Of a DNA stretch of 54,554 nt, positions 1-54,554 are shown in pieces (positions within the stretch are counted from its first letter, which is position 1; every line of letters begins with the position of its first letter). A program made the translations under genes and the position numbers. Below the pieces are notes generated by a model. It saw only the letters and a list, made by a program, of their open reading frames with translations. It was not told the DNA's origin and made no database searches. The stretch is from Halothiobacillus sp. (GTDB lineage Bacteria > Pseudomonadota > Gammaproteobacteria > Halothiobacillales > Halothiobacillaceae). The stretch lies in NCBI GenBank assembly GCA_020061705.1, contig JAGUXT010000044.1, forward strand, positions 1 to 54,554, in the 5' to 3' direction.

Positions 1-99
1 GGTCAGGGCTGCGGTCAATGTGGTCTTGCCGTGGTCAACGTGACCAATGGTTCCGACGTTGACGTGCGTTTTATTACGCTCGAATTTACTCTTGGCCAT
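1..99 (-). CDS. tuf: Elongation factor Tu, N-terminal fragment (gene runs off the window)
   Basis: The 33 visible residues are the canonical start of EF-Tu ([19 protein letters not shown]) and include the GTP-binding P-loop GHVDHGKT at residues 19-26. EF-Tu is the GTPase that delivers aminoacyl-tRNA to the ribosome in the cytoplasm. An AAGGTG ribosome binding site lies five bases before the ATG. The gene is the last member of a tRNA-tuf transcription unit and continues beyond base 1, so only the start can be judged. The tRNA context matches the tufB copy of gammaproteobacteria. Confidence 0.97.
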
Positions 100-163
100 A
101 ATTACACCTTGGATTGATACAAAGTTGACGAAACTTTCACGCTAAAACAACGACTACGAAAAA

Positions 164-239
<76 letters not shown>

Positions 240-244
240 AAATT

Positions 245-318
<74 letters not shown>

Positions 319-380
319 ATTATGGGGCAAACCCCATATGCTCTTCTGAATTCTTAACGCTTTCGTGTGCGCATATAAAG

Positions 381-465
381 TGGTGGTGGGAGAAGGATTC
401 GAACCTTCGAAGGCAGTGCCAGCAGATTTACAGTCTGCCCCCTTTGGCCGCTCGGGAATCCCACC
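381..465 (-). tRNA. tyrU: tRNA-Tyr (anticodon GTA)
   Basis: This 85-nt class II tRNA on the minus strand has acceptor stem GGTGGGA/TCCCACC, anticodon GTA, a long variable arm and an encoded CCA. The length and variable arm fit tRNA-Tyr. Confidence 0.97.
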
Positions 466-519
466 AGCAAAAACAACAAGTCGCGCATTCTGCTGTAAGG
501 CAAAATGACTGTCAAGCAA

Positions 520-594
520 TGGTGCCGGCAGTGGGAATCGAACTCACGACCTACCGCTTACAAGGCGGTTGCACTACCGCTGTGCTATGCCGGC
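520..594 (-). tRNA. thrU: tRNA-Thr (anticodon TGT)
   Basis: This 75-nt cloverleaf on the minus strand has acceptor stem GCCGGCA/TGCCGGC, anticodon TGT in the loop CTTGTAA, and an encoded CCA. It is the first gene of the tRNA-tuf unit. Confidence 0.97.
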
Positions 595-606
595 AACAGG
601 GCGCGC

Positions 607-635
607 ATCTTATAGCAGTTCAATGACAAGGGCAA
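607..635 (-). promoter_or_regulatory. Candidate promoter of the tRNA-tuf operon, overlapping the 3' end of coaX
   Basis: Read on the minus strand, TTGCCC is followed after 17 bases by TAAGAT (within TATAAGAT). A GC-rich discriminator GCGCGCCC follows just before the first tRNA. A GC-rich discriminator is typical of stringently controlled stable-RNA promoters. The assignment is by eye. Part of the site lies inside the last codons of coaX. Confidence 0.45.
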
Positions 636-1396
636 CTCCCATCACGCACTTCGTACGACATGCGCTCCAGACCATCCATTACCAGCGCTTCGCGTCGATA
701 CACACTTAACCCCCGCGACTCAAACATAGCAAACCCCTGCACGGCCTGATCCCCCCCCGTGACCACAATACTCGCCGCACCACCCAAGACGGCTAACGCT
801 TGCTCAATGGCGTGCTCCACCCCGCCTTGCACCATGCAGCGTATGCCCGCACTTACCGCAAGGCGTGTTTCATGCTGTGGCGTACACACTGCATCATCCA
901 CGGCCACAGCAATCTTCGGTATTTGGCTTGCCGCGTCAGACAAACTTGCTCCCAGGAGGCGTACGCCCGGCATAATCATGCCGCCCTGGTGCAGCCCATC
1001 GACGTCCAGCGCATCCACGGTAATTGCCGTTCCAGCATCCACCACGATCAGCGCTTGATCCATAAACTCCATCCGCGCAGCCACCAGCGCTGCAAAGCGG
1101 TCAATCCCAAAACGCTGAGGCTCGGCATATTGAATCTGCACACCGCAGCAATGTGCCTGACTGCGCAGCCAAAGCAACGTCTGCCCAGGCCAGCACTGGC
1201 TCACGCATTCTGCGACACGCTGGCTGATGCTCTCGCTCGCCACACTGCCGGCAAACACGGCCGTTGGCCGCTCAACCCCATGCCACCCTGCGAGCAACTG
1301 CGCCTCCCAGCCGTCCTGAAGGTGCGTCACATCACCCAGAGCGCCGTCCATGCGCCATTTGATGCGGGTATTGCCAATATCCAAAATGAGCTTCAC
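620..1396 (-). CDS. coaX: Type III pantothenate kinase
   Basis: CoaX phosphorylates pantothenate, the first step of coenzyme A synthesis, in the cytoplasm. The 258-residue length is normal for the family. Visible ASKHA-fold motifs are the phosphate loop DIGNTRIKW (6-14), GIDR (97-100) and the catalytic DAGT (120-123). The start is a GTG with an AGGAG site nine bases upstream. The gene follows birA by six bases on the same strand. A birA-coaX pair is common in beta- and gammaproteobacteria, so cotranscription is likely. Its 3' end probably carries the promoter for the tRNA-tuf unit. Confidence 0.93.
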   Translation of the reverse strand: MKLILDIGNTRIKWRMDGALGDVTHLQDGWEAQLLAGWHGVERPTAVFAGSVASESISQRVAECVSQCWPGQTLLWLRSQAHCCGVQIQYAEPQRFGIDRFAALVAARMEFMDQALIVVDAGTAITVDALDVDGLHQGGMIMPGVRLLGASLSDAASQIPKIAVAVDDAVCTPQHETRLAVSAGIRCMVQGGVEHAIEQALAVLGGAASIVVTGGDQAVQGFAMFESRGLSVYRREALVMDGLERMSYEVRDGSCPCH

Positions 1397-1402
1397 AGAG
1401 CC

Positions 1403-2362
1403 TTACTCCTGAACAGATTCATGCAAACGCACACTGACCTCACCGGCACGACACAATCGCAATCCTTGCGCGGTACTCACCCGCAAACACCCCTGCGCAT
1501 CGACACCTTCGGCTACGCCAAACCAGGTGTTGTTTTCCGCCTCAATCACGCGAATCGCTTGCCCTTCAAGCACATCAAAGCGCGCAAAGCGCGTGACCCA
1601 TGTCGCCGAAACATCGTCAAGCTCAGCAAGCACGGCATGCAAAATCTCCCGCAAAACCCGTGACCTTGCAGGGCAACGCGCTCCCAGCAAGGCATGGAGA
1701 CTTGTAATCGGCTGTGTAATCGCGCCCGTATGATGGCGCGAGCGCAGGTGGTTCAGGCCTATACCGACCACCACACCTGCACGCCGCGCCTCGATCAAAA
1801 TGCCGCCCAGTTTCTTGCCTTGGCAGATCACATCATTCGGCCACTTCAGCCCCACACCTCGCACCCCAAGGCGCTGCACCGCCTCGGCCAGTGCAAGCCC
1901 GACCTGCAGGGACAAAGCCTCCAGCGACACACCATCACTCGCCGGGAACGCCAGCGACACACTCACCCCGCAGCCCATGCCTTGATGCCAGCGACGTTGC
2001 GCCCGCCCCCGTCCCTGGGTTTGAAACTCGGCCACCCATGCCCTGCGTCGCATCAAGCCCGCCCCCAGGGCAAACAGCGCTCGCGTGTTGGTGGAATCCG
2101 TCACAAAAAGCGCTTGCACAGGCAGCGGAAAGCGCGCCCCCGCCCCACTTTGCAAAGTGACCGGCTGCACAAAGCGCACACCACGGTAAGAATCACATTG
2201 CACAGGAGCGCCCCATTCCTCAAACCGCCACAATGCCGCGCGCAACGCGTCAGGCGACACATGCAGCCTGCGCGCCGCCATCGTCAGCGCATACCAGCGA
2301 CCATCCGCCAAATGCCGCACGACCTGTGACCACACGCGAGCAAGTTTTCCTTCCTGAATCAA
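1403..2362 (-). CDS. birA: Biotin--[acetyl-CoA-carboxylase] ligase / biotin operon repressor
   Basis: BirA makes biotinyl-5'-AMP and transfers biotin to the carrier subunit of acetyl-CoA carboxylase; versions with an HTH also repress biotin genes. Residues 20-60 look like the winged-helix domain. The biotin-binding loop is GRGRAQRRW (117-125). KWPND (173-177), followed by QGKKLGGILIEA, is the ligase core. The length of 319 aa fits the bifunctional class. The best start is a TTG that overlaps the stop of the upstream M61 gene, with GGAG just before it, which implies translational coupling. The biotin genes bioD and bioA lie elsewhere in this window and could be its targets. Confidence 0.93.
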   Translation of the reverse strand: MIQEGKLARVWSQVVRHLADGRWYALTMAARRLHVSPDALRAALWRFEEWGAPVQCDSYRGVRFVQPVTLQSGAGARFPLPVQALFVTDSTNTRALFALGAGLMRRRAWVAEFQTQGRGRAQRRWHQGMGCGVSVSLAFPASDGVSLEALSLQVGLALAEAVQRLGVRGVGLKWPNDVICQGKKLGGILIEARRAGVVVGIGLNHLRSRHHTGAITQPITSLHALLGARCPARSRVLREILHAVLAELDDVSATWVTRFARFDVLEGQAIRVIEAENNTWFGVAEGVDAQGCLRVSTAQGLRLCRAGEVSVRLHESVQE

Positions 2363-4158
2363 GTCAGCTCCACGCCCGACCAGGCACGCAATCGCGCCAA
2401 TTGCTGCGCATCAGCGACTTGCATTTGTCGCAACCCTGCCTGCGTCTTCGGCGGCTTCTGCAAAGACAAGGACATGGATAGCAATTCATCACGCCGAAAA
2501 ACATGCAACTCAACCACATCCCCTGCGTGATATCGCCGCAGAACCCCCTCAAGATTAGCTCGATTCACGCGCAAGCCATTCAGCGCCAGCAATTCATCCT
2601 GCGGCGCCAGACCCGCCCACTCTGCCGTCGAGTCACGGTAGACCGTACCCAGCACGGCCGTGCCTTGCGCTCCGGCGCGTACCTCCGCCCCCAACCAGGG
2701 CGCGTCCTGCCCCGCACTCCACCGCAAACTCAAGCCCAGCGCCGCCGCTGTCTCGGCCAGCGGTAAGTCCTCGCCACCACGCAATCCGGCCGTGAACACA
2801 TCATCCAAATCCACGCCCGTAACCGCTGTTACCCATGCTTCCACCCCATACTCCGGCACGCCGTGCCCATGCTGACCAAAATCACGCCACATAGAGCGCA
2901 GCACATCATCCAGCGAGATACTATCAGCGCTGCGACAGCGCAAGGCCACATCCAGCACCCAGGCAAACAACGCGCCCTTGGTGTAATAGCTGATACTTGC
3001 ATTCGGCGTGTTCTCGTCGGCCTTGTAGAGCCGCGTCCAGGCCGTCAGGCTGGCCTGCTCCAGCGTCAAGCGCTCACGCCCCGGCGCACGCTGCACCCGA
3101 CTCATGGTCGTGGCCAGCGTCTCCAAATATTCCGTCAGCGAAATCAAACCCGCACGCAGCAACAGCAAATCGTCGTAATAGCTGGTCACGCCCTCAAACA
3201 ACCACAACAGGCGCGTGTAGGCTTCGGCATCCAGCGGCAAGCGGCCATCCGGCTGCGACATAAACGCCGCCGGGCGAATGCGCTTCACCAGCCAGGCATG
3301 CAAATATTCATGCACACACAGCCCCAAAAACTCCCGATAGGCGGGTGTTGTAACCACTTCACCCTCACGAGGAAAATGCTCCGGGCGGCAGAGCAAAGCC
3401 GTACCCTCACGATGCTCCAGCCCGCCGTAACCATCCGGTGTCACCAGCGCCAAAAACAGGTAACGGGCAAATGGTGGCGGCTCGGAACCAAACAAGGCCA
3501 CCGCCGTTTCGCAAGCACGTGCCAAATCGAGCGCCAAGCGTGCCGTATCGAATTCAACACGCCCCAGCCAGGCGAATCGATGTTCTACACCGCGCACGGA
3601 AAAGCTAAACTCGCGCAGCGCGCCAAAAGCCACAGGCGCGTCCAGCAAGGCTTCGACATTGTCTGCCGTATAGACACCATAACCATGCGCATCCACAGCC
3701 TCGGGCGGGAGCATCATGGTCGCACGCCACTCTAGCGCGCCTGCATTGACCATGACGCTGCCTGAGCGCTGCACCTCAACCCGACAAGGTAAATGTTCAA
3801 AACCCAGCGGACGCAACCACAAGGCCGCGCCATCGGCAAAGCCCCACAAGCTATCCAGGTGCGCGGTACGCACCGAAAGCTCATGCGCATGCGCGCGCCA
3901 GCGCACGCTCAACGCCCCCTCGCAAGGCGCTGCACGCCAGCTCTGTTTGTCCAGCCAGGTCAACTCAACGGCCTGTCCGTTACCATCCACGGCTTCAATC
4001 CAGGTTACATGCCTCGCATGATCGCGCACCATGTAACTGCCGGGCGTCCACGCTGCCATAGCCACGACCTGCCCTTCCGCACACGGCTCAGGAATCGTCA
4101 GCTCCAGCGCGTATTCGCGTGCTTCAGGGCTTGCAGGGCTAATGCGGTAGTGCAGCAT
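2359..4158 (-). CDS. M61 family metallopeptidase with C-terminal PDZ domain
   Basis: This 599-residue protein has the layout of M61 (glycyl aminopeptidase-like) enzymes. An N-terminal beta-rich domain is followed by a thermolysin-like zinc domain with HEYLH at 283-287 and a downstream third ligand Glu in WLFEGVTSYYDD. A PDZ domain sits near the C-terminus (about 490-575; GTVYRDSTAEWAGLAPQDELLALNG). No signal peptide is evident at the N-terminus, so it is probably cytoplasmic. The physiological substrate is not known. It lies between a SlyD-like isomerase and birA on the same strand, with a five-base gap upstream and an overlapping stop downstream. Confidence 0.88.
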   Translation of the reverse strand: MLHYRISPASPEAREYALELTIPEPCAEGQVVAMAAWTPGSYMVRDHARHVTWIEAVDGNGQAVELTWLDKQSWRAAPCEGALSVRWRAHAHELSVRTAHLDSLWGFADGAALWLRPLGFEHLPCRVEVQRSGSVMVNAGALEWRATMMLPPEAVDAHGYGVYTADNVEALLDAPVAFGALREFSFSVRGVEHRFAWLGRVEFDTARLALDLARACETAVALFGSEPPPFARYLFLALVTPDGYGGLEHREGTALLCRPEHFPREGEVVTTPAYREFLGLCVHEYLHAWLVKRIRPAAFMSQPDGRLPLDAEAYTRLLWLFEGVTSYYDDLLLLRAGLISLTEYLETLATTMSRVQRAPGRERLTLEQASLTAWTRLYKADENTPNASISYYTKGALFAWVLDVALRCRSADSISLDDVLRSMWRDFGQHGHGVPEYGVEAWVTAVTGVDLDDVFTAGLRGGEDLPLAETAAALGLSLRWSAGQDAPWLGAEVRAGAQGTAVLGTVYRDSTAEWAGLAPQDELLALNGLRVNRANLEGVLRRYHAGDVVELHVFRRDELLSMSLSLQKPPKTQAGLRQMQVADAQQLARLRAWSGVELT

Positions 4159-4163
4159 CGGAA

Positions 4164-4754
4164 TTAAACGGACTCGGCCGAGCTATCGGGAAACACGGCA
4201 TCCACGATTTCATCATCGGCATCATCAACGACCATATCCAGCGACGAATCCGCCACCATCAAATGATGTCCCGCCGGATGCACGCGGTGATGCTTGATCT
4301 CATCGGCATGTGCCTCACGAATCGTTCCCACCTCAAGCGCGAAGTGCAACGTTATTCCCGCCAGCGGATGATTGCCATCCAGCGTCACCATCTCGTCGTC
4401 AAACGAAACGATGGTGAACTCCATGCGCCCTTCCGGCCCCATGGCCTGCACCTGATTACCGACTTCGACCTCGACTTCTTCGCTCAGGGCACTGCGCGGA
4501 ACATCAATCAACCCCCCGGGATCACGCGCGCCATAAGCATCTTCGGGTGCAACTACCACCTCAAATACCTCACCCTCGACACGCCCCTCCAGCGCCTGCT
4601 CCAGGCCCGGAATCAGGTTTGCGTGACCATGCAAATAGGCCAGCGCCTCATCGCCCACGGTCGAATCAATCACCTGCCCCGCCGCGTCACTCAGGGTGTA
4701 GTGAATGAACACCACCTTATCCTTGCTCACCGTCATTGCTTCAGTCGTCATCAT
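4164..4754 (-). CDS. FKBP-type peptidyl-prolyl cis-trans isomerase, SlyD-like
   Basis: SlyD-like proteins isomerise proline peptide bonds and act as chaperones; several bind nickel. The fold is visible as KVVFIHYTLSDAAGQVIDS, then GLEQALEG and a flap (insert-in-flap) region around AYGARDPGGLIDVPRS. A short His-rich stretch (HHRVHPAGHH) and an acidic tail follow. The length of 196 aa matches SlyD. Two ATG codons are adjacent (4754 and 4751), and the GAGAGG site favours the second by spacing. The acidic tail is unlike the long metal-binding tail of E. coli SlyD, so strong nickel binding should not be assumed. Confidence 0.88.
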   Translation of the reverse strand: MMTTEAMTVSKDKVVFIHYTLSDAAGQVIDSTVGDEALAYLHGHANLIPGLEQALEGRVEGEVFEVVVAPEDAYGARDPGGLIDVPRSALSEEVEVEVGNQVQAMGPEGRMEFTIVSFDDEMVTLDGNHPLAGITLHFALEVGTIREAHADEIKHHRVHPAGHHLMVADSSLDMVVDDADDEIVDAVFPDSSAESV

Positions 4755-4777
4755 GGCCTCTCTCGTTATTACTCAAT

Positions 4778-4834
4778 AGGACTTACGCAAAAGCGCTCTA
4801 AAAGCAGGGTGGATGCGCTAGGCTTACCCACCCT
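4778..4834. repeat. Dispersed repeat with palindrome between the AEC transporter and slyD-like genes
   Basis: Bases 4778-4798 read AGGACTTACGCAAAAGCGCTC and match 19 of 21 positions of the arm of the MITE-like element at 19996. The next segment holds an inverted repeat, AGGGTGG at 4806-4812 and CCACCCT at 4828-4834. The site looks like a degenerate or composite short repeat. Confidence 0.6.
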
Positions 4835-4848
4835 ACAAATACCCAAAA

Positions 4849-5772
4849 CTAACCCACCAACCCATGCCAAAACGGCAGGGTCAGCAGACTCAAAAGGGTC
4901 GAAAGCGTTGCCGCCGCCGCATACAAACCGGTATCCAGACCGTAACGGTCGCACAACACCAGCCCCAGCACCATCACCGGCATTCCGGCCTCCAGCACCA
5001 CCGCTGTCAACAAGGGAGCCTCAAGCCCCAGTCCCATCCCCGCCGCCAAAACCAGCGCAGGCGCAAAAGCAAGCTGAATCAGTAACACCGGGCTTACGCG
5101 CAGCAAGGCCGCAGGCTTGAGCGCATCCAGCCGCAAGCCCATCCCCAGCGCGATCAGCATCAGCGGCACCACGCCCGCCCCCAGCCGATCCAGCACCCCG
5201 CGCAGGACATCCGGAAACGGCGTGCCGGAAAAATTCAGCACCATAGCCAGAATGGCCGCCCACAGCGCCGGCACCTTGAGCACACCATGCCACCAAGGCG
5301 CGTGTGCCTTGCCCTCTTCCGGCCTGCCGTAATACACCGCCAGCGCGATGCCCACGCTCAGCAGCAAGGGCGTGCAAGCAAACAGATCGTACTGCACCGC
5401 CACCGCACGCCCATAATCGCCATACAGCGACTCCAGCACCGGCAAGCCCAGATAGGTCGCATTCGGAAACGAAGCCGCCAGTAACAGCGCTCCCTTCTGC
5501 CCGCGTGTCAGCGGCATGAAATGCGCCACCACCGCCATCAAACCCATGCTTGCCAGCACGCCCAAGGCAGCCAGCCCGGCAATATGCAGACTCTCCACCC
5601 CCAGCGGCGCACGCCACAGCACCGCCAACACCAGCGCGGGCAGCAGGATGTAATACACCAGCGTCGTCAGCGCACCGCGCGCCTGCCCTGCCTCCCAACC
5701 GCCCGGTTTTGCCCACTGCCACCACAGACCGACCAGCACCATGGCGGCCATCTGTGCAATGACCAGCGTCAT
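4849..5772 (-). CDS. AEC (auxin efflux carrier) family transporter
   Basis: This 307-residue protein is almost entirely hydrophobic, with about ten membrane segments arranged as two halves around a polar centre. Typical AEC features are the start MTLVIAQMAAMVLVGLWW, the TRGQKGALLLAASFPNATYLGLPVL segment (Asn-Ala-Thr-Tyr-Leu-Gly) and GMPVMVLGLVLCDRYGLD near the end. Family members move small organic anions such as malate; the substrate here cannot be read from sequence. The start codon overlaps the stop of the upstream thioredoxin-like gene by four bases (ATGA), so the two are translationally coupled. Confidence 0.88.
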   Translation of the reverse strand: MTLVIAQMAAMVLVGLWWQWAKPGGWEAGQARGALTTLVYYILLPALVLAVLWRAPLGVESLHIAGLAALGVLASMGLMAVVAHFMPLTRGQKGALLLAASFPNATYLGLPVLESLYGDYGRAVAVQYDLFACTPLLLSVGIALAVYYGRPEEGKAHAPWWHGVLKVPALWAAILAMVLNFSGTPFPDVLRGVLDRLGAGVVPLMLIALGMGLRLDALKPAALLRVSPVLLIQLAFAPALVLAAGMGLGLEAPLLTAVVLEAGMPVMVLGLVLCDRYGLDTGLYAAAATLSTLLSLLTLPFWHGLVG

Positions 5773-6140
5773 AGCGAAGCGTCATCCTGCGGCAAGGCCG
5801 CCCGCACCGCCGCCATATCCACCGCCTGCACATGCGCCACCAGCTCACGCAAGGCACTTTGCGCAATGCCGCCGGGCTGCGCGTACAAGACGATGCCCTC
5901 GCGCACCGCAACTAAAAAGGGAATCGAACGCACGCCAAAATGCGCCGCCAGACCCGGCTCGGCATCCACATTCACCTTGCCGAACAACACCTCATCATCA
6001 TCGTCGGCCACCTCGGCAAACACCGGCGCAAACGCCTGACACGGCCCGCACCAGGGTGCCCAGAACGCCAACAACACCAACTCATGCGCGGCCAAAGCCT
6101 GCGTCAAGCCCGCCTCATCCAAATGCTGCACGTTGCTCAT
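5769..6140 (-). CDS. Thioredoxin-family protein
   Basis: This 123-residue cytoplasmic protein has a thioredoxin fold and the redox motif WAPWCGPC (Cys31 and Cys34). The cis-Pro loop, usually IPT/IPF, is seen as VRSIPFLVAVREG. It lacks a signal peptide. It is a second thioredoxin besides trxA at 15232 and is more divergent. The four-base overlaps with mpl upstream and the AEC gene downstream place it inside one operon. Its partner protein is unknown. Confidence 0.88.
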   Translation of the reverse strand: MSNVQHLDEAGLTQALAAHELVLLAFWAPWCGPCQAFAPVFAEVADDDDEVLFGKVNVDAEPGLAAHFGVRSIPFLVAVREGIVLYAQPGGIAQSALRELVAHVQAVDMAAVRAALPQDDASL

Positions 6141-7519
6141 ACCGAACGCTCCCGCAAGCCCTGCAACACGCGCTCATGCGCCCCGCCAAAACTGCCATTG
6201 CTCATCAACACCAGATGATCGCCGGGGCGCAGTTGTGCCAACACATCCTGCACCATCGCCGCCACCTCGACGCCGCTCCAGCTCGGACAGGCCAAGCCCT
6301 GCGCGACGTGCCGCACATCCCAGCCTGCATCCTCCGGCTGGAACAGCCACACCGCATCCGCCGCCGCCAGCGAATCCGCCAGGGTGTCCGCATGAACGCC
6401 CATGCGCATCGTATTGGAACGCGGATCGAGCGCCACCAGCAGGCGTGCCTCGCCAATACGCGCACGCAACCCCTCCAGCGTGGTACGAATCGCGGTCGGA
6501 TGATGCGCAAAATCGTCATACAGCGTCACGCCATCGACCACGCCACGCACCTCCAAGCGCCGCTTTACGCCGGAAAACTGCGCCAGCGCCGCAATGCCCA
6601 CCGCCACCGGCACCCCGGCATGACGCGCTGCGGCCAGGGCGGCCAGCGCATTGCTCACGTTATGCGCGCCCAACTGCGACCACTGCACCGTGCCTTGCGA
6701 CACGCCATCCAGCAGCACCTCAAAACGCGAACCGTCGGCTTCCGCTGCTCCAACCGACCACGCCCCACCCGCGCCAAAGCTCGCAACCGGCGTCCAGCAA
6801 CCGCGCTCCAACACGGCATCCAGCGCCGCGTCGCCCTGCGGCTTCACGATCAGCCCGCTTGGCGGAATCATGCGCACCAGATGATGAAATTGCGTCTGAA
6901 TCGCCACAAGATCAGGGAAGATATCGGCATGATCGAACTCAAGATTATTCAGAATCACCGTGCGCGGGCGGTAATGCACAAACTTCGAACGCTTGTCGAA
7001 AAACGCCGTGTCGTACTCGTCCGCCTCAATCACAAAAAACGACCCGCCGCCCAAACGTGCGGAACAGCCAAAATTGTTCGGCACACCGCCGATCAAAAAG
7101 CCGGGGTTCAAGCCCGCATATTCCAGAATCCACGCCAGCATCGAACTGGTGGTGGTCTTGCCATGCGTACCCGCCACCGCCAACACCCACTGCCCATGCA
7201 GGATAGTGCGCCCCAGCCACTCCGGCCCCGAGGTGTAGCGCATGCCGCGATCCAGCATGGTTTCGGCAATCGGCATCCCGCGCCGCATCACATTGCCGAC
7301 CACGACTTCGCCCTCGAAGCCATCCAACTGCGCCGCCTCGTAACCCTCAACCCAGGGAATCCCGGCGGCCTCCAGCTGCTCGCGCATCGGCGAATACACC
7401 TGCCGATCCGCGCCCGACACCACATAGCCCGCAGCCTTGGCCAACTGCGCCAGGCCGCCCATAAAGGTTCCGGCAATACCCAGAATATGAACCGCCCCGC
7501 CTAAATTAAAATGGTTCAT
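6137..7519 (-). CDS. mpl: UDP-N-acetylmuramate:L-Ala-gamma-D-Glu-meso-DAP ligase (murein recycling)
   Basis: Mpl joins recycled murein tripeptide to UDP-MurNAc and so bypasses the MurC-MurE steps. The protein begins MNHFNLGGAVHILGIAGTFMG, with the nucleotide loop of Mur ligases. The ATP P-loop AGTHGKTTTSS, the NNLEFDHADIF segment and the DDFAHHPTAIR motif of the third domain follow. It has 460 aa, the usual Mpl size. The open frame extends 46 codons further upstream, but the ATG at 7519 is the family start and overlaps the upstream stop as ATGA. With amgK and murU in this window, it indicates a Pseudomonas-like cell-wall recycling route. Confidence 0.95.
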   Translation of the reverse strand: MNHFNLGGAVHILGIAGTFMGGLAQLAKAAGYVVSGADRQVYSPMREQLEAAGIPWVEGYEAAQLDGFEGEVVVGNVMRRGMPIAETMLDRGMRYTSGPEWLGRTILHGQWVLAVAGTHGKTTTSSMLAWILEYAGLNPGFLIGGVPNNFGCSARLGGGSFFVIEADEYDTAFFDKRSKFVHYRPRTVILNNLEFDHADIFPDLVAIQTQFHHLVRMIPPSGLIVKPQGDAALDAVLERGCWTPVASFGAGGAWSVGAAEADGSRFEVLLDGVSQGTVQWSQLGAHNVSNALAALAAARHAGVPVAVGIAALAQFSGVKRRLEVRGVVDGVTLYDDFAHHPTAIRTTLEGLRARIGEARLLVALDPRSNTMRMGVHADTLADSLAAADAVWLFQPEDAGWDVRHVAQGLACPSWSGVEVAAMVQDVLAQLRPGDHLVLMSNGSFGGAHERVLQGLRERSV

Positions 7520-8031
7520 GCAGGCGCACTCCCGGGAAATAAAGCTGCAATGCTCAAACTCGATAGCATGAAATACACAAACACCAACAACAGCCCCGTG
7601 CCCGCGCTCACATCCAAAGCCCGGCGCAGCACCTGCCCCTGTGCAATCAAACTCCACAACAACAACGCCAACATCCCGATCTGCGCCGGATGCAGCTCAT
7701 TCGCCACCATCTCGTCCGGCGCGGCGCTAAACACCGGCCACGACAGCAAGGAAATCACCAGACTGATGCCCATCAAGGCCGCATAGGTTTGGTTGAACCG
7801 CTCGGGATGTTCACGCACTTTAAGCGCCCCCCAGACAAACCCCGCCAGCAAAGCCGCATCCACCGCCGCCTGCGCCATACCGATGGCAAAACCGTCCTCC
7901 GCCATAAACAGCAAACCGCCGCTAAGCACATAGCCCGCCACCAAAACCCACGGCAAACGCGCATCGCCCGGCAAATCCTCCGGCCCAATGCGCAAAAAGC
8001 AAAGCTCAAACAACTGGCGCAGCAAGCCCAT
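7516..8031 (-). CDS. Small integral membrane protein of unknown function, first gene of the mpl operon
   Basis: This 171-residue protein has four likely membrane helices (about residues 28-46, 55-72, 90-108 and 140-165). No catalytic motif is seen, and I do not recognise a named family with certainty; it may belong to the Yip1/YckC-like membrane proteins. The ATG at 8031 has a GGGAG site six bases upstream and is preferred over a TTG two codons earlier. Its stop overlaps the mpl start. An intrinsic-terminator-like hairpin lies just upstream, which could attenuate the operon. Confidence 0.72.
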   Translation of the reverse strand: MGLLRQLFELCFLRIGPEDLPGDARLPWVLVAGYVLSGGLLFMAEDGFAIGMAQAAVDAALLAGFVWGALKVREHPERFNQTYAALMGISLVISLLSWPVFSAAPDEMVANELHPAQIGMLALLLWSLIAQGQVLRRALDVSAGTGLLLVFVYFMLSSLSIAALFPGSAPA

Positions 8032-8057
8032 CCCCAACTCCCATGTTCACAAGGCGC

Positions 8058-8090
8058 AAAAAACGCCCTGCGCGTAACTCGAACAGGGCG
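8058..8090 (-). terminator. Intrinsic terminator or attenuator just upstream of the mpl operon
   Basis: On the minus strand a 7-bp GC-rich stem (CGCCCTG/CAGGGCG, arms 8084-8090 and 8064-8070) is followed directly by six T residues. It lies only 27 bases before the ATG of the first operon gene. It may stop readthrough from 8.3 kb or act as a leader attenuator. No convincing gene lies upstream on that strand. Confidence 0.6.
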
Positions 8091-8334
8091 TGATTATGAC
8101 GAAAAGCGGGGCGTTAGCGAAACGAAAGAGGGTGCAAGCGGCGAAAGCCCCACTCCCTGCTGCGCTACGAACTGCCGCCTGTAATGAGCTTAGTGTCCAA
8201 AATGCAGCGCCCAACCAAGCGTCCGTCGCCTTGCGCCAGCACACTGCCCGCAACCAGACTTGAATATGAATCACGGTGAGCATGATTCTGGAGACGGCAG
8301 CGTTTTTGACCTATGCTTGGCTGCGATCAAATAA
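8091..8334. other. Gene-poor intergenic segment
   Basis: I see no gene with support on either strand here. The one open frame (8047-8283, minus) has biased composition and no recognisable motif. A weak candidate promoter for the gene at 8391 starts with TTGACC at 8306-8311, followed by an AT-rich CAAATAAATA stretch at 8328-8337. Confidence 0.5.
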
Positions 8335-8358
8335 ATAGACACCTTGCTAGGTGTCTAT
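8335..8358 (+). promoter_or_regulatory. Perfect inverted repeat (candidate operator) upstream of the 8391 gene
   Basis: ATAGACACCT (8335-8344) and AGGTGTCTAT (8349-8358) form a perfect 10-bp inverted repeat with a four-base gap. It sits 32 bases before the GTG start and directly after the candidate -10 region. That is where a repressor would bind, or where an mRNA leader hairpin would form. No T-tract follows, so a terminator is unlikely. Confidence 0.55.
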
Positions 8359-8390
8359 ATACACGTTAGCCATCAAGAGAAGCCATCGTA

Positions 8391-9647
8391 GTGGGACCAA
8401 TCACGCTGTTCGATAAGTCGTTTTTGCAATCTCTGAACATCGACGAATCGGTGTGGTTTGACCACCACTTTCTTACGAACGTCTGCCCGATGTTCTACGT
8501 GGAGACGCTAGCCGATCTCGATAAATCCGTACGCGAAGGCAGGACGCCTGAACAAGAAGTAGGCATCATCGCGTCAAAGTTTCCGGAGATGCACGGCTCT
8601 CCGAACGCACACCACGCGGCGCTTAGCTTGGCGAACCTCATGGGCTACCCGGTACCCATGGATGGCCGGATTCCGCTTGCCTGTGGCCGGCCAGTAAAGA
8701 CGGACGACCGCACCGGCGTAGTCTTTGACCGTTCGCCCGAAGCAGATGCCTTTGCACGATGGCAGCGCGGAGAATTCCGAGAGATTGAGAGGCTGTTTGC
8801 GCGTGACTGGCGAGAAGCTCTCAGGACTCTCGATCTCAATCAGATCGCCGCCGGGTTTCGTGCGATCGGCATTGATGGGAAGAACTGCAAGACCTTAGAG
8901 GATGCTCGGGCAATTGCTATTGCCGTGGCAGCGGGACGCGACAAACCATTCGACAGAATGAAGCTCGCCATTTTGTTCCTGGGTATCCCGCCGGAGAGGC
9001 ACAGATCAATCCTAGAGCGCTGGAACGTTGCGGGCTATCCGCCCCTCGTGGAGTATGCCCCATACACCGCGCACGTCCTGACCGTGGAGGTCTTCTTCCA
9101 ACTCGCGATTGCAGCCAATCTGATCTCGGCGGATCGGGCATCGAATCGCTTGGATATCGCGTACCTCTACTATCTACCGTTCTGCATGCTGTTTGTTTCT
9201 TCCGACCGGTTGCACGAGCGGTGTGCTCCTCTCTTTTTGCGAAAGGATCAAGAGTTTGTCTGGGGGAGCGATCTAAAGGCTGACCTAAAGAGCCTCAACG
9301 CGCACTATGCGGCGCTACCCGAGGCGACAAAGGAGCAAGGCATCATGAGCTTTGCGAGTGGCCCTCCCAAAGATGGAAACTTCCTCGTCACGCGAATTTG
9401 GGATCACCATTTACCCAAGTGGCGACGAATTCGGGACGAACCTAAGCTGCCCCGAGACCCGGAGAAAGAGGCCGCACTCGTCAAGAAATTGAAAGAAGTC
9501 ACGAAAGCTCCAACTCTTAGCCCAGCTGAGGTGGACTTTGATCTGCACAACCCGGATAGCTTGTCCATTCAGCGATTCGTGGCGAAGCGAAAGGGATCTT
9601 GGTGGCAGTTGCCGAAAGACCTTGAAGTATCCGAAGAGAAGGACTGA
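8391..9647 (+). CDS. Unrecognised accessory protein, possible PIN-like nuclease
   Basis: I do not recognise this 418-residue protein as a named family. It is soluble with no signal peptide. The N-terminus (hydrophobic strand then FDKSF, Asp8), the acidic pair in FYVETLADL (Glu38, Asp42), Asp255 in RLDIAYLYYLPF and Asp272 in FVSSDRLHE are spaced as in PIN-like nucleases, where scattered acidic residues chelate a metal. That is inference from pattern only. The start is GTG; AAGAGA lies upstream. The gene stands alone, opposite in direction to its neighbours. It has an inverted-repeat operator in front and palindromic repeats behind, which suggests an acquired defence or stress gene. The C-terminal 60 residues are charged and look flexible. 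Confidence 0.7.
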   Translation: MGPITLFDKSFLQSLNIDESVWFDHHFLTNVCPMFYVETLADLDKSVREGRTPEQEVGIIASKFPEMHGSPNAHHAALSLANLMGYPVPMDGRIPLACGRPVKTDDRTGVVFDRSPEADAFARWQRGEFREIERLFARDWREALRTLDLNQIAAGFRAIGIDGKNCKTLEDARAIAIAVAAGRDKPFDRMKLAILFLGIPPERHRSILERWNVAGYPPLVEYAPYTAHVLTVEVFFQLAIAANLISADRASNRLDIAYLYYLPFCMLFVSSDRLHERCAPLFLRKDQEFVWGSDLKADLKSLNAHYAALPEATKEQGIMSFASGPPKDGNFLVTRIWDHHLPKWRRIRDEPKLPRDPEKEAALVKKLKEVTKAPTLSPAEVDFDLHNPDSLSIQRFVAKRKGSWWQLPKDLEVSEEKD

Positions 9648-9688
9648 GTGGAGGAAACCGGGGACAGCCCGCGTAGGGCGGAATAGCA

Positions 9689-9758
9689 CGGCGTATTTAC
9701 GCCGCATGGCGTTAGTGCGGTCATTCATTCCGGTGCATTACGCATTCGCTAATGCACC
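9689..9758. repeat. Two short palindromic repeats behind the accessory gene
   Basis: CGGCGTA-TT-TACGCCG (9689-9704) and GGTGCATTA (9732-9740) with TAATGCACC (9750-9758) are perfect inverted repeats. The second belongs to a class of extragenic palindromes, rich in GGTGC-ATTA-type arms, that is widespread in proteobacteria. They may end transcription of the accessory gene or mark an insertion boundary. Confidence 0.6.
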
Positions 9759-9823
9759 CTACCGCGACAGAAGAAAATAATGCGCCGAACCGCAAGATTT
9801 TCGTTGAGAGTGAGCGATAACCC

Positions 9824-10510
9824 CTACTCCACTTCACCGCATTTCAAATTCCCCGGCACCGCCACATTAATAAAGCGTGGATGTGGCAGATTCAATTCCT
9901 GCATTTTCTTTTCAAACGCGGCTTGATCCAGGCCGACAATATACGGATTGATTTCCTTTTCCTGCGCCACCGAACTTACATGGCGGCCGTTGTAATCATG
10001 CGCCGGGTAGACCAGGGTTTCGTCCGGATAGGCCAGCAGTTTTTGCAGGCTGGCATACATTTTCTTGGCGCAGCCTTGCTGAAAGTCCGTGCGCCCACAG
10101 GCGTCAATCAACAGGGTGTCACCGGTGAACAAGCAGTTGCGCCACGCGTAACTGGTGCAGCCATCGGTATGCCCCGGGGTACAGATCGAACGAATCACTT
10201 CATTACCGAAGGCCAGCACATCGCCCTCGCCCATCAGAATATCGGCACAATCCAGCTCGGTGCCTGCACCTGCCACGAATTTCGCCCCGGTGGCATGGCG
10301 CAGCTTGCCGCCGCCGGTAATGTGGTCAGCATGCACATGTGTTTCGAGGATGTAACGCAAATTGACACCCATCTCGGCGATTACCGCTAAATCCCGCTCC
10401 GCTTGCTCCAGCACCGGGTCAATCACAATGGCATCACGCGTCACTGGATCAGCCAGCAGGTAGGTATACGTCCAGGTACTCGGATCAAACAATTGACGAA
10501 ACAGAATCAT
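9824..10510 (-). CDS. Persulfide (sulfur) dioxygenase, ETHE1-type metallo-beta-lactamase fold
   Basis: ETHE1-like enzymes use iron and O2 to oxidise glutathione persulfide to sulfite. The protein has 228 aa, with the metal motif THVHADHITG near residue 58, a further His in TPGHTDGCTSY, Asp in FTGDTLLIDACGRTDFQQG and His in VYPAHDYNG. The CGRTDFQ signature separates ETHE1 proteins from glyoxalase II. It stands alone between the accessory island and a divergent membrane protein gene. It suggests sulfide or sulfane-sulfur oxidation in this organism. Confidence 0.93.
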   Translation of the reverse strand: MILFRQLFDPSTWTYTYLLADPVTRDAIVIDPVLEQAERDLAVIAEMGVNLRYILETHVHADHITGGGKLRHATGAKFVAGAGTELDCADILMGEGDVLAFGNEVIRSICTPGHTDGCTSYAWRNCLFTGDTLLIDACGRTDFQQGCAKKMYASLQKLLAYPDETLVYPAHDYNGRHVSSVAQEKEINPYIVGLDQAAFEKKMQELNLPHPRFINVAVPGNLKCGEVE

Positions 10511-10599
10511 GGCAAGCTCCTAATCAATAAACCAAGGTGATAGACGCATCATAATACGTCGGGGGCCTTAAATTGGCACATGCAAGATGCGACTAGTTC

Positions 10600-11886
10600 A
10601 TGTTTAATGACCCCATGGAAAACATCGTTGCATTGCAGCATCTGGGTCTTGCCCTTGCCATCGGCCTTCTGATCGGTACCGAGCGCGGCTGGCATTCGCG
10701 CAACGCGCATCATGGCCAGCGCGTGGCGGGCGTGCGTACATTCGGATTGACGGCACTGACCGGGGGACTGGTCGGTGTATTGGGTTCCGCACTTGACCCA
10801 CTGTTTATGGGGTTGGCGCTTATCAGCTTTGCCGCCTTGGTGATCGTGAGTTATTGGCTGGAAAACGCCGCGCCCGCGCAGGAGCCCGATCGCGGCATCA
10901 CCACGGAAGTCGCCCTCATCACCACGTTTATACTCGGGCTCAGCGCAACCGCCGGGCAGGCGCTGATCGCCGCCATCAGCGCAGTGGTCATCACCACATT
11001 GTTGGGGCTCAAGCCGATATTGCACGCCTGGGTTCGCCATTTATCCGCCGAAGAGATCAACGCCAGCATCAAATTCCTGCTGATTTCGGTGGTCTTGCTT
11101 CCGCTTTTGCCCAACCAGGGCTACGGCCCGTGGCAGGCGTTCAACCCCTACCTGACCTGGTGGATGGTGGTACTGGTTTCCGGCCTGTCGTTTAGCGGCT
11201 ACATCGCCATCAAATGGGTAGGCGAGCGCCAGGGCATCATGCTGGCCAGCCTGCTCGGCGGCCTCGTATCCTCCACCGCCACCACGATCACCCTTGCCCA
11301 ACATGCGCGCGCACTGCGCTTTACCCCGGCGTTGTTGGCCGCCGGCATCCTCGCGGCCTCAAGTATCATGTTCATTCGCGTGGCGATTGAGGCTGGTGTG
11401 GTCAATACTGAGCTACTGCCCAAGCTGCTGCCCCCCTTGCTCATCATGAGTCTGGTTCACCTCGGCGGAGCTTTTTGGTTATGGCGACACAGCAAGGTCG
11501 AACCAGATAGCCCCGTCCTCAACGAAGCCTCCTCACTCAGCAACCCGTTCGAACTGGGAAGCGCCCTGAAATTCGGCCTCTTGCTGAGCGCCATCCTGAT
11601 CCTTTCAATCGGTGCGCGCGAACTGTTTGGCGACACCGGCCTGTATGCTCTCGCGTTTATCAGCGGCCTGGCCGATGTGGATGCACTAACCCTGTCCACC
11701 GCGCGCATGAGCTTGGGCGATCTTGCCGCTGATACCGCACGCAACACCATCCTGATTGCCACCTTCACCAACACCGGGGTCAAGCTTCTGCTGGCCTATG
11801 TCATCGGCGGGCGCGCTCTTGGCCTGCGTGCGGGTGCCGTGGTGCTCGCTGCAATCGCGCTCGCGGCCCTCAGTCTCACCCTCTAA
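10600..11886 (+). CDS. MgtC/SapB-DUF4010 family membrane protein
   Basis: The protein has 428 residues with about twelve hydrophobic helices. The N-terminal third carries the MgtC/SapB signature (ALAIGLLIGTERGW, then RVAGVRTFGLTALTGGL), and the remainder matches the DUF4010 type of extension. The role of these proteins is not settled; MgtC homologues affect magnesium stress and ATP synthase in pathogens. A start at 10600 or at the ATG five codons later (10615) is possible. It is divergent from the persulfide dioxygenase and followed 20 bases later by amgK. Confidence 0.82.
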   Translation: MFNDPMENIVALQHLGLALAIGLLIGTERGWHSRNAHHGQRVAGVRTFGLTALTGGLVGVLGSALDPLFMGLALISFAALVIVSYWLENAAPAQEPDRGITTEVALITTFILGLSATAGQALIAAISAVVITTLLGLKPILHAWVRHLSAEEINASIKFLLISVVLLPLLPNQGYGPWQAFNPYLTWWMVVLVSGLSFSGYIAIKWVGERQGIMLASLLGGLVSSTATTITLAQHARALRFTPALLAAGILAASSIMFIRVAIEAGVVNTELLPKLLPPLLIMSLVHLGGAFWLWRHSKVEPDSPVLNEASSLSNPFELGSALKFGLLLSAILILSIGARELFGDTGLYALAFISGLADVDALTLSTARMSLGDLAADTARNTILIATFTNTGVKLLLAYVIGGRALGLRAGAVVLAAIALAALSLTL

Positions 11887-11906
11887 AAACCAACCCTGCT
11901 TCAATC

Positions 11907-12911
11907 ATGCAACACAACGACCCACGCCTGAATCTCATCCTCGACTGGTTACGCAACACGCTCCAACTTGATGTCCAAAGTCTCGAACCCGCCTCCGCCG
12001 ATGCCAGCTTCCGCCGCTATTTTCGCGCCAGCGTGCTCGAACATGGAGAGCCCGTCACCCGCATCGTCATGGATGCCCCGCCCGCACATGAAGACATCCG
12101 CCCCTTCCTGCGCATCGACCAGCACCTTGCCGCCTGCGGCGTTCACGTCCCGCATATTTACGACTACAGCATCGAGCACGGCCTGATGCTGCTCGAAGAT
12201 CTTGGCAACACACCCTATCTTGCCGCTTTACAAAAGGCATCACCCAACACCGTCGATACTCTTTACGGCGACGCACTGCGCGCCTTGCTGCACCTGCAAA
12301 GCTGCCCCAGCGCCGATCTTCCCGCCTACGACCGCCCCAAACTCAGCAGCGAAATGCAGCTCTTCGACCACTGGTACCTGCGCCAGCATCTCGGACTCTG
12401 CCTGAACGACGACGACCTCAAGCTAATTAACAGCACCTACGCTCAACTCGCCGCACGCGCCCTCACCCAGCCGCAAGGCTTTGTGCACCGCGACTACCAC
12501 AGCCGCAACCTCATGCTTACCCTCGACCATCCGCCTGGCATTATCGACTTCCAGGATGCCGTGCACGGCCCGATCACCTATGACCTCGCCTCACTTTTAC
12601 GCGACAGTTATATCGAATGGCCGGAAGAACAAGTCGAAGCATGGTTGCGCCAGCACCACCACGCGCTGCAACAAAGCCAGCCCGACATCCCCGCGTGGGA
12701 ACAATTCAAAACCGACTTCGACTGGATGAGCGCGCAACGCCACCTCAAGGTTCTCGGCATCTTCGCCCGCCTGCACCACCGCGACGGCAAAAGCGGCTAC
12801 CTCGCCGACCTGCCGCTTACCCTGCGCAACCTGCACCGCTCGCTCGCCCCCTACCCCGAATTTGCCGACTTTATCGACTGGCTCAACCAACACGGCTGCG
12901 CCCGCCCATGA
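11907..12911 (+). CDS. amgK: N-acetylmuramate/N-acetylglucosamine anomeric kinase
   Basis: AmgK phosphorylates MurNAc (and GlcNAc) at C1 with ATP, a cytoplasmic step of the cell-wall recycling route that bypasses MurA. The protein has 334 aa with the aminoglycoside-phosphotransferase fold: DASFRRYFR near the N-terminus, the catalytic loop HRDYHSRNLML and the metal-binding IIDFQDAVHGPITYDLASLLRD-type segment. The start of murU overlaps its stop (ATGA), and the amgK-murU pair supports this call over a generic phosphotransferase. Confidence 0.92.
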   Translation: MQHNDPRLNLILDWLRNTLQLDVQSLEPASADASFRRYFRASVLEHGEPVTRIVMDAPPAHEDIRPFLRIDQHLAACGVHVPHIYDYSIEHGLMLLEDLGNTPYLAALQKASPNTVDTLYGDALRALLHLQSCPSADLPAYDRPKLSSEMQLFDHWYLRQHLGLCLNDDDLKLINSTYAQLAARALTQPQGFVHRDYHSRNLMLTLDHPPGIIDFQDAVHGPITYDLASLLRDSYIEWPEEQVEAWLRQHHHALQQSQPDIPAWEQFKTDFDWMSAQRHLKVLGIFARLHHRDGKSGYLADLPLTLRNLHRSLAPYPEFADFIDWLNQHGCARP

Positions 12912-13606
12912 ACACTCGCATGAAAGCAATGATCCTTGCCGCCGGTGAAGGCCGCCGCATGCAGCCACTCACCCTCACCACCCCCAAACCCCTGCTCTGC
13001 GTGCATGGTATCCCGCTGATCGAACAGCACATCCGCCGACTGGTGGACGCAGGCATCACACAGATCGTCATCAACACCGCCTACCTCGGTGCCAAAATCC
13101 ACGCCGCGCTCGGCACCGGCGCAAAGCTCGGCGCAACCATCTGCTACTCCCATGAAGGAGAAACGGGACTGGAGACCGCAGGCGGCATCCGCCGCGCCCT
13201 GCCACTGCTCGGCTCAAACCCCTTCATTCTGGTCAATGCCGACATCTACACCGACTACGACTACCGCCAACTCCTCACCCCGCGCCAAACCCCGGCGCAC
13301 CTCGTCATGGTCAGCAATCCGCCGCAACACCCCAAGGGCGATTTTCGTCTCGAATACGGCCTGATACGCAACCTCAGCGCAGCCGCACACGGCCACCACC
13401 CCGCCCCAACGCTCACCTACGCCGGCATAGCGCGCTTCCACCCGCACTTTTTCCACCACATCCCACCAGGCAAACACCCCCTCGCCCCACTGCTGCGCCA
13501 GGCCGCCGACCTCGGCCACATCAGCGGCGAACACTACCAGGGCGAATGGCACGACATCGGCACGCCGGAACGTCTGGCGGCGCTGAATCACCCAAGTGCA
13601 ATGTAA
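12908..13606 (+). CDS. murU: N-acetylmuramate alpha-1-phosphate uridylyltransferase
   Basis: MurU converts MurNAc-1-phosphate and UTP to UDP-MurNAc, completing the recycling branch begun by AmgK. The 232-residue protein opens with the nucleotidyltransferase signature MILAAGEGRRMQPLTLTTPK and has a VNADIYTDYDY metal site and a GEWHDIGTPERL C-terminal motif. The ATG at 12908 overlaps the amgK stop. The reading frame is open further upstream, but that part is shadow sequence inside amgK. No plus-strand T-tract follows the gene. Confidence 0.92.
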   Translation: MNTRMKAMILAAGEGRRMQPLTLTTPKPLLCVHGIPLIEQHIRRLVDAGITQIVINTAYLGAKIHAALGTGAKLGATICYSHEGETGLETAGGIRRALPLLGSNPFILVNADIYTDYDYRQLLTPRQTPAHLVMVSNPPQHPKGDFRLEYGLIRNLSAAAHGHHPAPTLTYAGIARFHPHFFHHIPPGKHPLAPLLRQAADLGHISGEHYQGEWHDIGTPERLAALNHPSAM

Positions 13607-13631
13607 GGGGTTCAAGCCAAATAACAGGCAC

Positions 13632-13655
13632 AAAAAAGGGGCGATGAACGCCCCT
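13632..13655 (-). terminator. Intrinsic terminator of rho
   Basis: Read on the minus strand, the stem AGGGGCG/CGCCCCT (arms 13649-13655 and 13637-13643, five-base loop) is followed by a run of six T. It lies about 20 bases after the rho stop codon. It also separates rho from the convergent amgK-murU pair. Confidence 0.8.
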
Positions 13656-13675
13656 CTCCACTTAGCAAACAATGC

Positions 13676-14932
13676 TTAACGTTTCATGGCATCCCAGAAT
13701 TCGTTATTCGCCTTGGTCTTGGTCAGGCGATCAAGCAAAAACTCCATCGACTCCAGCTCGCCCATGCTGTGCAGGAATTTGCGCAGAATCCACATCTTCT
13801 GCATTTCTTCATTGTCGGTGAGCAACTCTTCGCGGCGGGTGCCGGAGCGGTTGATGTCGATGGCCGGGTAGACGCGTTTTTCCGCCAGCTTGCGGTTGAG
13901 GTGCACTTCGCTGTTGCCTGTGCCCTTGAATTCTTCGTAGATCACCTCGTCCATTTTCGAACCGGTGTCGATCAGCGCGGTGGCGATAATGGTCAGTGAG
14001 CCACCTTCTTCAAGGTTGCGTGCGGCGCCGAAGAAGCGCTTGGGCTTTTGCAGGGCGTTGGCATCCACGCCGCCTGTCAATACCTTGCCACTTGATGGCT
14101 GGACGATGTTGTAGGCGCGCGCAAGGCGGGTGATGGAGTCGAGCAGAATCACCACGTCGCGCTTGTGTTCGACCAGACGCTTGGCCTTGTCGATGACCAT
14201 TTCGGCGACTTGCACATGACGGGTGGCGGGTTCATCGAAGGTCGAGGCGATCACTTCGCCGCGCACGGTGCGCTGCATTTCGGTCACTTCTTCCGGGCGC
14301 TCGTCGATCAGCAGAACGATCAGGTAGCACTCGGGGTAGTTGGCGGTAATGCTCTGCGCAATGTTCTGCAACATCATGGTCTTGCCGGCCTTGGGCGGCG
14401 CGATAATTAGGCCGCGTTGGCCTTTGCCCATGGGTGCGACGATGTCGATGATGCGTGCGGTCAAATCTTCGGTGCTGCCGTTGCCGCGCTCCATGCGCAT
14501 ACGCTTTTCAGGATGCAGCGGGGTGAGGTTTTCAAACGGCACTTTGCCTTTGGTGTTTTCGGGCGGCTCGAAGTTGATCGAATCAACCTTGAGCAAGGCG
14601 AAATAGCGCTCGCCTTCTTTCGGCGGGCGGATAGTGCCCGATACAGTGTCACCGGTTTGCAGGCCAAAGCGACGAATCTGGCTGGGTGAAACGTAGATAT
14701 CGTCAGGGCCCGCCAGGTATGAATCGTCTGGCGTACGCAGGAAACCAAAGCCGTCGGAAAGAATTTCAAGCACGCCATCGCTGTAAATGGGTTCGCCAGT
14801 TTTGGCGTGGGCTTTAAGGATGACAAACAACAAATCCTGTTTGCGGGCGCGGGCAATGTTTTCAATGCCTAATGATTCAGCCAAGGCAAATAGCTCGGCG
14901 GCTGGTTTTTTCTTGAGTTCGGTAAGATTCAT
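13676..14932 (-). CDS. rho: Transcription termination factor Rho
   Basis: Rho is the hexameric RNA helicase that ends transcription at Rho-dependent sites. The protein has 418 aa, the normal length, beginning [20 protein letters not shown]. It has an RNA-binding domain ([13 protein letters not shown]), Walker [10 protein letters not shown], Walker [16 protein letters not shown] and the secondary-site region [19 protein letters not shown]. The open frame extends 28 codons upstream, but MNLTELK is the family start. No clear Shine-Dalgarno sequence precedes it; the leader there reads CCTCCTCGA. trxA lies upstream on the same strand in the common trxA-rho order, though a terminator-like hairpin separates them. 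Confidence 0.97.
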
Positions 14933-15121
14933 TCGAGGAGGATTTTCAATAACGATAGGAGCTGCCGACCAGAATAGGTCAAGGCAAGGAGGAGGGTTTG
15001 GGACGCTTAACTGCAAACACCAACCGAGTTAAAGGCCGCGTTAGAGGCAAAGTAGTAACGTCAGATTTGTGCGCTGAAGCGGCGTGGAAAACGAACGGAG
15101 GCCGTTGTTCACGCAAAAGAA

Positions 15122-15147
15122 ATCGCCTTCAAATGAATGAAGGCGAT
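15122..15147 (-). terminator. Intrinsic terminator of trxA
   Basis: A perfect 10-bp stem (ATCGCCTTCA/TGAAGGCGAT) with a six-base loop is followed on the minus strand by TTCTTTT. It lies about 85 bases after the trxA stop. It would separate trxA from rho. The rest of the 15019-15231 gap holds no supported gene. Confidence 0.72.
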
Positions 15148-15231
15148 GGAAAATAGCACGCACACCATGCCACGTCTAGATTTATTACGCGGCAATGAGG
15201 CGATAGTTGAACAGCAATCGCCAAAAATGAC

Positions 15232-15558
15232 TTAAAGCTGGCCGTCGAGGAAACTGGCGAGCTGCGATTTGGAGAGGGCGCCTACCTTGGTGGCGGCAAC
15301 TGCGCCATCCTTGAACAGCATCAGCGTAGGGATGCCGCGAATGCCGTACTTGGGCGGCGTGCCGGGGTTTTCGTCAATATTCAGCTTGGCGACCTTGACG
15401 CGACCAGCATAGTCCTTGGCAATTTCTTCAAGAATTGGCGCAATCATGCGGCAAGGGCCACACCATTCCGCCCAATAATCAACCAGCACAGGAATGTCGC
15501 TCTTTAAAACATCGTTTTCAAAATCGGCATCAGACAGATAAACAATATTCTCGCTCAC
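15232..15558 (-). CDS. trxA: Thioredoxin 1
   Basis: This is the general cytoplasmic disulfide reductase, reduced by thioredoxin reductase. The 108-residue protein has the classic active site WAEWCGPC (Cys33, Cys36), then [34 protein letters not shown] with the cis-proline, and LMLFKDG. The correct start is a GTG (protein begins [10 protein letters not shown]) with an AAAGGAG site seven bases before it. The upstream ATG of the longer frame would add 39 residues that do not belong to the family. Confidence 0.96.
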
Positions 15559-15681
15559 GCGGTATCTCCTTTGGGAGGATGGAAAAACGGGGCCGAACCC
15601 CATACTTGGAAACTTCAATGCACCATGAACTGGGACGATTTTGCGGCGTGCTTGGCGCGATTGCAAGTTACGCACTTGGTT

Positions 15682-16473
15682 TTACGCCTTACTCACACTT
15701 TGTAAGTTCAGCCCAATTGGGCATTCAATCTCCACCGCCAGCGGCAGATGATCCGAATGCGGCAACTGCAAAACTTCAGCCTTGTGTAAGCGCAAACTGG
15801 GACTGAGCAAAATATAATCAATCATGCGACTGGGGCGCCAACTGGGAAAGGTGTGCAGCTCCTGCTCCGGCAGCAGCAATCCCGAACGCTGTTGCAACAT
15901 GCGCAACTCAGGCGAATGCGGCAAACAGTTGAAATCGCCCATCAGCACGGCATGAGGCTCGTTGTGCAACAGCTCGGCCACAAACGCCATCTGCTTCATG
16001 CGCGCCCCCCGCCCCAGGGCAAGGTGCATGACCGCCACGGCTAAACGCGCCTTGCCGCAGCCGAAGTAAGCCAGCATCACACCGCGCCCCGGCACAATGC
16101 CCGGCAGGGCATGATGCTCGACCACATAGGGCGTGTAGCGCGCCAGCAACCCCAGGCTGTGCTTGGCAAAATGGCCAAAATCACGGTTGGTTTGATGCCG
16201 CCAAAACGGCAGGCCGGCGCGGGTGGCAAGGTACTCGGTTTGATTTACGTATTGGCTACGCAAACTGCCCGCATCCACTTCCTGCAAGCCCACAATGTCG
16301 TAGTCCGCCAAAGCCATGGCAATATTATCCAGGTTCCTGGAGCGCCCGGGCGAAGGTAAAAAGTGCTTCCAGCTATTACCCACATAATCATGATAGGCAC
16401 GGCTGGAGATGCCGACCTGAATGTTATAACTCAGCAGCCGCAGGCGCTGCCCGTGTAGCTTTGCTGCGTGCAT
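15682..16473 (-). CDS. Endonuclease/exonuclease/phosphatase family hydrolase
   Basis: This 263-residue protein has the EEP fold of metal-dependent phosphodiesterases. Motifs in order are SYNIQVG near the start, VGLQEVDAG (metal Glu), VMHLALGRGAR, MGDFNCLPHSPEL (catalytic Asp/Asn) and HSDHLPLAVEIE at the end. The substrate (nucleic acid, phosphoinositide or lipid) cannot be decided. The ATG at 16473 overlaps the stop of the upstream acetolactate-synthase-like gene, so the two share an mRNA. A GTG one codon earlier is also possible. Confidence 0.87.
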   Translation of the reverse strand: MHAAKLHGQRLRLLSYNIQVGISSRAYHDYVGNSWKHFLPSPGRSRNLDNIAMALADYDIVGLQEVDAGSLRSQYVNQTEYLATRAGLPFWRHQTNRDFGHFAKHSLGLLARYTPYVVEHHALPGIVPGRGVMLAYFGCGKARLAVAVMHLALGRGARMKQMAFVAELLHNEPHAVLMGDFNCLPHSPELRMLQQRSGLLLPEQELHTFPSWRPSRMIDYILLSPSLRLHKAEVLQLPHSDHLPLAVEIECPIGLNLQSVSKA

Positions 16474-18104
16474 CACATCGGTGACACCATCTCACCCAGG
16501 CGCGCGGTGAGCTTGAGGTTTTCGCTGTAATCTACCGGCACATCGATTACACAGACTTCGTTGCTGGCAATCGCCTCGTGCAGCACGTCTTGCAGTGACA
16601 TGCCCGGTTCAATGCGGTAACCGCGTGCGCCGAAAGATTCCGCCAACTTGACGAAATCCGGATTGCCGAACTTGACGAAGGCCGGACGACCAAATTGCGC
16701 AATCTGTTTCCATTCGATCAAACCATATCCGCCATCATTCCAGATCAGCACGATGATCGGCGTGCCCAGGCGCACCGCCGTTTCCAGCTCCTGCACGTTC
16801 ATCAGAAAGCCGCCATCGCCGGTGGCCGCGACCACTGTGCGCTCCGGACGCGCCAATTTGGCAGCAATCGCCCCCGGCAAGGCGATACCCATGCTGGCAA
16901 AGCCGTTGGAAATCAGGCAGGTATTCGGAAATTCACAGCGAAACATGCGCGCTAGCCACATTTTGTGCGCACCCACATCGGAAATCACGATGTCATGCAA
17001 ATCCAGCGCGGTGCGCAAATCCCAAATCAGCTTTTGCGGCTTCATGGGCCATAGGGTATCCCGCGCATGTTCGCTCATATCGGTCTTGAGCAAGTCACGC
17101 AAGGGACGCATGGCCTGACCTTCATGTGGTTTGGCTCGCAGGGCAATGCGCTCCAGCGACAAGCCAATATCGCCCAGAACCTCGAGCGTCACGCCGTAAT
17201 GCGCGTCCACCTCCGCTGCCGCATCGTCGATGTGCAGAATGGCGCGGTCGCGGGTTGGATGCCACAAATGCGGATGGTATTCCACAACGTCATAACCAAT
17301 CGCGATAATCAGATCCGCATGATCGAAGCCTACGCCGACATAATCCTTGGCCTGCAAGCCCACGCTGCCCAGCGCCATTGGGTGCTTGAACGGAATCACG
17401 CCTTTAGCCATAAACGTATTGGCCACCGGGATATTTAACGCTTGAGCAAACGCCGCCAGCGCCTCATGCGCCCCGGCGCGAATCACGCCATTACCCGCCA
17501 GAATAATCGGGTTTTTCGCCTGCGAAATCAGTTTGGCTGCGGCGATGACCGTATGCTCAGTCGGCCCCGGACGATGCTCTTCGCCCGAATGCAGTGGCAC
17601 GCCCTCGGCAGGCATTTCCGCGATATTTTCCGGCAGCTCGATAAAGGCCGCCCCCGGCTTGGAGGCCTGCGCCAGTTTGAAAGCCTTGCGGATGGTTTCC
17701 GGCACCGTGCCCGGCGTTAACACCCGCGTCGAATACTTGGTAATCGGGCGGAACATCTCGACCAGATCAAGCACTTGGTGCGACTCCTTGTGCAAGCGCT
17801 CGGTTGAGGCCTGCCCGGCAATCGCCACCAGCGGCGCGTTATCCATGTTTGCATCCGCCACACCCGTAATCAGATTGGTCGCCCCTGGCCCCAGTGTCGC
17901 CAGACAGACCCCGGCGCGCCCGGTCAGCCGCCCATGCACATCCGCCATAAACGCAGCGCCCTGCTCGTGACGCGTGGGAATAAAACGTATCGTGCTGTTG
18001 AGCAACGCATCCAGCAGATCGAGATTTTCCTCGCCCGGCACACCAAAAATGGTTTCAACGCCCTCGGCTTCAAGGCAACGGATCACAAGCTCGGCAGTGG
18101 TCAT
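16473..18104 (-). CDS. Acetolactate synthase large subunit-like TPP enzyme
   Basis: The 543-residue protein has the three-domain TPP-enzyme layout. Motifs are FGVPGEENLDLLDAL, the proton-relay Glu in RHEQGAAFMADVHGR and LATLGPGATNLITGVADAN. The TPP motif GDGGFLMNVQELET runs through to WNDGGYG. It should condense pyruvate to acetolactate or a related 2-oxo acid. No regulatory small subunit gene follows; an EEP hydrolase does. That points to a stand-alone, AlsS-like enzyme rather than IlvB of the branched-chain pathway. The exact substrate is inference. Confidence 0.85.
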   Translation of the reverse strand: MTTAELVIRCLEAEGVETIFGVPGEENLDLLDALLNSTIRFIPTRHEQGAAFMADVHGRLTGRAGVCLATLGPGATNLITGVADANMDNAPLVAIAGQASTERLHKESHQVLDLVEMFRPITKYSTRVLTPGTVPETIRKAFKLAQASKPGAAFIELPENIAEMPAEGVPLHSGEEHRPGPTEHTVIAAAKLISQAKNPIILAGNGVIRAGAHEALAAFAQALNIPVANTFMAKGVIPFKHPMALGSVGLQAKDYVGVGFDHADLIIAIGYDVVEYHPHLWHPTRDRAILHIDDAAAEVDAHYGVTLEVLGDIGLSLERIALRAKPHEGQAMRPLRDLLKTDMSEHARDTLWPMKPQKLIWDLRTALDLHDIVISDVGAHKMWLARMFRCEFPNTCLISNGFASMGIALPGAIAAKLARPERTVVAATGDGGFLMNVQELETAVRLGTPIIVLIWNDGGYGLIEWKQIAQFGRPAFVKFGNPDFVKLAESFGARGYRIEPGMSLQDVLHEAIASNEVCVIDVPVDYSENLKLTARLGEMVSPM

Positions 18105-18178
18105 GGGAGTGGTTTTTAGGTGAGTTAATTAGTGGCCAAGAGTTTAGCAGGAAGATCGCACGGGTTACGCGAAAGAAA

Positions 18179-18199
18179 AACGCCGCAAATGGCGGCGTT
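18179..18199 (-). terminator. Intrinsic terminator of the Tat-exported hydrolase gene
   Basis: AACGCCGC (18179-18186) and GCGGCGTT (18192-18199) form an 8-bp stem with a five-base loop. On the minus strand a T-rich tract (TTTCTTTC) follows. It lies 25 bases after the stop codon of the metallo-beta-lactamase-fold gene. Confidence 0.75.
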
Positions 18200-18223
18200 A
18201 TTTTGAGACCATACATGTAAAAG

Positions 18224-19261
18224 TTAGAAGTTCGCCTGCTCCGCCTCGGTATAGGCCAGAATGGTGTAGTTACCGATATTCTCCTCAAAGCCCTTGGTGA
18301 CAGGTGCCCATTTTTTCACGCGCGGATCCGCCAGTACCATGATCTTGGCCTGCTCCAGCGGCTTGCCCTGCTTGACCGCCTGTACGCAGGCTCCGTAAAT
18401 CCCGTCAAACAGTTCGCGGTTGTTTTTCAGCACATCCGGGCCGGGAATGCCGTGTCCAGGCAGCCACACCTTGATCTTGGGCTGAAGCTTTTCCAGTTCA
18501 TCATAGGTTTTGAACGTTCCGAGATACGAGCCATCCTCCATGAACGCAATGCGACGATCCATCGCCACGTCACCCACGTGCACGATGCGGTCTTCGACAA
18601 TTTCAAAACACACATCCGCTGGCGTATGCGCCGTACCGTAATGCAGGCAGCGAATGGTCACGTCACCGTACTTGAACTCGTCGCCATGCTTCACTTCCTT
18701 GTTGGGCGCAGTCACCACCGTGCCCATCGTGGCGTTGTCGGTCGAGCGCTCCAACAGTTTGACCCAGTATTCACCCTGCCCGGTCTTGATGGCCGACATG
18801 GTGAGCGCGTGAGCGTAAATCGGCACATCCTTGTTCACCTCGACAAAGGCATGATTTCCAAGCCAGTGGTCGCCGTGATAATGGGTGTTGAACACGGCGA
18901 TAATCGGCTTGTCGGTGATTTTCTTGATCTGGCGCAGCGCCATTTCGCCAATTTGCGTGGACGCGCCCGAGTCCAGAATTACCACGCCTTTTTGCGTCAC
19001 CACGAAGCTGACATTACTCATCAACCCCTGATTTTTGGCATTTGGAAAGCCATCCGGCGCAATCACCACATAAGTATGCTCACCTAGCTTTTTGGCCGGA
19101 ATATCCGGTACGGGCGGACCTTTCACCACCATCTCCATTTCCTTGGCAAAGGCTTGCAACGGGGCGAGTGCAGGCACGCTCAACGCCCCCAAGGTGGCAG
19201 CGCTGGCGACGGTACGCAAAAAAGAACGACGGGCGTGATCGGCTGAATGTTGCTCTGACAT
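18224..19261 (-). CDS. Tat-exported metallo-beta-lactamase-fold hydrolase
   Basis: The protein of 345 residues starts MSEQHSADHARRSFLRTVAS, a twin-arginine signal with an Ala-rich hydrophobic region and a likely cleavage after QAFA. The mature part has the MBL motif NTHYHGDHWLGNH, a second His in GTAHTPADVCFEI, a metal Asp in HVGDVAMDRR and a final His in WLPGHGIPG. It resembles periplasmic hydrolases seen with sulfur-oxidation or quinoprotein systems, but the substrate is unknown. The reading frame opens five codons earlier; the ATG at 19261 is the natural signal-peptide start. Confidence 0.85.
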   Translation of the reverse strand: MSEQHSADHARRSFLRTVASAATLGALSVPALAPLQAFAKEMEMVVKGPPVPDIPAKKLGEHTYVVIAPDGFPNAKNQGLMSNVSFVVTQKGVVILDSGASTQIGEMALRQIKKITDKPIIAVFNTHYHGDHWLGNHAFVEVNKDVPIYAHALTMSAIKTGQGEYWVKLLERSTDNATMGTVVTAPNKEVKHGDEFKYGDVTIRCLHYGTAHTPADVCFEIVEDRIVHVGDVAMDRRIAFMEDGSYLGTFKTYDELEKLQPKIKVWLPGHGIPGPDVLKNNRELFDGIYGACVQAVKQGKPLEQAKIMVLADPRVKKWAPVTKGFEENIGNYTILAYTEAEQANF

Positions 19262-19525
19262 GACGCGACTCCTCAATGCATTATGTTTTAGTTTGATAAT
19301 TCTAGGCTCTTGTTGTCCTGATAGGTTCTTAACTTTTTTATTACCTCATAATGATTTTATTTATTTGTTGTTCAGCGCCCATAACCTGGGGAGCTTTGCA
19401 GCGTTGAGTATCCTGCCCGCCCTCACCCCATGTGCGCGCCTATGGGGTGGTCTTTACATAAAGACCATTCCATACAACCCAGGATTTACTCAGAGCTTCC
19501 CAAAAATTCGGCTAAGCTAGTTCGC
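19262..19525. other. Intergenic region between divergent genes, no gene seen
   Basis: This AT-rich gap lies between the Tat-exported hydrolase and zur. The stretch around 19325-19370 is T-rich and could hold promoters. I see no convincing gene, tRNA or clear Zur box. A short open frame at 19260-19520 has no support. Confidence 0.4.
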
Positions 19526-19993
19526 ATGAATCCATGCGACCACCATGCAAGCTGCCTAAGCCATGCTCTTGAGCAAGCCGAAAATCGTTGCCAAGCGCTC
19601 GGTGCCAAGCTCACCCCGCTGCGTCGGCGCGTGCTCGAACTGATCTGGGCAAACCACCAGGCGGTCAAGGCTTACGAACTCATCGACCGCCTCTCCACCG
19701 AAGATCACAGCGTCAAGCCGCCCACCGTCTATCGCAGCCTCGATTTCCTGCTCGAGCAAGGCCTGATTCACCGCATTGACAGCCTGAACGCCTTTGTCGG
19801 CTGCACCCACCCGCACGAACCGCACGACGTGCGCCTGCTGATTTGCACTCATTGCGACCAAATTACCGAACTCACCGATCCCGCGCTCGACACCGCTCTC
19901 GCCCTCGCCCTGAGTGCCACCCGCTTTCAGCCCAGCCGAGCCCATCTCGAAATCCACGGCCTTTGCGCCCACTGTCAAGAAGCATCAAAATAA
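19526..19993 (+). CDS. zur: Fur-family metal regulator, probably Zur
   Basis: The 155-residue protein has the Fur fold: winged helix around LTPLRRRVLELIWAN to PTVYRSLDFLLEQGLI, then a metal and dimer domain with CxxC pairs at Cys107/Cys110 and Cys147/Cys150. The missing Fur-type HHDH motif and the HPHEPHD segment suggest a Zur-type zinc regulator that represses zinc uptake when Zn is bound. The start at 19526 is chosen by alignment; the frame extends further upstream. No uptake genes are adjacent, so the metal is inferred. Confidence 0.8.
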   Translation: MNPCDHHASCLSHALEQAENRCQALGAKLTPLRRRVLELIWANHQAVKAYELIDRLSTEDHSVKPPTVYRSLDFLLEQGLIHRIDSLNAFVGCTHPHEPHDVRLLICTHCDQITELTDPALDTALALALSATRFQPSRAHLEIHGLCAHCQEASK

Positions 19994-19995
19994 AC

Positions 19996-20084
19996 AGGGC
20001 TTACGCAAAACCGCTCCAGCAAGGCAAAGTGACGAAGACAGTACACTTACTTGAACGCCGCTGGAGCGGTTTGGCGTAAGTCCT
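19996..20084. repeat. 89-bp MITE-like element with 25-bp terminal inverted repeats
   Basis: The left arm 19996-20020 begins AGGGCTTACGCAAAACCGCT and the right arm 20060-20084 is its inverse with two mismatches in 25. The short sequence AATAAA occurs next to both ends and may be a target duplication. It sits between the zur stop and the methyltransferase start. A related half-copy is at 4778. It has no coding capacity. Confidence 0.75.
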
Positions 20085-20101
20085 AATAAAGAGCACATAC
20101 C

Positions 20102-20713
20102 ATGAGCCTCGACCCGCAACTGATTGCCGAATGGCGCAAAGACAACCAGATCGACACCACGCTGGCCGGACAAACCCTGCGCTTTGGCACCACATGGGGA
20201 CTTTTTTCCCCACGCGAAATCGACAGCGGCACCTGGCTGCTACTCAAGCAAATCGAAGACGGCGAAATCGAAATCAACCCCACGGATGACTGCCTTGACC
20301 TCGGCTGCGGCTACGGCCCGATTGGCATCACTCTCGCCCGCCTCGCCCCCCAAGGTAAAACCTTGCTCGTGGACAAGGATTTTGTGGCGGTGGACTACAC
20401 CCGCAAAAACATCGAACTCAACCGCATTCCGAATGCCGAGGCTCTGCTCAGCAACGGCCTCGCTCATATCCCGGCGGACAGGAAATTTGATGTCATCGTT
20501 TCCAACGTCCCGGCCAAGGTCGGCAAGGAAATGCTCTACATCATGCTCGACGACGCTTACAAACACCTCAAGCCCGGTGGCCGCATCGTCCTCGTCACCA
20601 TTTCCGGCTTGCGCGAATTCTTCAAACGCACCCTGGTCGAAACCTTTGGCAATTACGACAAGGTCAAACAGGGCAAGGACTACACAGTGGCACTCGCCAT
20701 CAAGCAACAGTAA
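20102..20713 (+). CDS. Class I SAM-dependent methyltransferase (RsmC/small-domain type)
   Basis: The 203-residue protein has the SAM-binding motif I LDLGCGYGPIG near residue 62 and an acidic end of strand 2 (LLVDKD). Motif IV is VSNVPAKVG where rRNA N2-guanine methyltransferases normally have NPPF. The overall type is the methyltransferase-small domain family (RsmC/RlmG-like), but the altered motif IV leaves the substrate open. Its N-terminus contains WRKDNQIDTTLAG. It follows the MITE after zur; a weak AGAG site precedes the ATG. Confidence 0.8.
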   Translation: MSLDPQLIAEWRKDNQIDTTLAGQTLRFGTTWGLFSPREIDSGTWLLLKQIEDGEIEINPTDDCLDLGCGYGPIGITLARLAPQGKTLLVDKDFVAVDYTRKNIELNRIPNAEALLSNGLAHIPADRKFDVIVSNVPAKVGKEMLYIMLDDAYKHLKPGGRIVLVTISGLREFFKRTLVETFGNYDKVKQGKDYTVALAIKQQ

Positions 20714-20752
20714 GCTTCAACCTCAACCCAGCAACCCGATACGAGGCACATC

Positions 20753-20983
20753 ATGGAACATGGCTTTCACCCCCTCACCGAACTGTTCGACCAACTTGGC
20801 CTTCCCTCGGACGCGGCCTCGATTGATGCTTTTGTTGCCCAACACTGCCCGCTGAATTACGAAATCGCCCTCGCCGACGCGCCATTCTGGAACACTGCGC
20901 AAGCCCAGTTCATCCGTGAAACGATAGAAGCGGATGCCGACTGGGTTGAAGCGGTGGACCATCTGGATGCGTTGCTGCGCTGA
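20753..20983 (+). CDS. DUF2789 family small protein
   Basis: The 76-residue protein matches the DUF2789 family in start (MEHGFHPLTELFDQLGLPSD), in the central AHCPL-like segment (AQHCPLNYEIALADAPFW) and in the acidic end. Family members are short helical proteins of unknown function. GAGG lies six bases before the ATG. It probably shares a transcript with the methyltransferase upstream (39-bp gap). Confidence 0.85.
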   Translation: MEHGFHPLTELFDQLGLPSDAASIDAFVAQHCPLNYEIALADAPFWNTAQAQFIRETIEADADWVEAVDHLDALLR

Positions 20984-21040
20984 GATGAGATGAATTGAAA
21001 CCCGAAAGCAAGCCCTCTCAATGTTTGCACAGGAATTGCC

Positions 21041-21958
21041 ATGCTTATCAAATCGGCTGATGACAAGACTTCAGATATTGACACGCTGACAAGCTTAGCC
21101 GCTCGCCCCGATGTTTCTAGCGAAACGCGACAGCGCATAGAGCAAGAAATCCGCAATATTCAGGCAGGCGTACGCGGGGAAAGAGACGCAGCCTATGAAA
21201 TTGACTTTATTTACAAGGCATCTAACAACTGGGCAGTAATTCACGATCTTCGAATTGAGCACGAGGGGCGAGTTGCCCAAATCGACCACCTAGTTATTAA
21301 TCGGATGCTGGAAATATGGTTGTGTGAATCAAAACACTTTTCCGAGGGGGTCAGCATCAATGAGCACGGCGAGTTCAGTGCATTTTACGGTGGCAAACCA
21401 AGAGGCGTAGCTTCGCCCATTGAGCAGAACAGGAAACACGCTTCTGTTCTGGACGCGCTCTTCCGCTCGCATCGGATAGAGATTCCAAATCGTCTCGGCT
21501 TCACCATCACCCCAAAAATCAACTGTGTGGTGCTTATTTCTAAAAACGCCAGAATTTCTCGCCCCAAAACAAAAGTGGATCGCATTGATAGCATCATCAA
21601 AGTGGATCAATTGAAAGTGCATATCGAGAAATCCATGGACAGCAACCCCCTGTCGATTGGCCGGGTGATAGGAAGTGATGCACTTGAAAAAATTGCCCGT
21701 AGCATCGCAGCTACTCATCAACCCCTTTCCTTTAATTGGGCTGCACGTTTCGGTGTTGTTGACGCTCCGATTCAATCCACTCCCGTTGAAGCCACAAAGC
21801 CGTCAGAGGGTGAGGTCGACAAAAGTCTTGGCAAGTTGTTTTGCGCGTCCTGCAAGGCCAACGTGTCTTTTGCTGTCGCAAAATTTTGTTGGCATCACAA
21901 ATCTCGCTTTGACGGCAAGGTTTACTGCATGGAGTGTCAGAGTAATTTTCCAAAATAA
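21041..21958 (+). CDS. NERD-domain protein with C-terminal zinc-ribbon-like motif
   Basis: NERD domains are nuclease-related folds. Here residues 45-170 carry VRGERDAAYEIDF, a DLRIEHEGRVAQIDHLVI strand pair (Asp and Gln-Ile-Asp-His) and CESKHF, which matches the D-EXK-like layout. The C-terminal 40 residues contain CASCK, CWHHK and YCMECQ, which could bind zinc. The total length is 305 aa. Codon composition is AT-richer than its neighbours, which suggests acquisition. Activity and target are unknown. Confidence 0.83.
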   Translation: MLIKSADDKTSDIDTLTSLAARPDVSSETRQRIEQEIRNIQAGVRGERDAAYEIDFIYKASNNWAVIHDLRIEHEGRVAQIDHLVINRMLEIWLCESKHFSEGVSINEHGEFSAFYGGKPRGVASPIEQNRKHASVLDALFRSHRIEIPNRLGFTITPKINCVVLISKNARISRPKTKVDRIDSIIKVDQLKVHIEKSMDSNPLSIGRVIGSDALEKIARSIAATHQPLSFNWAARFGVVDAPIQSTPVEATKPSEGEVDKSLGKLFCASCKANVSFAVAKFCWHHKSRFDGKVYCMECQSNFPK

Positions 21959-22074
21959 CCGTTTGATGGGCAAGCATCACGAATTAGACCATCACATTCA
22001 CATCAGCAAGCAAATATTCGCTTAACCATTGCCCGCAGTTACAATCCAAATCATTACTTGCCTGTGACTACACC

Positions 22075-22962
22075 ATGACCCCAGCCCTCTTTGACTCCAA
22101 TATCCCTGGCCTGCCACTGCTGCATCGCGGCAAGGTGCGCGACATTTACGGCATCAACGACAAGCATCTGTTGATCGTCACCACCGATCGGCTCTCGGCG
22201 TTTGACGTGATTCTACCGACACCGATTGCAGGCAAGGGTGAGGTGCTGACCCAAACCGCGCTGTTCTGGTTCAAACACTTCGAGCCGATAATTCCAAATC
22301 ACTTGGCCACTGACCTCACGCTGGAAGATGTGATTCCGGATGCCTCGCTGCGCGCGTCGCTTGCCCCGCGCACCATGCTGGTAAAAAAACTCAAGGCGCT
22401 TCCTATTGAAGCCATTGCGCGCGGTTATCTTATTGGTTCGGGCTGGAAGGATTATCAGGCCACGAGGGCAGTGTGCGGCATTCCCCTGCCTGCGGGGCTG
22501 CGTTTGGCCGAAAAGTTGCCCGTGCCCATCTACACACCATCCAGCAAAGCCGCTGTGGGCGATCATGATGAAAACATCGACTTTGCGGCCACGGTGGCGC
22601 TGGTCGGTCTTGATCTCGCCACGCAGGTGCGCGACATGACACTGCGACTTTACAAGGAGGCTGCCGAGTACGCATTGGCGCGTGGCATTATTATTGCTGA
22701 TACAAAATTCGAGTTTGGTGTGGACGAAGCGGGCACGCTGCACCTGATTGATGAAGCGCTTACCCCCGATTCCTCTCGCTTTTGGCCATTGGACAGCTAC
22801 ACCCCCGGCCAAAGTCCGGAGAGTTTTGACAAGCAATTTGTGCGTGATTATCTGGAAACGCTGGATTGGGACAAACACGCTCCCGGTCCCGAGTTACCGC
22901 CAGAAATTATCGAACGCACCGCCGCCAAATACCGCGAAGCCCTGCAACGCCTGACCCACTGA
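22075..22962 (+). CDS. purC: Phosphoribosylaminoimidazole-succinocarboxamide synthase
   Basis: PurC joins aspartate to CAIR in de novo purine synthesis. The 295-residue protein contains [11 protein letters not shown] near the start, [12 protein letters not shown], the core [27 protein letters not shown] and the C-terminal [13 protein letters not shown] motif. This is the longer form common in proteobacteria with the eukaryote-like type. Beta carbonic anhydrase and bioD follow closely on the same strand. Confidence 0.96.
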
Positions 22963-22972
22963 GGCCCAAACA

Positions 22973-23629
22973 ATGTGCGATAACCACGCCACCATCAACA
23001 AACTGGTCGCCGGATTCCAACACTTCTGCCGTTCACGCGTCGAAAGCAAAGACCCCTACTACCAGGCCTTGGTGCGCGAAGGCCAGCGTCCACGCGTGCT
23101 TTTTCTAGCCTGCTCCGACTCGCGGGTGGATCCGGCTATTGTGTTCGGCACCGAACCGGGCGACCTGTTTATTATCCGCAACGTCGCCAATATCGTGCCA
23201 CCGTATGAAATCAATGCCGGGCAACACGGCGTGAGCGCGGCGATTGAATACGCTGTCAACTCGCTTGAGGTCGAACACATCATCATCAACGGGCACTCGC
23301 AATGCGGCGGTATTCGCGCCCTGTGCGAGCGTCCGGAAGATGCACATATCTCCAGCCCACACCTCGTCGGACGCTGGCTGGCACTGGCCAAACCGGCCTA
23401 CGACAAGGCGCGCGCCGACTACCCCGATGCCGACCTTAACCGTTTGGCGCATGAATGCGAGAAGGACTCGGTCATCGACTCGATCGCTAACCTGATGACT
23501 TTTCCCATGGTGCGCGAGCGCGTAGAAGCGGGGCATTTGCAACTGCACGGCTGGTATTTCGATATGGCACGCGGACAGTTGAGTGCGTGGAACCCGCAAA
23601 GTCGTCGCTTTGAACCGCTAAGCTGCTGA
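22973..23629 (+). CDS. Beta carbonic anhydrase
   Basis: This enzyme interconverts CO2 and bicarbonate. In the 218-residue protein the zinc ligands are Cys47, His108 and Cys111, with the Asp49-Arg51 dyad in ACSDSRVDP and HSQCGGI. No signal peptide is present, so it is cytoplasmic. It lies ten bases after purC. A supply of bicarbonate would suit both carboxylation in purine and biotin-dependent reactions and carbon fixation; this link is inference. Confidence 0.93.
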   Translation: MCDNHATINKLVAGFQHFCRSRVESKDPYYQALVREGQRPRVLFLACSDSRVDPAIVFGTEPGDLFIIRNVANIVPPYEINAGQHGVSAAIEYAVNSLEVEHIIINGHSQCGGIRALCERPEDAHISSPHLVGRWLALAKPAYDKARADYPDADLNRLAHECEKDSVIDSIANLMTFPMVRERVEAGHLQLHGWYFDMARGQLSAWNPQSRRFEPLSC

Positions 23630-23636
23630 CGTTTTG

Positions 23637-24290
23637 ATGCCTGAATTACCCGGACTATTCATCACCGCCAGCGACACCGGTGCGGGCAAAACCTATGTGG
23701 CGACGCGCATGGTTGAAGCTCTAACGAAACAAGGCCGCCGCGTCGCCGTGCGCAAGCCGGTGGAATCGGGTTGTGAGGAGATTGACGGGCAACTCATGCC
23801 GCTGGATGCGCAGACCCTGCGCCTCGCCGCCGGAGCATGGGAGCCACTCGCCAGCGTCTGCCCCAACCCGCTGCACGCACCCTTAAGCCCACCACGCGCC
23901 GCACGCTTCATGAAGCGCAAACTGTTTCTCGCCGACATACTTATCTCATGCACCAAACCGCAACAAGCCGACTTTTTACTCGTTGAAGGTGCAGGCGGCT
24001 TTTTTGCGCCCATTGCGGAAGATGCACTCAATGCCGACCTCGCTGCTGCACTTGGTTTACCAGTACTTCTGGTGGTTCCCGACCGCTTGGGCGCCATCAA
24101 CCAAGCCTTGCTCGGCATCCATGCCATCACCCATCGCGGCTTGTGCCTTGCAGGCGTGGTACTCAATCAATGCGATGCAGTGCGCCCGCGCGGCATGGAC
24201 AATTATGCCGACCTGCGCCTGTGGACGGGGGCGCCGATCATGCGCATCAAGAATGATGGTGGTGTCGAGGCGCTGCTGAACTGGCTTTAG
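23637..24290 (+). CDS. bioD: Dethiobiotin synthetase
   Basis: BioD forms the ureido ring of dethiobiotin from DAPA, CO2 and ATP. The 217-residue protein has the P-loop SDTGAGKTYVATRM (12-25), KPVESGCEEIDGQLMPLDAQ, and a core LVEGAGGFFAPIAEDALNADLA typical of BioD. The ATG at 23637 is preferred to the TTG one codon earlier. It is separated from bioA (49136) by 25 kb. Being next to a carbonic anhydrase is notable because BioD consumes CO2. Confidence 0.93.
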   Translation: MPELPGLFITASDTGAGKTYVATRMVEALTKQGRRVAVRKPVESGCEEIDGQLMPLDAQTLRLAAGAWEPLASVCPNPLHAPLSPPRAARFMKRKLFLADILISCTKPQQADFLLVEGAGGFFAPIAEDALNADLAAALGLPVLLVVPDRLGAINQALLGIHAITHRGLCLAGVVLNQCDAVRPRGMDNYADLRLWTGAPIMRIKNDGGVEALLNWL

Positions 24291-24366
24291 GGGCTGTTGA
24301 CGCTCTTGGCGAGCGTCTTGCCGCGCTGACCCACAGCACGGATTTGGCTTTGGATTTAGGTTTGGA

Positions 24367-24983
24367 TTTCACCTCCCCGTTTGGGGTCGCCGTGAACGGA
24401 GTGCCGAAGGTGAGGTAAACAGGCCATGGATGGCCTGTTTAGTCCCGTCGCGACATGGATGTCGCGTCGGGACGGCCTTGCCGTAGGCGCTGCGTTCACG
24501 GCTTGCCCGCAGGGCGACCCCAAGGGGTGTGTTCTTTTGGTTACTTTTCTTGCACAAACAAGAAAAATGACTCGCCCGTTGCCACGCTCATTAGCAACGG
24601 AGTACATGCGCAAGACGGGCGAAATAACCCACAAGCCTTTGTTAAGAACGGCGGCATTGTTTCGCCCATCTCTACGGTGCGACTTCGCACAAAGCATGAT
24701 TGATACGGGAGAGTAACTTTCTTTGCTTGCACAAAGAAAGTCACCAAAGAAATGCACCCCGTTGATGCCGCCCTGCGGGCAAGCCGTGAACTGACCTGCT
24801 CCAGCCGGGCCGTCTCAACGCAACATCCTGTCGCGGAGAGACTAAATGCGCCATCCATGGCGCTTTTACCCGGTCTCCACAGGCCAGCCCACGGCGGCAT
24901 CAAAAGGGGGGAGATAAATCCAAATCCGTGCCCGCTGGACTTCGGCACTCCGTTCACTGCGACCCCAAACGGGGAGGTGGAAA
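24367..24983. repeat. 617-bp imperfect palindrome (large inverted-repeat element)
   Basis: The outer arms 24367-24409 and 24940-24983 match nearly throughout (left starts TTTCACCTCCCCGTTTGGGG). Inner blocks also pair: 24421-24480 with about 24805-24870, and GTTCACGGCTTGCCCGCAGG at about 24494 with its inverse near 24770-24792. The ACTTTTCTTG segment pairs with its complement near 24725-24750. The roughly 130-bp centre is unpaired. Open frames inside it are by-products of the palindrome. Such long repeats are dispersed in some gammaproteobacteria; no transposase is present. Confidence 0.8.
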
Positions 24984-25037
24984 ACCGCGCAGTCAGTTAA
25001 GACTGTCAAAGCAAACCAAACGAATGAAAGCAGCTCC

Positions 25038-25730
25038 TTAGCCCCCCATCACTTGGTCGATCTCATGGTACGCCGACTTCAGCCACATCTTCACACGCTG
25101 GCGCTCCAACAAACCCAACTCATGCTCAATGCCGCTCTGGGTTGCCGCCCAGAAACTGCTACTGGTGGCATCAATTTTAATCATTGACGCTTCGTGCAGG
25201 CGCTTGACGGTCATCACGGCGGCACCCAACTCTTGCGCACGCCGCAGCTGCCCGGACTGTTTGAGAATGCCAAAGTCATCGCCACGCACTTGATTGAGCA
25301 CCAACACATAATCCAGGCGTGCCCCGAAGCGATCCAGCAACACACGCAACAAATCGACCGAATCACGCCCCGAATCCATCACATGCCAGTAACGAATCCC
25401 CAGGCCTAATTCGTTCGCCAGACCAAGCAGGTCTGAATCCTCAATCCAACGCGTCAGCGATTCCTGAGTTTGCGCCGCAAGATCAACCAGCACGGGGCGA
25501 GCATCATCCTCGGTTGCCGCTTCGATAATGCTATCCAAACTCTCGTAGCGGTCAGCCACCACTTTGGAGGTGTAGTCGGTATAAAAGCGCAGCAAGGCAC
25601 CGTGCGATTTGTCGGTATCAAAACCAAGAAACGGCACATCGTGATCAATAAAATACTGCGCCAGAATTCGCGCCAGCATTGACTTGCCCACGCCGCCCTT
25701 CTCACCACCAATGAAATGAATGTCCGCCAT
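25038..25730 (-). CDS. ParA/MinD-like P-loop ATPase, resembling mobilisation protein MobD
   Basis: The 230-residue protein opens MADIHFIGGEKGGVGKS with a deviant Walker A that includes the signature Lys11, then GFDTDKSHGALLRFY and PVLVDLAAQTQ as Walker B. Similar ATPases act in plasmid partition and, as MobD of IncQ-like plasmids, in mobilisation. The start at 25730 has an AGAGG site; an upstream frame opens at 25775. A small protein gene lies upstream inside a repeat-bracketed block. No relaxase, oriT or replication gene is visible, so the plasmid origin is inference. Confidence 0.83.
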   Translation of the reverse strand: MADIHFIGGEKGGVGKSMLARILAQYFIDHDVPFLGFDTDKSHGALLRFYTDYTSKVVADRYESLDSIIEAATEDDARPVLVDLAAQTQESLTRWIEDSDLLGLANELGLGIRYWHVMDSGRDSVDLLRVLLDRFGARLDYVLVLNQVRGDDFGILKQSGQLRRAQELGAAVMTVKRLHEASMIKIDATSSSFWAATQSGIEHELGLLERQRVKMWLKSAYHEIDQVMGG

Positions 25731-25777
25731 TTTTGCCTCTTTTTTGCCCATGTTAATCATGGAATATTCTTTCAATT

Positions 25778-25937
25778 AACAGGTTGCTGAAATACTGTGT
25801 CAGCAACCTGTTAAGGCGAGACATGGATGTCCCGCACGCACATCAATCACATAAGTGATTAATGTGTCGCGACCGCATCCAGGCGTGTACCGGATTCGGT
25901 AGGGCTGAAAAACTCATGAATGAGTTTTTCAGCCTCC
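25778..25937. repeat. 160-bp repeat A, inverted relative to repeat B
   Basis: The segment contains a 13-bp hairpin (AACAGGTTGCTGA, arms 25778-25790 and 25800-25812), a smaller AATCAC/GTGATT hairpin, and a 15-bp hairpin (GGCTGAAAAACTCAT, arms 25903-25917 and 25920-25934). It is about 85 percent identical (by eye) to the reverse complement of 26344-26504. It lies between the small protein gene and the ParA-like gene. Confidence 0.85.
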
Positions 25938-25956
25938 TGCCAATGGGTTCCAACCC

Positions 25957-26262
25957 TCAGCCGCGCGCACCAAAGAAATGCTTGCTTGGACTTGACGCCG
26001 CTGCAACAGCCACAGGCGCGACTGGCGGAGCAGGTTTGAGCACAGGCTTTGGCTTTTCGCCAACCTCCAGCAAGCCTAATGCATCAGACAGCTCCAAGGC
26101 CAGCAGAATCAAGGTCTCGTTATCAACGTCCTGCGCTCGCATCAACAGCTCACGCGCATAGGCATCGTCTTGTGCCATCTGAAAAATATCAACGTTGAAG
26201 CCGCCCAAACGCCGGGCCAAAATTTTGAAGCGCGCCAGCTTTTGCATCGTTGAATTATCCAC
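25957..26262 (-). CDS. Small protein with Pro/Ala-rich tail, unknown function
   Basis: I do not recognise this 101-residue protein. Residues 1-70 look helical and charged (MQKLARFKILARRLGG, then DDAYARELLMRAQDVDNETLILLALELSDALGLLE). The rest is a Pro/Ala-rich linker ending FFGARG. The start is a GTG with AGAGGA before it; a longer frame to 26319 has no site. It lies upstream of the ParA-like gene on the same strand, but repeat A separates them. Both sides carry inverted repeats, so it may be the cargo of a mobile element or a MobE-like partner of the ATPase. Confidence 0.6.
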   Translation of the reverse strand: MDNSTMQKLARFKILARRLGGFNVDIFQMAQDDAYARELLMRAQDVDNETLILLALELSDALGLLEVGEKPKPVLKPAPPVAPVAVAAASSPSKHFFGARG

Positions 26263-26343
26263 AGCTGTATCCTCTAAAATGTAAATCCACTGAGTCACTA
26301 TCATCGACTCAACCAACACCCCAAAGCCCGGATTGTTCTAACC

Positions 26344-26504
26344 GGAGGCTGGAAACCTCATGGATGAGCTTTCCAGCCCTACCTAATCCGGCACACGCCT
26401 GGATAAGGTAGCGACACATTAATCACTTGCGTGATTGATTTGCGTGCGGGACATCCATATCCCGCCTTAACAGGCTACTGAAATACTCATTTCAGCAGCC
26501 TGTT
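26344..26504. repeat. 161-bp repeat B, inverted copy of repeat A
   Basis: This copy has the same hairpins in reversed order and orientation (GGCTGGAAA...TTTCCAGCC first, AACAGGCTGCTGAAAT-like end last). Its outer end overlaps the last codon of the alpha-E gene: the stop TAA occupies 26503-26505. Together A and B bracket 25778-26504. Confidence 0.85.
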
Positions 26505-27456
26505 ATGCCTGCGCGTGCAACTGCGTTGGCATGCCCGCTTCTGCCATAGGCTTGGGCTTGGAAAAATAACTTTCATGAATCGCGTTATGTACTTCGCACA
26601 AACGCTGCTGCACCTCATCAATCAACACCGGCAGACCGTCATCCAACTCCATACTGTGTTCAACCTTGGACAGCAAACGTGCCGCCTGACGGGTCGCGCG
26701 CAAGGGGTCAGCCGGGTCGGGCAGTTCGGCGAGAATGCTTTCGATATTTTCCAGGCAGTAGCGAATCGCGCGCGGGAAACGTGAGTCAGAAAACAGGAAG
26801 CTCACTACCGGCTTGGGTGAAATACGTACATTTTTATGGCGCCGATACATCTGAAAGGCGCTCAAGGCTTTGAGAATACTGATCCAGGTCGTCTCCATAC
26901 CCAAACCGCCCGGCGCGGTGCAGGCCACGGCACTGCTGATGTCCACGATGCGCGAGGTCATGTCGGCGCGCTCCAGTAATGCACCCATGCGCAAAAACTG
27001 AAACGCCGCATCGTGGCTCATGGTTTCATTCAGCAAACCGGCCAGCATCAAGCGCGCATCGACGACCTCACGCAAGGCGGCATGTCGCCGCGAACGATCC
27101 AGCGCCGCCGTCATTAACGCCGGGGCGCGCAAGTGCAGATTGTTAAGTTGCTCCCACACCTCACGCGGCAGAACTTCACGCAGTGAACGTGCATTTTCAC
27201 GCGCCTGACGCAAACTCACCACAATCGAGCCGGGATTATCCTGATCGAGCAGGAGCAAATGCACCACCTCAGCCTCAGTCACGCCCACCGTGTCCGGAAA
27301 GCCCATCACGCGCGTCAGCTCGTCCCAGCCCAGTTCAATGCCCGCAGGGGAATCCAGCAACACTTGCGTGGTGGCATTCACCAGACGAGCGGTGTTTTCG
27401 GCGCGCTCAAGCTGCCGCCCCATCCAATATAAATTTTCTGCTACACGCGCCAGCAT
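26503..27456 (-). CDS. Alpha-E domain protein
   Basis: The 317-residue all-helical protein begins MLARVAENLYWMGRQLERAENTARL, the hallmark of the alpha-E (DUF403) family, and contains SRIVDISSAVAC and SDSRFPRAIRYCLENIE. These proteins are found with circularly permuted ATP-grasp enzymes, Anbu and transglutaminases, and are thought to take part in making or handling a peptide-like product. The start codon overlaps the ATP-grasp stop (TAATG) after GGAGGG, so translation is coupled. Its 3' end touches repeat B. Confidence 0.92.
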   Translation of the reverse strand: MLARVAENLYWMGRQLERAENTARLVNATTQVLLDSPAGIELGWDELTRVMGFPDTVGVTEAEVVHLLLLDQDNPGSIVVSLRQARENARSLREVLPREVWEQLNNLHLRAPALMTAALDRSRRHAALREVVDARLMLAGLLNETMSHDAAFQFLRMGALLERADMTSRIVDISSAVACTAPGGLGMETTWISILKALSAFQMYRRHKNVRISPKPVVSFLFSDSRFPRAIRYCLENIESILAELPDPADPLRATRQAARLLSKVEHSMELDDGLPVLIDEVQQRLCEVHNAIHESYFSKPKPMAEAGMPTQLHAQA

Positions 27457-28898
27457 TACACGCCCTCCTTCACAATCCAGGTGTCCTTACTGCCGCCGCC
27501 CTGGCTGGAGTTGACCACAATCGAACCCTCGCGCATCGCCACGCGAGTCAAGCCACCGGTGGTGACGCTCATTTCCTTGCCCTGCAAGATAAACGGGCGC
27601 AAGTCCACATGTCGTGGCGCCAACTCATCACCAATCAAAGTCGGCACGGTGGACAGCGCCAACATCGGTTGTGCCATGTAATTGCGCGGCTCGGCAATAA
27701 TCAACTTGGCGAATTCAGCGCGTTCGGCCTCGGTGGCCTTGGGGCCGATCAACATGCCATAACCGCCGGATTCATTCGCCGGCTTGACCACCAATTCATC
27801 CAGGTGCGCCAGTACATAGGCAAGATCATCCTCGCGCATACACAGGTAACTCGGCACATTGGGCAAAATCGGCTCTTCGTTCAAATAAAAACGAATCATG
27901 TCCGGCACGTAGGTGTACACGATCTTGTCGTCTGCCACCCCCGAGCCAGGCGCATTGGCAATCGCCACCTTGCCGGCACGCCAGGCGCGCATCAAGCCGG
28001 GCACACCCAGCACAGAATCAGGATGAAACACCTCCGGGTCGATGAATTTATCGTCCACACGGCGATAGATCACATCCACCCGACGCGGACCGGCCACGGT
28101 GCGCATGGTCACCACATCATCACTATCAACAGATAAATCCGAACCCTCGACCAAATACGCACCCATCTGCTGTGCAAGATAACTGTGCTCAAAATAGGCG
28201 GAATTGAATACGCCCGGTGTCAGCACCACGATCACCGGGCGATCCGTATCACGTGGGCAAAGTGAAGCCAGCATCTCGTACAAGCGCGTGGTGTAATCAT
28301 CCAGCGGCAAGATGGTTTGATCGGCAAACAACTCCGGCAGCAAACGCTTCATCAGCCCGCGATTTTCCAGCATGTACGACACACCCGACGGCACGCGCAA
28401 ATTATCTTCCAGCACATACATCACGCCATCGCCGCCACGCACCAAATCCGTACCGCAAATATGCGCCCAGGCACCGTGGCGCAACTTCATGCCCTCGCAG
28501 GCCTCCAGATAATTGGCCGAGCCGTCCAGCACATCTGCTGGAAACACACCCTCACGGATAATGTCCTGTTCGTTGTAAATATCTTCAATAAACATATTCA
28601 AAGCGCGCAAACGCTGCTTCAAGCCCGCATCAATTTGCCGCCACTCGCTTTCTGGCACAATGCGTGGAATCAGATCAAACGGCCATGCCCGGTCGATATT
28701 CCCGGCATCGCTGTACACCGTAAAACTAATGCCCATGGTCATGATCGCCGCGTCAATCGCCTCGCGGCGAGCACGAAGCTCATCCGCACTCTGAGCATTC
28801 AAATGCGCACACAAGGCCTTCGCCGTCGCACGCGGCTCACCATGTTCATCAATCAGCTCATCGTAGAACATCGTTTTTGGATAATTTTCGCAGCGCAT
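27456..28898 (-). CDS. Circularly permuted ATP-grasp protein
   Basis: This 480-residue protein belongs to the circularly permuted type 2 ATP-grasp group (formerly DUF404/DUF407). Visible motifs include RAWPFDLIPRIVPESEWRQID, DLVRGGDGVMYVLEDN (metal site), VLTPGVFNSAYFEHSYLAQQMG, VVKPANESGGYGMLIGP and SQGGGSKDTWIV. By analogy it would ligate an amino group to a carboxylate using ATP. AGGGGG lies eight bases before the ATG. It is the first gene of the leftward half of the divergent Anbu locus. Confidence 0.92.
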   Translation of the reverse strand: MRCENYPKTMFYDELIDEHGEPRATAKALCAHLNAQSADELRARREAIDAAIMTMGISFTVYSDAGNIDRAWPFDLIPRIVPESEWRQIDAGLKQRLRALNMFIEDIYNEQDIIREGVFPADVLDGSANYLEACEGMKLRHGAWAHICGTDLVRGGDGVMYVLEDNLRVPSGVSYMLENRGLMKRLLPELFADQTILPLDDYTTRLYEMLASLCPRDTDRPVIVVLTPGVFNSAYFEHSYLAQQMGAYLVEGSDLSVDSDDVVTMRTVAGPRRVDVIYRRVDDKFIDPEVFHPDSVLGVPGLMRAWRAGKVAIANAPGSGVADDKIVYTYVPDMIRFYLNEEPILPNVPSYLCMREDDLAYVLAHLDELVVKPANESGGYGMLIGPKATEAERAEFAKLIIAEPRNYMAQPMLALSTVPTLIGDELAPRHVDLRPFILQGKEMSVTTGGLTRVAMREGSIVVNSSQGGGSKDTWIVKEGV

Positions 28899-29021
28899 AA
28901 TCAGTTCCCCCTAATAAGCCATGTAGCAAGCTTGAGGCCATAAATTTTGTGGCGCGTTTCTAGCTTATTTATACCTTACCCTTGTTACACTCCCTCAATT
29001 CACTAGCATTCAGGATCAAAC

Positions 29022-29861
29022 ATGACCTACTGCGTCGGAATTCATGTCAATGATGGACTGGTATTTGCCAGCGACTCTCGCACCAATGCCGGGCTTGACC
29101 ACATTAGCAGCTACAGCAAGCTACATTGTTACCGCTTTCCAGGCGATCGAATGTTCGTACTTTTGGCAGCTGGGAACTTGGCCACCACACAAGAGGTAGT
29201 CAAAAAGATGCACCAATCCGGTGCAGACGGCCTGCCGATCTTGAGCACCGTGCCCAATATGCACGCCGCTGTCGATTTTGTCGCCCAACTCAGCGCAGAT
29301 GTACAACGCCAGCAACAATCCCGCGACACCGCCAATACCAATTTCGAGGCCACCTTTATTTTCGGTGGCCAAATTCTTGGGCAGCCGCCAGAGTTGTACA
29401 TGATTTACGCCCAAGGCAATTTCATTCACGAACCGCCAAATCACCCGTTTTTACAAATCGGAGAAACCAAATATGGCAAGCCGATTCTGGATCGCGTGAT
29501 TCACCCAGATACGGACTTGGAAACCGCAGCCCGCTGCGCATTGGTCTCGATCAACTCCACCATCCGCAGTAACCTGAGCGTGGGCGCACCGATTGAACTG
29601 CTCATTTTGCAACGCGACATGGTTGATATGCCGTACCGCATCAAGCTCAACGAAGACGACCCCTATTATCGTGAACTCACCGAAAAATGGGGCATGGGGT
29701 TGCAGCGTGCACTGGACGGTTTGCCGCGTATTCCGTGGCAACCCAGCGATGCCAGCGAGTTAATTCACACCCCCATGCCACGAGAAATGATGCAAGGTGA
29801 AATGGTGCAACAATGCGCCACACAGCAACAACAGCTCGGCGAATTCAATCAAAGCCATTAA
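29022..29861 (+). CDS. Anbu, proteasome-like Ntn-hydrolase peptidase
   Basis: Anbu is a self-compartmentalising relative of HslV and the proteasome beta subunit. The mature nucleophile should be Thr2 (MTYCVGIHVN), with Asp18 in GLVFASDSRTNAG and Lys33 in SKLHCY as partners. The length of 279 aa is typical and longer than HslV. Its substrate is not firmly known. AGGATC precedes the ATG. It is divergent from the ATP-grasp/alpha-E pair, and a transglutaminase lies 1.5 kb downstream, completing the known Anbu neighbourhood. There is no HslU-like ATPase here. Confidence 0.92.
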   Translation: MTYCVGIHVNDGLVFASDSRTNAGLDHISSYSKLHCYRFPGDRMFVLLAAGNLATTQEVVKKMHQSGADGLPILSTVPNMHAAVDFVAQLSADVQRQQQSRDTANTNFEATFIFGGQILGQPPELYMIYAQGNFIHEPPNHPFLQIGETKYGKPILDRVIHPDTDLETAARCALVSINSTIRSNLSVGAPIELLILQRDMVDMPYRIKLNEDDPYYRELTEKWGMGLQRALDGLPRIPWQPSDASELIHTPMPREMMQGEMVQQCATQQQQLGEFNQSH

Positions 29862-29927
29862 CCCGGCTCGGTGCTGGAACGCTTCTTGCACACAAACCCG
29901 GCACTGCAATCACATGGAGCCTTTCGC

Positions 29928-31163
29928 ATGAGCCCGTCCCTCGCCCTGCCGCGCTTCGGCGACAAAGAAAACTCACCCATGTTCGAGGAGTTCCTCGTTC
30001 GCCTGCTCGAAGAGCGCGACCGCGTGGGTCTTTCAGAGATGATTCGCGGCATTGATGCGCTGATGATTACTGTCGACCCGGATCGCTCGGTCGGCTATGT
30101 CAACGAGCTCTGCCTGATGACTCCATATCATTATCTGGTGACACTGGAAAGTGCCGAGCATTTCACTCACGTTTTGCGTATTGACCTCGACTCCCCCGAC
30201 TTACTGGTGCGCGAAGTCAAAGACCCCAACATGCGCGGCATCTTCCGCTGCCTGAACGAGGTTTACCCCGTCGGCGTGGACAAGCCCAACTCACGCTACA
30301 TGGGTGAAATTTTCCGCGTCAGCAACCTGCACGATGTGGTCGAGCTGCAAAAAGAGCGCGAAGTACGCTTCTTTAATCAGGAGCAGATCCGCAAGCTCGA
30401 ACTGCCCGCCAACATGGCGATCGTCAAACCCTCACCCTACACCCACAACATCGTCGGTTATTGGGAGCGCCCCGAGGACGAGTTGCGCGTGTACGCCCTC
30501 GGCATTTCCACCATCCGCGATGACATTCAGCGCGCTTACGTCGAAGCCAAAAACATGCAGGCCGGATTAGGTCTCGATCAATTGCTCCTGCCCATCGACC
30601 ATTTGGCCACCCGTGTGTACAGCCAAAACCGTGAAGCCGCCATCCTCGAATACCTCACGCTAAGTAGTTATTACTACTGGGGCTCCTACGACATCGCCTC
30701 GCAAAACTCATCCACCAACGTCACCAAAAGTCTGCACTACACCGCTGAATCGCGTAGTCCGGCCAAGGTTTTTACTGCCGCCAACTACCCCTATTTCGTC
30801 AACCACCTGCTCAAGCTGCCCTCACCCACCGAGGCCTTTGTGCGCAACTTCGGCCCACGTCTGCATCACCTTGCCATCTCGGTGGCTGACGGCCAAACCC
30901 AGGGCCAGCCCAACATCGACTACGCTGTCGCTGCCCTGCAAGGCTGCGGCAAGGACTTCCTGCTGGATGTCATTGGCTCGCAGGAAGAAGGCCTCAAGCA
31001 AATCTTCTCCCGCGCGTCGGAACACTCCGCGCTCATCGTCGAATACGTACAGCGCTTCGGCGATTTCCAGGGCTTCTTCACTAAAGACAACGTGGCCGAA
31101 CTCACTCAGGCCGCCGGTGTCGATGAAAGTCTGCGCGCACTGGATGCAGGGGCACGGGCTTGA
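29928..31163 (+). CDS. VOC-fold, 4-hydroxyphenylpyruvate-dioxygenase-like protein of unknown substrate
   Basis: This 411-residue protein looks like the two-domain VOC dioxygenases. The C-terminal half has the metal ligand pattern of HPPD: His225 in PIDHLATRVY, His314 in RLHHLAISVAD and Glu372 in IVEYVQRFGDF, with a terminal GFFTKDNVAELTQAAG like the HPPD end helix. An Fe(II) dioxygenase activity is therefore plausible, but the N-terminal half is divergent. The ATG at 29928 with GGAG eight bases before is preferred to a GTG at 29871. It follows anbu by 66 bases on the same strand and ends at a strong terminator. Confidence 0.75.
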   Translation: MSPSLALPRFGDKENSPMFEEFLVRLLEERDRVGLSEMIRGIDALMITVDPDRSVGYVNELCLMTPYHYLVTLESAEHFTHVLRIDLDSPDLLVREVKDPNMRGIFRCLNEVYPVGVDKPNSRYMGEIFRVSNLHDVVELQKEREVRFFNQEQIRKLELPANMAIVKPSPYTHNIVGYWERPEDELRVYALGISTIRDDIQRAYVEAKNMQAGLGLDQLLLPIDHLATRVYSQNREAAILEYLTLSSYYYWGSYDIASQNSSTNVTKSLHYTAESRSPAKVFTAANYPYFVNHLLKLPSPTEAFVRNFGPRLHHLAISVADGQTQGQPNIDYAVAALQGCGKDFLLDVIGSQEEGLKQIFSRASEHSALIVEYVQRFGDFQGFFTKDNVAELTQAAGVDESLRALDAGARA

Positions 31164-31203
31164 GTTAGGACAACCCCACAGCTGAGTATGCAGATACTCA
31201 CAT

Positions 31204-31232
31204 AAACCCCGCGACATGGCGGGGTTTTGTAT
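31204..31232 (+). terminator. Intrinsic terminator after the Anbu-VOC unit
   Basis: The stem AAACCCCGC/GCGGGGTTT (31204-31212 and 31219-31227) has a six-base loop and is followed by TTGTATTT. It ends the rightward anbu-VOC transcript 40 bases after the stop codon. Confidence 0.85.
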
Positions 31233-31247
31233 TTGGAGTTTCGGTTC

Positions 31248-31413
31248 TAGCAGCCTGTCGGACTTGAGCGGCTGTAGCGAAAAAATCGCCGACCGAGGAC
31301 AGATTTTGCCGATTTTTTCGGCAATAGCAGGGACTATTGGCTAAAAAATTGGTGAAATATGAACCGGTCAACGGCTTTTGCAGCCAGATCGTCTCAAGTC
31401 CGACAGGCTGCTA
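31248..31413. repeat. 166-bp MITE-like element with perfect 21-bp inverted ends
   Basis: The ends at 31248-31268 (starting TAGCAGCCTGTCGGACTTGA) and 31393-31413 are perfect inverse copies. The inside holds a weaker hairpin (AAATCGCCGA... / ...GCCGATTTTTTCGGC) and no gene. The right end abuts the stop codon of the transglutaminase gene (31414-31416) exactly. It is probably a non-autonomous element or solo remnant of an insertion sequence. Confidence 0.8.
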
Positions 31414-34400
31414 TCACTGCGAATAAACGCGCAAGTCCAAGGTGTACGGCATATCGCCCGTGGGCTGTTCGACAGGCGGCATCATGGGGTGCGGTAACGC
31501 GTCATGCCAACTGACATGCACCCCGACCGGAACGCCTTGAGCACCAAGCTGGGTGGTGATTTCGCCCTCAGGGAGCGGTGGCCGCTGAGCGTAGCTGCCG
31601 ATGGTATGACCACTGATTTCAAAGCGCGTCATGCGGCGTGACTCCGCCTCGCTCGCGTTGACGGGGAACTGATCGAAATTGCGCCCACCGGGATGGGTGA
31701 CGCGGTAGGTGCAGCCGCCCACGCTTTTGCCGTTCCAGGTATCAATCAGATCAAAGACCAGCGGCGCATGAATGCCGATACTCGGGTGCAACGCCGAGTA
31801 CGGCTGCCAGGCACGATAGCGCACTGAACCGACCTGCTCGCCGCGCGTGGCCGTAGCTTGCAAAGGCACGCGATGACCATTGCAGGCCAGGACATAGCGG
31901 CTCGAAGTTACACCACGCAGCATCACCTCCACCCGCTCCAGCGACGAATCGACATAGCGCGCCGTACCCTGCCCGGTGACTTCTTCACCCAGCACATGCC
32001 AGGGCTCAATCGCGGTGCGCAATATCATTTCAATATCGCCGATTTGCCTGCGCCCGATTTCCGGCAGGCGGAACTCGATAAACGGGTCAAACCATTCCAG
32101 CTCCATCGGCAGGCCATGCTCGCGCAGGTCTTGGCAGATGTCGCGCAAATCCTCGCGCAGGTAATGGGCCAGCATGAATTTGTCGTGCAGCAATGTGCCC
32201 CAGCGCACCGGCGGCTTGCGGTAGGGCTTTTCCCACAGACGCAGCACGATGGCGCGCACCAACAAGGTTTGTGCCAACGCCATGCGCGGATGCGGCGGCA
32301 TTTCAAAACCGCGCAACTCAACCAGACCAAGCCGTCCGGTGCTGCTATCCGGCGAATAAAGTTTGTCGATACAAATTTCCGCGCGGTGCGTGTTGCCGGT
32401 CAGGTCGGTGAGCAAATGGCGCAGGGCGCGATCTACCGCCCAGGGCGTATTGCCGTCCATCCGATCCAGAGCGGCGAAGGCGATTTCCAGTTCGTACAAT
32501 CGGTCGTCGCGCCCCTCATCCACACGCGGAGCCTGGCTGGTCGGGCCGATAAACAGGCCACTGAACAAGTACGAAAGCGCCGGGTGATGCTGCCAGTAGG
32601 TCACCAGACTGCGCAGCAAATCCGGGCGGCGCAGGAAGGGACTATCGTTGGGGGTCACCCCGCCCAGAGTCATGTGGTTGCCACCGCCGGTACCGGTATG
32701 CCGTCCGTCGAGCATGAACTTTTCACACACCAAACGCGCCTTGCGGGCTTCTTCGTAAATAATCTCCGTGCGCTCGCACAGCTCCGCCCAATTGTGGGAC
32801 GGATGGATATTCACCTCGATCACGCCGGGGTCAGGTGTAACAAGCAGTTTTTCCATACGCGCATCATGCGGCGGGGCATAGCCCTCCAACACCAGCGGCA
32901 TTTCAAGCAATTCGGCCGTCTTTTCAATCGTCGCCACCAATTGCAGATAGTGTTCAAGCGCATTAAACGGCGGCAGGAACACATGCAGCACGCCACCCCG
33001 CTCCTCAAGCGTCAGCGCGGTATGCGGCACTTTGACCCAGTGCAGCTCGGCCTGTTGTGCATGAACCTCGGGGTGCGCGTCATCTTCACCCACCTTGCTC
33101 GAGTAACGCGCGGCCACCTCGCCATACAGAGAGGCATCCAGACCCGTTGCCGCAAGTTGATAATTACTCAAGGGCTCATGTGGCGCAAAAGGGTCACGCG
33201 CCTGTGCTTCATCGCGCATTGCCTCTGCTACCCAGGGCAAGCTGGCCAAAGGCAAGCGCAGACCAATCGGCGAATCCCCGGGCGTAAGTGTCAAGCGCCC
33301 GGTGCGCGTTGCCCATGGCGCGCTATACCAACGTTGACCTGCCTCATCAAACGCCAGAGGCAAGACAAAACCGCTTGGTGTTTCCAGTCCTTTGGTCAGG
33401 CGCGCATACAGGGCACGACGCGCCTGGGCATCACGCGAATCAGCACCTTCGGCTTTCCAGTCAATGGGCAGACGCGACTCCTCACTCAGCAAATGAAGCG
33501 CGTCCTCATAGGCTGTATTCAAGAAGCGTGCATCCAAGTCCAAGTGTGCACACAACGCCCGTCCAAAGCGCTTTACCTTGTCCAGGGTATGCCCATAATC
33601 ACGCTTGGGTTCGGCAAACAACGCCTGGTTTTTCCATACTGGCAGACCATCCTTGCGCCAAAACACACCCAGCGCCCAGCGCGGCAATGGCTCACCCGGA
33701 TACCACTTGCCCTGCGCCGTATGCAACATCGCCCCGCTTGGCGCGAATCGCCCCTGAAAACGGCGCAATAATTCTTCGGCGCGCTCACGCTTGTGCTCAC
33801 CCAGCGCATCCACATTCCACTCCGCCGCATCGACATTATCGAAGCCTACAAAAGTCGGCTCACCACCCTGGGTCAAGCGCATGTCCGCGGCCTGCATCCG
33901 CGCTTCGACATACTCGCCCAGCGCATTCATGCTTGCCCATTGCGCATCGGAATACGGCTTGGTCACGCGTGGTGTTTCAAACACGCGGGTAATTTCGTTC
34001 AGAAATTCGAATTCAACCTCACATTTATCACTGCCACCCTCAATCGGCGAAGCATCCCCCGTGCGTGCAGTGCAAGCCAACGGAATATGCCCTTCACTCG
34101 CCAGCAAACCGGAGGTTGGATCAAGGCCAATCCAGCCCGCACCGGGAACATAAACCTCTGTCCAGGCGTGCAAATCGGTGAAGTCCGCCTTGGGGCCCGG
34201 CAAACCGTCGATAGGCAGCAGGTCTTCCACCAACTGCACCAGATAGCCGGACACAAAACGCGCCGCGAAACCAAGACGCCGTAAAAGCTGCACCAGCAAC
34301 CACGCGCTATCACGGCACGAACCGCTACCACATGCCAGCGTTTCATCGGGGGTTTGCACACCCGGCTCAAGGCGCACGTTGTAGCCAACCAAGTCACGCA

Positions 34401-34854
34401 CCTTGCGGTTAAGCTCAATCAGCTTGTCGCGTGTAAGCACCCGCTCAAGGGAAATCGAATTTACCAATTCGTCAAAGGCTTCACCGCTGGCATCACATTC
34501 CAAATAGGGTGCAAGCTGTACCTTCTGATCTGCCTTATAGTCAAACGGCCAATGCTCGGCATCCGGGTCGAGAAAGAAGTCAAAGGGATTGATCGCCACA
34601 AGATCGGCAATCACTTCCACATCAATGCTCAGCCCCGTCACCTTTTCCGGAAAAACAATGCGCGCCACAAAATTGCCAAACGGATCTTGCTGCCAATTAA
34701 TGAAGTGCGTGCTCGGTTCAATTTTCAGGCTATAGGCCAAAATCGGCGTGCGGCAATGCGCCGCCGGCTTCAGACGCACCAAATGAGGGCTTAGGCTTAC
34801 CGGGCGATCAAAGCTATAGCTGGTACGGTGGCGCAAGGCGATGTGGATACTCAT
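31414..34854 (-). CDS. Large transglutaminase-like protein with DUF2126 domain
   Basis: The 1146-residue protein starts MSIHIALRHRTSYSFDRPV, a transglutaminase N-terminal domain. The core has the catalytic triad Cys180 (GSGSCRDSAW), His229 (DLHAWTEVYV) and Asp245 (LDPTSG). From about residue 300 to the end is the DUF2126 region, with WDAGKWYPGEP-like and GGNHMTLGG segments. It may act as a peptidase or amidotransferase on the product of the ATP-grasp protein. The start at 34854 is chosen by family alignment; the frame opens 17 codons earlier. It converges with the anbu-VOC unit. Confidence 0.92.
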   Translation of the reverse strand: MSIHIALRHRTSYSFDRPVSLSPHLVRLKPAAHCRTPILAYSLKIEPSTHFINWQQDPFGNFVARIVFPEKVTGLSIDVEVIADLVAINPFDFFLDPDAEHWPFDYKADQKVQLAPYLECDASGEAFDELVNSISLERVLTRDKLIELNRKVRDLVGYNVRLEPGVQTPDETLACGSGSCRDSAWLLVQLLRRLGFAARFVSGYLVQLVEDLLPIDGLPGPKADFTDLHAWTEVYVPGAGWIGLDPTSGLLASEGHIPLACTARTGDASPIEGGSDKCEVEFEFLNEITRVFETPRVTKPYSDAQWASMNALGEYVEARMQAADMRLTQGGEPTFVGFDNVDAAEWNVDALGEHKRERAEELLRRFQGRFAPSGAMLHTAQGKWYPGEPLPRWALGVFWRKDGLPVWKNQALFAEPKRDYGHTLDKVKRFGRALCAHLDLDARFLNTAYEDALHLLSEESRLPIDWKAEGADSRDAQARRALYARLTKGLETPSGFVLPLAFDEAGQRWYSAPWATRTGRLTLTPGDSPIGLRLPLASLPWVAEAMRDEAQARDPFAPHEPLSNYQLAATGLDASLYGEVAARYSSKVGEDDAHPEVHAQQAELHWVKVPHTALTLEERGGVLHVFLPPFNALEHYLQLVATIEKTAELLEMPLVLEGYAPPHDARMEKLLVTPDPGVIEVNIHPSHNWAELCERTEIIYEEARKARLVCEKFMLDGRHTGTGGGNHMTLGGVTPNDSPFLRRPDLLRSLVTYWQHHPALSYLFSGLFIGPTSQAPRVDEGRDDRLYELEIAFAALDRMDGNTPWAVDRALRHLLTDLTGNTHRAEICIDKLYSPDSSTGRLGLVELRGFEMPPHPRMALAQTLLVRAIVLRLWEKPYRKPPVRWGTLLHDKFMLAHYLREDLRDICQDLREHGLPMELEWFDPFIEFRLPEIGRRQIGDIEMILRTAIEPWHVLGEEVTGQGTARYVDSSLERVEVMLRGVTSSRYVLACNGHRVPLQATATRGEQVGSVRYRAWQPYSALHPSIGIHAPLVFDLIDTWNGKSVGGCTYRVTHPGGRNFDQFPVNASEAESRRMTRFEISGHTIGSYAQRPPLPEGEITTQLGAQGVPVGVHVSWHDALPHPMMPPVEQPTGDMPYTLDLRVYSQ

Positions 34855-34926
34855 GGGCTTAACTCTTTGATTGATTTCTTTGCTACGACGAATACATCGG
34901 CACAAACCGACAAACGATTACGGACA

Positions 34927-35056
34927 CTTCTATAAACCCACTGAAGCCGCGCTTGCCACGTCAAAATACAGCTCAAAATGCTCACATAGCCCTCTATGCT
35001 GCGCTATTTCGCTGCTTTTTGCCTTGCAATCATCGGCTTGATTGAATTTATAGAAG
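34927..35056. repeat. 130-bp MITE-like element with 23-bp inverted ends
   Basis: The arms 34927-34949 (starting CTTCTATAAACCCACTGAAG) and 35034-35056 pair with only a few mismatches. The right end runs into GGGCCC. It occupies the upstream gap of the transglutaminase gene, so it could affect its promoter. No gene is seen in 34855-35121. Confidence 0.72.
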
Positions 35057-35121
35057 GGCCCTTCCGTAATACCGCGCGTCTGTGTCACTTATGCTTGCAG
35101 GTTCCAGGCCAACAATAGCCC

Positions 35122-35148
35122 AAAAAAAAAAGCGACCCGAAGGCCGCT
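35122..35148 (-). terminator. Intrinsic terminator of the tkt-gap-pgk-pyk-fba cluster
   Basis: On the minus strand, AGCGGCC-TTCG-GGTCGCT forms a stem with an ultra-stable tetraloop and is followed directly by ten T. It lies 26 bases after the fba stop. Confidence 0.95.
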
Positions 35149-35174
35149 CTTTATACATCACGAATGTTTAACGA

Positions 35175-36239
35175 TTACTTAACTTGCTGCTTCAGCGCGC
35201 CAGACTCGTAACGCTTGCGCATGTCGTCAAGGCCAATGACCTTGATCATGGATGCCTTGCCCGCCGCACCAAAGGCTTCAAAACGCGCTTGGCAGATGCC
35301 CGCCATCGCCTTGGTGGACTCCTTGAAGAACTTGCGTGGGTCAAAGTTGGCAGGGTTGTCATGCAAGTGCTTACGGATCGCGCCAGTGGAGGCCATGCGC
35401 AGGTCGGTGTCGATGTTGACCTTGCGTACGCCATACTTGATGCCTTCGACGATTTCTTCAACCGGCACGCCGTAGGTTTGACCCATGTCGCCGCCATAGC
35501 TGTTGATGATTTCCAGCCAGTCTTCCGGTACAGAAGAAGAGCCGTGCATGACGAGGTGTACACCTGGGATGCGCTCGTGGATTTCTTTCACGCGGTCGAT
35601 ACGCAGCACCTTGCCGGTAGGCTTGCTGGTGAACTTGTACGCGCCGTGTGAGGTGCCGATGGCGATCGCCAGCGCATCCACATCGGTATCTTTAACAAAT
35701 TGAGCGGCTTCTTCCGGGTCGGTCAGCAGCATGGAGTGATCCAGCTCGCCTTCCGCTCCATGGCCATCTTCTTCGCCCATTTTGCCGGTTTCGAGTGAAC
35801 CCAGGCAGCCCAACTCACCTTCAACGGAAACGCCACCGCTGTGTGCCATTTCTGAAACCTTTGCGGTGATGCCGGCGTTGTATTCATAAGAGGCCGGGGT
35901 TTTCATGTCAGCCATCAGCGAACCGTCCATCATCACCGAGCTGAAGCCGGACTGCATGGCACGCAGGCACACGCCGGCATCCGAGCCGTGATCCTGGTGC
36001 ATAACGACGGGGATGTGTGGATACATTTCAACCGCCGCAGCGACCAAATGACGCAGGAACGGCTCGCCCGCGTAAGAACGCGCGCCAGCAGAACCCTGCA
36101 GGATCACCGGGCTGTCTACCTTGTCGGCAGCCTGCATGATGGCGTGGATTTGCTCCATGTTGTTGACGTTGAACGCAGGCATACCGTAGCTGTATTCAGC
36201 AGCATGATCGAGCAATTGACGAAGGGTAATCAGAGCCAT
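35175..36239 (-). CDS. fba: Class II fructose-1,6-bisphosphate aldolase
   Basis: The enzyme splits or forms fructose-1,6-bisphosphate in glycolysis, gluconeogenesis and the Calvin cycle, and acts on sedoheptulose bisphosphate in some autotrophs. The 354-residue protein has the zinc-binding HQDHGSD, the [10 protein letters not shown] loop and VMHGSSSVP. The CbbA-type start [27 protein letters not shown] is clear. GAGGAG precedes the ATG at 36239. It is last in the tkt-gap-pgk-pyk-fba order on the minus strand, before a strong terminator. Confidence 0.97.
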
Positions 36240-36322
36240 GAGCTTCTCCTCTATAAGTTTATAAATCAGCGGGTTTATCAAACAAAATCAAAACAGTTCA
36301 CGTCGCACGAAGACGCATGAAA

Positions 36323-37771
36323 TCACTCGGTGCCGGGAAGAAAGCCATCACCCACACGCATGATCTTCATTGCATTGGTGCCACCCATTTTGCCCACCAG
36401 ATCGCCTTTGGTAATAATCACCAAGTCATCATTGTGCAGCGTCTTCTCCTTACTGAGCGCGTGAACAGCCATACGGTTTACTTCCGCATGGTCAGTGGTG
36501 TCGTAATGGAAGAAAATCGGCACCACGCCACGATAAATGGCTACACGGCGCGCCGTCGCCTCACGGCGAGTCAGGGCATAGATCGGAATGGATGAGTTGA
36601 CACGCGACATCCACAACGCAGTAGAACCGGATTCGGTCAAGGCGATAATCGCCGTGACTGCCATATGATTGGCCGCGTACATGGCCGAAAGGGCGATCGT
36701 TTCATCCACACGCTCAAAGTGCATATCCACCGGTGGGACATGCATCTTGGACTGGATCTGGCTTTCGGCACGCGCACAAATATGCGCCATGGCCTGCACC
36801 ACCTTGATCGGGAACTTGCCCGCAGCGGTCTCGCCCGACAACATCACTGCATCCGTACCGTCCAGCACCGCATTCGCCACGTCGAACACTTCCGCACGAG
36901 TCGGAATCGGGTTGGAAATCATGGTTTCCATCATCTGCGTGGCGGTAATCACTGCACGCTTGGCCAGACGCGCCTTGCGAATGAACAGCTTTTGGGCTGC
37001 TGGCAACTCAGCGTCGCCAATTTCCACGCCCAAGTCACCGCGCGCGATCATGATGACATCGGAAGCTTCGATGATTTCATCAATTGCCAACACGGCTTCG
37101 GCACGCTCAACCTTGGCCACAATACCCGCATCACTGCCTGCCGCTTTCATCAAATCTCGCGCCTGATGTAAGTCAGCCGCGCTACGCGGGAACGATACGG
37201 CGATATAGTCAACACCAATTTCAGCCGCTGTTTTGATGTCAGCGCGGTCTTTGGCCGTAATTGCCGGGGCGGACAAACCGCCGCCTTGACGGTTAATTCC
37301 CTTGTTATTGGATAGGGTACCGCCTACCGCAGTGATGCAATGAATCTCACTGCCCACAATCCTTTCGACTGTGAAGACGATACGACCATCATCCAGCAAC
37401 AGGGTGTCACCTTCGCGCACATCATCAACCAGTTGCTTGTAGGTCAGACCGACACGCTCCTGATTACCATCGTCCTTGCCCAAGGCGGCATCCAGAATAA
37501 ACGGCGCACCATCTTCAAGGTTAATGGGACCGTCCTTGAAGCGGTCAATACGGATTTTCGGCCCTTGCAGGTCGCCCATAATCGCCACATGCCGCCCTTG
37601 ACGGGCGGCCGCTTCACGAACCATGCGCGCGCGTTTCATGTGGTCTTCTGGCAAGCCGTGCGAAAAGTTCAAACGCACCATATCAACTCCAGCCAGAATC
37701 AGCTCGTCGATAATTTTAGGTTCGTCTGTCGCAGGCCCTAGGGTCGCGACGATTTTTGTACGACGGATCAT
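36323..37771 (-). CDS. pyk: Pyruvate kinase
   Basis: Pyruvate kinase makes pyruvate and ATP from phosphoenolpyruvate. The 482-residue protein starts MIRRTKIVATLGPAT and contains GVDMVRLNFSHG, the MARGDLGVEIG metal loop and AVMLSGETAAGKFP. The frame extends 21 codons upstream; the ATG at 37771 is the family start. It sits between pgk and fba, a layout known from autotrophic Pseudomonadota. Confidence 0.97.
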   Translation of the reverse strand: MIRRTKIVATLGPATDEPKIIDELILAGVDMVRLNFSHGLPEDHMKRARMVREAAARQGRHVAIMGDLQGPKIRIDRFKDGPINLEDGAPFILDAALGKDDGNQERVGLTYKQLVDDVREGDTLLLDDGRIVFTVERIVGSEIHCITAVGGTLSNNKGINRQGGGLSAPAITAKDRADIKTAAEIGVDYIAVSFPRSAADLHQARDLMKAAGSDAGIVAKVERAEAVLAIDEIIEASDVIMIARGDLGVEIGDAELPAAQKLFIRKARLAKRAVITATQMMETMISNPIPTRAEVFDVANAVLDGTDAVMLSGETAAGKFPIKVVQAMAHICARAESQIQSKMHVPPVDMHFERVDETIALSAMYAANHMAVTAIIALTESGSTALWMSRVNSSIPIYALTRREATARRVAIYRGVVPIFFHYDTTDHAEVNRMAVHALSKEKTLHNDDLVIITKGDLVGKMGGTNAMKIMRVGDGFLPGTE

Positions 37772-37868
37772 TGTCTTGGTGCTCGTAAAACAAAATAAAG
37801 GCCAAATTAAAGCGATACAACCCTGGCCATCCATGGCCTAAACAGTAGCATCAAACGTATGCTCTCAA

Positions 37869-39065
37869 TCAACCGTTAGCGCGTTGCTCCAACATTGCTA
37901 CCGCAGGCAAGACCTTGCCTTCCAGATACTCAAGGAACGCACCGCCCGCTGTTGAAATGTAGGATACCTTGTCATACATGTCGTATTTTTGAATGGCGGC
38001 AATCGTGTCGCCGCCACCCGCCAAGGTAAAGGCGGGGGTTGCTGCAATCGCATCGGCAATGATTTTGGTGCCTTCACCGAACTGGTCGTATTCAAACACG
38101 CCCACTGGGCCATTCCATACGACCGTACCGGCTTTCATAACGATGTCCGCAATTTCTTGCGCAGATTTTGGACCGATATCGAAAATCATTTCATCATCAG
38201 CCACTTGATCGACCGGCTTCAGGGTCGCTGGGGTGTTTTCATTGCCAGGCAGGAACGGTAGTTCGGTGCCAACCACAACATCCACTGCGACAGGAATGGA
38301 GGCACCACGCGCAGACATTTTTTCCATCAACATCTTCGCGGTCGGAACCAGGTCATCTTCGCAAAGCGACTTGCCTACGTTATGACCAACCGCCTTGATG
38401 AAGGTGTTGGCGATACCGCCTCCGACCACCAGTTGGTCAACTTTTTCAGCCAGTGCTTCAAGCACTGTCAACTTGGTCGAAACCTTGGAGCCACCCACGA
38501 TCGCCACCATCGGACGTGCGGGATTCGCCAGCGCTTTTTGCAGAGCATCAAGCTCCTCAGCCAATAGCAGTCCAGCCGCCGCGACTGGAGCAAACTGCGC
38601 CACGCCATAGGTAGAAGCTTCAGCGCGGTGCGCGGTACCAAAAGCATCCATCACGAATACATCGCACAGTGCGGCATATTTCTTGGCCAGCGCTTCGTCG
38701 TTTTTCTTTTCACCCTTGTTGAAGCGGCAGTTTTCCAACAACACCACTTCGCCGTCGGCAACATCAAACCCACCTTCCACCCAGTCTTGCACTAGGCGCA
38801 CACTCTTGCCGAGCTTGTCACTCATATCATTGGCAACGGGCTGGAGGGAGTTTTCAGCCGAGAACACGCCTTCCTCAGGACGGCCAAGGTGCGAAGTCAC
38901 CATGACCTTGGCGCCTTTGACAGCGCACAGTTTGATGGTTGCCATGGATGCCGCAATACGCGCATCGGAGGTGACCTTACCGTCTTTCACCGGGACGTTA
39001 AGATCGGCACGAATCAGTACACGCTTACCTGCCAAATCAAGATTAGCTACATTGATTACGGACAT
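37869..39065 (-). CDS. pgk: Phosphoglycerate kinase
   Basis: The enzyme transfers phosphate between 1,3-bisphosphoglycerate and ADP. The 398-residue protein has [31 protein letters not shown] and GGGDTIAAI, all diagnostic. The best start is the ATG at 39065 with a GGAGA site upstream. gap lies upstream across a 158-base gap with a 10-bp hairpin. Confidence 0.97.
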
Positions 39066-39168
39066 ACGCACTCTCCTTTAAATATTTTAGTTAAAGCCAT
39101 CGGGCAAGTGGGTCGAGCTATCTAACAAGATGGTGCAACCGACTTGCCGCATGACTTAACCGAAACGA

Positions 39169-39192
39169 GGTGGAAGAGCTAACTCTTCCACC
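39169..39192 (-). promoter_or_regulatory. Perfect hairpin between gap and pgk
   Basis: GGTGGAAGAG (39169-39178) and CTCTTCCACC (39183-39192) form a 10-bp stem with a four-base loop. No T-tract follows on either strand, so it may be an mRNA processing or stabilising element rather than a terminator. That would allow different gap and pgk levels. Confidence 0.55.
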
Positions 39193-39223
39193 CTGCGCTT
39201 CAAGCTAACTCATCACCAGCGCA

Positions 39224-40246
<1,023 letters not shown>

Positions 40247-40305
40247 TTACTTCTAAAAATACTCACCCTACCGCCACGCTGTCAGCAGCAGGGATAAAAC
40301 ACTCA

Positions 40306-42303
40306 TTAAGCCAGCACAGACTCACAGGTCTTGACGACGTTATCGACGGTAAAGCCAAACTCCTTGAACAGATCGCCCGCTGGAGCAGACTCGCCGAAGG
40401 TGTCAATGCCGACGGACGCACCATCCAGACCGACATATTTCGTCCAGAAGCCAGTGACGCCCGCTTCAACCGAAACGCGCTTCACACCTGGAATCAACAC
40501 GGAGTCGCGGTAGGCTTGATCCTGGGTGTCATACACGCAAGTAGATGGCATGGAAACCACGCGCACATTTTTGCCTTTGCCGGCCAATACATCCGCAGCA
40601 TTAACGGCCAGTTCAACCTCCGAACCGGTAGCGATAATGACGAGATCTGGTGTGCCTGCGCAATCTTTCAGTACATAACCACCCTTTTCGATCAGCTTGA
40701 CCTGCTCGGCAGTGCGAGGCATGGGCTTAAGGTTCTGACGCGAGAAGATCAGCGCAGTCGGGCCATCTTCACGGGTCATCGCCATTTTCCAGGACACGGC
40801 GGACTCGATCGCGTCACAGCCGCGCCAGGTCTGGAAGCGCGGGATCATGCGCATGGTGGCGATTTGCTCGACCGGCTGGTGGGTCGGGCCGTCTTCGCCC
40901 AGACCGATAGAGTCGTGGGTGTAAACGTAGATGGTGGGGATCTTCATCAGCGCGGACATGCGCAGTGAGTTGCGCATGAATTCCATGAACATCAGGAAGG
41001 TTGCGCCGTAGACCTTGAAGCCACCATGCAACACCATGCCGTTCATCATGTGCGCCATGCCAAACTCGCGTACACCCCAGGAGATGTAATTGCCGTTGGC
41101 GTTGTCGTGGTTAACCTTGACGGTACCGGACCAGTTGGTCAGGTTGGAGCCAGTCAAGTCCGCTGAACCACCAAACATTTCCGGCAGTAGAGGGCCCATG
41201 GCTTCGATAGCGTTCTGGGATGCCTTGCGCGAAGCGATGTTTGGCATTTGCTCTTGCACATGAGCAATGAATTTGTCCATTTCAGCTACAAAGTGCGCTG
41301 GCAACTCGCCTGCCATGCGGCGGGTAAACTCGGCCGCCAACTCAGGGTGCTCGGTCGCATAAGCGGCAAAACGCTTGTTCCATGCCGCTTCGTCAGCCGC
41401 GCCCTTGGCCTTGTGATCCCATCCTTCATAAATCTCTTGCGGAATCACGAAAGGCGCGTGTGGCCAGTTGAGGAATTCGCGAGTCGCTGCGATTTCCGCG
41501 TCACCCAAGGGTGCACCGTGGCAATCATGCGTACCGCACAGGTTCGGCGAACCAAATCCAATCACGGTGCGGGTACAAATAAGGGTCGGCTTGTCGGTCA
41601 CAGCCTTGGCGGCAGCAATCGCAGCACTCACCGCATCGGCATCATGACCATCCACATTGCGGATCACATGCCAGTTGTAGGATTCAAAACGACCCGCAAC
41701 ATCACGCTCCATCCAGTCGCCAATGTGACCGTCAATGGAAATATCGTTGTCGTCCCAGAAGGCAATCAGCTTACCCAGACCCAAGGTACCGGCCATAGCC
41801 GACGCTTCATGCGACAAGCCTTCCATCAAGCAGCCATCACCCATGAACACAAAGGTGTGATGGTCAACAATATCGTGCCCAGGACGGTTGAAGTGCGCTG
41901 CCAAGGTGCGCTCGGCAATCGCCATACCTACGGCGTTGGTCAAGCCCTGCCCCAACGGGCCGGTGGTGGTTTCAATGCCTGCGGCATAGCCATACTCAGG
42001 ATGGCCCGCGGTCTTGGAATGCAGCTGACGGAACTGCTTGAGATCTTCGATGCCCATATCGGCAAAGCCGGTGAGGTGCAGCAAGGAGTAAATCAGCATT
42101 GAGCCGTGGCCGTTGGAAAGCACAAAACGATCACGATCAACCCATTTGGCATTGTTCGGGTTGTACTTCATGTGGCTGTTCCACAGCACTTCGGCAATAT
42201 CAGCCATACCCATGGGGGCACCGGGGTGACCGGATTTGGCTTTCTGCACGGCATCCATACTCAGGGCACGAATGGCATTGGCAAGCTCACGACGTGTTGG
42301 CAT
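40306..42303 (-). CDS. tkt: Transketolase
   Basis: Transketolase moves two-carbon units between sugar phosphates in the pentose phosphate and Calvin cycles using TPP. The 665-residue protein starts [20 protein letters not shown] and has [13 protein letters not shown], the TPP motif [14 protein letters not shown] with [10 protein letters not shown], and the pyrimidine domain [20 protein letters not shown] precedes the ATG at 42303. It leads the tkt-gap-pgk-pyk-fba cluster. The reading frame is open ten codons further. Confidence 0.97.
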
Positions 42304-42628
42304 GCGGGTTCTCCTAGACAAAGTTAAAAACAAAAATCGTATTCGATGATGTCATCCAATCGCGCGCGGGCAACCGACCTTGCCATCACGCGCCCTCACC
42401 TCGAAAGCCATCATGCGCGTTTTACAGATTGCTGCATTCTGTATCAGTTCGCACTGCCCGGCAACATCAACGCGCCCGGCTCATCACAACGCACTGCTTT
42501 TAACGTTCTAGTCGCTGGCTTAATGCGCTTATCAGAACAATTGCATAGACACCAGGCAAACAACGAGCCCATAGTCACAAAAAATATACAAAGACCACTG
42601 CGAAACAGTCCGTCAAGAGGGATCAACC
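42304..42628. other. Divergent intergenic region, no gene seen
   Basis: The 325-base gap separates tkt (leftward) from the PhnD-like gene (rightward). It should hold promoters for both. I do not see a confident CbbR site, riboswitch or terminator. A short AT-rich stretch, AAAAAATATACAAAG (42579-42593), is a plausible part of the rightward promoter. Confidence 0.4.
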
Positions 42629-43447
42629 ATGCAAACACTCAACCTCAAGCGTCGTTCAATCGGTATCTTCGGTGCCCTTTTACTTGTAAGCGCTTCGTTA
42701 TCCAGCACCGCGCATGCCGCCAATTGGCGCTTTGCCGTTCCCCCATTCCTGCCTCAAGCCGAACTAAAAGCCCAGTACACGCCGCTAATCGAGTTTCTAA
42801 ATGCCACCACAGGTGAGCACTTTGAGCTGGTGACCAGCAACAGTTATCTGAGCTATTGGAACACGGCCACCAAAGGCGGCGCCTATGATTTGGTGCTCGA
42901 TAACGCCCCAATGATTGATTTCCGGGTGCAACGGCAAAAATTCACCGTTCTAGCCAAGATTACCGGCGTTATAAGTCAATCGGTGGTCACCAATGAAAAA
43001 ACCAACATATTTGAGGCGAATGAACTGGTTGGTAAAAAAGTAGCTGCAGTAGCCTCGCCCAACCTTAGTGCGCTCGCCATGTTCCAGCTTTTCCCCAACC
43101 CTATGCGTCAACCTGACTTTATTTACGCCGACGATGCCCGCGCGGCCGTTGAGATGGTTCTGACAAATCAGGCTGTAGCCGCTATCGTGCCCACACCGAT
43201 TGCGATCCAGTTCACCAATATCAATCTGGTTACCAATACTGAACAAATTCCTCATCTTGCCGTTGCTGCCGCGCCCAGCCTACCACCTGAAGTGCAAAAC
43301 AAAGTCAAACAAGCCCTACTCAGCGCACCACAAACAGTGCTCGGACAAAAGGCCCTGACTTCACTCAACACCACGAACTTCGAGTCCGCGACCAACTCCG
43401 ATTATAGCGGTTACTCCAAGTGGCTTGAGGGCACGTACGGTTACTGA
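42629..43447 (+). CDS. PhnD-like periplasmic substrate-binding protein
   Basis: The 272-residue protein has a signal peptide (residues 1-31, cut after STAHA). The mature part matches the phosphate/phosphite/phosphonate-binding family of ABC transporters: WRFAVPPFLPQAELKAQYTPLIEFL, then VGKKVAAVASPNLSALA and YADDARAAVEMV. No permease or ATPase genes are adjacent, so it may be an orphan binding protein, a sensor partner or have another ligand. AGAGGG lies seven bases before the ATG. Confidence 0.83.
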   Translation: MQTLNLKRRSIGIFGALLLVSASLSSTAHAANWRFAVPPFLPQAELKAQYTPLIEFLNATTGEHFELVTSNSYLSYWNTATKGGAYDLVLDNAPMIDFRVQRQKFTVLAKITGVISQSVVTNEKTNIFEANELVGKKVAAVASPNLSALAMFQLFPNPMRQPDFIYADDARAAVEMVLTNQAVAAIVPTPIAIQFTNINLVTNTEQIPHLAVAAAPSLPPEVQNKVKQALLSAPQTVLGQKALTSLNTTNFESATNSDYSGYSKWLEGTYGY

Positions 43448-43575
43448 TCACCATCTGCATAAAATCAATCAAGCTCCGGAAACCTTACAAAGCGGGTCGC
43501 GCGCTTGTGCAAATCTTGCGTTATCATCCGCTCGATTTTTGCCACACTCGGCTTGCCTGCCGCTAGGAGTCCGCC

Positions 43576-44739
43576 TTGAAATCCAATTACCTCTTCACTT
43601 CAGAATCCGTATCCGAAGGCCATCCGGACAAAATTGCCGATCAAATTTCCGATGCCGTTTTGGATGCCATTCTTCTGCAAGACAAAAGTGCTCGTGTTGC
43701 ATGTGAAACCCTCGTGAAAACGGGGTTTGTCGTGCTGGCAGGTGAGGTCACCACCTCGGCGTGGGTGGATCTGGATGATCTGGTGCGCAAAGTCATCGTG
43801 GATATTGGCTACAACAGCTCGGAGATCGGCTTCGACGGCCACACCTGCGGCGTGCTCTCGGCCATCGGCAAACAATCCTCGGATATCGCCCAAGGCGTGG
43901 ATCGCGACGTGGACGAAAATCAGGGCGCTGGCGACCAGGGGCTGATGTTCGGCTTTGCCTGCAACGACACCGACGTCTTGATGCCCGCGCCTCTGACCTA
44001 CGCCCATCGCCTGGTCAAGCGCCAGGCCGAAGTACGCAAGAATGGCACTCTGAACTGGCTGCGCCCTGATGCAAAAAGCCAGATCACCGTGCGCTATGAA
44101 GATGGCAGGCCGGTTGGCATTGATGCTGTTGTGCTTTCCACCCAGCATCATCCCGGCGTGAGTGAAGCCACCTTGCATGAAGCGGTGATGGAAGAAATCA
44201 TCAAGCCCACCCTGCCCACCGAGTGGCTGCACAAGGGCACCAAATTCCACATCAACCCCACTGGCCAGTTCATTATCGGTGGGCCGATGGGTGACTGCGG
44301 CCTGACCGGACGCAAAATCATCGTGGACACCTACGGGGGTATGGGTCGCCACGGAGGCGGTGCTTTTTCCGGCAAGGACCCCTCCAAGGTTGACCGCTCC
44401 GCCGCCTATGCGGGTCGCTATGTGGCAAAAAACATCGTCGCCTCCGGGCTGGCCGAACGCTGCGAGATTCAGGTGTCCTACGCCATCGGCGTGGCGCAGC
44501 CGACTTCGATCACCGTGGACACCTTCGGCACAGGCAAGATTGACGACGACCGCATTGCGCAAATCGTCGCTGACACCTTCGACCTGCGCCCCTACGGCAT
44601 TACCAAAATGCTCGACCTGGTGCGCCCGATCTACCAGAAAACCGCCGCCTACGGCCACTTTGGCCGCGAAGAGCCGGAATTCACCTGGGAACGTACTGAC
44701 AAGGCGGAAGCATTGCGCAGCGCTGCCGGTATCAAGTAG
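43576..44739 (+). CDS. metK: S-adenosylmethionine synthetase
   Basis: MetK makes SAM from methionine and ATP in the cytoplasm. The 387-residue protein has [45 protein letters not shown] and [16 protein letters not shown]. The leader of about 130 bases shows no SAM riboswitch fold that I can recognise. A SAH riboswitch and ahcY follow. metK-ahcY-metF together form the activated methyl cycle. Confidence 0.97.
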
Positions 44740-44753
44740 TTTTACAAACGCCA

Positions 44754-44829
44754 GCATCGAGGAGCGCTGCAGCAGGCTTGCCTGTCAGGCTCGATGATTG
44801 GACGACCAACCCTTGCAACTGCGCTCATC
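44754..44829 (+). promoter_or_regulatory. S-adenosylhomocysteine riboswitch
   Basis: The core elements of the SAH (ahcY) riboswitch are present in order: ATCGAGGAGCGCTGC, a variable hairpin (AGCAGGCTTGCCTG), TCAGGCTCGAT, and GCAACTGCGCTCA. The arms ATCGAG and CTCGAT pair, and GAGCGCTGC can pair with GCAACTGCGCTC as in the consensus. It lies 25 bases before the ATG of ahcY and is an ON switch in known cases: SAH binding raises ahcY expression. The ribosome binding site TAGGAG follows directly. Confidence 0.95.
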
Positions 44830-44854
44830 CCCTACCTCTCTAGGAGAATGTTGC

Positions 44855-46249
44855 ATGACGAGCTTTACAGACTACAAAGTCGCTGACCTGTCCCTGGCCG
44901 ACTTTGGCCGCAAGGAAATCCGCATTGCGGAAACCGAAATGCCAGCACTGATGGCGATTCGGCGCAAGTATCAAGCGGCGCAACCGCTCAAAGGTGCGCG
45001 TATTGTCGGCTCACTGCACATGACCATTCAAACCGCCGTGTTGATTGAAACACTGGTCGATTTGGGCGCGAGCGTGCGCTGGTCATCGTGCAATATTTTC
45101 TCCACCCAGGATCACGCCGCCGCCGCAATCGCTGCGGCTGGCATTCCCGTTTTCGCCTGGAAGGGCGAAAACGAAGATGAATACTGGTGGTGCATTGAAC
45201 AAACCATTACCGGTGCGGACGGTTGGACACCTAACCTGATTCTGGATGATGGCGGCGACCTGACCGGTCAAATTCACCAGAAGCACGCGCATCTGCTGGA
45301 GGGTATCCATGGCGTATCCGAAGAAACAACCACCGGCGTGCATCGCCTGCACGACATGCTTAAAGCGGGTGAGCTGAAAGTTCCAGCGATCAACGTCAAC
45401 GATGCGGTGACCAAGTCGAAAAACGACAACAAATACGGCTGCCGCCACTCGCTGAATGACGCGATCAAGCGTGCCACCGACCATCTTCTGTCCGGCAAGC
45501 AAGCCCTGGTGATCGGCTACGGCGACGTGGGCAAAGGCTCCGCTGCCTCGCTGCGCCAGGAAGGCATGATCGTCAAAGTGAGCGAAATCGACCCGATCTG
45601 CGCCATGCAGGCCTGCATGGATGGTTATGAGCTGGTGTCACCCTATTTGAACGGCATCAACGACGGCTCGGATGCCTGTGTCGATAAGACCCTGCTCAGC
45701 AGGATTGACCTGATTGTCACCACGACCGGCAACGTGAATGTTTGCGACGCGCCCATGCTCAAAGCTCTCAAGAAAGGTGCGGTAGTGAGCAACATCGGCC
45801 ACTTTGACAACGAAATTGACACGGCCTACATGCGTCAAACCTGGGCATGGGAAGAAGTCAAACCCCAGGTGCACAAGGTTTACCGTGACACAGCAGCCGG
45901 TGAATTACCCGATCCGGCCAGCCTGGACTACCTTCTCCTGCTCTCGGAGGGGCGTCTGGTGAATCTGGGTAATGCGACAGGCCACCCAAGCCGCATTATG
46001 GATGGCTCGTTTGCCAACCAGGTTCTCGCACAAATGCACCTGTTTGCTGCCAAATTTGCCGATCATCCCACCAGCGAGCGCCACGCACATCTCACGGTTA
46101 GCGTGCTGCCCAAGGCGCTCGACGAAGAGGTAGCGCGCTACATGGTGGAAGGTTTTGGCGGCGTAATCACCCGCATGACGCCCGCTCAGGCCGAATACCT
46201 TGGTGTGGCGGCTGACGGGCCGTACAAACCCGATAGCTACCGTTACTAA
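44855..46249 (+). CDS. ahcY: Adenosylhomocysteinase
   Basis: AhcY splits S-adenosylhomocysteine into homocysteine and adenosine with bound NAD. The 464-residue protein starts [20 protein letters not shown] and contains [36 protein letters not shown], the NAD loop [13 protein letters not shown] and the C-terminal PDSYRY. AGGAG lies eight bases before the ATG at 44855; a SAH riboswitch controls it. Confidence 0.97.
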
Positions 46250-46294
46250 GGGACCCCTGAATTGAATCCAGCCATGGGTTCATTCAGACCCAAT

Positions 46295-46317
46295 CAGCCC
46301 GGCACACCCCCGGGCTG
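46295..46317 (+). terminator. Hairpin after ahcY, possible partial terminator
   Basis: CAGCCCGG (46295-46302) and CCGGGCTG (46310-46317) form a strong 8-bp GC-rich stem. There is no T-run after it, only TCTGACGCATTTC, so it may reduce rather than stop transcription into the downstream genes. Confidence 0.4.
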
Positions 46318-46349
46318 TCTGACGCATTTCAATGACTGAGGATCGAACC

Positions 46350-46727
46350 ATGCGAGGTGCAGGTGGAACATCTGGGGGCGTAGGCGAGTTTTTACTGGGT
46401 CTGGGTATGGCGATTGGTGGCGGTTACATCTTGCTGCAAAAAGTCACCGTGACCTCTGGCGGCTGGTATCTTTACGGCGTGAATGCCTTCGGCCTGACCT
46501 TGATTCCGTTTCTTATGGGCGCTGGATTGTTGTTCTATAACGGAAAGTGTCGCATCGGCTGGTTGCTGTTGTTTGCCAGCCTTATCATGATTTTTGCCGG
46601 AATCCTGATGAACCTGCACATCTATTTTCAAACTACCAGCCTGTTTGACACCCTGATGATTTTGATCTTACTTGCAGGTGGCCTTGGACTTTTGGCACGC
46701 TCGCTCAAACCTCACGGAGGCTATTAA
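46350..46727 (+). CDS. Small membrane protein between ahcY and metF
   Basis: The 125-residue protein has a Gly-rich N-terminus (MRGAGGTSGGVGEFLLGLGMAIGGGYILL) and about three membrane helices (residues 11-30, 48-66, 70-95 and a weaker one at 96-115). I do not recognise a function. The ATG at 46350 has GAGG eight bases upstream, so it is preferred to the one at 46332. It sits three bases before metF, which suggests cotranscription with the SAM cycle genes. Confidence 0.78.
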   Translation: MRGAGGTSGGVGEFLLGLGMAIGGGYILLQKVTVTSGGWYLYGVNAFGLTLIPFLMGAGLLFYNGKCRIGWLLLFASLIMIFAGILMNLHIYFQTTSLFDTLMILILLAGGLGLLARSLKPHGGY

Positions 46728-46730
46728 GTC

Positions 46731-47573
46731 ATGCAAATTTCCTGTGAATTCTTCCCTCCCAAAACGGATGATGGTGCGGCAAAACTGCGCGCCAACTGGC
46801 AGGCGCTCAAGGCCATCAATCCCGCTTATTTTTCAGTGACCTACGGTGCCGGCGGCTCAACTCAAGAACGCAGCTTCAGCACCGTAAGTGAAATTCAACG
46901 CGACTCCGGCGTTCCGGCAGCACCGCACTTATCCTGCATCGGCTCGACTCGCAAGCATATCCGCACCATTCTCGGTGACTACAAAACTCAAGGCATCCAT
47001 CGCATCGTCGCCTTGCGCGGCGACCTGCCTTCGGGCATGGGCGATCCTGGCGAGTTGCGTTATGCCAATGAATTGGTCGAATTTATCCGTTCGGAAACCG
47101 GCCACTGGTTCCATATTGAAGTTGCCGCCTACCCTGAGTTTCACCCGCAAGCTGCCTCTGCCAAAGCAGATTTAGCTGCATTTCAGCGCAAGGTCGAAGC
47201 CGGTGCGGATGGTGCCATTACGCAGTATTTTTATAACGTGGATAGTTATTTGCGCTTTATGAACGACTGCCTGGATCGCGGCATTCACATTCCCATCGTG
47301 CCGGGCATTATGCCGATCACCAACTACACCCAATTGGCGCGTTTTTCCGATGCCAGTGGTGCGGAAATCCCGCGTTGGATGCGCAAGCGTTTGGAAACCT
47401 TTGGTGACGATATGGAAGGTTTACGCAGCTTTGGTCTTGATGTGGTCGGCGAGCTTTGCCAACAACTTCTCGAAGCAGGCGCGCCGGGGTTGCATTTTTA
47501 CAGCATGAATCAGGTCGAGCCGACCTTAAGTCTGTGGCGGGGATTAAATCTGCGTCAGGACATCGAAATGTAG
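46731..47573 (+). CDS. metF: 5,10-Methylenetetrahydrofolate reductase
   Basis: MetF makes 5-methyl-tetrahydrofolate, the methyl donor for methionine synthase. The 280-residue TIM-barrel protein starts [19 protein letters not shown] and has [47 protein letters not shown] and PGIMPITNY. Its position just after ahcY and the small membrane protein completes a methionine-cycle operon. Confidence 0.97.
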
Positions 47574-47623
47574 CCCTTGGCCAACTACACTCGCTACACA
47601 AATTACCAAACGAGGATTGCCCG

Positions 47624-48658
47624 ATGGAATTATTCGCCCTAACCCTGCTTGCTGTAGCCGTGGCCTTCATTTTTGCCGGGGTTAAAACCGTACCCCAGGG
47701 TAGCGAGTGGACGATTGAACGCTTTGGACGCTACACGCGCACACTCAACCCCGGCCTTGGTTTGATTGTGCCATTCATTGACGTGGTTGGTCGTAAAATC
47801 AACATGATGGAACAGGTCATGGACGTGCCTTCACAAGAAGTCATCACCCAGGACAACGCCATGGTTAAAGCCGATGGTGTGGTGTATTTCCAGGTGCTGG
47901 ATGCGGCCAAGGCGGCCTATGAAATTCACAATCTCGAATACGCCATCCTCAACTTGACCATGACCAATATCCGTACCGTCATGGGCTCCATGTCGCTGGA
48001 TGAGCTGCTTTCCAAGCGTGATGAAATCAATGCCCGCCTGTTGCGTGTGGTGGATGAAGCCACTTCACCTTGGGGCGTGAAGATTACGCGCATTGAAATC
48101 AAGGACATCACCCCGCCCAAGGATCTAGTGGATGCCATGGCGCGCCAAATGAAGGCAGAGCGTGAAAAACGCGCCAACATTCTCGATGCAGAAGGCTTCC
48201 GCCAAGCCGCGATTCTTAAAGCTGAAGGTGAGAAACAGGCTCAAATTTTGCAGGCCGAGGGTCTGCGTGAAGCTGCTTTCCGCGAAGCTGAAGCGCGTGA
48301 ACGTCTCGCCCAGGCGGAAGCCAATGCCACCACCTCGGTGAGCGAGGCTATTTCTGGCGGCAATATGCAGGCTATCAACTACTTCGTCGCGACCAAGTAC
48401 ATTGAAGCATTCAAAGCCGTAGCCACCGCGCCGAACCAAAAGGTCATCATGATTCCCATGGAGGCCACCGCGATTCTTGGCTCTCTGGAAGGTATCGGCC
48501 AACTGGCGAAGGAAACCTTCCTCAAACCCGCCGAAGCCGCTGCCGCTGCGCGCGCTGCTGCCCCCGCCACAGGCACGCCAATGAGCTCCTGGGCTGAGCG
48601 TACCAATGCTTCGCTTGGTGAAGCACCTCCCGCCGTCAATCCCTATGCACGGGGTTAA
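47624..48658 (+). CDS. SPFH/stomatin-family membrane protein (paraslipin, QmcA-like)
   Basis: The 344-residue protein has one N-terminal membrane segment ([20 protein letters not shown]). The SPFH domain follows ([19 protein letters not shown] to [15 protein letters not shown]), then a coiled coil rich in Ala, Glu and Lys ([19 protein letters not shown]). The end is Ala-rich. It is typical of paraslipins, which form membrane microdomains and go with NfeD proteins. Here an NfeD gene starts three bases downstream. The frame is open 56 codons upstream but that is shadow sequence. Confidence 0.92.
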
Positions 48659-48660
48659 GT

Positions 48661-49176
48661 ATGATTGGTACTGAATTTGCGATGAATTTTTGGCACTGGC
48701 TGGTTCTGGGCTTGTTGCTCATGCTGATTGAGCTGGCGTTGCCATCGACCTACTTCCTGTGGATGGGATTGGCTGCTCTGGTTGTTGGCGTGGTGTTTTG
48801 GTTGATTCCCGGCATGAGTTTTGACGCCCAGGTCATCCTGTTTGCTGTGTTGAGCGTGAGCGCGATTATCCTCGGCAAGCGCTACCTCAAGCGCCATCCG
48901 ATTCTCAGCGACCGCCCAATGCTCAACGTGCGCGGTGCGCAAAACATTGGCCGCATCGCCACCCTGCACGAGCCGATTATCAACGGCGTGGGCAAAGTAC
49001 ATCTGGATGATACGCTGTGGAAGGTCTTTGGCCCCGACTTGCCACTGAACACACGAGTGCGCATTGTTGCCGTGGACGGCATTAGCCTGCGCGTGGAGCC
49101 ACTCAACGATGCTGCTGACACCACCCCCTCGCATCATGACAGCGACTCAAGTGGGGATGGCACCGGCGGTGATTGA
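48661..49176 (+). CDS. NfeD-family membrane protein (short form)
   Basis: The 171-residue protein has two to three membrane helices at the start (WHWLVLGLLLMLIELALPS, then FLWMGLAALVVGVVFWLIPG). A soluble OB-like domain follows (RIATLHEPIINGVGKVHLDDTLWKVFGPDLP, then VVAVDGISLRVEPL), as in short NfeD1b proteins. It pairs with the upstream SPFH protein. It overlaps the bioA start. Confidence 0.9.
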   Translation: MIGTEFAMNFWHWLVLGLLLMLIELALPSTYFLWMGLAALVVGVVFWLIPGMSFDAQVILFAVLSVSAIILGKRYLKRHPILSDRPMLNVRGAQNIGRIATLHEPIINGVGKVHLDDTLWKVFGPDLPLNTRVRIVAVDGISLRVEPLNDAADTTPSHHDSDSSGDGTGGD

Positions 49177-50530
49177 TCCAAACCTGAATGCCGATTGGAG
49201 CCGCCGCGACCTTGACGTTCTCTGGCATCCCTGTACCCAAATGAAAGATCACGAACGCCTGCCCGTGATTCCGATTGCCCGTGGGCAAGGGGTCTGGTTG
49301 CACGACTTCGACGGTCGCCGTTATCTTGATGCCGTCAGCTCGTGGTGGGTCAATCTGTTCGGCCATGCCAATCCCTTAATTGGCGCACGCATCAAGCAGC
49401 AACTCGACACGCTGGAGCATGTGTTGCTGGCCGGATTCACCCACCAGCCAGTAATCGAGCTTTCCGAGCGTTTGGTTAAGCTCGCCCCACCGGGGCTCTC
49501 ACGGGTGTTCTACGCCGATAATGGCTCATCCGGCATCGAAGTTGCGCTCAAAATGAGCTATCACGCGTGGCTAAACCAAGGTGCAGCGCGAAAGACAAAA
49601 TTTGTCGCGCTGGAGCATAGTTACCACGGAGAAACCTTGGGGGCTCTTTCTGTAGGTGATGTCAGCCTGTTCAAGGACACCTATCAACCGCTGTTGATGG
49701 AGGTGTTAAAAGCCCCTTCGCCCGACTGCTCGGCGCGCCTGCCCGGCGAGAGCTGTGCCGATGTCGCCCGCCGCGCTGCGGCGGGCATGGAGGCTTTGCT
49801 GGCGGCACATCATGATGAAATCAGCGCGGTCATTATCGAACCGCTTGTGCAATGTGCCAGCGGAATGCGCATGTATGACCCGTTGTACCTCTCGCTGTTA
49901 CGCGAACTTTGCGACCGCTATCAGGTGCATTTGATTGCCGATGAAATTGCCGTCGGCTTTGGGCGCACTGGAACCCTGTTTGCCTGCGAACAGGCCGGAA
50001 TAACGCCTGACATCATGATTTTGTCCAAGGGACTGACCGGTGGTTTTTTGCCGCTGGCCGCCGTACTGACCACTGATGCCATGTATCGCGTGTTTTATGA
50101 CGATTACGACAAGCTTTCCGCCTTTCTGCATTCGCACAGCTACACAGGCAACCCGCTGGCCTGTGCCGCTGCCCTTGCCACGCTGGATCTGTTCGAGCAA
50201 AGCGATGTCATTGGCGCCAATCGTGTGCTGAGTCAAACCATGCTGGCTGCTGTCGCGGATTTAAACGAACACCCGCATGTGTTTGAGGTGCGCCAGAGCG
50301 GCATGATTCTGGCCATCGAAATGGTTAAAAACAAAACCACCCGTGAGGCTTTTCAGTGGCAGGAGCGGCGTGGCCTGCGTGTGTTCGAACACGGTCTTAA
50401 GCACGAAGCCTTGTTGCGTCCTCTCGGCAATATCGTCTACTGGATGCCACCGTATGTCATTACCGAAGATGAAATAGCGCAACTGGCTGATGTAACTCGA
50501 GCAGGCATTAATATCGCTACTCAGAGCTAA
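49136..50530 (+). CDS. bioA: Adenosylmethionine-8-amino-7-oxononanoate aminotransferase
   Basis: BioA makes DAPA from KAPA using SAM as amino donor and PLP. Counted from 49136 the protein has 464 residues with LWHPCTQMKDHE, SSWWVNLFGHANP, YADNGSSGIEVALKM, ADEIAVGFGRTGTLFACE and the PLP-lysine region ILSKGLTGGFLPLAAV. The start is uncertain: 49136 or 49157 both lie inside the nfeD 3' end. The frame opens at 49064. bioD is 25 kb away. Confidence 0.95.
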   Translation: MTATQVGMAPAVIDPNLNADWSRRDLDVLWHPCTQMKDHERLPVIPIARGQGVWLHDFDGRRYLDAVSSWWVNLFGHANPLIGARIKQQLDTLEHVLLAGFTHQPVIELSERLVKLAPPGLSRVFYADNGSSGIEVALKMSYHAWLNQGAARKTKFVALEHSYHGETLGALSVGDVSLFKDTYQPLLMEVLKAPSPDCSARLPGESCADVARRAAAGMEALLAAHHDEISAVIIEPLVQCASGMRMYDPLYLSLLRELCDRYQVHLIADEIAVGFGRTGTLFACEQAGITPDIMILSKGLTGGFLPLAAVLTTDAMYRVFYDDYDKLSAFLHSHSYTGNPLACAAALATLDLFEQSDVIGANRVLSQTMLAAVADLNEHPHVFEVRQSGMILAIEMVKNKTTREAFQWQERRGLRVFEHGLKHEALLRPLGNIVYWMPPYVITEDEIAQLADVTRAGINIATQS

Positions 50531-50534
50531 AGTG

Positions 50535-50691
50535 GCTCGCCACAGAGAACACAGAGTAATACCATTTTCGTCATTCCAGATCGGCGGGAGTCCAGTCAAA
50601 TCAATGCACTCGATTCCGGGCTTGCCCCTGAATGACGCTTTGCTTAACTCTGTGCGCTTTGTGTCTCTGTGGTTTATTTGCTTTTCAGATC
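50535..50691. repeat. Intergenic repeats between bioA and rsmE
   Basis: CCACAGAGAACACAGAG (near 50540-50556) and its inverse CTCTGTGCGCTTTGTGTCTCTGTGG (about 50647-50671) form an imperfect inverted pair. Between them lies TCATTCCAGATCGGCGGGAGTCCAG, a type of dispersed repeat similar to the dRS3-like elements of other bacteria. No gene is supported before 50704. Confidence 0.55.
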
Positions 50692-50703
50692 TGGAACACG
50701 CCT

Positions 50704-51423
50704 ATGAAGCGCTTTTTTATCAACCTGCCTCTCGCCGCACAGACCGTCATCGACCTGCCCAAGGACGCGCGACAATACATGGAGCGCGTACTCCGCCTTA
50801 AGCCGGGGCATAGCATTTGCCTATTCAACGGCCGAGGCGGGCAATTCAACGCCGAATTTCTAGGCAATGGCCAGGTAAAAATACTGGATTTCGATCCTGT
50901 GGAACGCGAGTCATCACTATCCATCCGCCTGATTCAAGGCATCAGCAAAGGCGAGCGCATGGATGTCACCCTGCAAAAAGCCACCGAGCTGGGCGCAACT
51001 CGCATCAGCCCGGTGACTTGCGAGCGCAGCGTCGTGCGCCTGGACGAAGAGCGTGCCGAGCGCCGTCATGAGCGTTGGAGCAGCATTCTGCATTCGGCTT
51101 GCGAACAATGCGGTCGTAATCGCATGCCGCAGCTTGATGAGCTACAAAAGCTAGAACGTGTATTGAGTGAAGCGCAGTGCCTGGATGAGGGGCGCATGGT
51201 GCTCGCGCCCACAGGATCACACAGCCTGCGTGAGACTCCACAACCCACACGTTTAAGTGTATTAATCGGCCCTGAAGGCGGCCTTAGCGAGGCGGAAATT
51301 GATCTTGCGGTTAGTCGCGGATTTACACCAGTAAGACTAGGTACGCGGATTTTACGCACCGAAACGGCCGGCTTGGCAATCCTTGCCGCAGTACAAACCT
51401 TGTGGGGTGACCTTGGCGAATAA
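50704..51423 (+). CDS. rsmE: 16S rRNA (uracil-1498-N3)-methyltransferase
   Basis: RsmE methylates U1498 of 16S rRNA. The 239-residue protein starts MKRFFINLPLAAQ, has an N-terminal PUA-like part and a SPOUT fold at the C-terminus (VLIGPEGGLSEAEIDLA, LGTRILRTETA). KGERMDVTLQKATELGA is the other hallmark. The frame extends upstream, but the ATG at 50704 is the family start. It follows bioA on the same strand after a repeat-rich gap. Confidence 0.94.
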   Translation: MKRFFINLPLAAQTVIDLPKDARQYMERVLRLKPGHSICLFNGRGGQFNAEFLGNGQVKILDFDPVERESSLSIRLIQGISKGERMDVTLQKATELGATRISPVTCERSVVRLDEERAERRHERWSSILHSACEQCGRNRMPQLDELQKLERVLSEAQCLDEGRMVLAPTGSHSLRETPQPTRLSVLIGPEGGLSEAEIDLAVSRGFTPVRLGTRILRTETAGLAILAAVQTLWGDLGE

Positions 51424-51424
51424 G

Positions 51425-51520
51425 TATGGAGCTATGATGTAAACGGGTACCCTGACTTACTAAACAACTTGATTTAGTCAGCACTTACTGTGTTAGGTAT
51501 CGCGGATCCGTAGCTCCATA
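51425..51520. repeat. Nested inverted repeats between rsmE and the CheW-like gene
   Basis: TATGGAGCTA (51425-51434) and TAGCTCCATA (51511-51520) are perfect inverse copies. Inside are a smaller ACTAAA/TTTAGT pair (51459-51464, 51473-51478). The element lies between convergent genes and may be a transcription stop. No gene is seen here. Confidence 0.5.
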
Positions 51521-51560
51521 ATGCTCACTGACTAAGTAACTAATCAGCGTATGTCCTATA

Positions 51561-52040
51561 TCACGCAAGCATCTCGACACTATCCATCCAAGCCTCAAGG
51601 TCCTGAATATTGGGCATAAACACGATCTCATCGCCAAGTAGTGCAGGCAAACCCAACAGAGCACAAGCATCTTCAGCACCTGTTTCTTCTGGTGTTGTAA
51701 GTTGTGTAGGCATAATGGATTCCGTGTGTGGCATTCCCGCAAGTACGAGCGCGTAATACGGCCGCTTTGTGGGGTCAGTCAAGCCATATATCACCGCCAA
51801 ACGCACCCGCCCGGCGATAATATCTAAATTTTGGCCGCAAGCACGCTCTAGACTGAACACTGGAATTCGCACTCCGCGCCACTCTACACTGCCAAGAAAT
51901 GCGCCATCCTGCGTGCGCAAAGACAGGCTTGCAACCTCAGCCACCATCGAATATGGCAAAAGCAAAGTCTTTCCTTGCAGAGGCAAGCGAACGGCTAAGA
52001 CTTTTGCCTGACCGGTTGAAGCGTTTACGCCTTGGCTCAT
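51561..52040 (-). CDS. CheW-like chemotaxis scaffold (ChpC-type)
   Basis: The 159-residue protein has a CheW-like fold: LPLQGKTLLLPYSMVAEVAS, GSVEWRGVRIPVFSLERACG and RLAVIYGLTD. The last 60 residues differ from standard CheW. The start codon overlaps the stop of the upstream ChpA-like gene (ATGA). That order, with the short length, fits ChpC of the Pseudomonas Chp system for type IV pilus-dependent twitching. Function is assigned from context. Confidence 0.87.
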   Translation of the reverse strand: MSQGVNASTGQAKVLAVRLPLQGKTLLLPYSMVAEVASLSLRTQDGAFLGSVEWRGVRIPVFSLERACGQNLDIIAGRVRLAVIYGLTDPTKRPYYALVLAGMPHTESIMPTQLTTPEETGAEDACALLGLPALLGDEIVFMPNIQDLEAWMDSVEMLA

Positions 52041-54554
52041 GACCCTGCCTCCACCTGAGATGCCTTCAAGCCTTTACCTGCCACAAACTCCGCTGGCAGC
52101 CACGCCGATAGCGTGTTCATCAATTCAGCCTCCGAGTAGGGTTTGCCCAAATAGCCATTCACACCCAAAGACTCGGCTTTTTCACGATGTTTTGCGCCGG
52201 TTCGCGAGGTAATCATGACCACCGGCAAGTCATGCAAGGTCGCATCATTACGGATGGAGGCCAGCAACTCGAAGCCGTCCATACGTGGCATTTCGATGTC
52301 CGACAAAACGACCGATGGACGATGTTCATGCAGATAGCTCAAGGCATCCACACCATCCTTGGCCGTTGCCACATCCAAGTCATAACGCCGCAAGATGCGT
52401 TCGGTGACCTTACGAATCGTGACCGAGTCATCCACCACCAAGACTAGGGGTCTCGCACTGATGGTCTCAAACGCTGCATCAAGTGAATGCACTGCCTGGG
52501 TCTGCTGCACCACCGTTTCCGCCAATCGGAAGATTTCCGCAACATCCAGCACCAGTACGATGCTTCCATCTCCCAACAAACTTGCTCCGGCAAGCGCAGG
52601 CAGGCGCGCCACGAACGGGCCAAGGGTCTTAATAAATAACTGCTGCGAGCCAATCAAGGCATCCACCCGCAGCGCCATACGGCGCGAGCCAATCCGCAAA
52701 ATCAGAATCGGAGTCATGCCATCAGGCAAGGCCGCGCTTCGATTGGGAAGACGCAACAGCGCAGATAAGTCCAGCAGAGGGTAAAGTTCACCCGCATACT
52801 CAAAGTCAGGCCGATCAGTCTCGAGAGCCATTTCAAGCTCACGCTGTGGTGCACGCACAATAGACTCAATCACCGCGTAGGGGAACGCGAACGCTTGCCC
52901 CGCCGCTCGTACTGCAATACCGCGTGCAATCGCCTGAGTCAGTGGAATATTGATACGGAAGCGCGCGCCCTTATCAAGCTCGCTATCGACTTGAATATCA
53001 CCCCCCACCTTGCGCAAGGAGTCGGCGACTGCGTCCATGCCAACGCCTCGCCCTGCCACCATGGACACCGAGCTGGCCGTACTGACGCCGGAGCGGAAGA
53101 TGAGCTGCATGGCAGCTTGGTCACTTTCCGCCATTTGCGTAGTCAGGTACCCACCCTCCTTCGCCTTGCGGCGCAAGGCCTCAATATTGATACCTGCTCC
53201 ATCATCCTGAAGATTCGCCAGCAAATAACCGCTATCGGTTGACAGTTGCAGCTTGATTTTGCCTATCGAAGGCTTACCTAGCGCTTCACGCCGTGCAGGT
53301 GGTTCAATCCCATGCGCAAGTGAATTGCGCAACATGTGTTCAAACGCAGGCACGAGGCTATTGAGCAGCCCACCTTCGATCTCGACATCCGCCCCCACAA
53401 CTTCAAGCTCAGCGTGTTTTCCGAGTTCGGTAGCAACTTGACGCACTACACGCTTTAAACGTGGAATAACAGTCGAAAAACGTACCAAGCGTGCCTTCAT
53501 CAGATTGTCTTGCAACACCTGACCAACACGCCCCTGCTGAATGAGCACCATCTCGGCATCACGCACATCCGCAGACAGCCCCGAGCGAATACTATCAATG
53601 TCTGCCAAGCTTTCCATAACACCGCGCCCCAGCTCTTGCTGTACGGTGAAACGGTCAAATTCGAGCGGGTCAAAGTCCTCTGTGGACAGACCCGTTTCTT
53701 GCTGGAAGCGCCACAACATCTGCGCTTCGTTTTCAATTTCCACACGGCGCAACTGCGCACGCAAACGATCCAAAGTTTGCTCAAGCTCAACCAGTTGCTG
53801 CGACAAACCAACAAACTTCTGACTCAGACGTACATGCTGAATCGCAGTTTCACCCGCAGAAGCCACCATTTGATCCAGAACATCTGCACGCAAACGAACC
53901 AGCTCGGCACGTTCTGAGGGTACCATAGCTTCGTCGCGCTCTTCCTTGTCGCCAAGGCTCGCAACCTCCTCGACCACTGGCATGACCACAGTAGGCGGCG
54001 GGATCATTGGCGCTGCCTGTATCGCCGACATGACACCTCGATTTGCACGTAAATCAGCCAACTGATCCATGAGCACATATTCTGCAGGAATCGGTTGACG
54101 AAGATGCAGTTGGCTCACCATGCCGTGCAGCCTATCAAATACGCGCTGCATCAAGCTCTGAATCGCCGGAGTCACTGGGTAGGTTTGTGCTTCAATATCT
54201 GCGAATACATCTTCCAGGGTATGCGTCAGCTCACCCATGTACATCAAGCCTGCCATGCGCGCCCCACCCTTAAAGGTGTGCAAATGTCGCTGAATGGCTT
54301 GCTGATGCGCACGTGCATCCGGAGCTTTCTGCCATGCGGCAAGTGACTCGTCCAAATGTTCGAGAATTTCGGACGCTTCTTCCATGAAAATTTCCAGCAA
54401 TTCGGCATCCTGCTCCGCTGGGATGTCAAAGGCTGGCTCATGCTGAGGACTGAAGGCTTCGACCGCTTCGACCGCTTCGACCGCTTCGACCGCTTCGACC
54501 GCTTCGACCGCTTCGACCGCTTCGACCGCTTCGACCGCTTCGACCGCTTCGACC
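52037..54554 (-). CDS. ChpA/PilL-like hybrid histidine kinase, C-terminal part (gene runs off the window)
   Basis: About 838 residues are visible, with the 5' end beyond base 54554. In order these are the repeat (Val-Glu-Ala), an Hpt domain with the phosphorylated His in HLHTFKGGARMAG, a helical dimerisation region, an HATPase domain (MLRNSLAHGIEPPARREALGKP; GRGVGMDAV), a CheW-like domain and a receiver with VLSDIEMPRMDGFE (phosphoacceptor Asp). The kinase would link chemosensory input to type IV pili. The CheW-like gene downstream overlaps its stop. The apparent starts at 54400 and 54385 are not genuine, since the frame is open to the edge. Confidence 0.9.
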   Translation of the reverse strand, partial: VEAVEAVEAVEAVEAVEAVEAVEAVEAVEAVEAFSPQHEPAFDIPAEQDAELLEIFMEEASEILEHLDESLAAWQKAPDARAHQQAIQRHLHTFKGGARMAGLMYMGELTHTLEDVFADIEAQTYPVTPAIQSLMQRVFDRLHGMVSQLHLRQPIPAEYVLMDQLADLRANRGVMSAIQAAPMIPPPTVVMPVVEEVASLGDKEERDEAMVPSERAELVRLRADVLDQMVASAGETAIQHVRLSQKFVGLSQQLVELEQTLDRLRAQLRRVEIENEAQMLWRFQQETGLSTEDFDPLEFDRFTVQQELGRGVMESLADIDSIRSGLSADVRDAEMVLIQQGRVGQVLQDNLMKARLVRFSTVIPRLKRVVRQVATELGKHAELEVVGADVEIEGGLLNSLVPAFEHMLRNSLAHGIEPPARREALGKPSIGKIKLQLSTDSGYLLANLQDDGAGINIEALRRKAKEGGYLTTQMAESDQAAMQLIFRSGVSTASSVSMVAGRGVGMDAVADSLRKVGGDIQVDSELDKGARFRINIPLTQAIARGIAVRAAGQAFAFPYAVIESIVRAPQRELEMALETDRPDFEYAGELYPLLDLSALLRLPNRSAALPDGMTPILILRIGSRRMALRVDALIGSQQLFIKTLGPFVARLPALAGASLLGDGSIVLVLDVAEIFRLAETVVQQTQAVHSLDAAFETISARPLVLVVDDSVTIRKVTERILRRYDLDVATAKDGVDALSYLHEHRPSVVLSDIEMPRMDGFELLASIRNDATLHDLPVVMITSRTGAKHREKAESLGVNGYLGKPYSEAELMNTLSAWLPAEFVAGKGLKASQVEAGS
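54456..54554 (-). repeat. Eleven perfect copies of a 9-bp tandem repeat in the kinase gene
   Basis: Unit GCTTCGACC on the plus strand (GGTCGAAGC on the coding strand) repeats 11 times without error and reaches the window edge, so the full copy number is unknown. In frame it encodes (Val-Glu-Ala)n, directly N-terminal to an acidic linker and the Hpt domain. A 9-bp unit keeps the frame when copies are gained or lost. Confidence 0.95.

Follow-up and report, generated by a model that had tools for sequence, protein, structure and literature searches.

A putative PIN-like nuclease gene at an apparent integron attI relic in Halothiobacillus

Results

A lone gene of a widespread family

The window, that is, the whole stretch of 54,554 nucleotides of Halothiobacillus sp. 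DNA analysed here, carries at 8391-9647 of the plus strand an open reading frame with a GTG start and a product of 418 aa. The homologues and the AlphaFold2 model described below point to a PIN-like nuclease gene carried as an integron-type cassette. The flanking genes (7516-8037 and 9824-10510) are both on the minus strand, and the list of open reading frames agrees with the initial annotation on the frame, its start codon and its opposition to its neighbours. No match to a sigma-70-type promoter was found in the region of the gene.

The earlier remark that no family could be named for the product holds: with a threshold as loose as E = 10, it matched nothing in Pfam, PADLOC, NCBIfam or PHROGs (hmmscan) or among PDB sequences (phmmer). 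The gene had also been called an orphan. When GTDB genomes were scanned, 46 loci with 29-63% identity to it were recovered, from Proteobacteria, Nitrospirae, Acidobacteria, Binatia, Patescibacteria, Planctomycetes, Omnitrophota, Zixibacteria and one Lokiarchaeote; therefore, the gene is not an orphan, and its product is a member of a broad and widespread family without a name. None of the 95 relatives whose genomes were searched, including four congeners, has the gene. An origin from a phage or plasmid was considered and rejected; phage records gave no match, and a single plasmid, from an Acidobacterium, matched in part.

In three homologues the reading frame is broken, by an in-frame stop or by a shift of frame, namely those at L009 8001-9281 (Variovorax), L031 8001-9242 (Polynucleobacter) and L046 6398-7461 (a cyanobacterial MAG), which suggests decay in some carriers. 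A distant Planctomycete homologue (L043 70-1335) has a SEC-C motif at its C-terminus.

The upstream hairpin and the left cassette edge

An inverted repeat lies 5' of the gene at 8332-8361, with the hairpin TAGACACCTTGCTAGGTGTCTA at 8336-8357. The hairpin recurs in the window's own genome and in relatives. A longer query taken from the same-genus genome G003 found elements of about 150 bases in the window's own genome (G000), G003, G004 and G022. Across nine copies in these four genomes the shared sequence stops at one point, G then TTA (written G/TTA below), and the genes beyond differ. Just upstream of the G022 copy is a complete integron integrase gene (326 aa, TIGR02249, 487 bits) that points away from it, and at the copy on contig 54 of G003 such a gene is reduced to its first codons. 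G006 and G010 each have a complete integrase facing a diverged version of this hairpin, AATATACACC...GGTGTATATTGC, which likewise ends in G/TTAG. The order of intI, attI and cassettes at these loci is the integron layout.

Because the hairpin is shared, the copies end at the G/TTA junction and intI genes stand beside them, the window would hold an attI core without an integrase gene. This putative core (8334-8365, plus strand) comprises the hairpin at 8336-8357 and the spacer up to the recombination G; the same element occurs at nine places in four genomes and, in diverged form, beside intI in two more. It is followed by the R' box GTTAGCC (8365-8371, plus strand). The crossover, placed where the similarity of the copies stops, would fall between 8365 and 8366, the left cassette edge, and the PIN gene would therefore be a cassette inserted at that point. 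A left junction of the type G/TTRRRY is present behind the attI hairpin as ACACG/TTAGCC, in which the third R is replaced by C; this variant is also seen at the G004 copy. The initial annotation had taken the inverted repeat for a private operator. This reading was rejected because the hairpin is a shared attI element, found elsewhere in the genome and in relatives.

At least two further attI-type hairpins in the window's own genome (G000:C42:35203 and G000:C21:35135; loci L093 and L072) are followed by G/TTA and other genes. These extra copies therefore point to further integron relics or cassettes there, with no complete integron integrase found. In attI sites of this bacterial family, the conserved palindromic hairpin resembles a terminator on the integrase-facing strand (L092 1557-1580; L060 and L062 around 2560-2595; window 8336-8357). 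It may serve integrase binding or block transcription into intI. The conserved hairpin also offers a way to find more cassettes in this family, even after loss of the integrase.

The same chromosomal site in relatives and the right end

When the syntenic locus of G003 was compared by blastn, the flanks aligned up to 8332 and from 9825, and within the intervening segment (8333-9824) only the hairpin part was common to both. Between the same flanks, G003 has the attI element, a gene for a 338-aa protein, a textbook attC and a gene for a 194-aa secreted-type protein. The attC reads GCATAAC...GTTAGGC, and its first box exactly complements GTTATGC at the start of the same cassette. The 338-aa product of this cassette (L056 1367-2440, attC intact) contains cysteines and has no Pfam match. 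In G001 and G002, the corresponding interval is only about 500 bases, against about 2 kb here. Given the different cassette in G003 and the short interval in G001 and G002, the spot is probably a site of cassette capture.

At the right end (9648-9824), REP-like palindromes stand where an attC is expected. The palindromic repeats previously noticed behind the gene were recovered as inverted repeats at 9673-9802, and no attC-like site was found behind the window gene; its attC was presumably lost or never present. A reading of the palindromes as dispersed REP elements was not borne out: a single match of 24 bases, in G003, and a partial one at 70%, in G002, were all that was obtained. No TIGR02249 match above the cut-off was found in the window's own genome. 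Among the relatives, TIGR02249 integrases are present in G002 (with an internal stop), G005, G006, G010 and G022.

The hairpin and GTTAGCC could in principle be a chance terminator, with the gene having come by another route. On the minus strand the hairpin does resemble a terminator with a T run, and the gene has no attC behind it. Against this, nine copies break at the same G/TTA, complete intI genes stand opposite one copy and two diverged ones, and in G003 the same chromosomal site is occupied by another gene, which has an attC, so that a chance terminator is very improbable.

Homologues as cassettes

attC-like sites were found at the expected ends of at least four homologues (L007, L012, L018 and L019), and the L012 locus (Limnobacter) has an array of about eight of them. 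The count of cassette-borne homologues is a lower bound, since strict attC calling misses degenerate sites. A relaxed attC caller returned 3 upstream sites against about 0.9 expected, so it is the individual sites, rather than their number, that carry the cassette claim for the homologues. Of 15 carrier genomes, 9 encode an integron integrase that passes the curated cut-off, and of 14 control genomes none does, a comparison that is indicative only, the controls being unmatched. As judged from its computed junction, the window gene is probably an integron cassette at an attI relic. Its absence from the 95 relatives and its insertion at an attI site bear out the initial view of an acquired gene.

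Conserved acidic residues

D8, E38, D255 and D272 are identical in 100% of the homologues that cover each position, followed by D42, E117 and E133 at 98% each. The protein has 59 acidic residues, and the five singled out in the initial annotation (Asp8, Glu38, Asp42, Asp255 and Asp272) are all among the seven most conserved (hypergeometric P about 4e-6); their conservation was correctly anticipated, and none proved variable in the sense that would speak against the PIN-like reading.

The codons are all on the plus strand. Asp8 (8412-8414), PIN acidic residue 1, lies in a DKS motif at the end of strand 1, after model strand 4-7. Glu38 (8502-8504), PIN acidic residue 2, is in model helix 33-44, and Asp42 (8514-8516), an extra conserved acidic residue, is one turn past it. 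Asp255 (9153-9155), PIN acidic residue 3, is in model helix 251-264, 17 residues ahead of Asp272. Asp272 (9204-9206), PIN acidic residue 4, lies in an S-x-D motif after model strand 267-270. S10, two past D8, and S270, two ahead of D272, presumably agree with PIN motifs, and we take the DKS and SxD motifs and the D255-D272 spacing to be the pattern of VapC-type PIN domains. Both conservation and model placement put four conserved acidic residues at PIN positions. Such residues form the metal-binding active site of the RNase H-like PIN fold (PMC6118392).

Predicted fold

AlphaFold2, run on an alignment of 38 sequences, gave a model with a mean pLDDT of 90 and a pTM of 0.88. Its N-terminal part consists of strand 4-7, D8, helices, strand 28-31 and helix 33-44 with E38 and D42. 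Next is a long stretch made up largely of helices, then helix 251-264 with D255, strand 267-270 and D272, and beyond these a helix, strand 288-291 and a helix. In the model, the succession strand-D8, helix-E38/D42, helix-D255, strand-D272 appears to be the PIN order of elements.

Foldseek gave no PIN match among the PDB rows listed and no convincing match, either there or in a viral fold library. In a second look at structures with VIA-align, ranks 1-12 all went to PIN or PIN-like proteins, with Z of 5.6-7.6 over 116-143 residues, an identity that we take in part from their titles. They presumably include VapC4, other VapCs, a PIN chain of the 90S/SSU processome, a K. lactis RNA-decay protein and a bacterial PRORP. 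These alignments span the model from residue 1 to about 300-340 and take in a whole PIN domain, and other folds, including other Rossmann-like ones, begin near Z 4 to 5. By the program's own caution, Z below 8 can be chance level or a common arrangement; therefore, the argument for PIN relies on the uniformity of the list and on the location of the four invariant residues. A profile match to PF01850 or VapC is a common, not strictly required, mark of PIN-like families. None was obtained for the product by hmmscan or hhalign, and 16 VapC-type proteins taken from related genomes, compared by hhalign, matched neither the full length nor a spliced core.

The PIN-like nuclease proposed at the outset is accordingly favoured by the invariant acids, the PIN topology of the model and the VIA-align list, and disfavoured by the Foldseek ranking and the VapC profiles; no confident match to an unrelated fold emerged. 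An improbable alternative is that the likeness reflects a common alpha/beta arrangement, the acids serving some other metal- or nucleotide-binding enzyme. It draws on the lack of a significant Foldseek match, VIA-align Z below 8 and the negative VapC profile comparison, and is opposed by the first 12 VIA-align rows, PIN or PIN-like over the whole PIN domain with Rossmann-like others starting from near Z 4, and by four invariant acids at PIN positions in the model.

Between acidic residues 2 and 3 are about 160 residues additional to a standard PIN domain. This mostly helical insertion (approximately residues 63-222; 8577-9056, plus strand) is delimited from the model's secondary structure, with its extent drawn from PIN topology. 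Modelled by itself, it had a pLDDT of 69.5 and no structural match.

Gene neighbourhoods

No gene recurs beside the homologue loci, and no antitoxin gene adjoins the window gene. Toxin-antitoxin cassettes are frequent in integron arrays, and the closest solved folds in VIA-align are VapC toxins, two points in favour of a VapBC-like toxin of a toxin-antitoxin pair. That reading is nevertheless quite improbable, since the homologues have no recurring adjacent gene, 418 aa is about three times a VapC, and the gene stands alone between opposite-strand genes; a toxin-antitoxin pair was rejected for want of a recurring partner.

Type I or IIG restriction, AbiE, OLD-like and site-specific recombinase genes neighbour some homologues; most neighbours are ordinary and diverse. 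The tendency toward defence islands suggested in the initial annotation was not demonstrated; restriction and abortive-infection genes do stand beside some homologues, in contexts that are diverse overall. No known defence system in PADLOC matched the product (E up to 10). In G022, the first gene after attI (L092 1752-2441) encodes a HEPN protein of the RiboL-PSP type, which is likewise a candidate cassette-borne RNase. The corresponding first gene in G006 (L060 2584-3471) encodes a TIR-like protein, judged by eye.

A rather unlikely alternative is a PIN-like RNase with a cellular role in RNA processing, decay or stress response that integrons have spread for its usefulness in certain habitats. 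The wide distribution, which includes an archaeon and Patescibacteria, the diverse and often housekeeping neighbours of the homologues, and the RNA-processing and RNA-decay proteins among the PIN rows of VIA-align are in line with it. The very sporadic presence (0 of 95 relatives searched) and the mobility as a cassette argue the other way.

Discussion

Computation gave the conservation of the family, the order of fold elements, the attI junction and the sporadic presence of the gene. Taken together, the evidence makes it fairly probable that the product is a PIN-like metal-dependent nuclease encoded by a lone gene that is carried as an integron cassette at attI. The product would be a metal-dependent, PIN-like endonuclease, most probably an endoribonuclease, in which D8, E38, D255 and D272, aided by D42, bind metal. 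Substrate selection or gating is probably the task of the helical insertion of about 160 residues that is particular to the family, and the gene would act by itself, with no antitoxin partner. It would have arrived as an integron cassette at the G/TT crossover of an attI whose integrase gene is gone.

Most integron cassette proteins are without a name. Integrons have been reported as stores of anti-phage genes missed by databases (Darracq, Getz and Kieffer 2025, cited by PMC12444791). Given the lack of a recurring partner, the integron carriage and these reported anti-phage cassettes, a lone defence RNase is the best guess. The most likely role would be that of a single-gene defence or abortive-infection RNase, inactive until infection. 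A defence role is plausible and an anti-phage function a tentative proposal; the nuclease reading, drawn from the model, is considerably safer than the defence role. It is a speculative and unlikely further step that the family is a new class, a single-gene, integron-mobilised anti-phage PIN nuclease that uses a built-in sensor or insertion domain to detect infection and needs no partner protein to cleave RNA, present in many phyla and missing from the defence and domain databases searched.

Integron cassettes are now seen as a store of unrecognised defence genes. The size of the family and its clear predicted active site make direct testing by point mutants feasible, and the family would bring domain libraries a branch of PIN whose insertion is unusually large.

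Among known systems, the anti-phage integron cassettes (Darracq, Getz and Kieffer 2025, cited by PMC12444791) are likewise single genes, mobilised by attI and attC, sporadic and absent from defence databases, whereas the attC of the window gene would have been lost and defence is only a candidate role here. In the portions of the literature searched, no report of this family among such cassettes was found. VapC and other PIN-domain ribonucleases (PF01850; VapC4 of Pyrococcus horikoshii, 5h4g) have the strand and helix order predicted here, the same four acidic residues and S/T-x-D at the last one. Unlike VapC, the window protein is about three times longer, has no sequence-profile match or antitoxin, and carries a C-terminal extension as well as a large insertion that separates acidic residues 2 and 3. 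The PIN-like RNA-processing and RNA-decay nucleases differ from it in their accessory parts and have no sequence similarity to it. These are 6zqd_UX and 7mq8_SL, 7qhy and 7e8o, which in part from their titles we take to be 90S/SSU-processome chains, a K. lactis RNA-decay protein and a bacterial PRORP, respectively, and the predicted PIN-like core of the window protein resembles theirs (Z 5.6-6.5).
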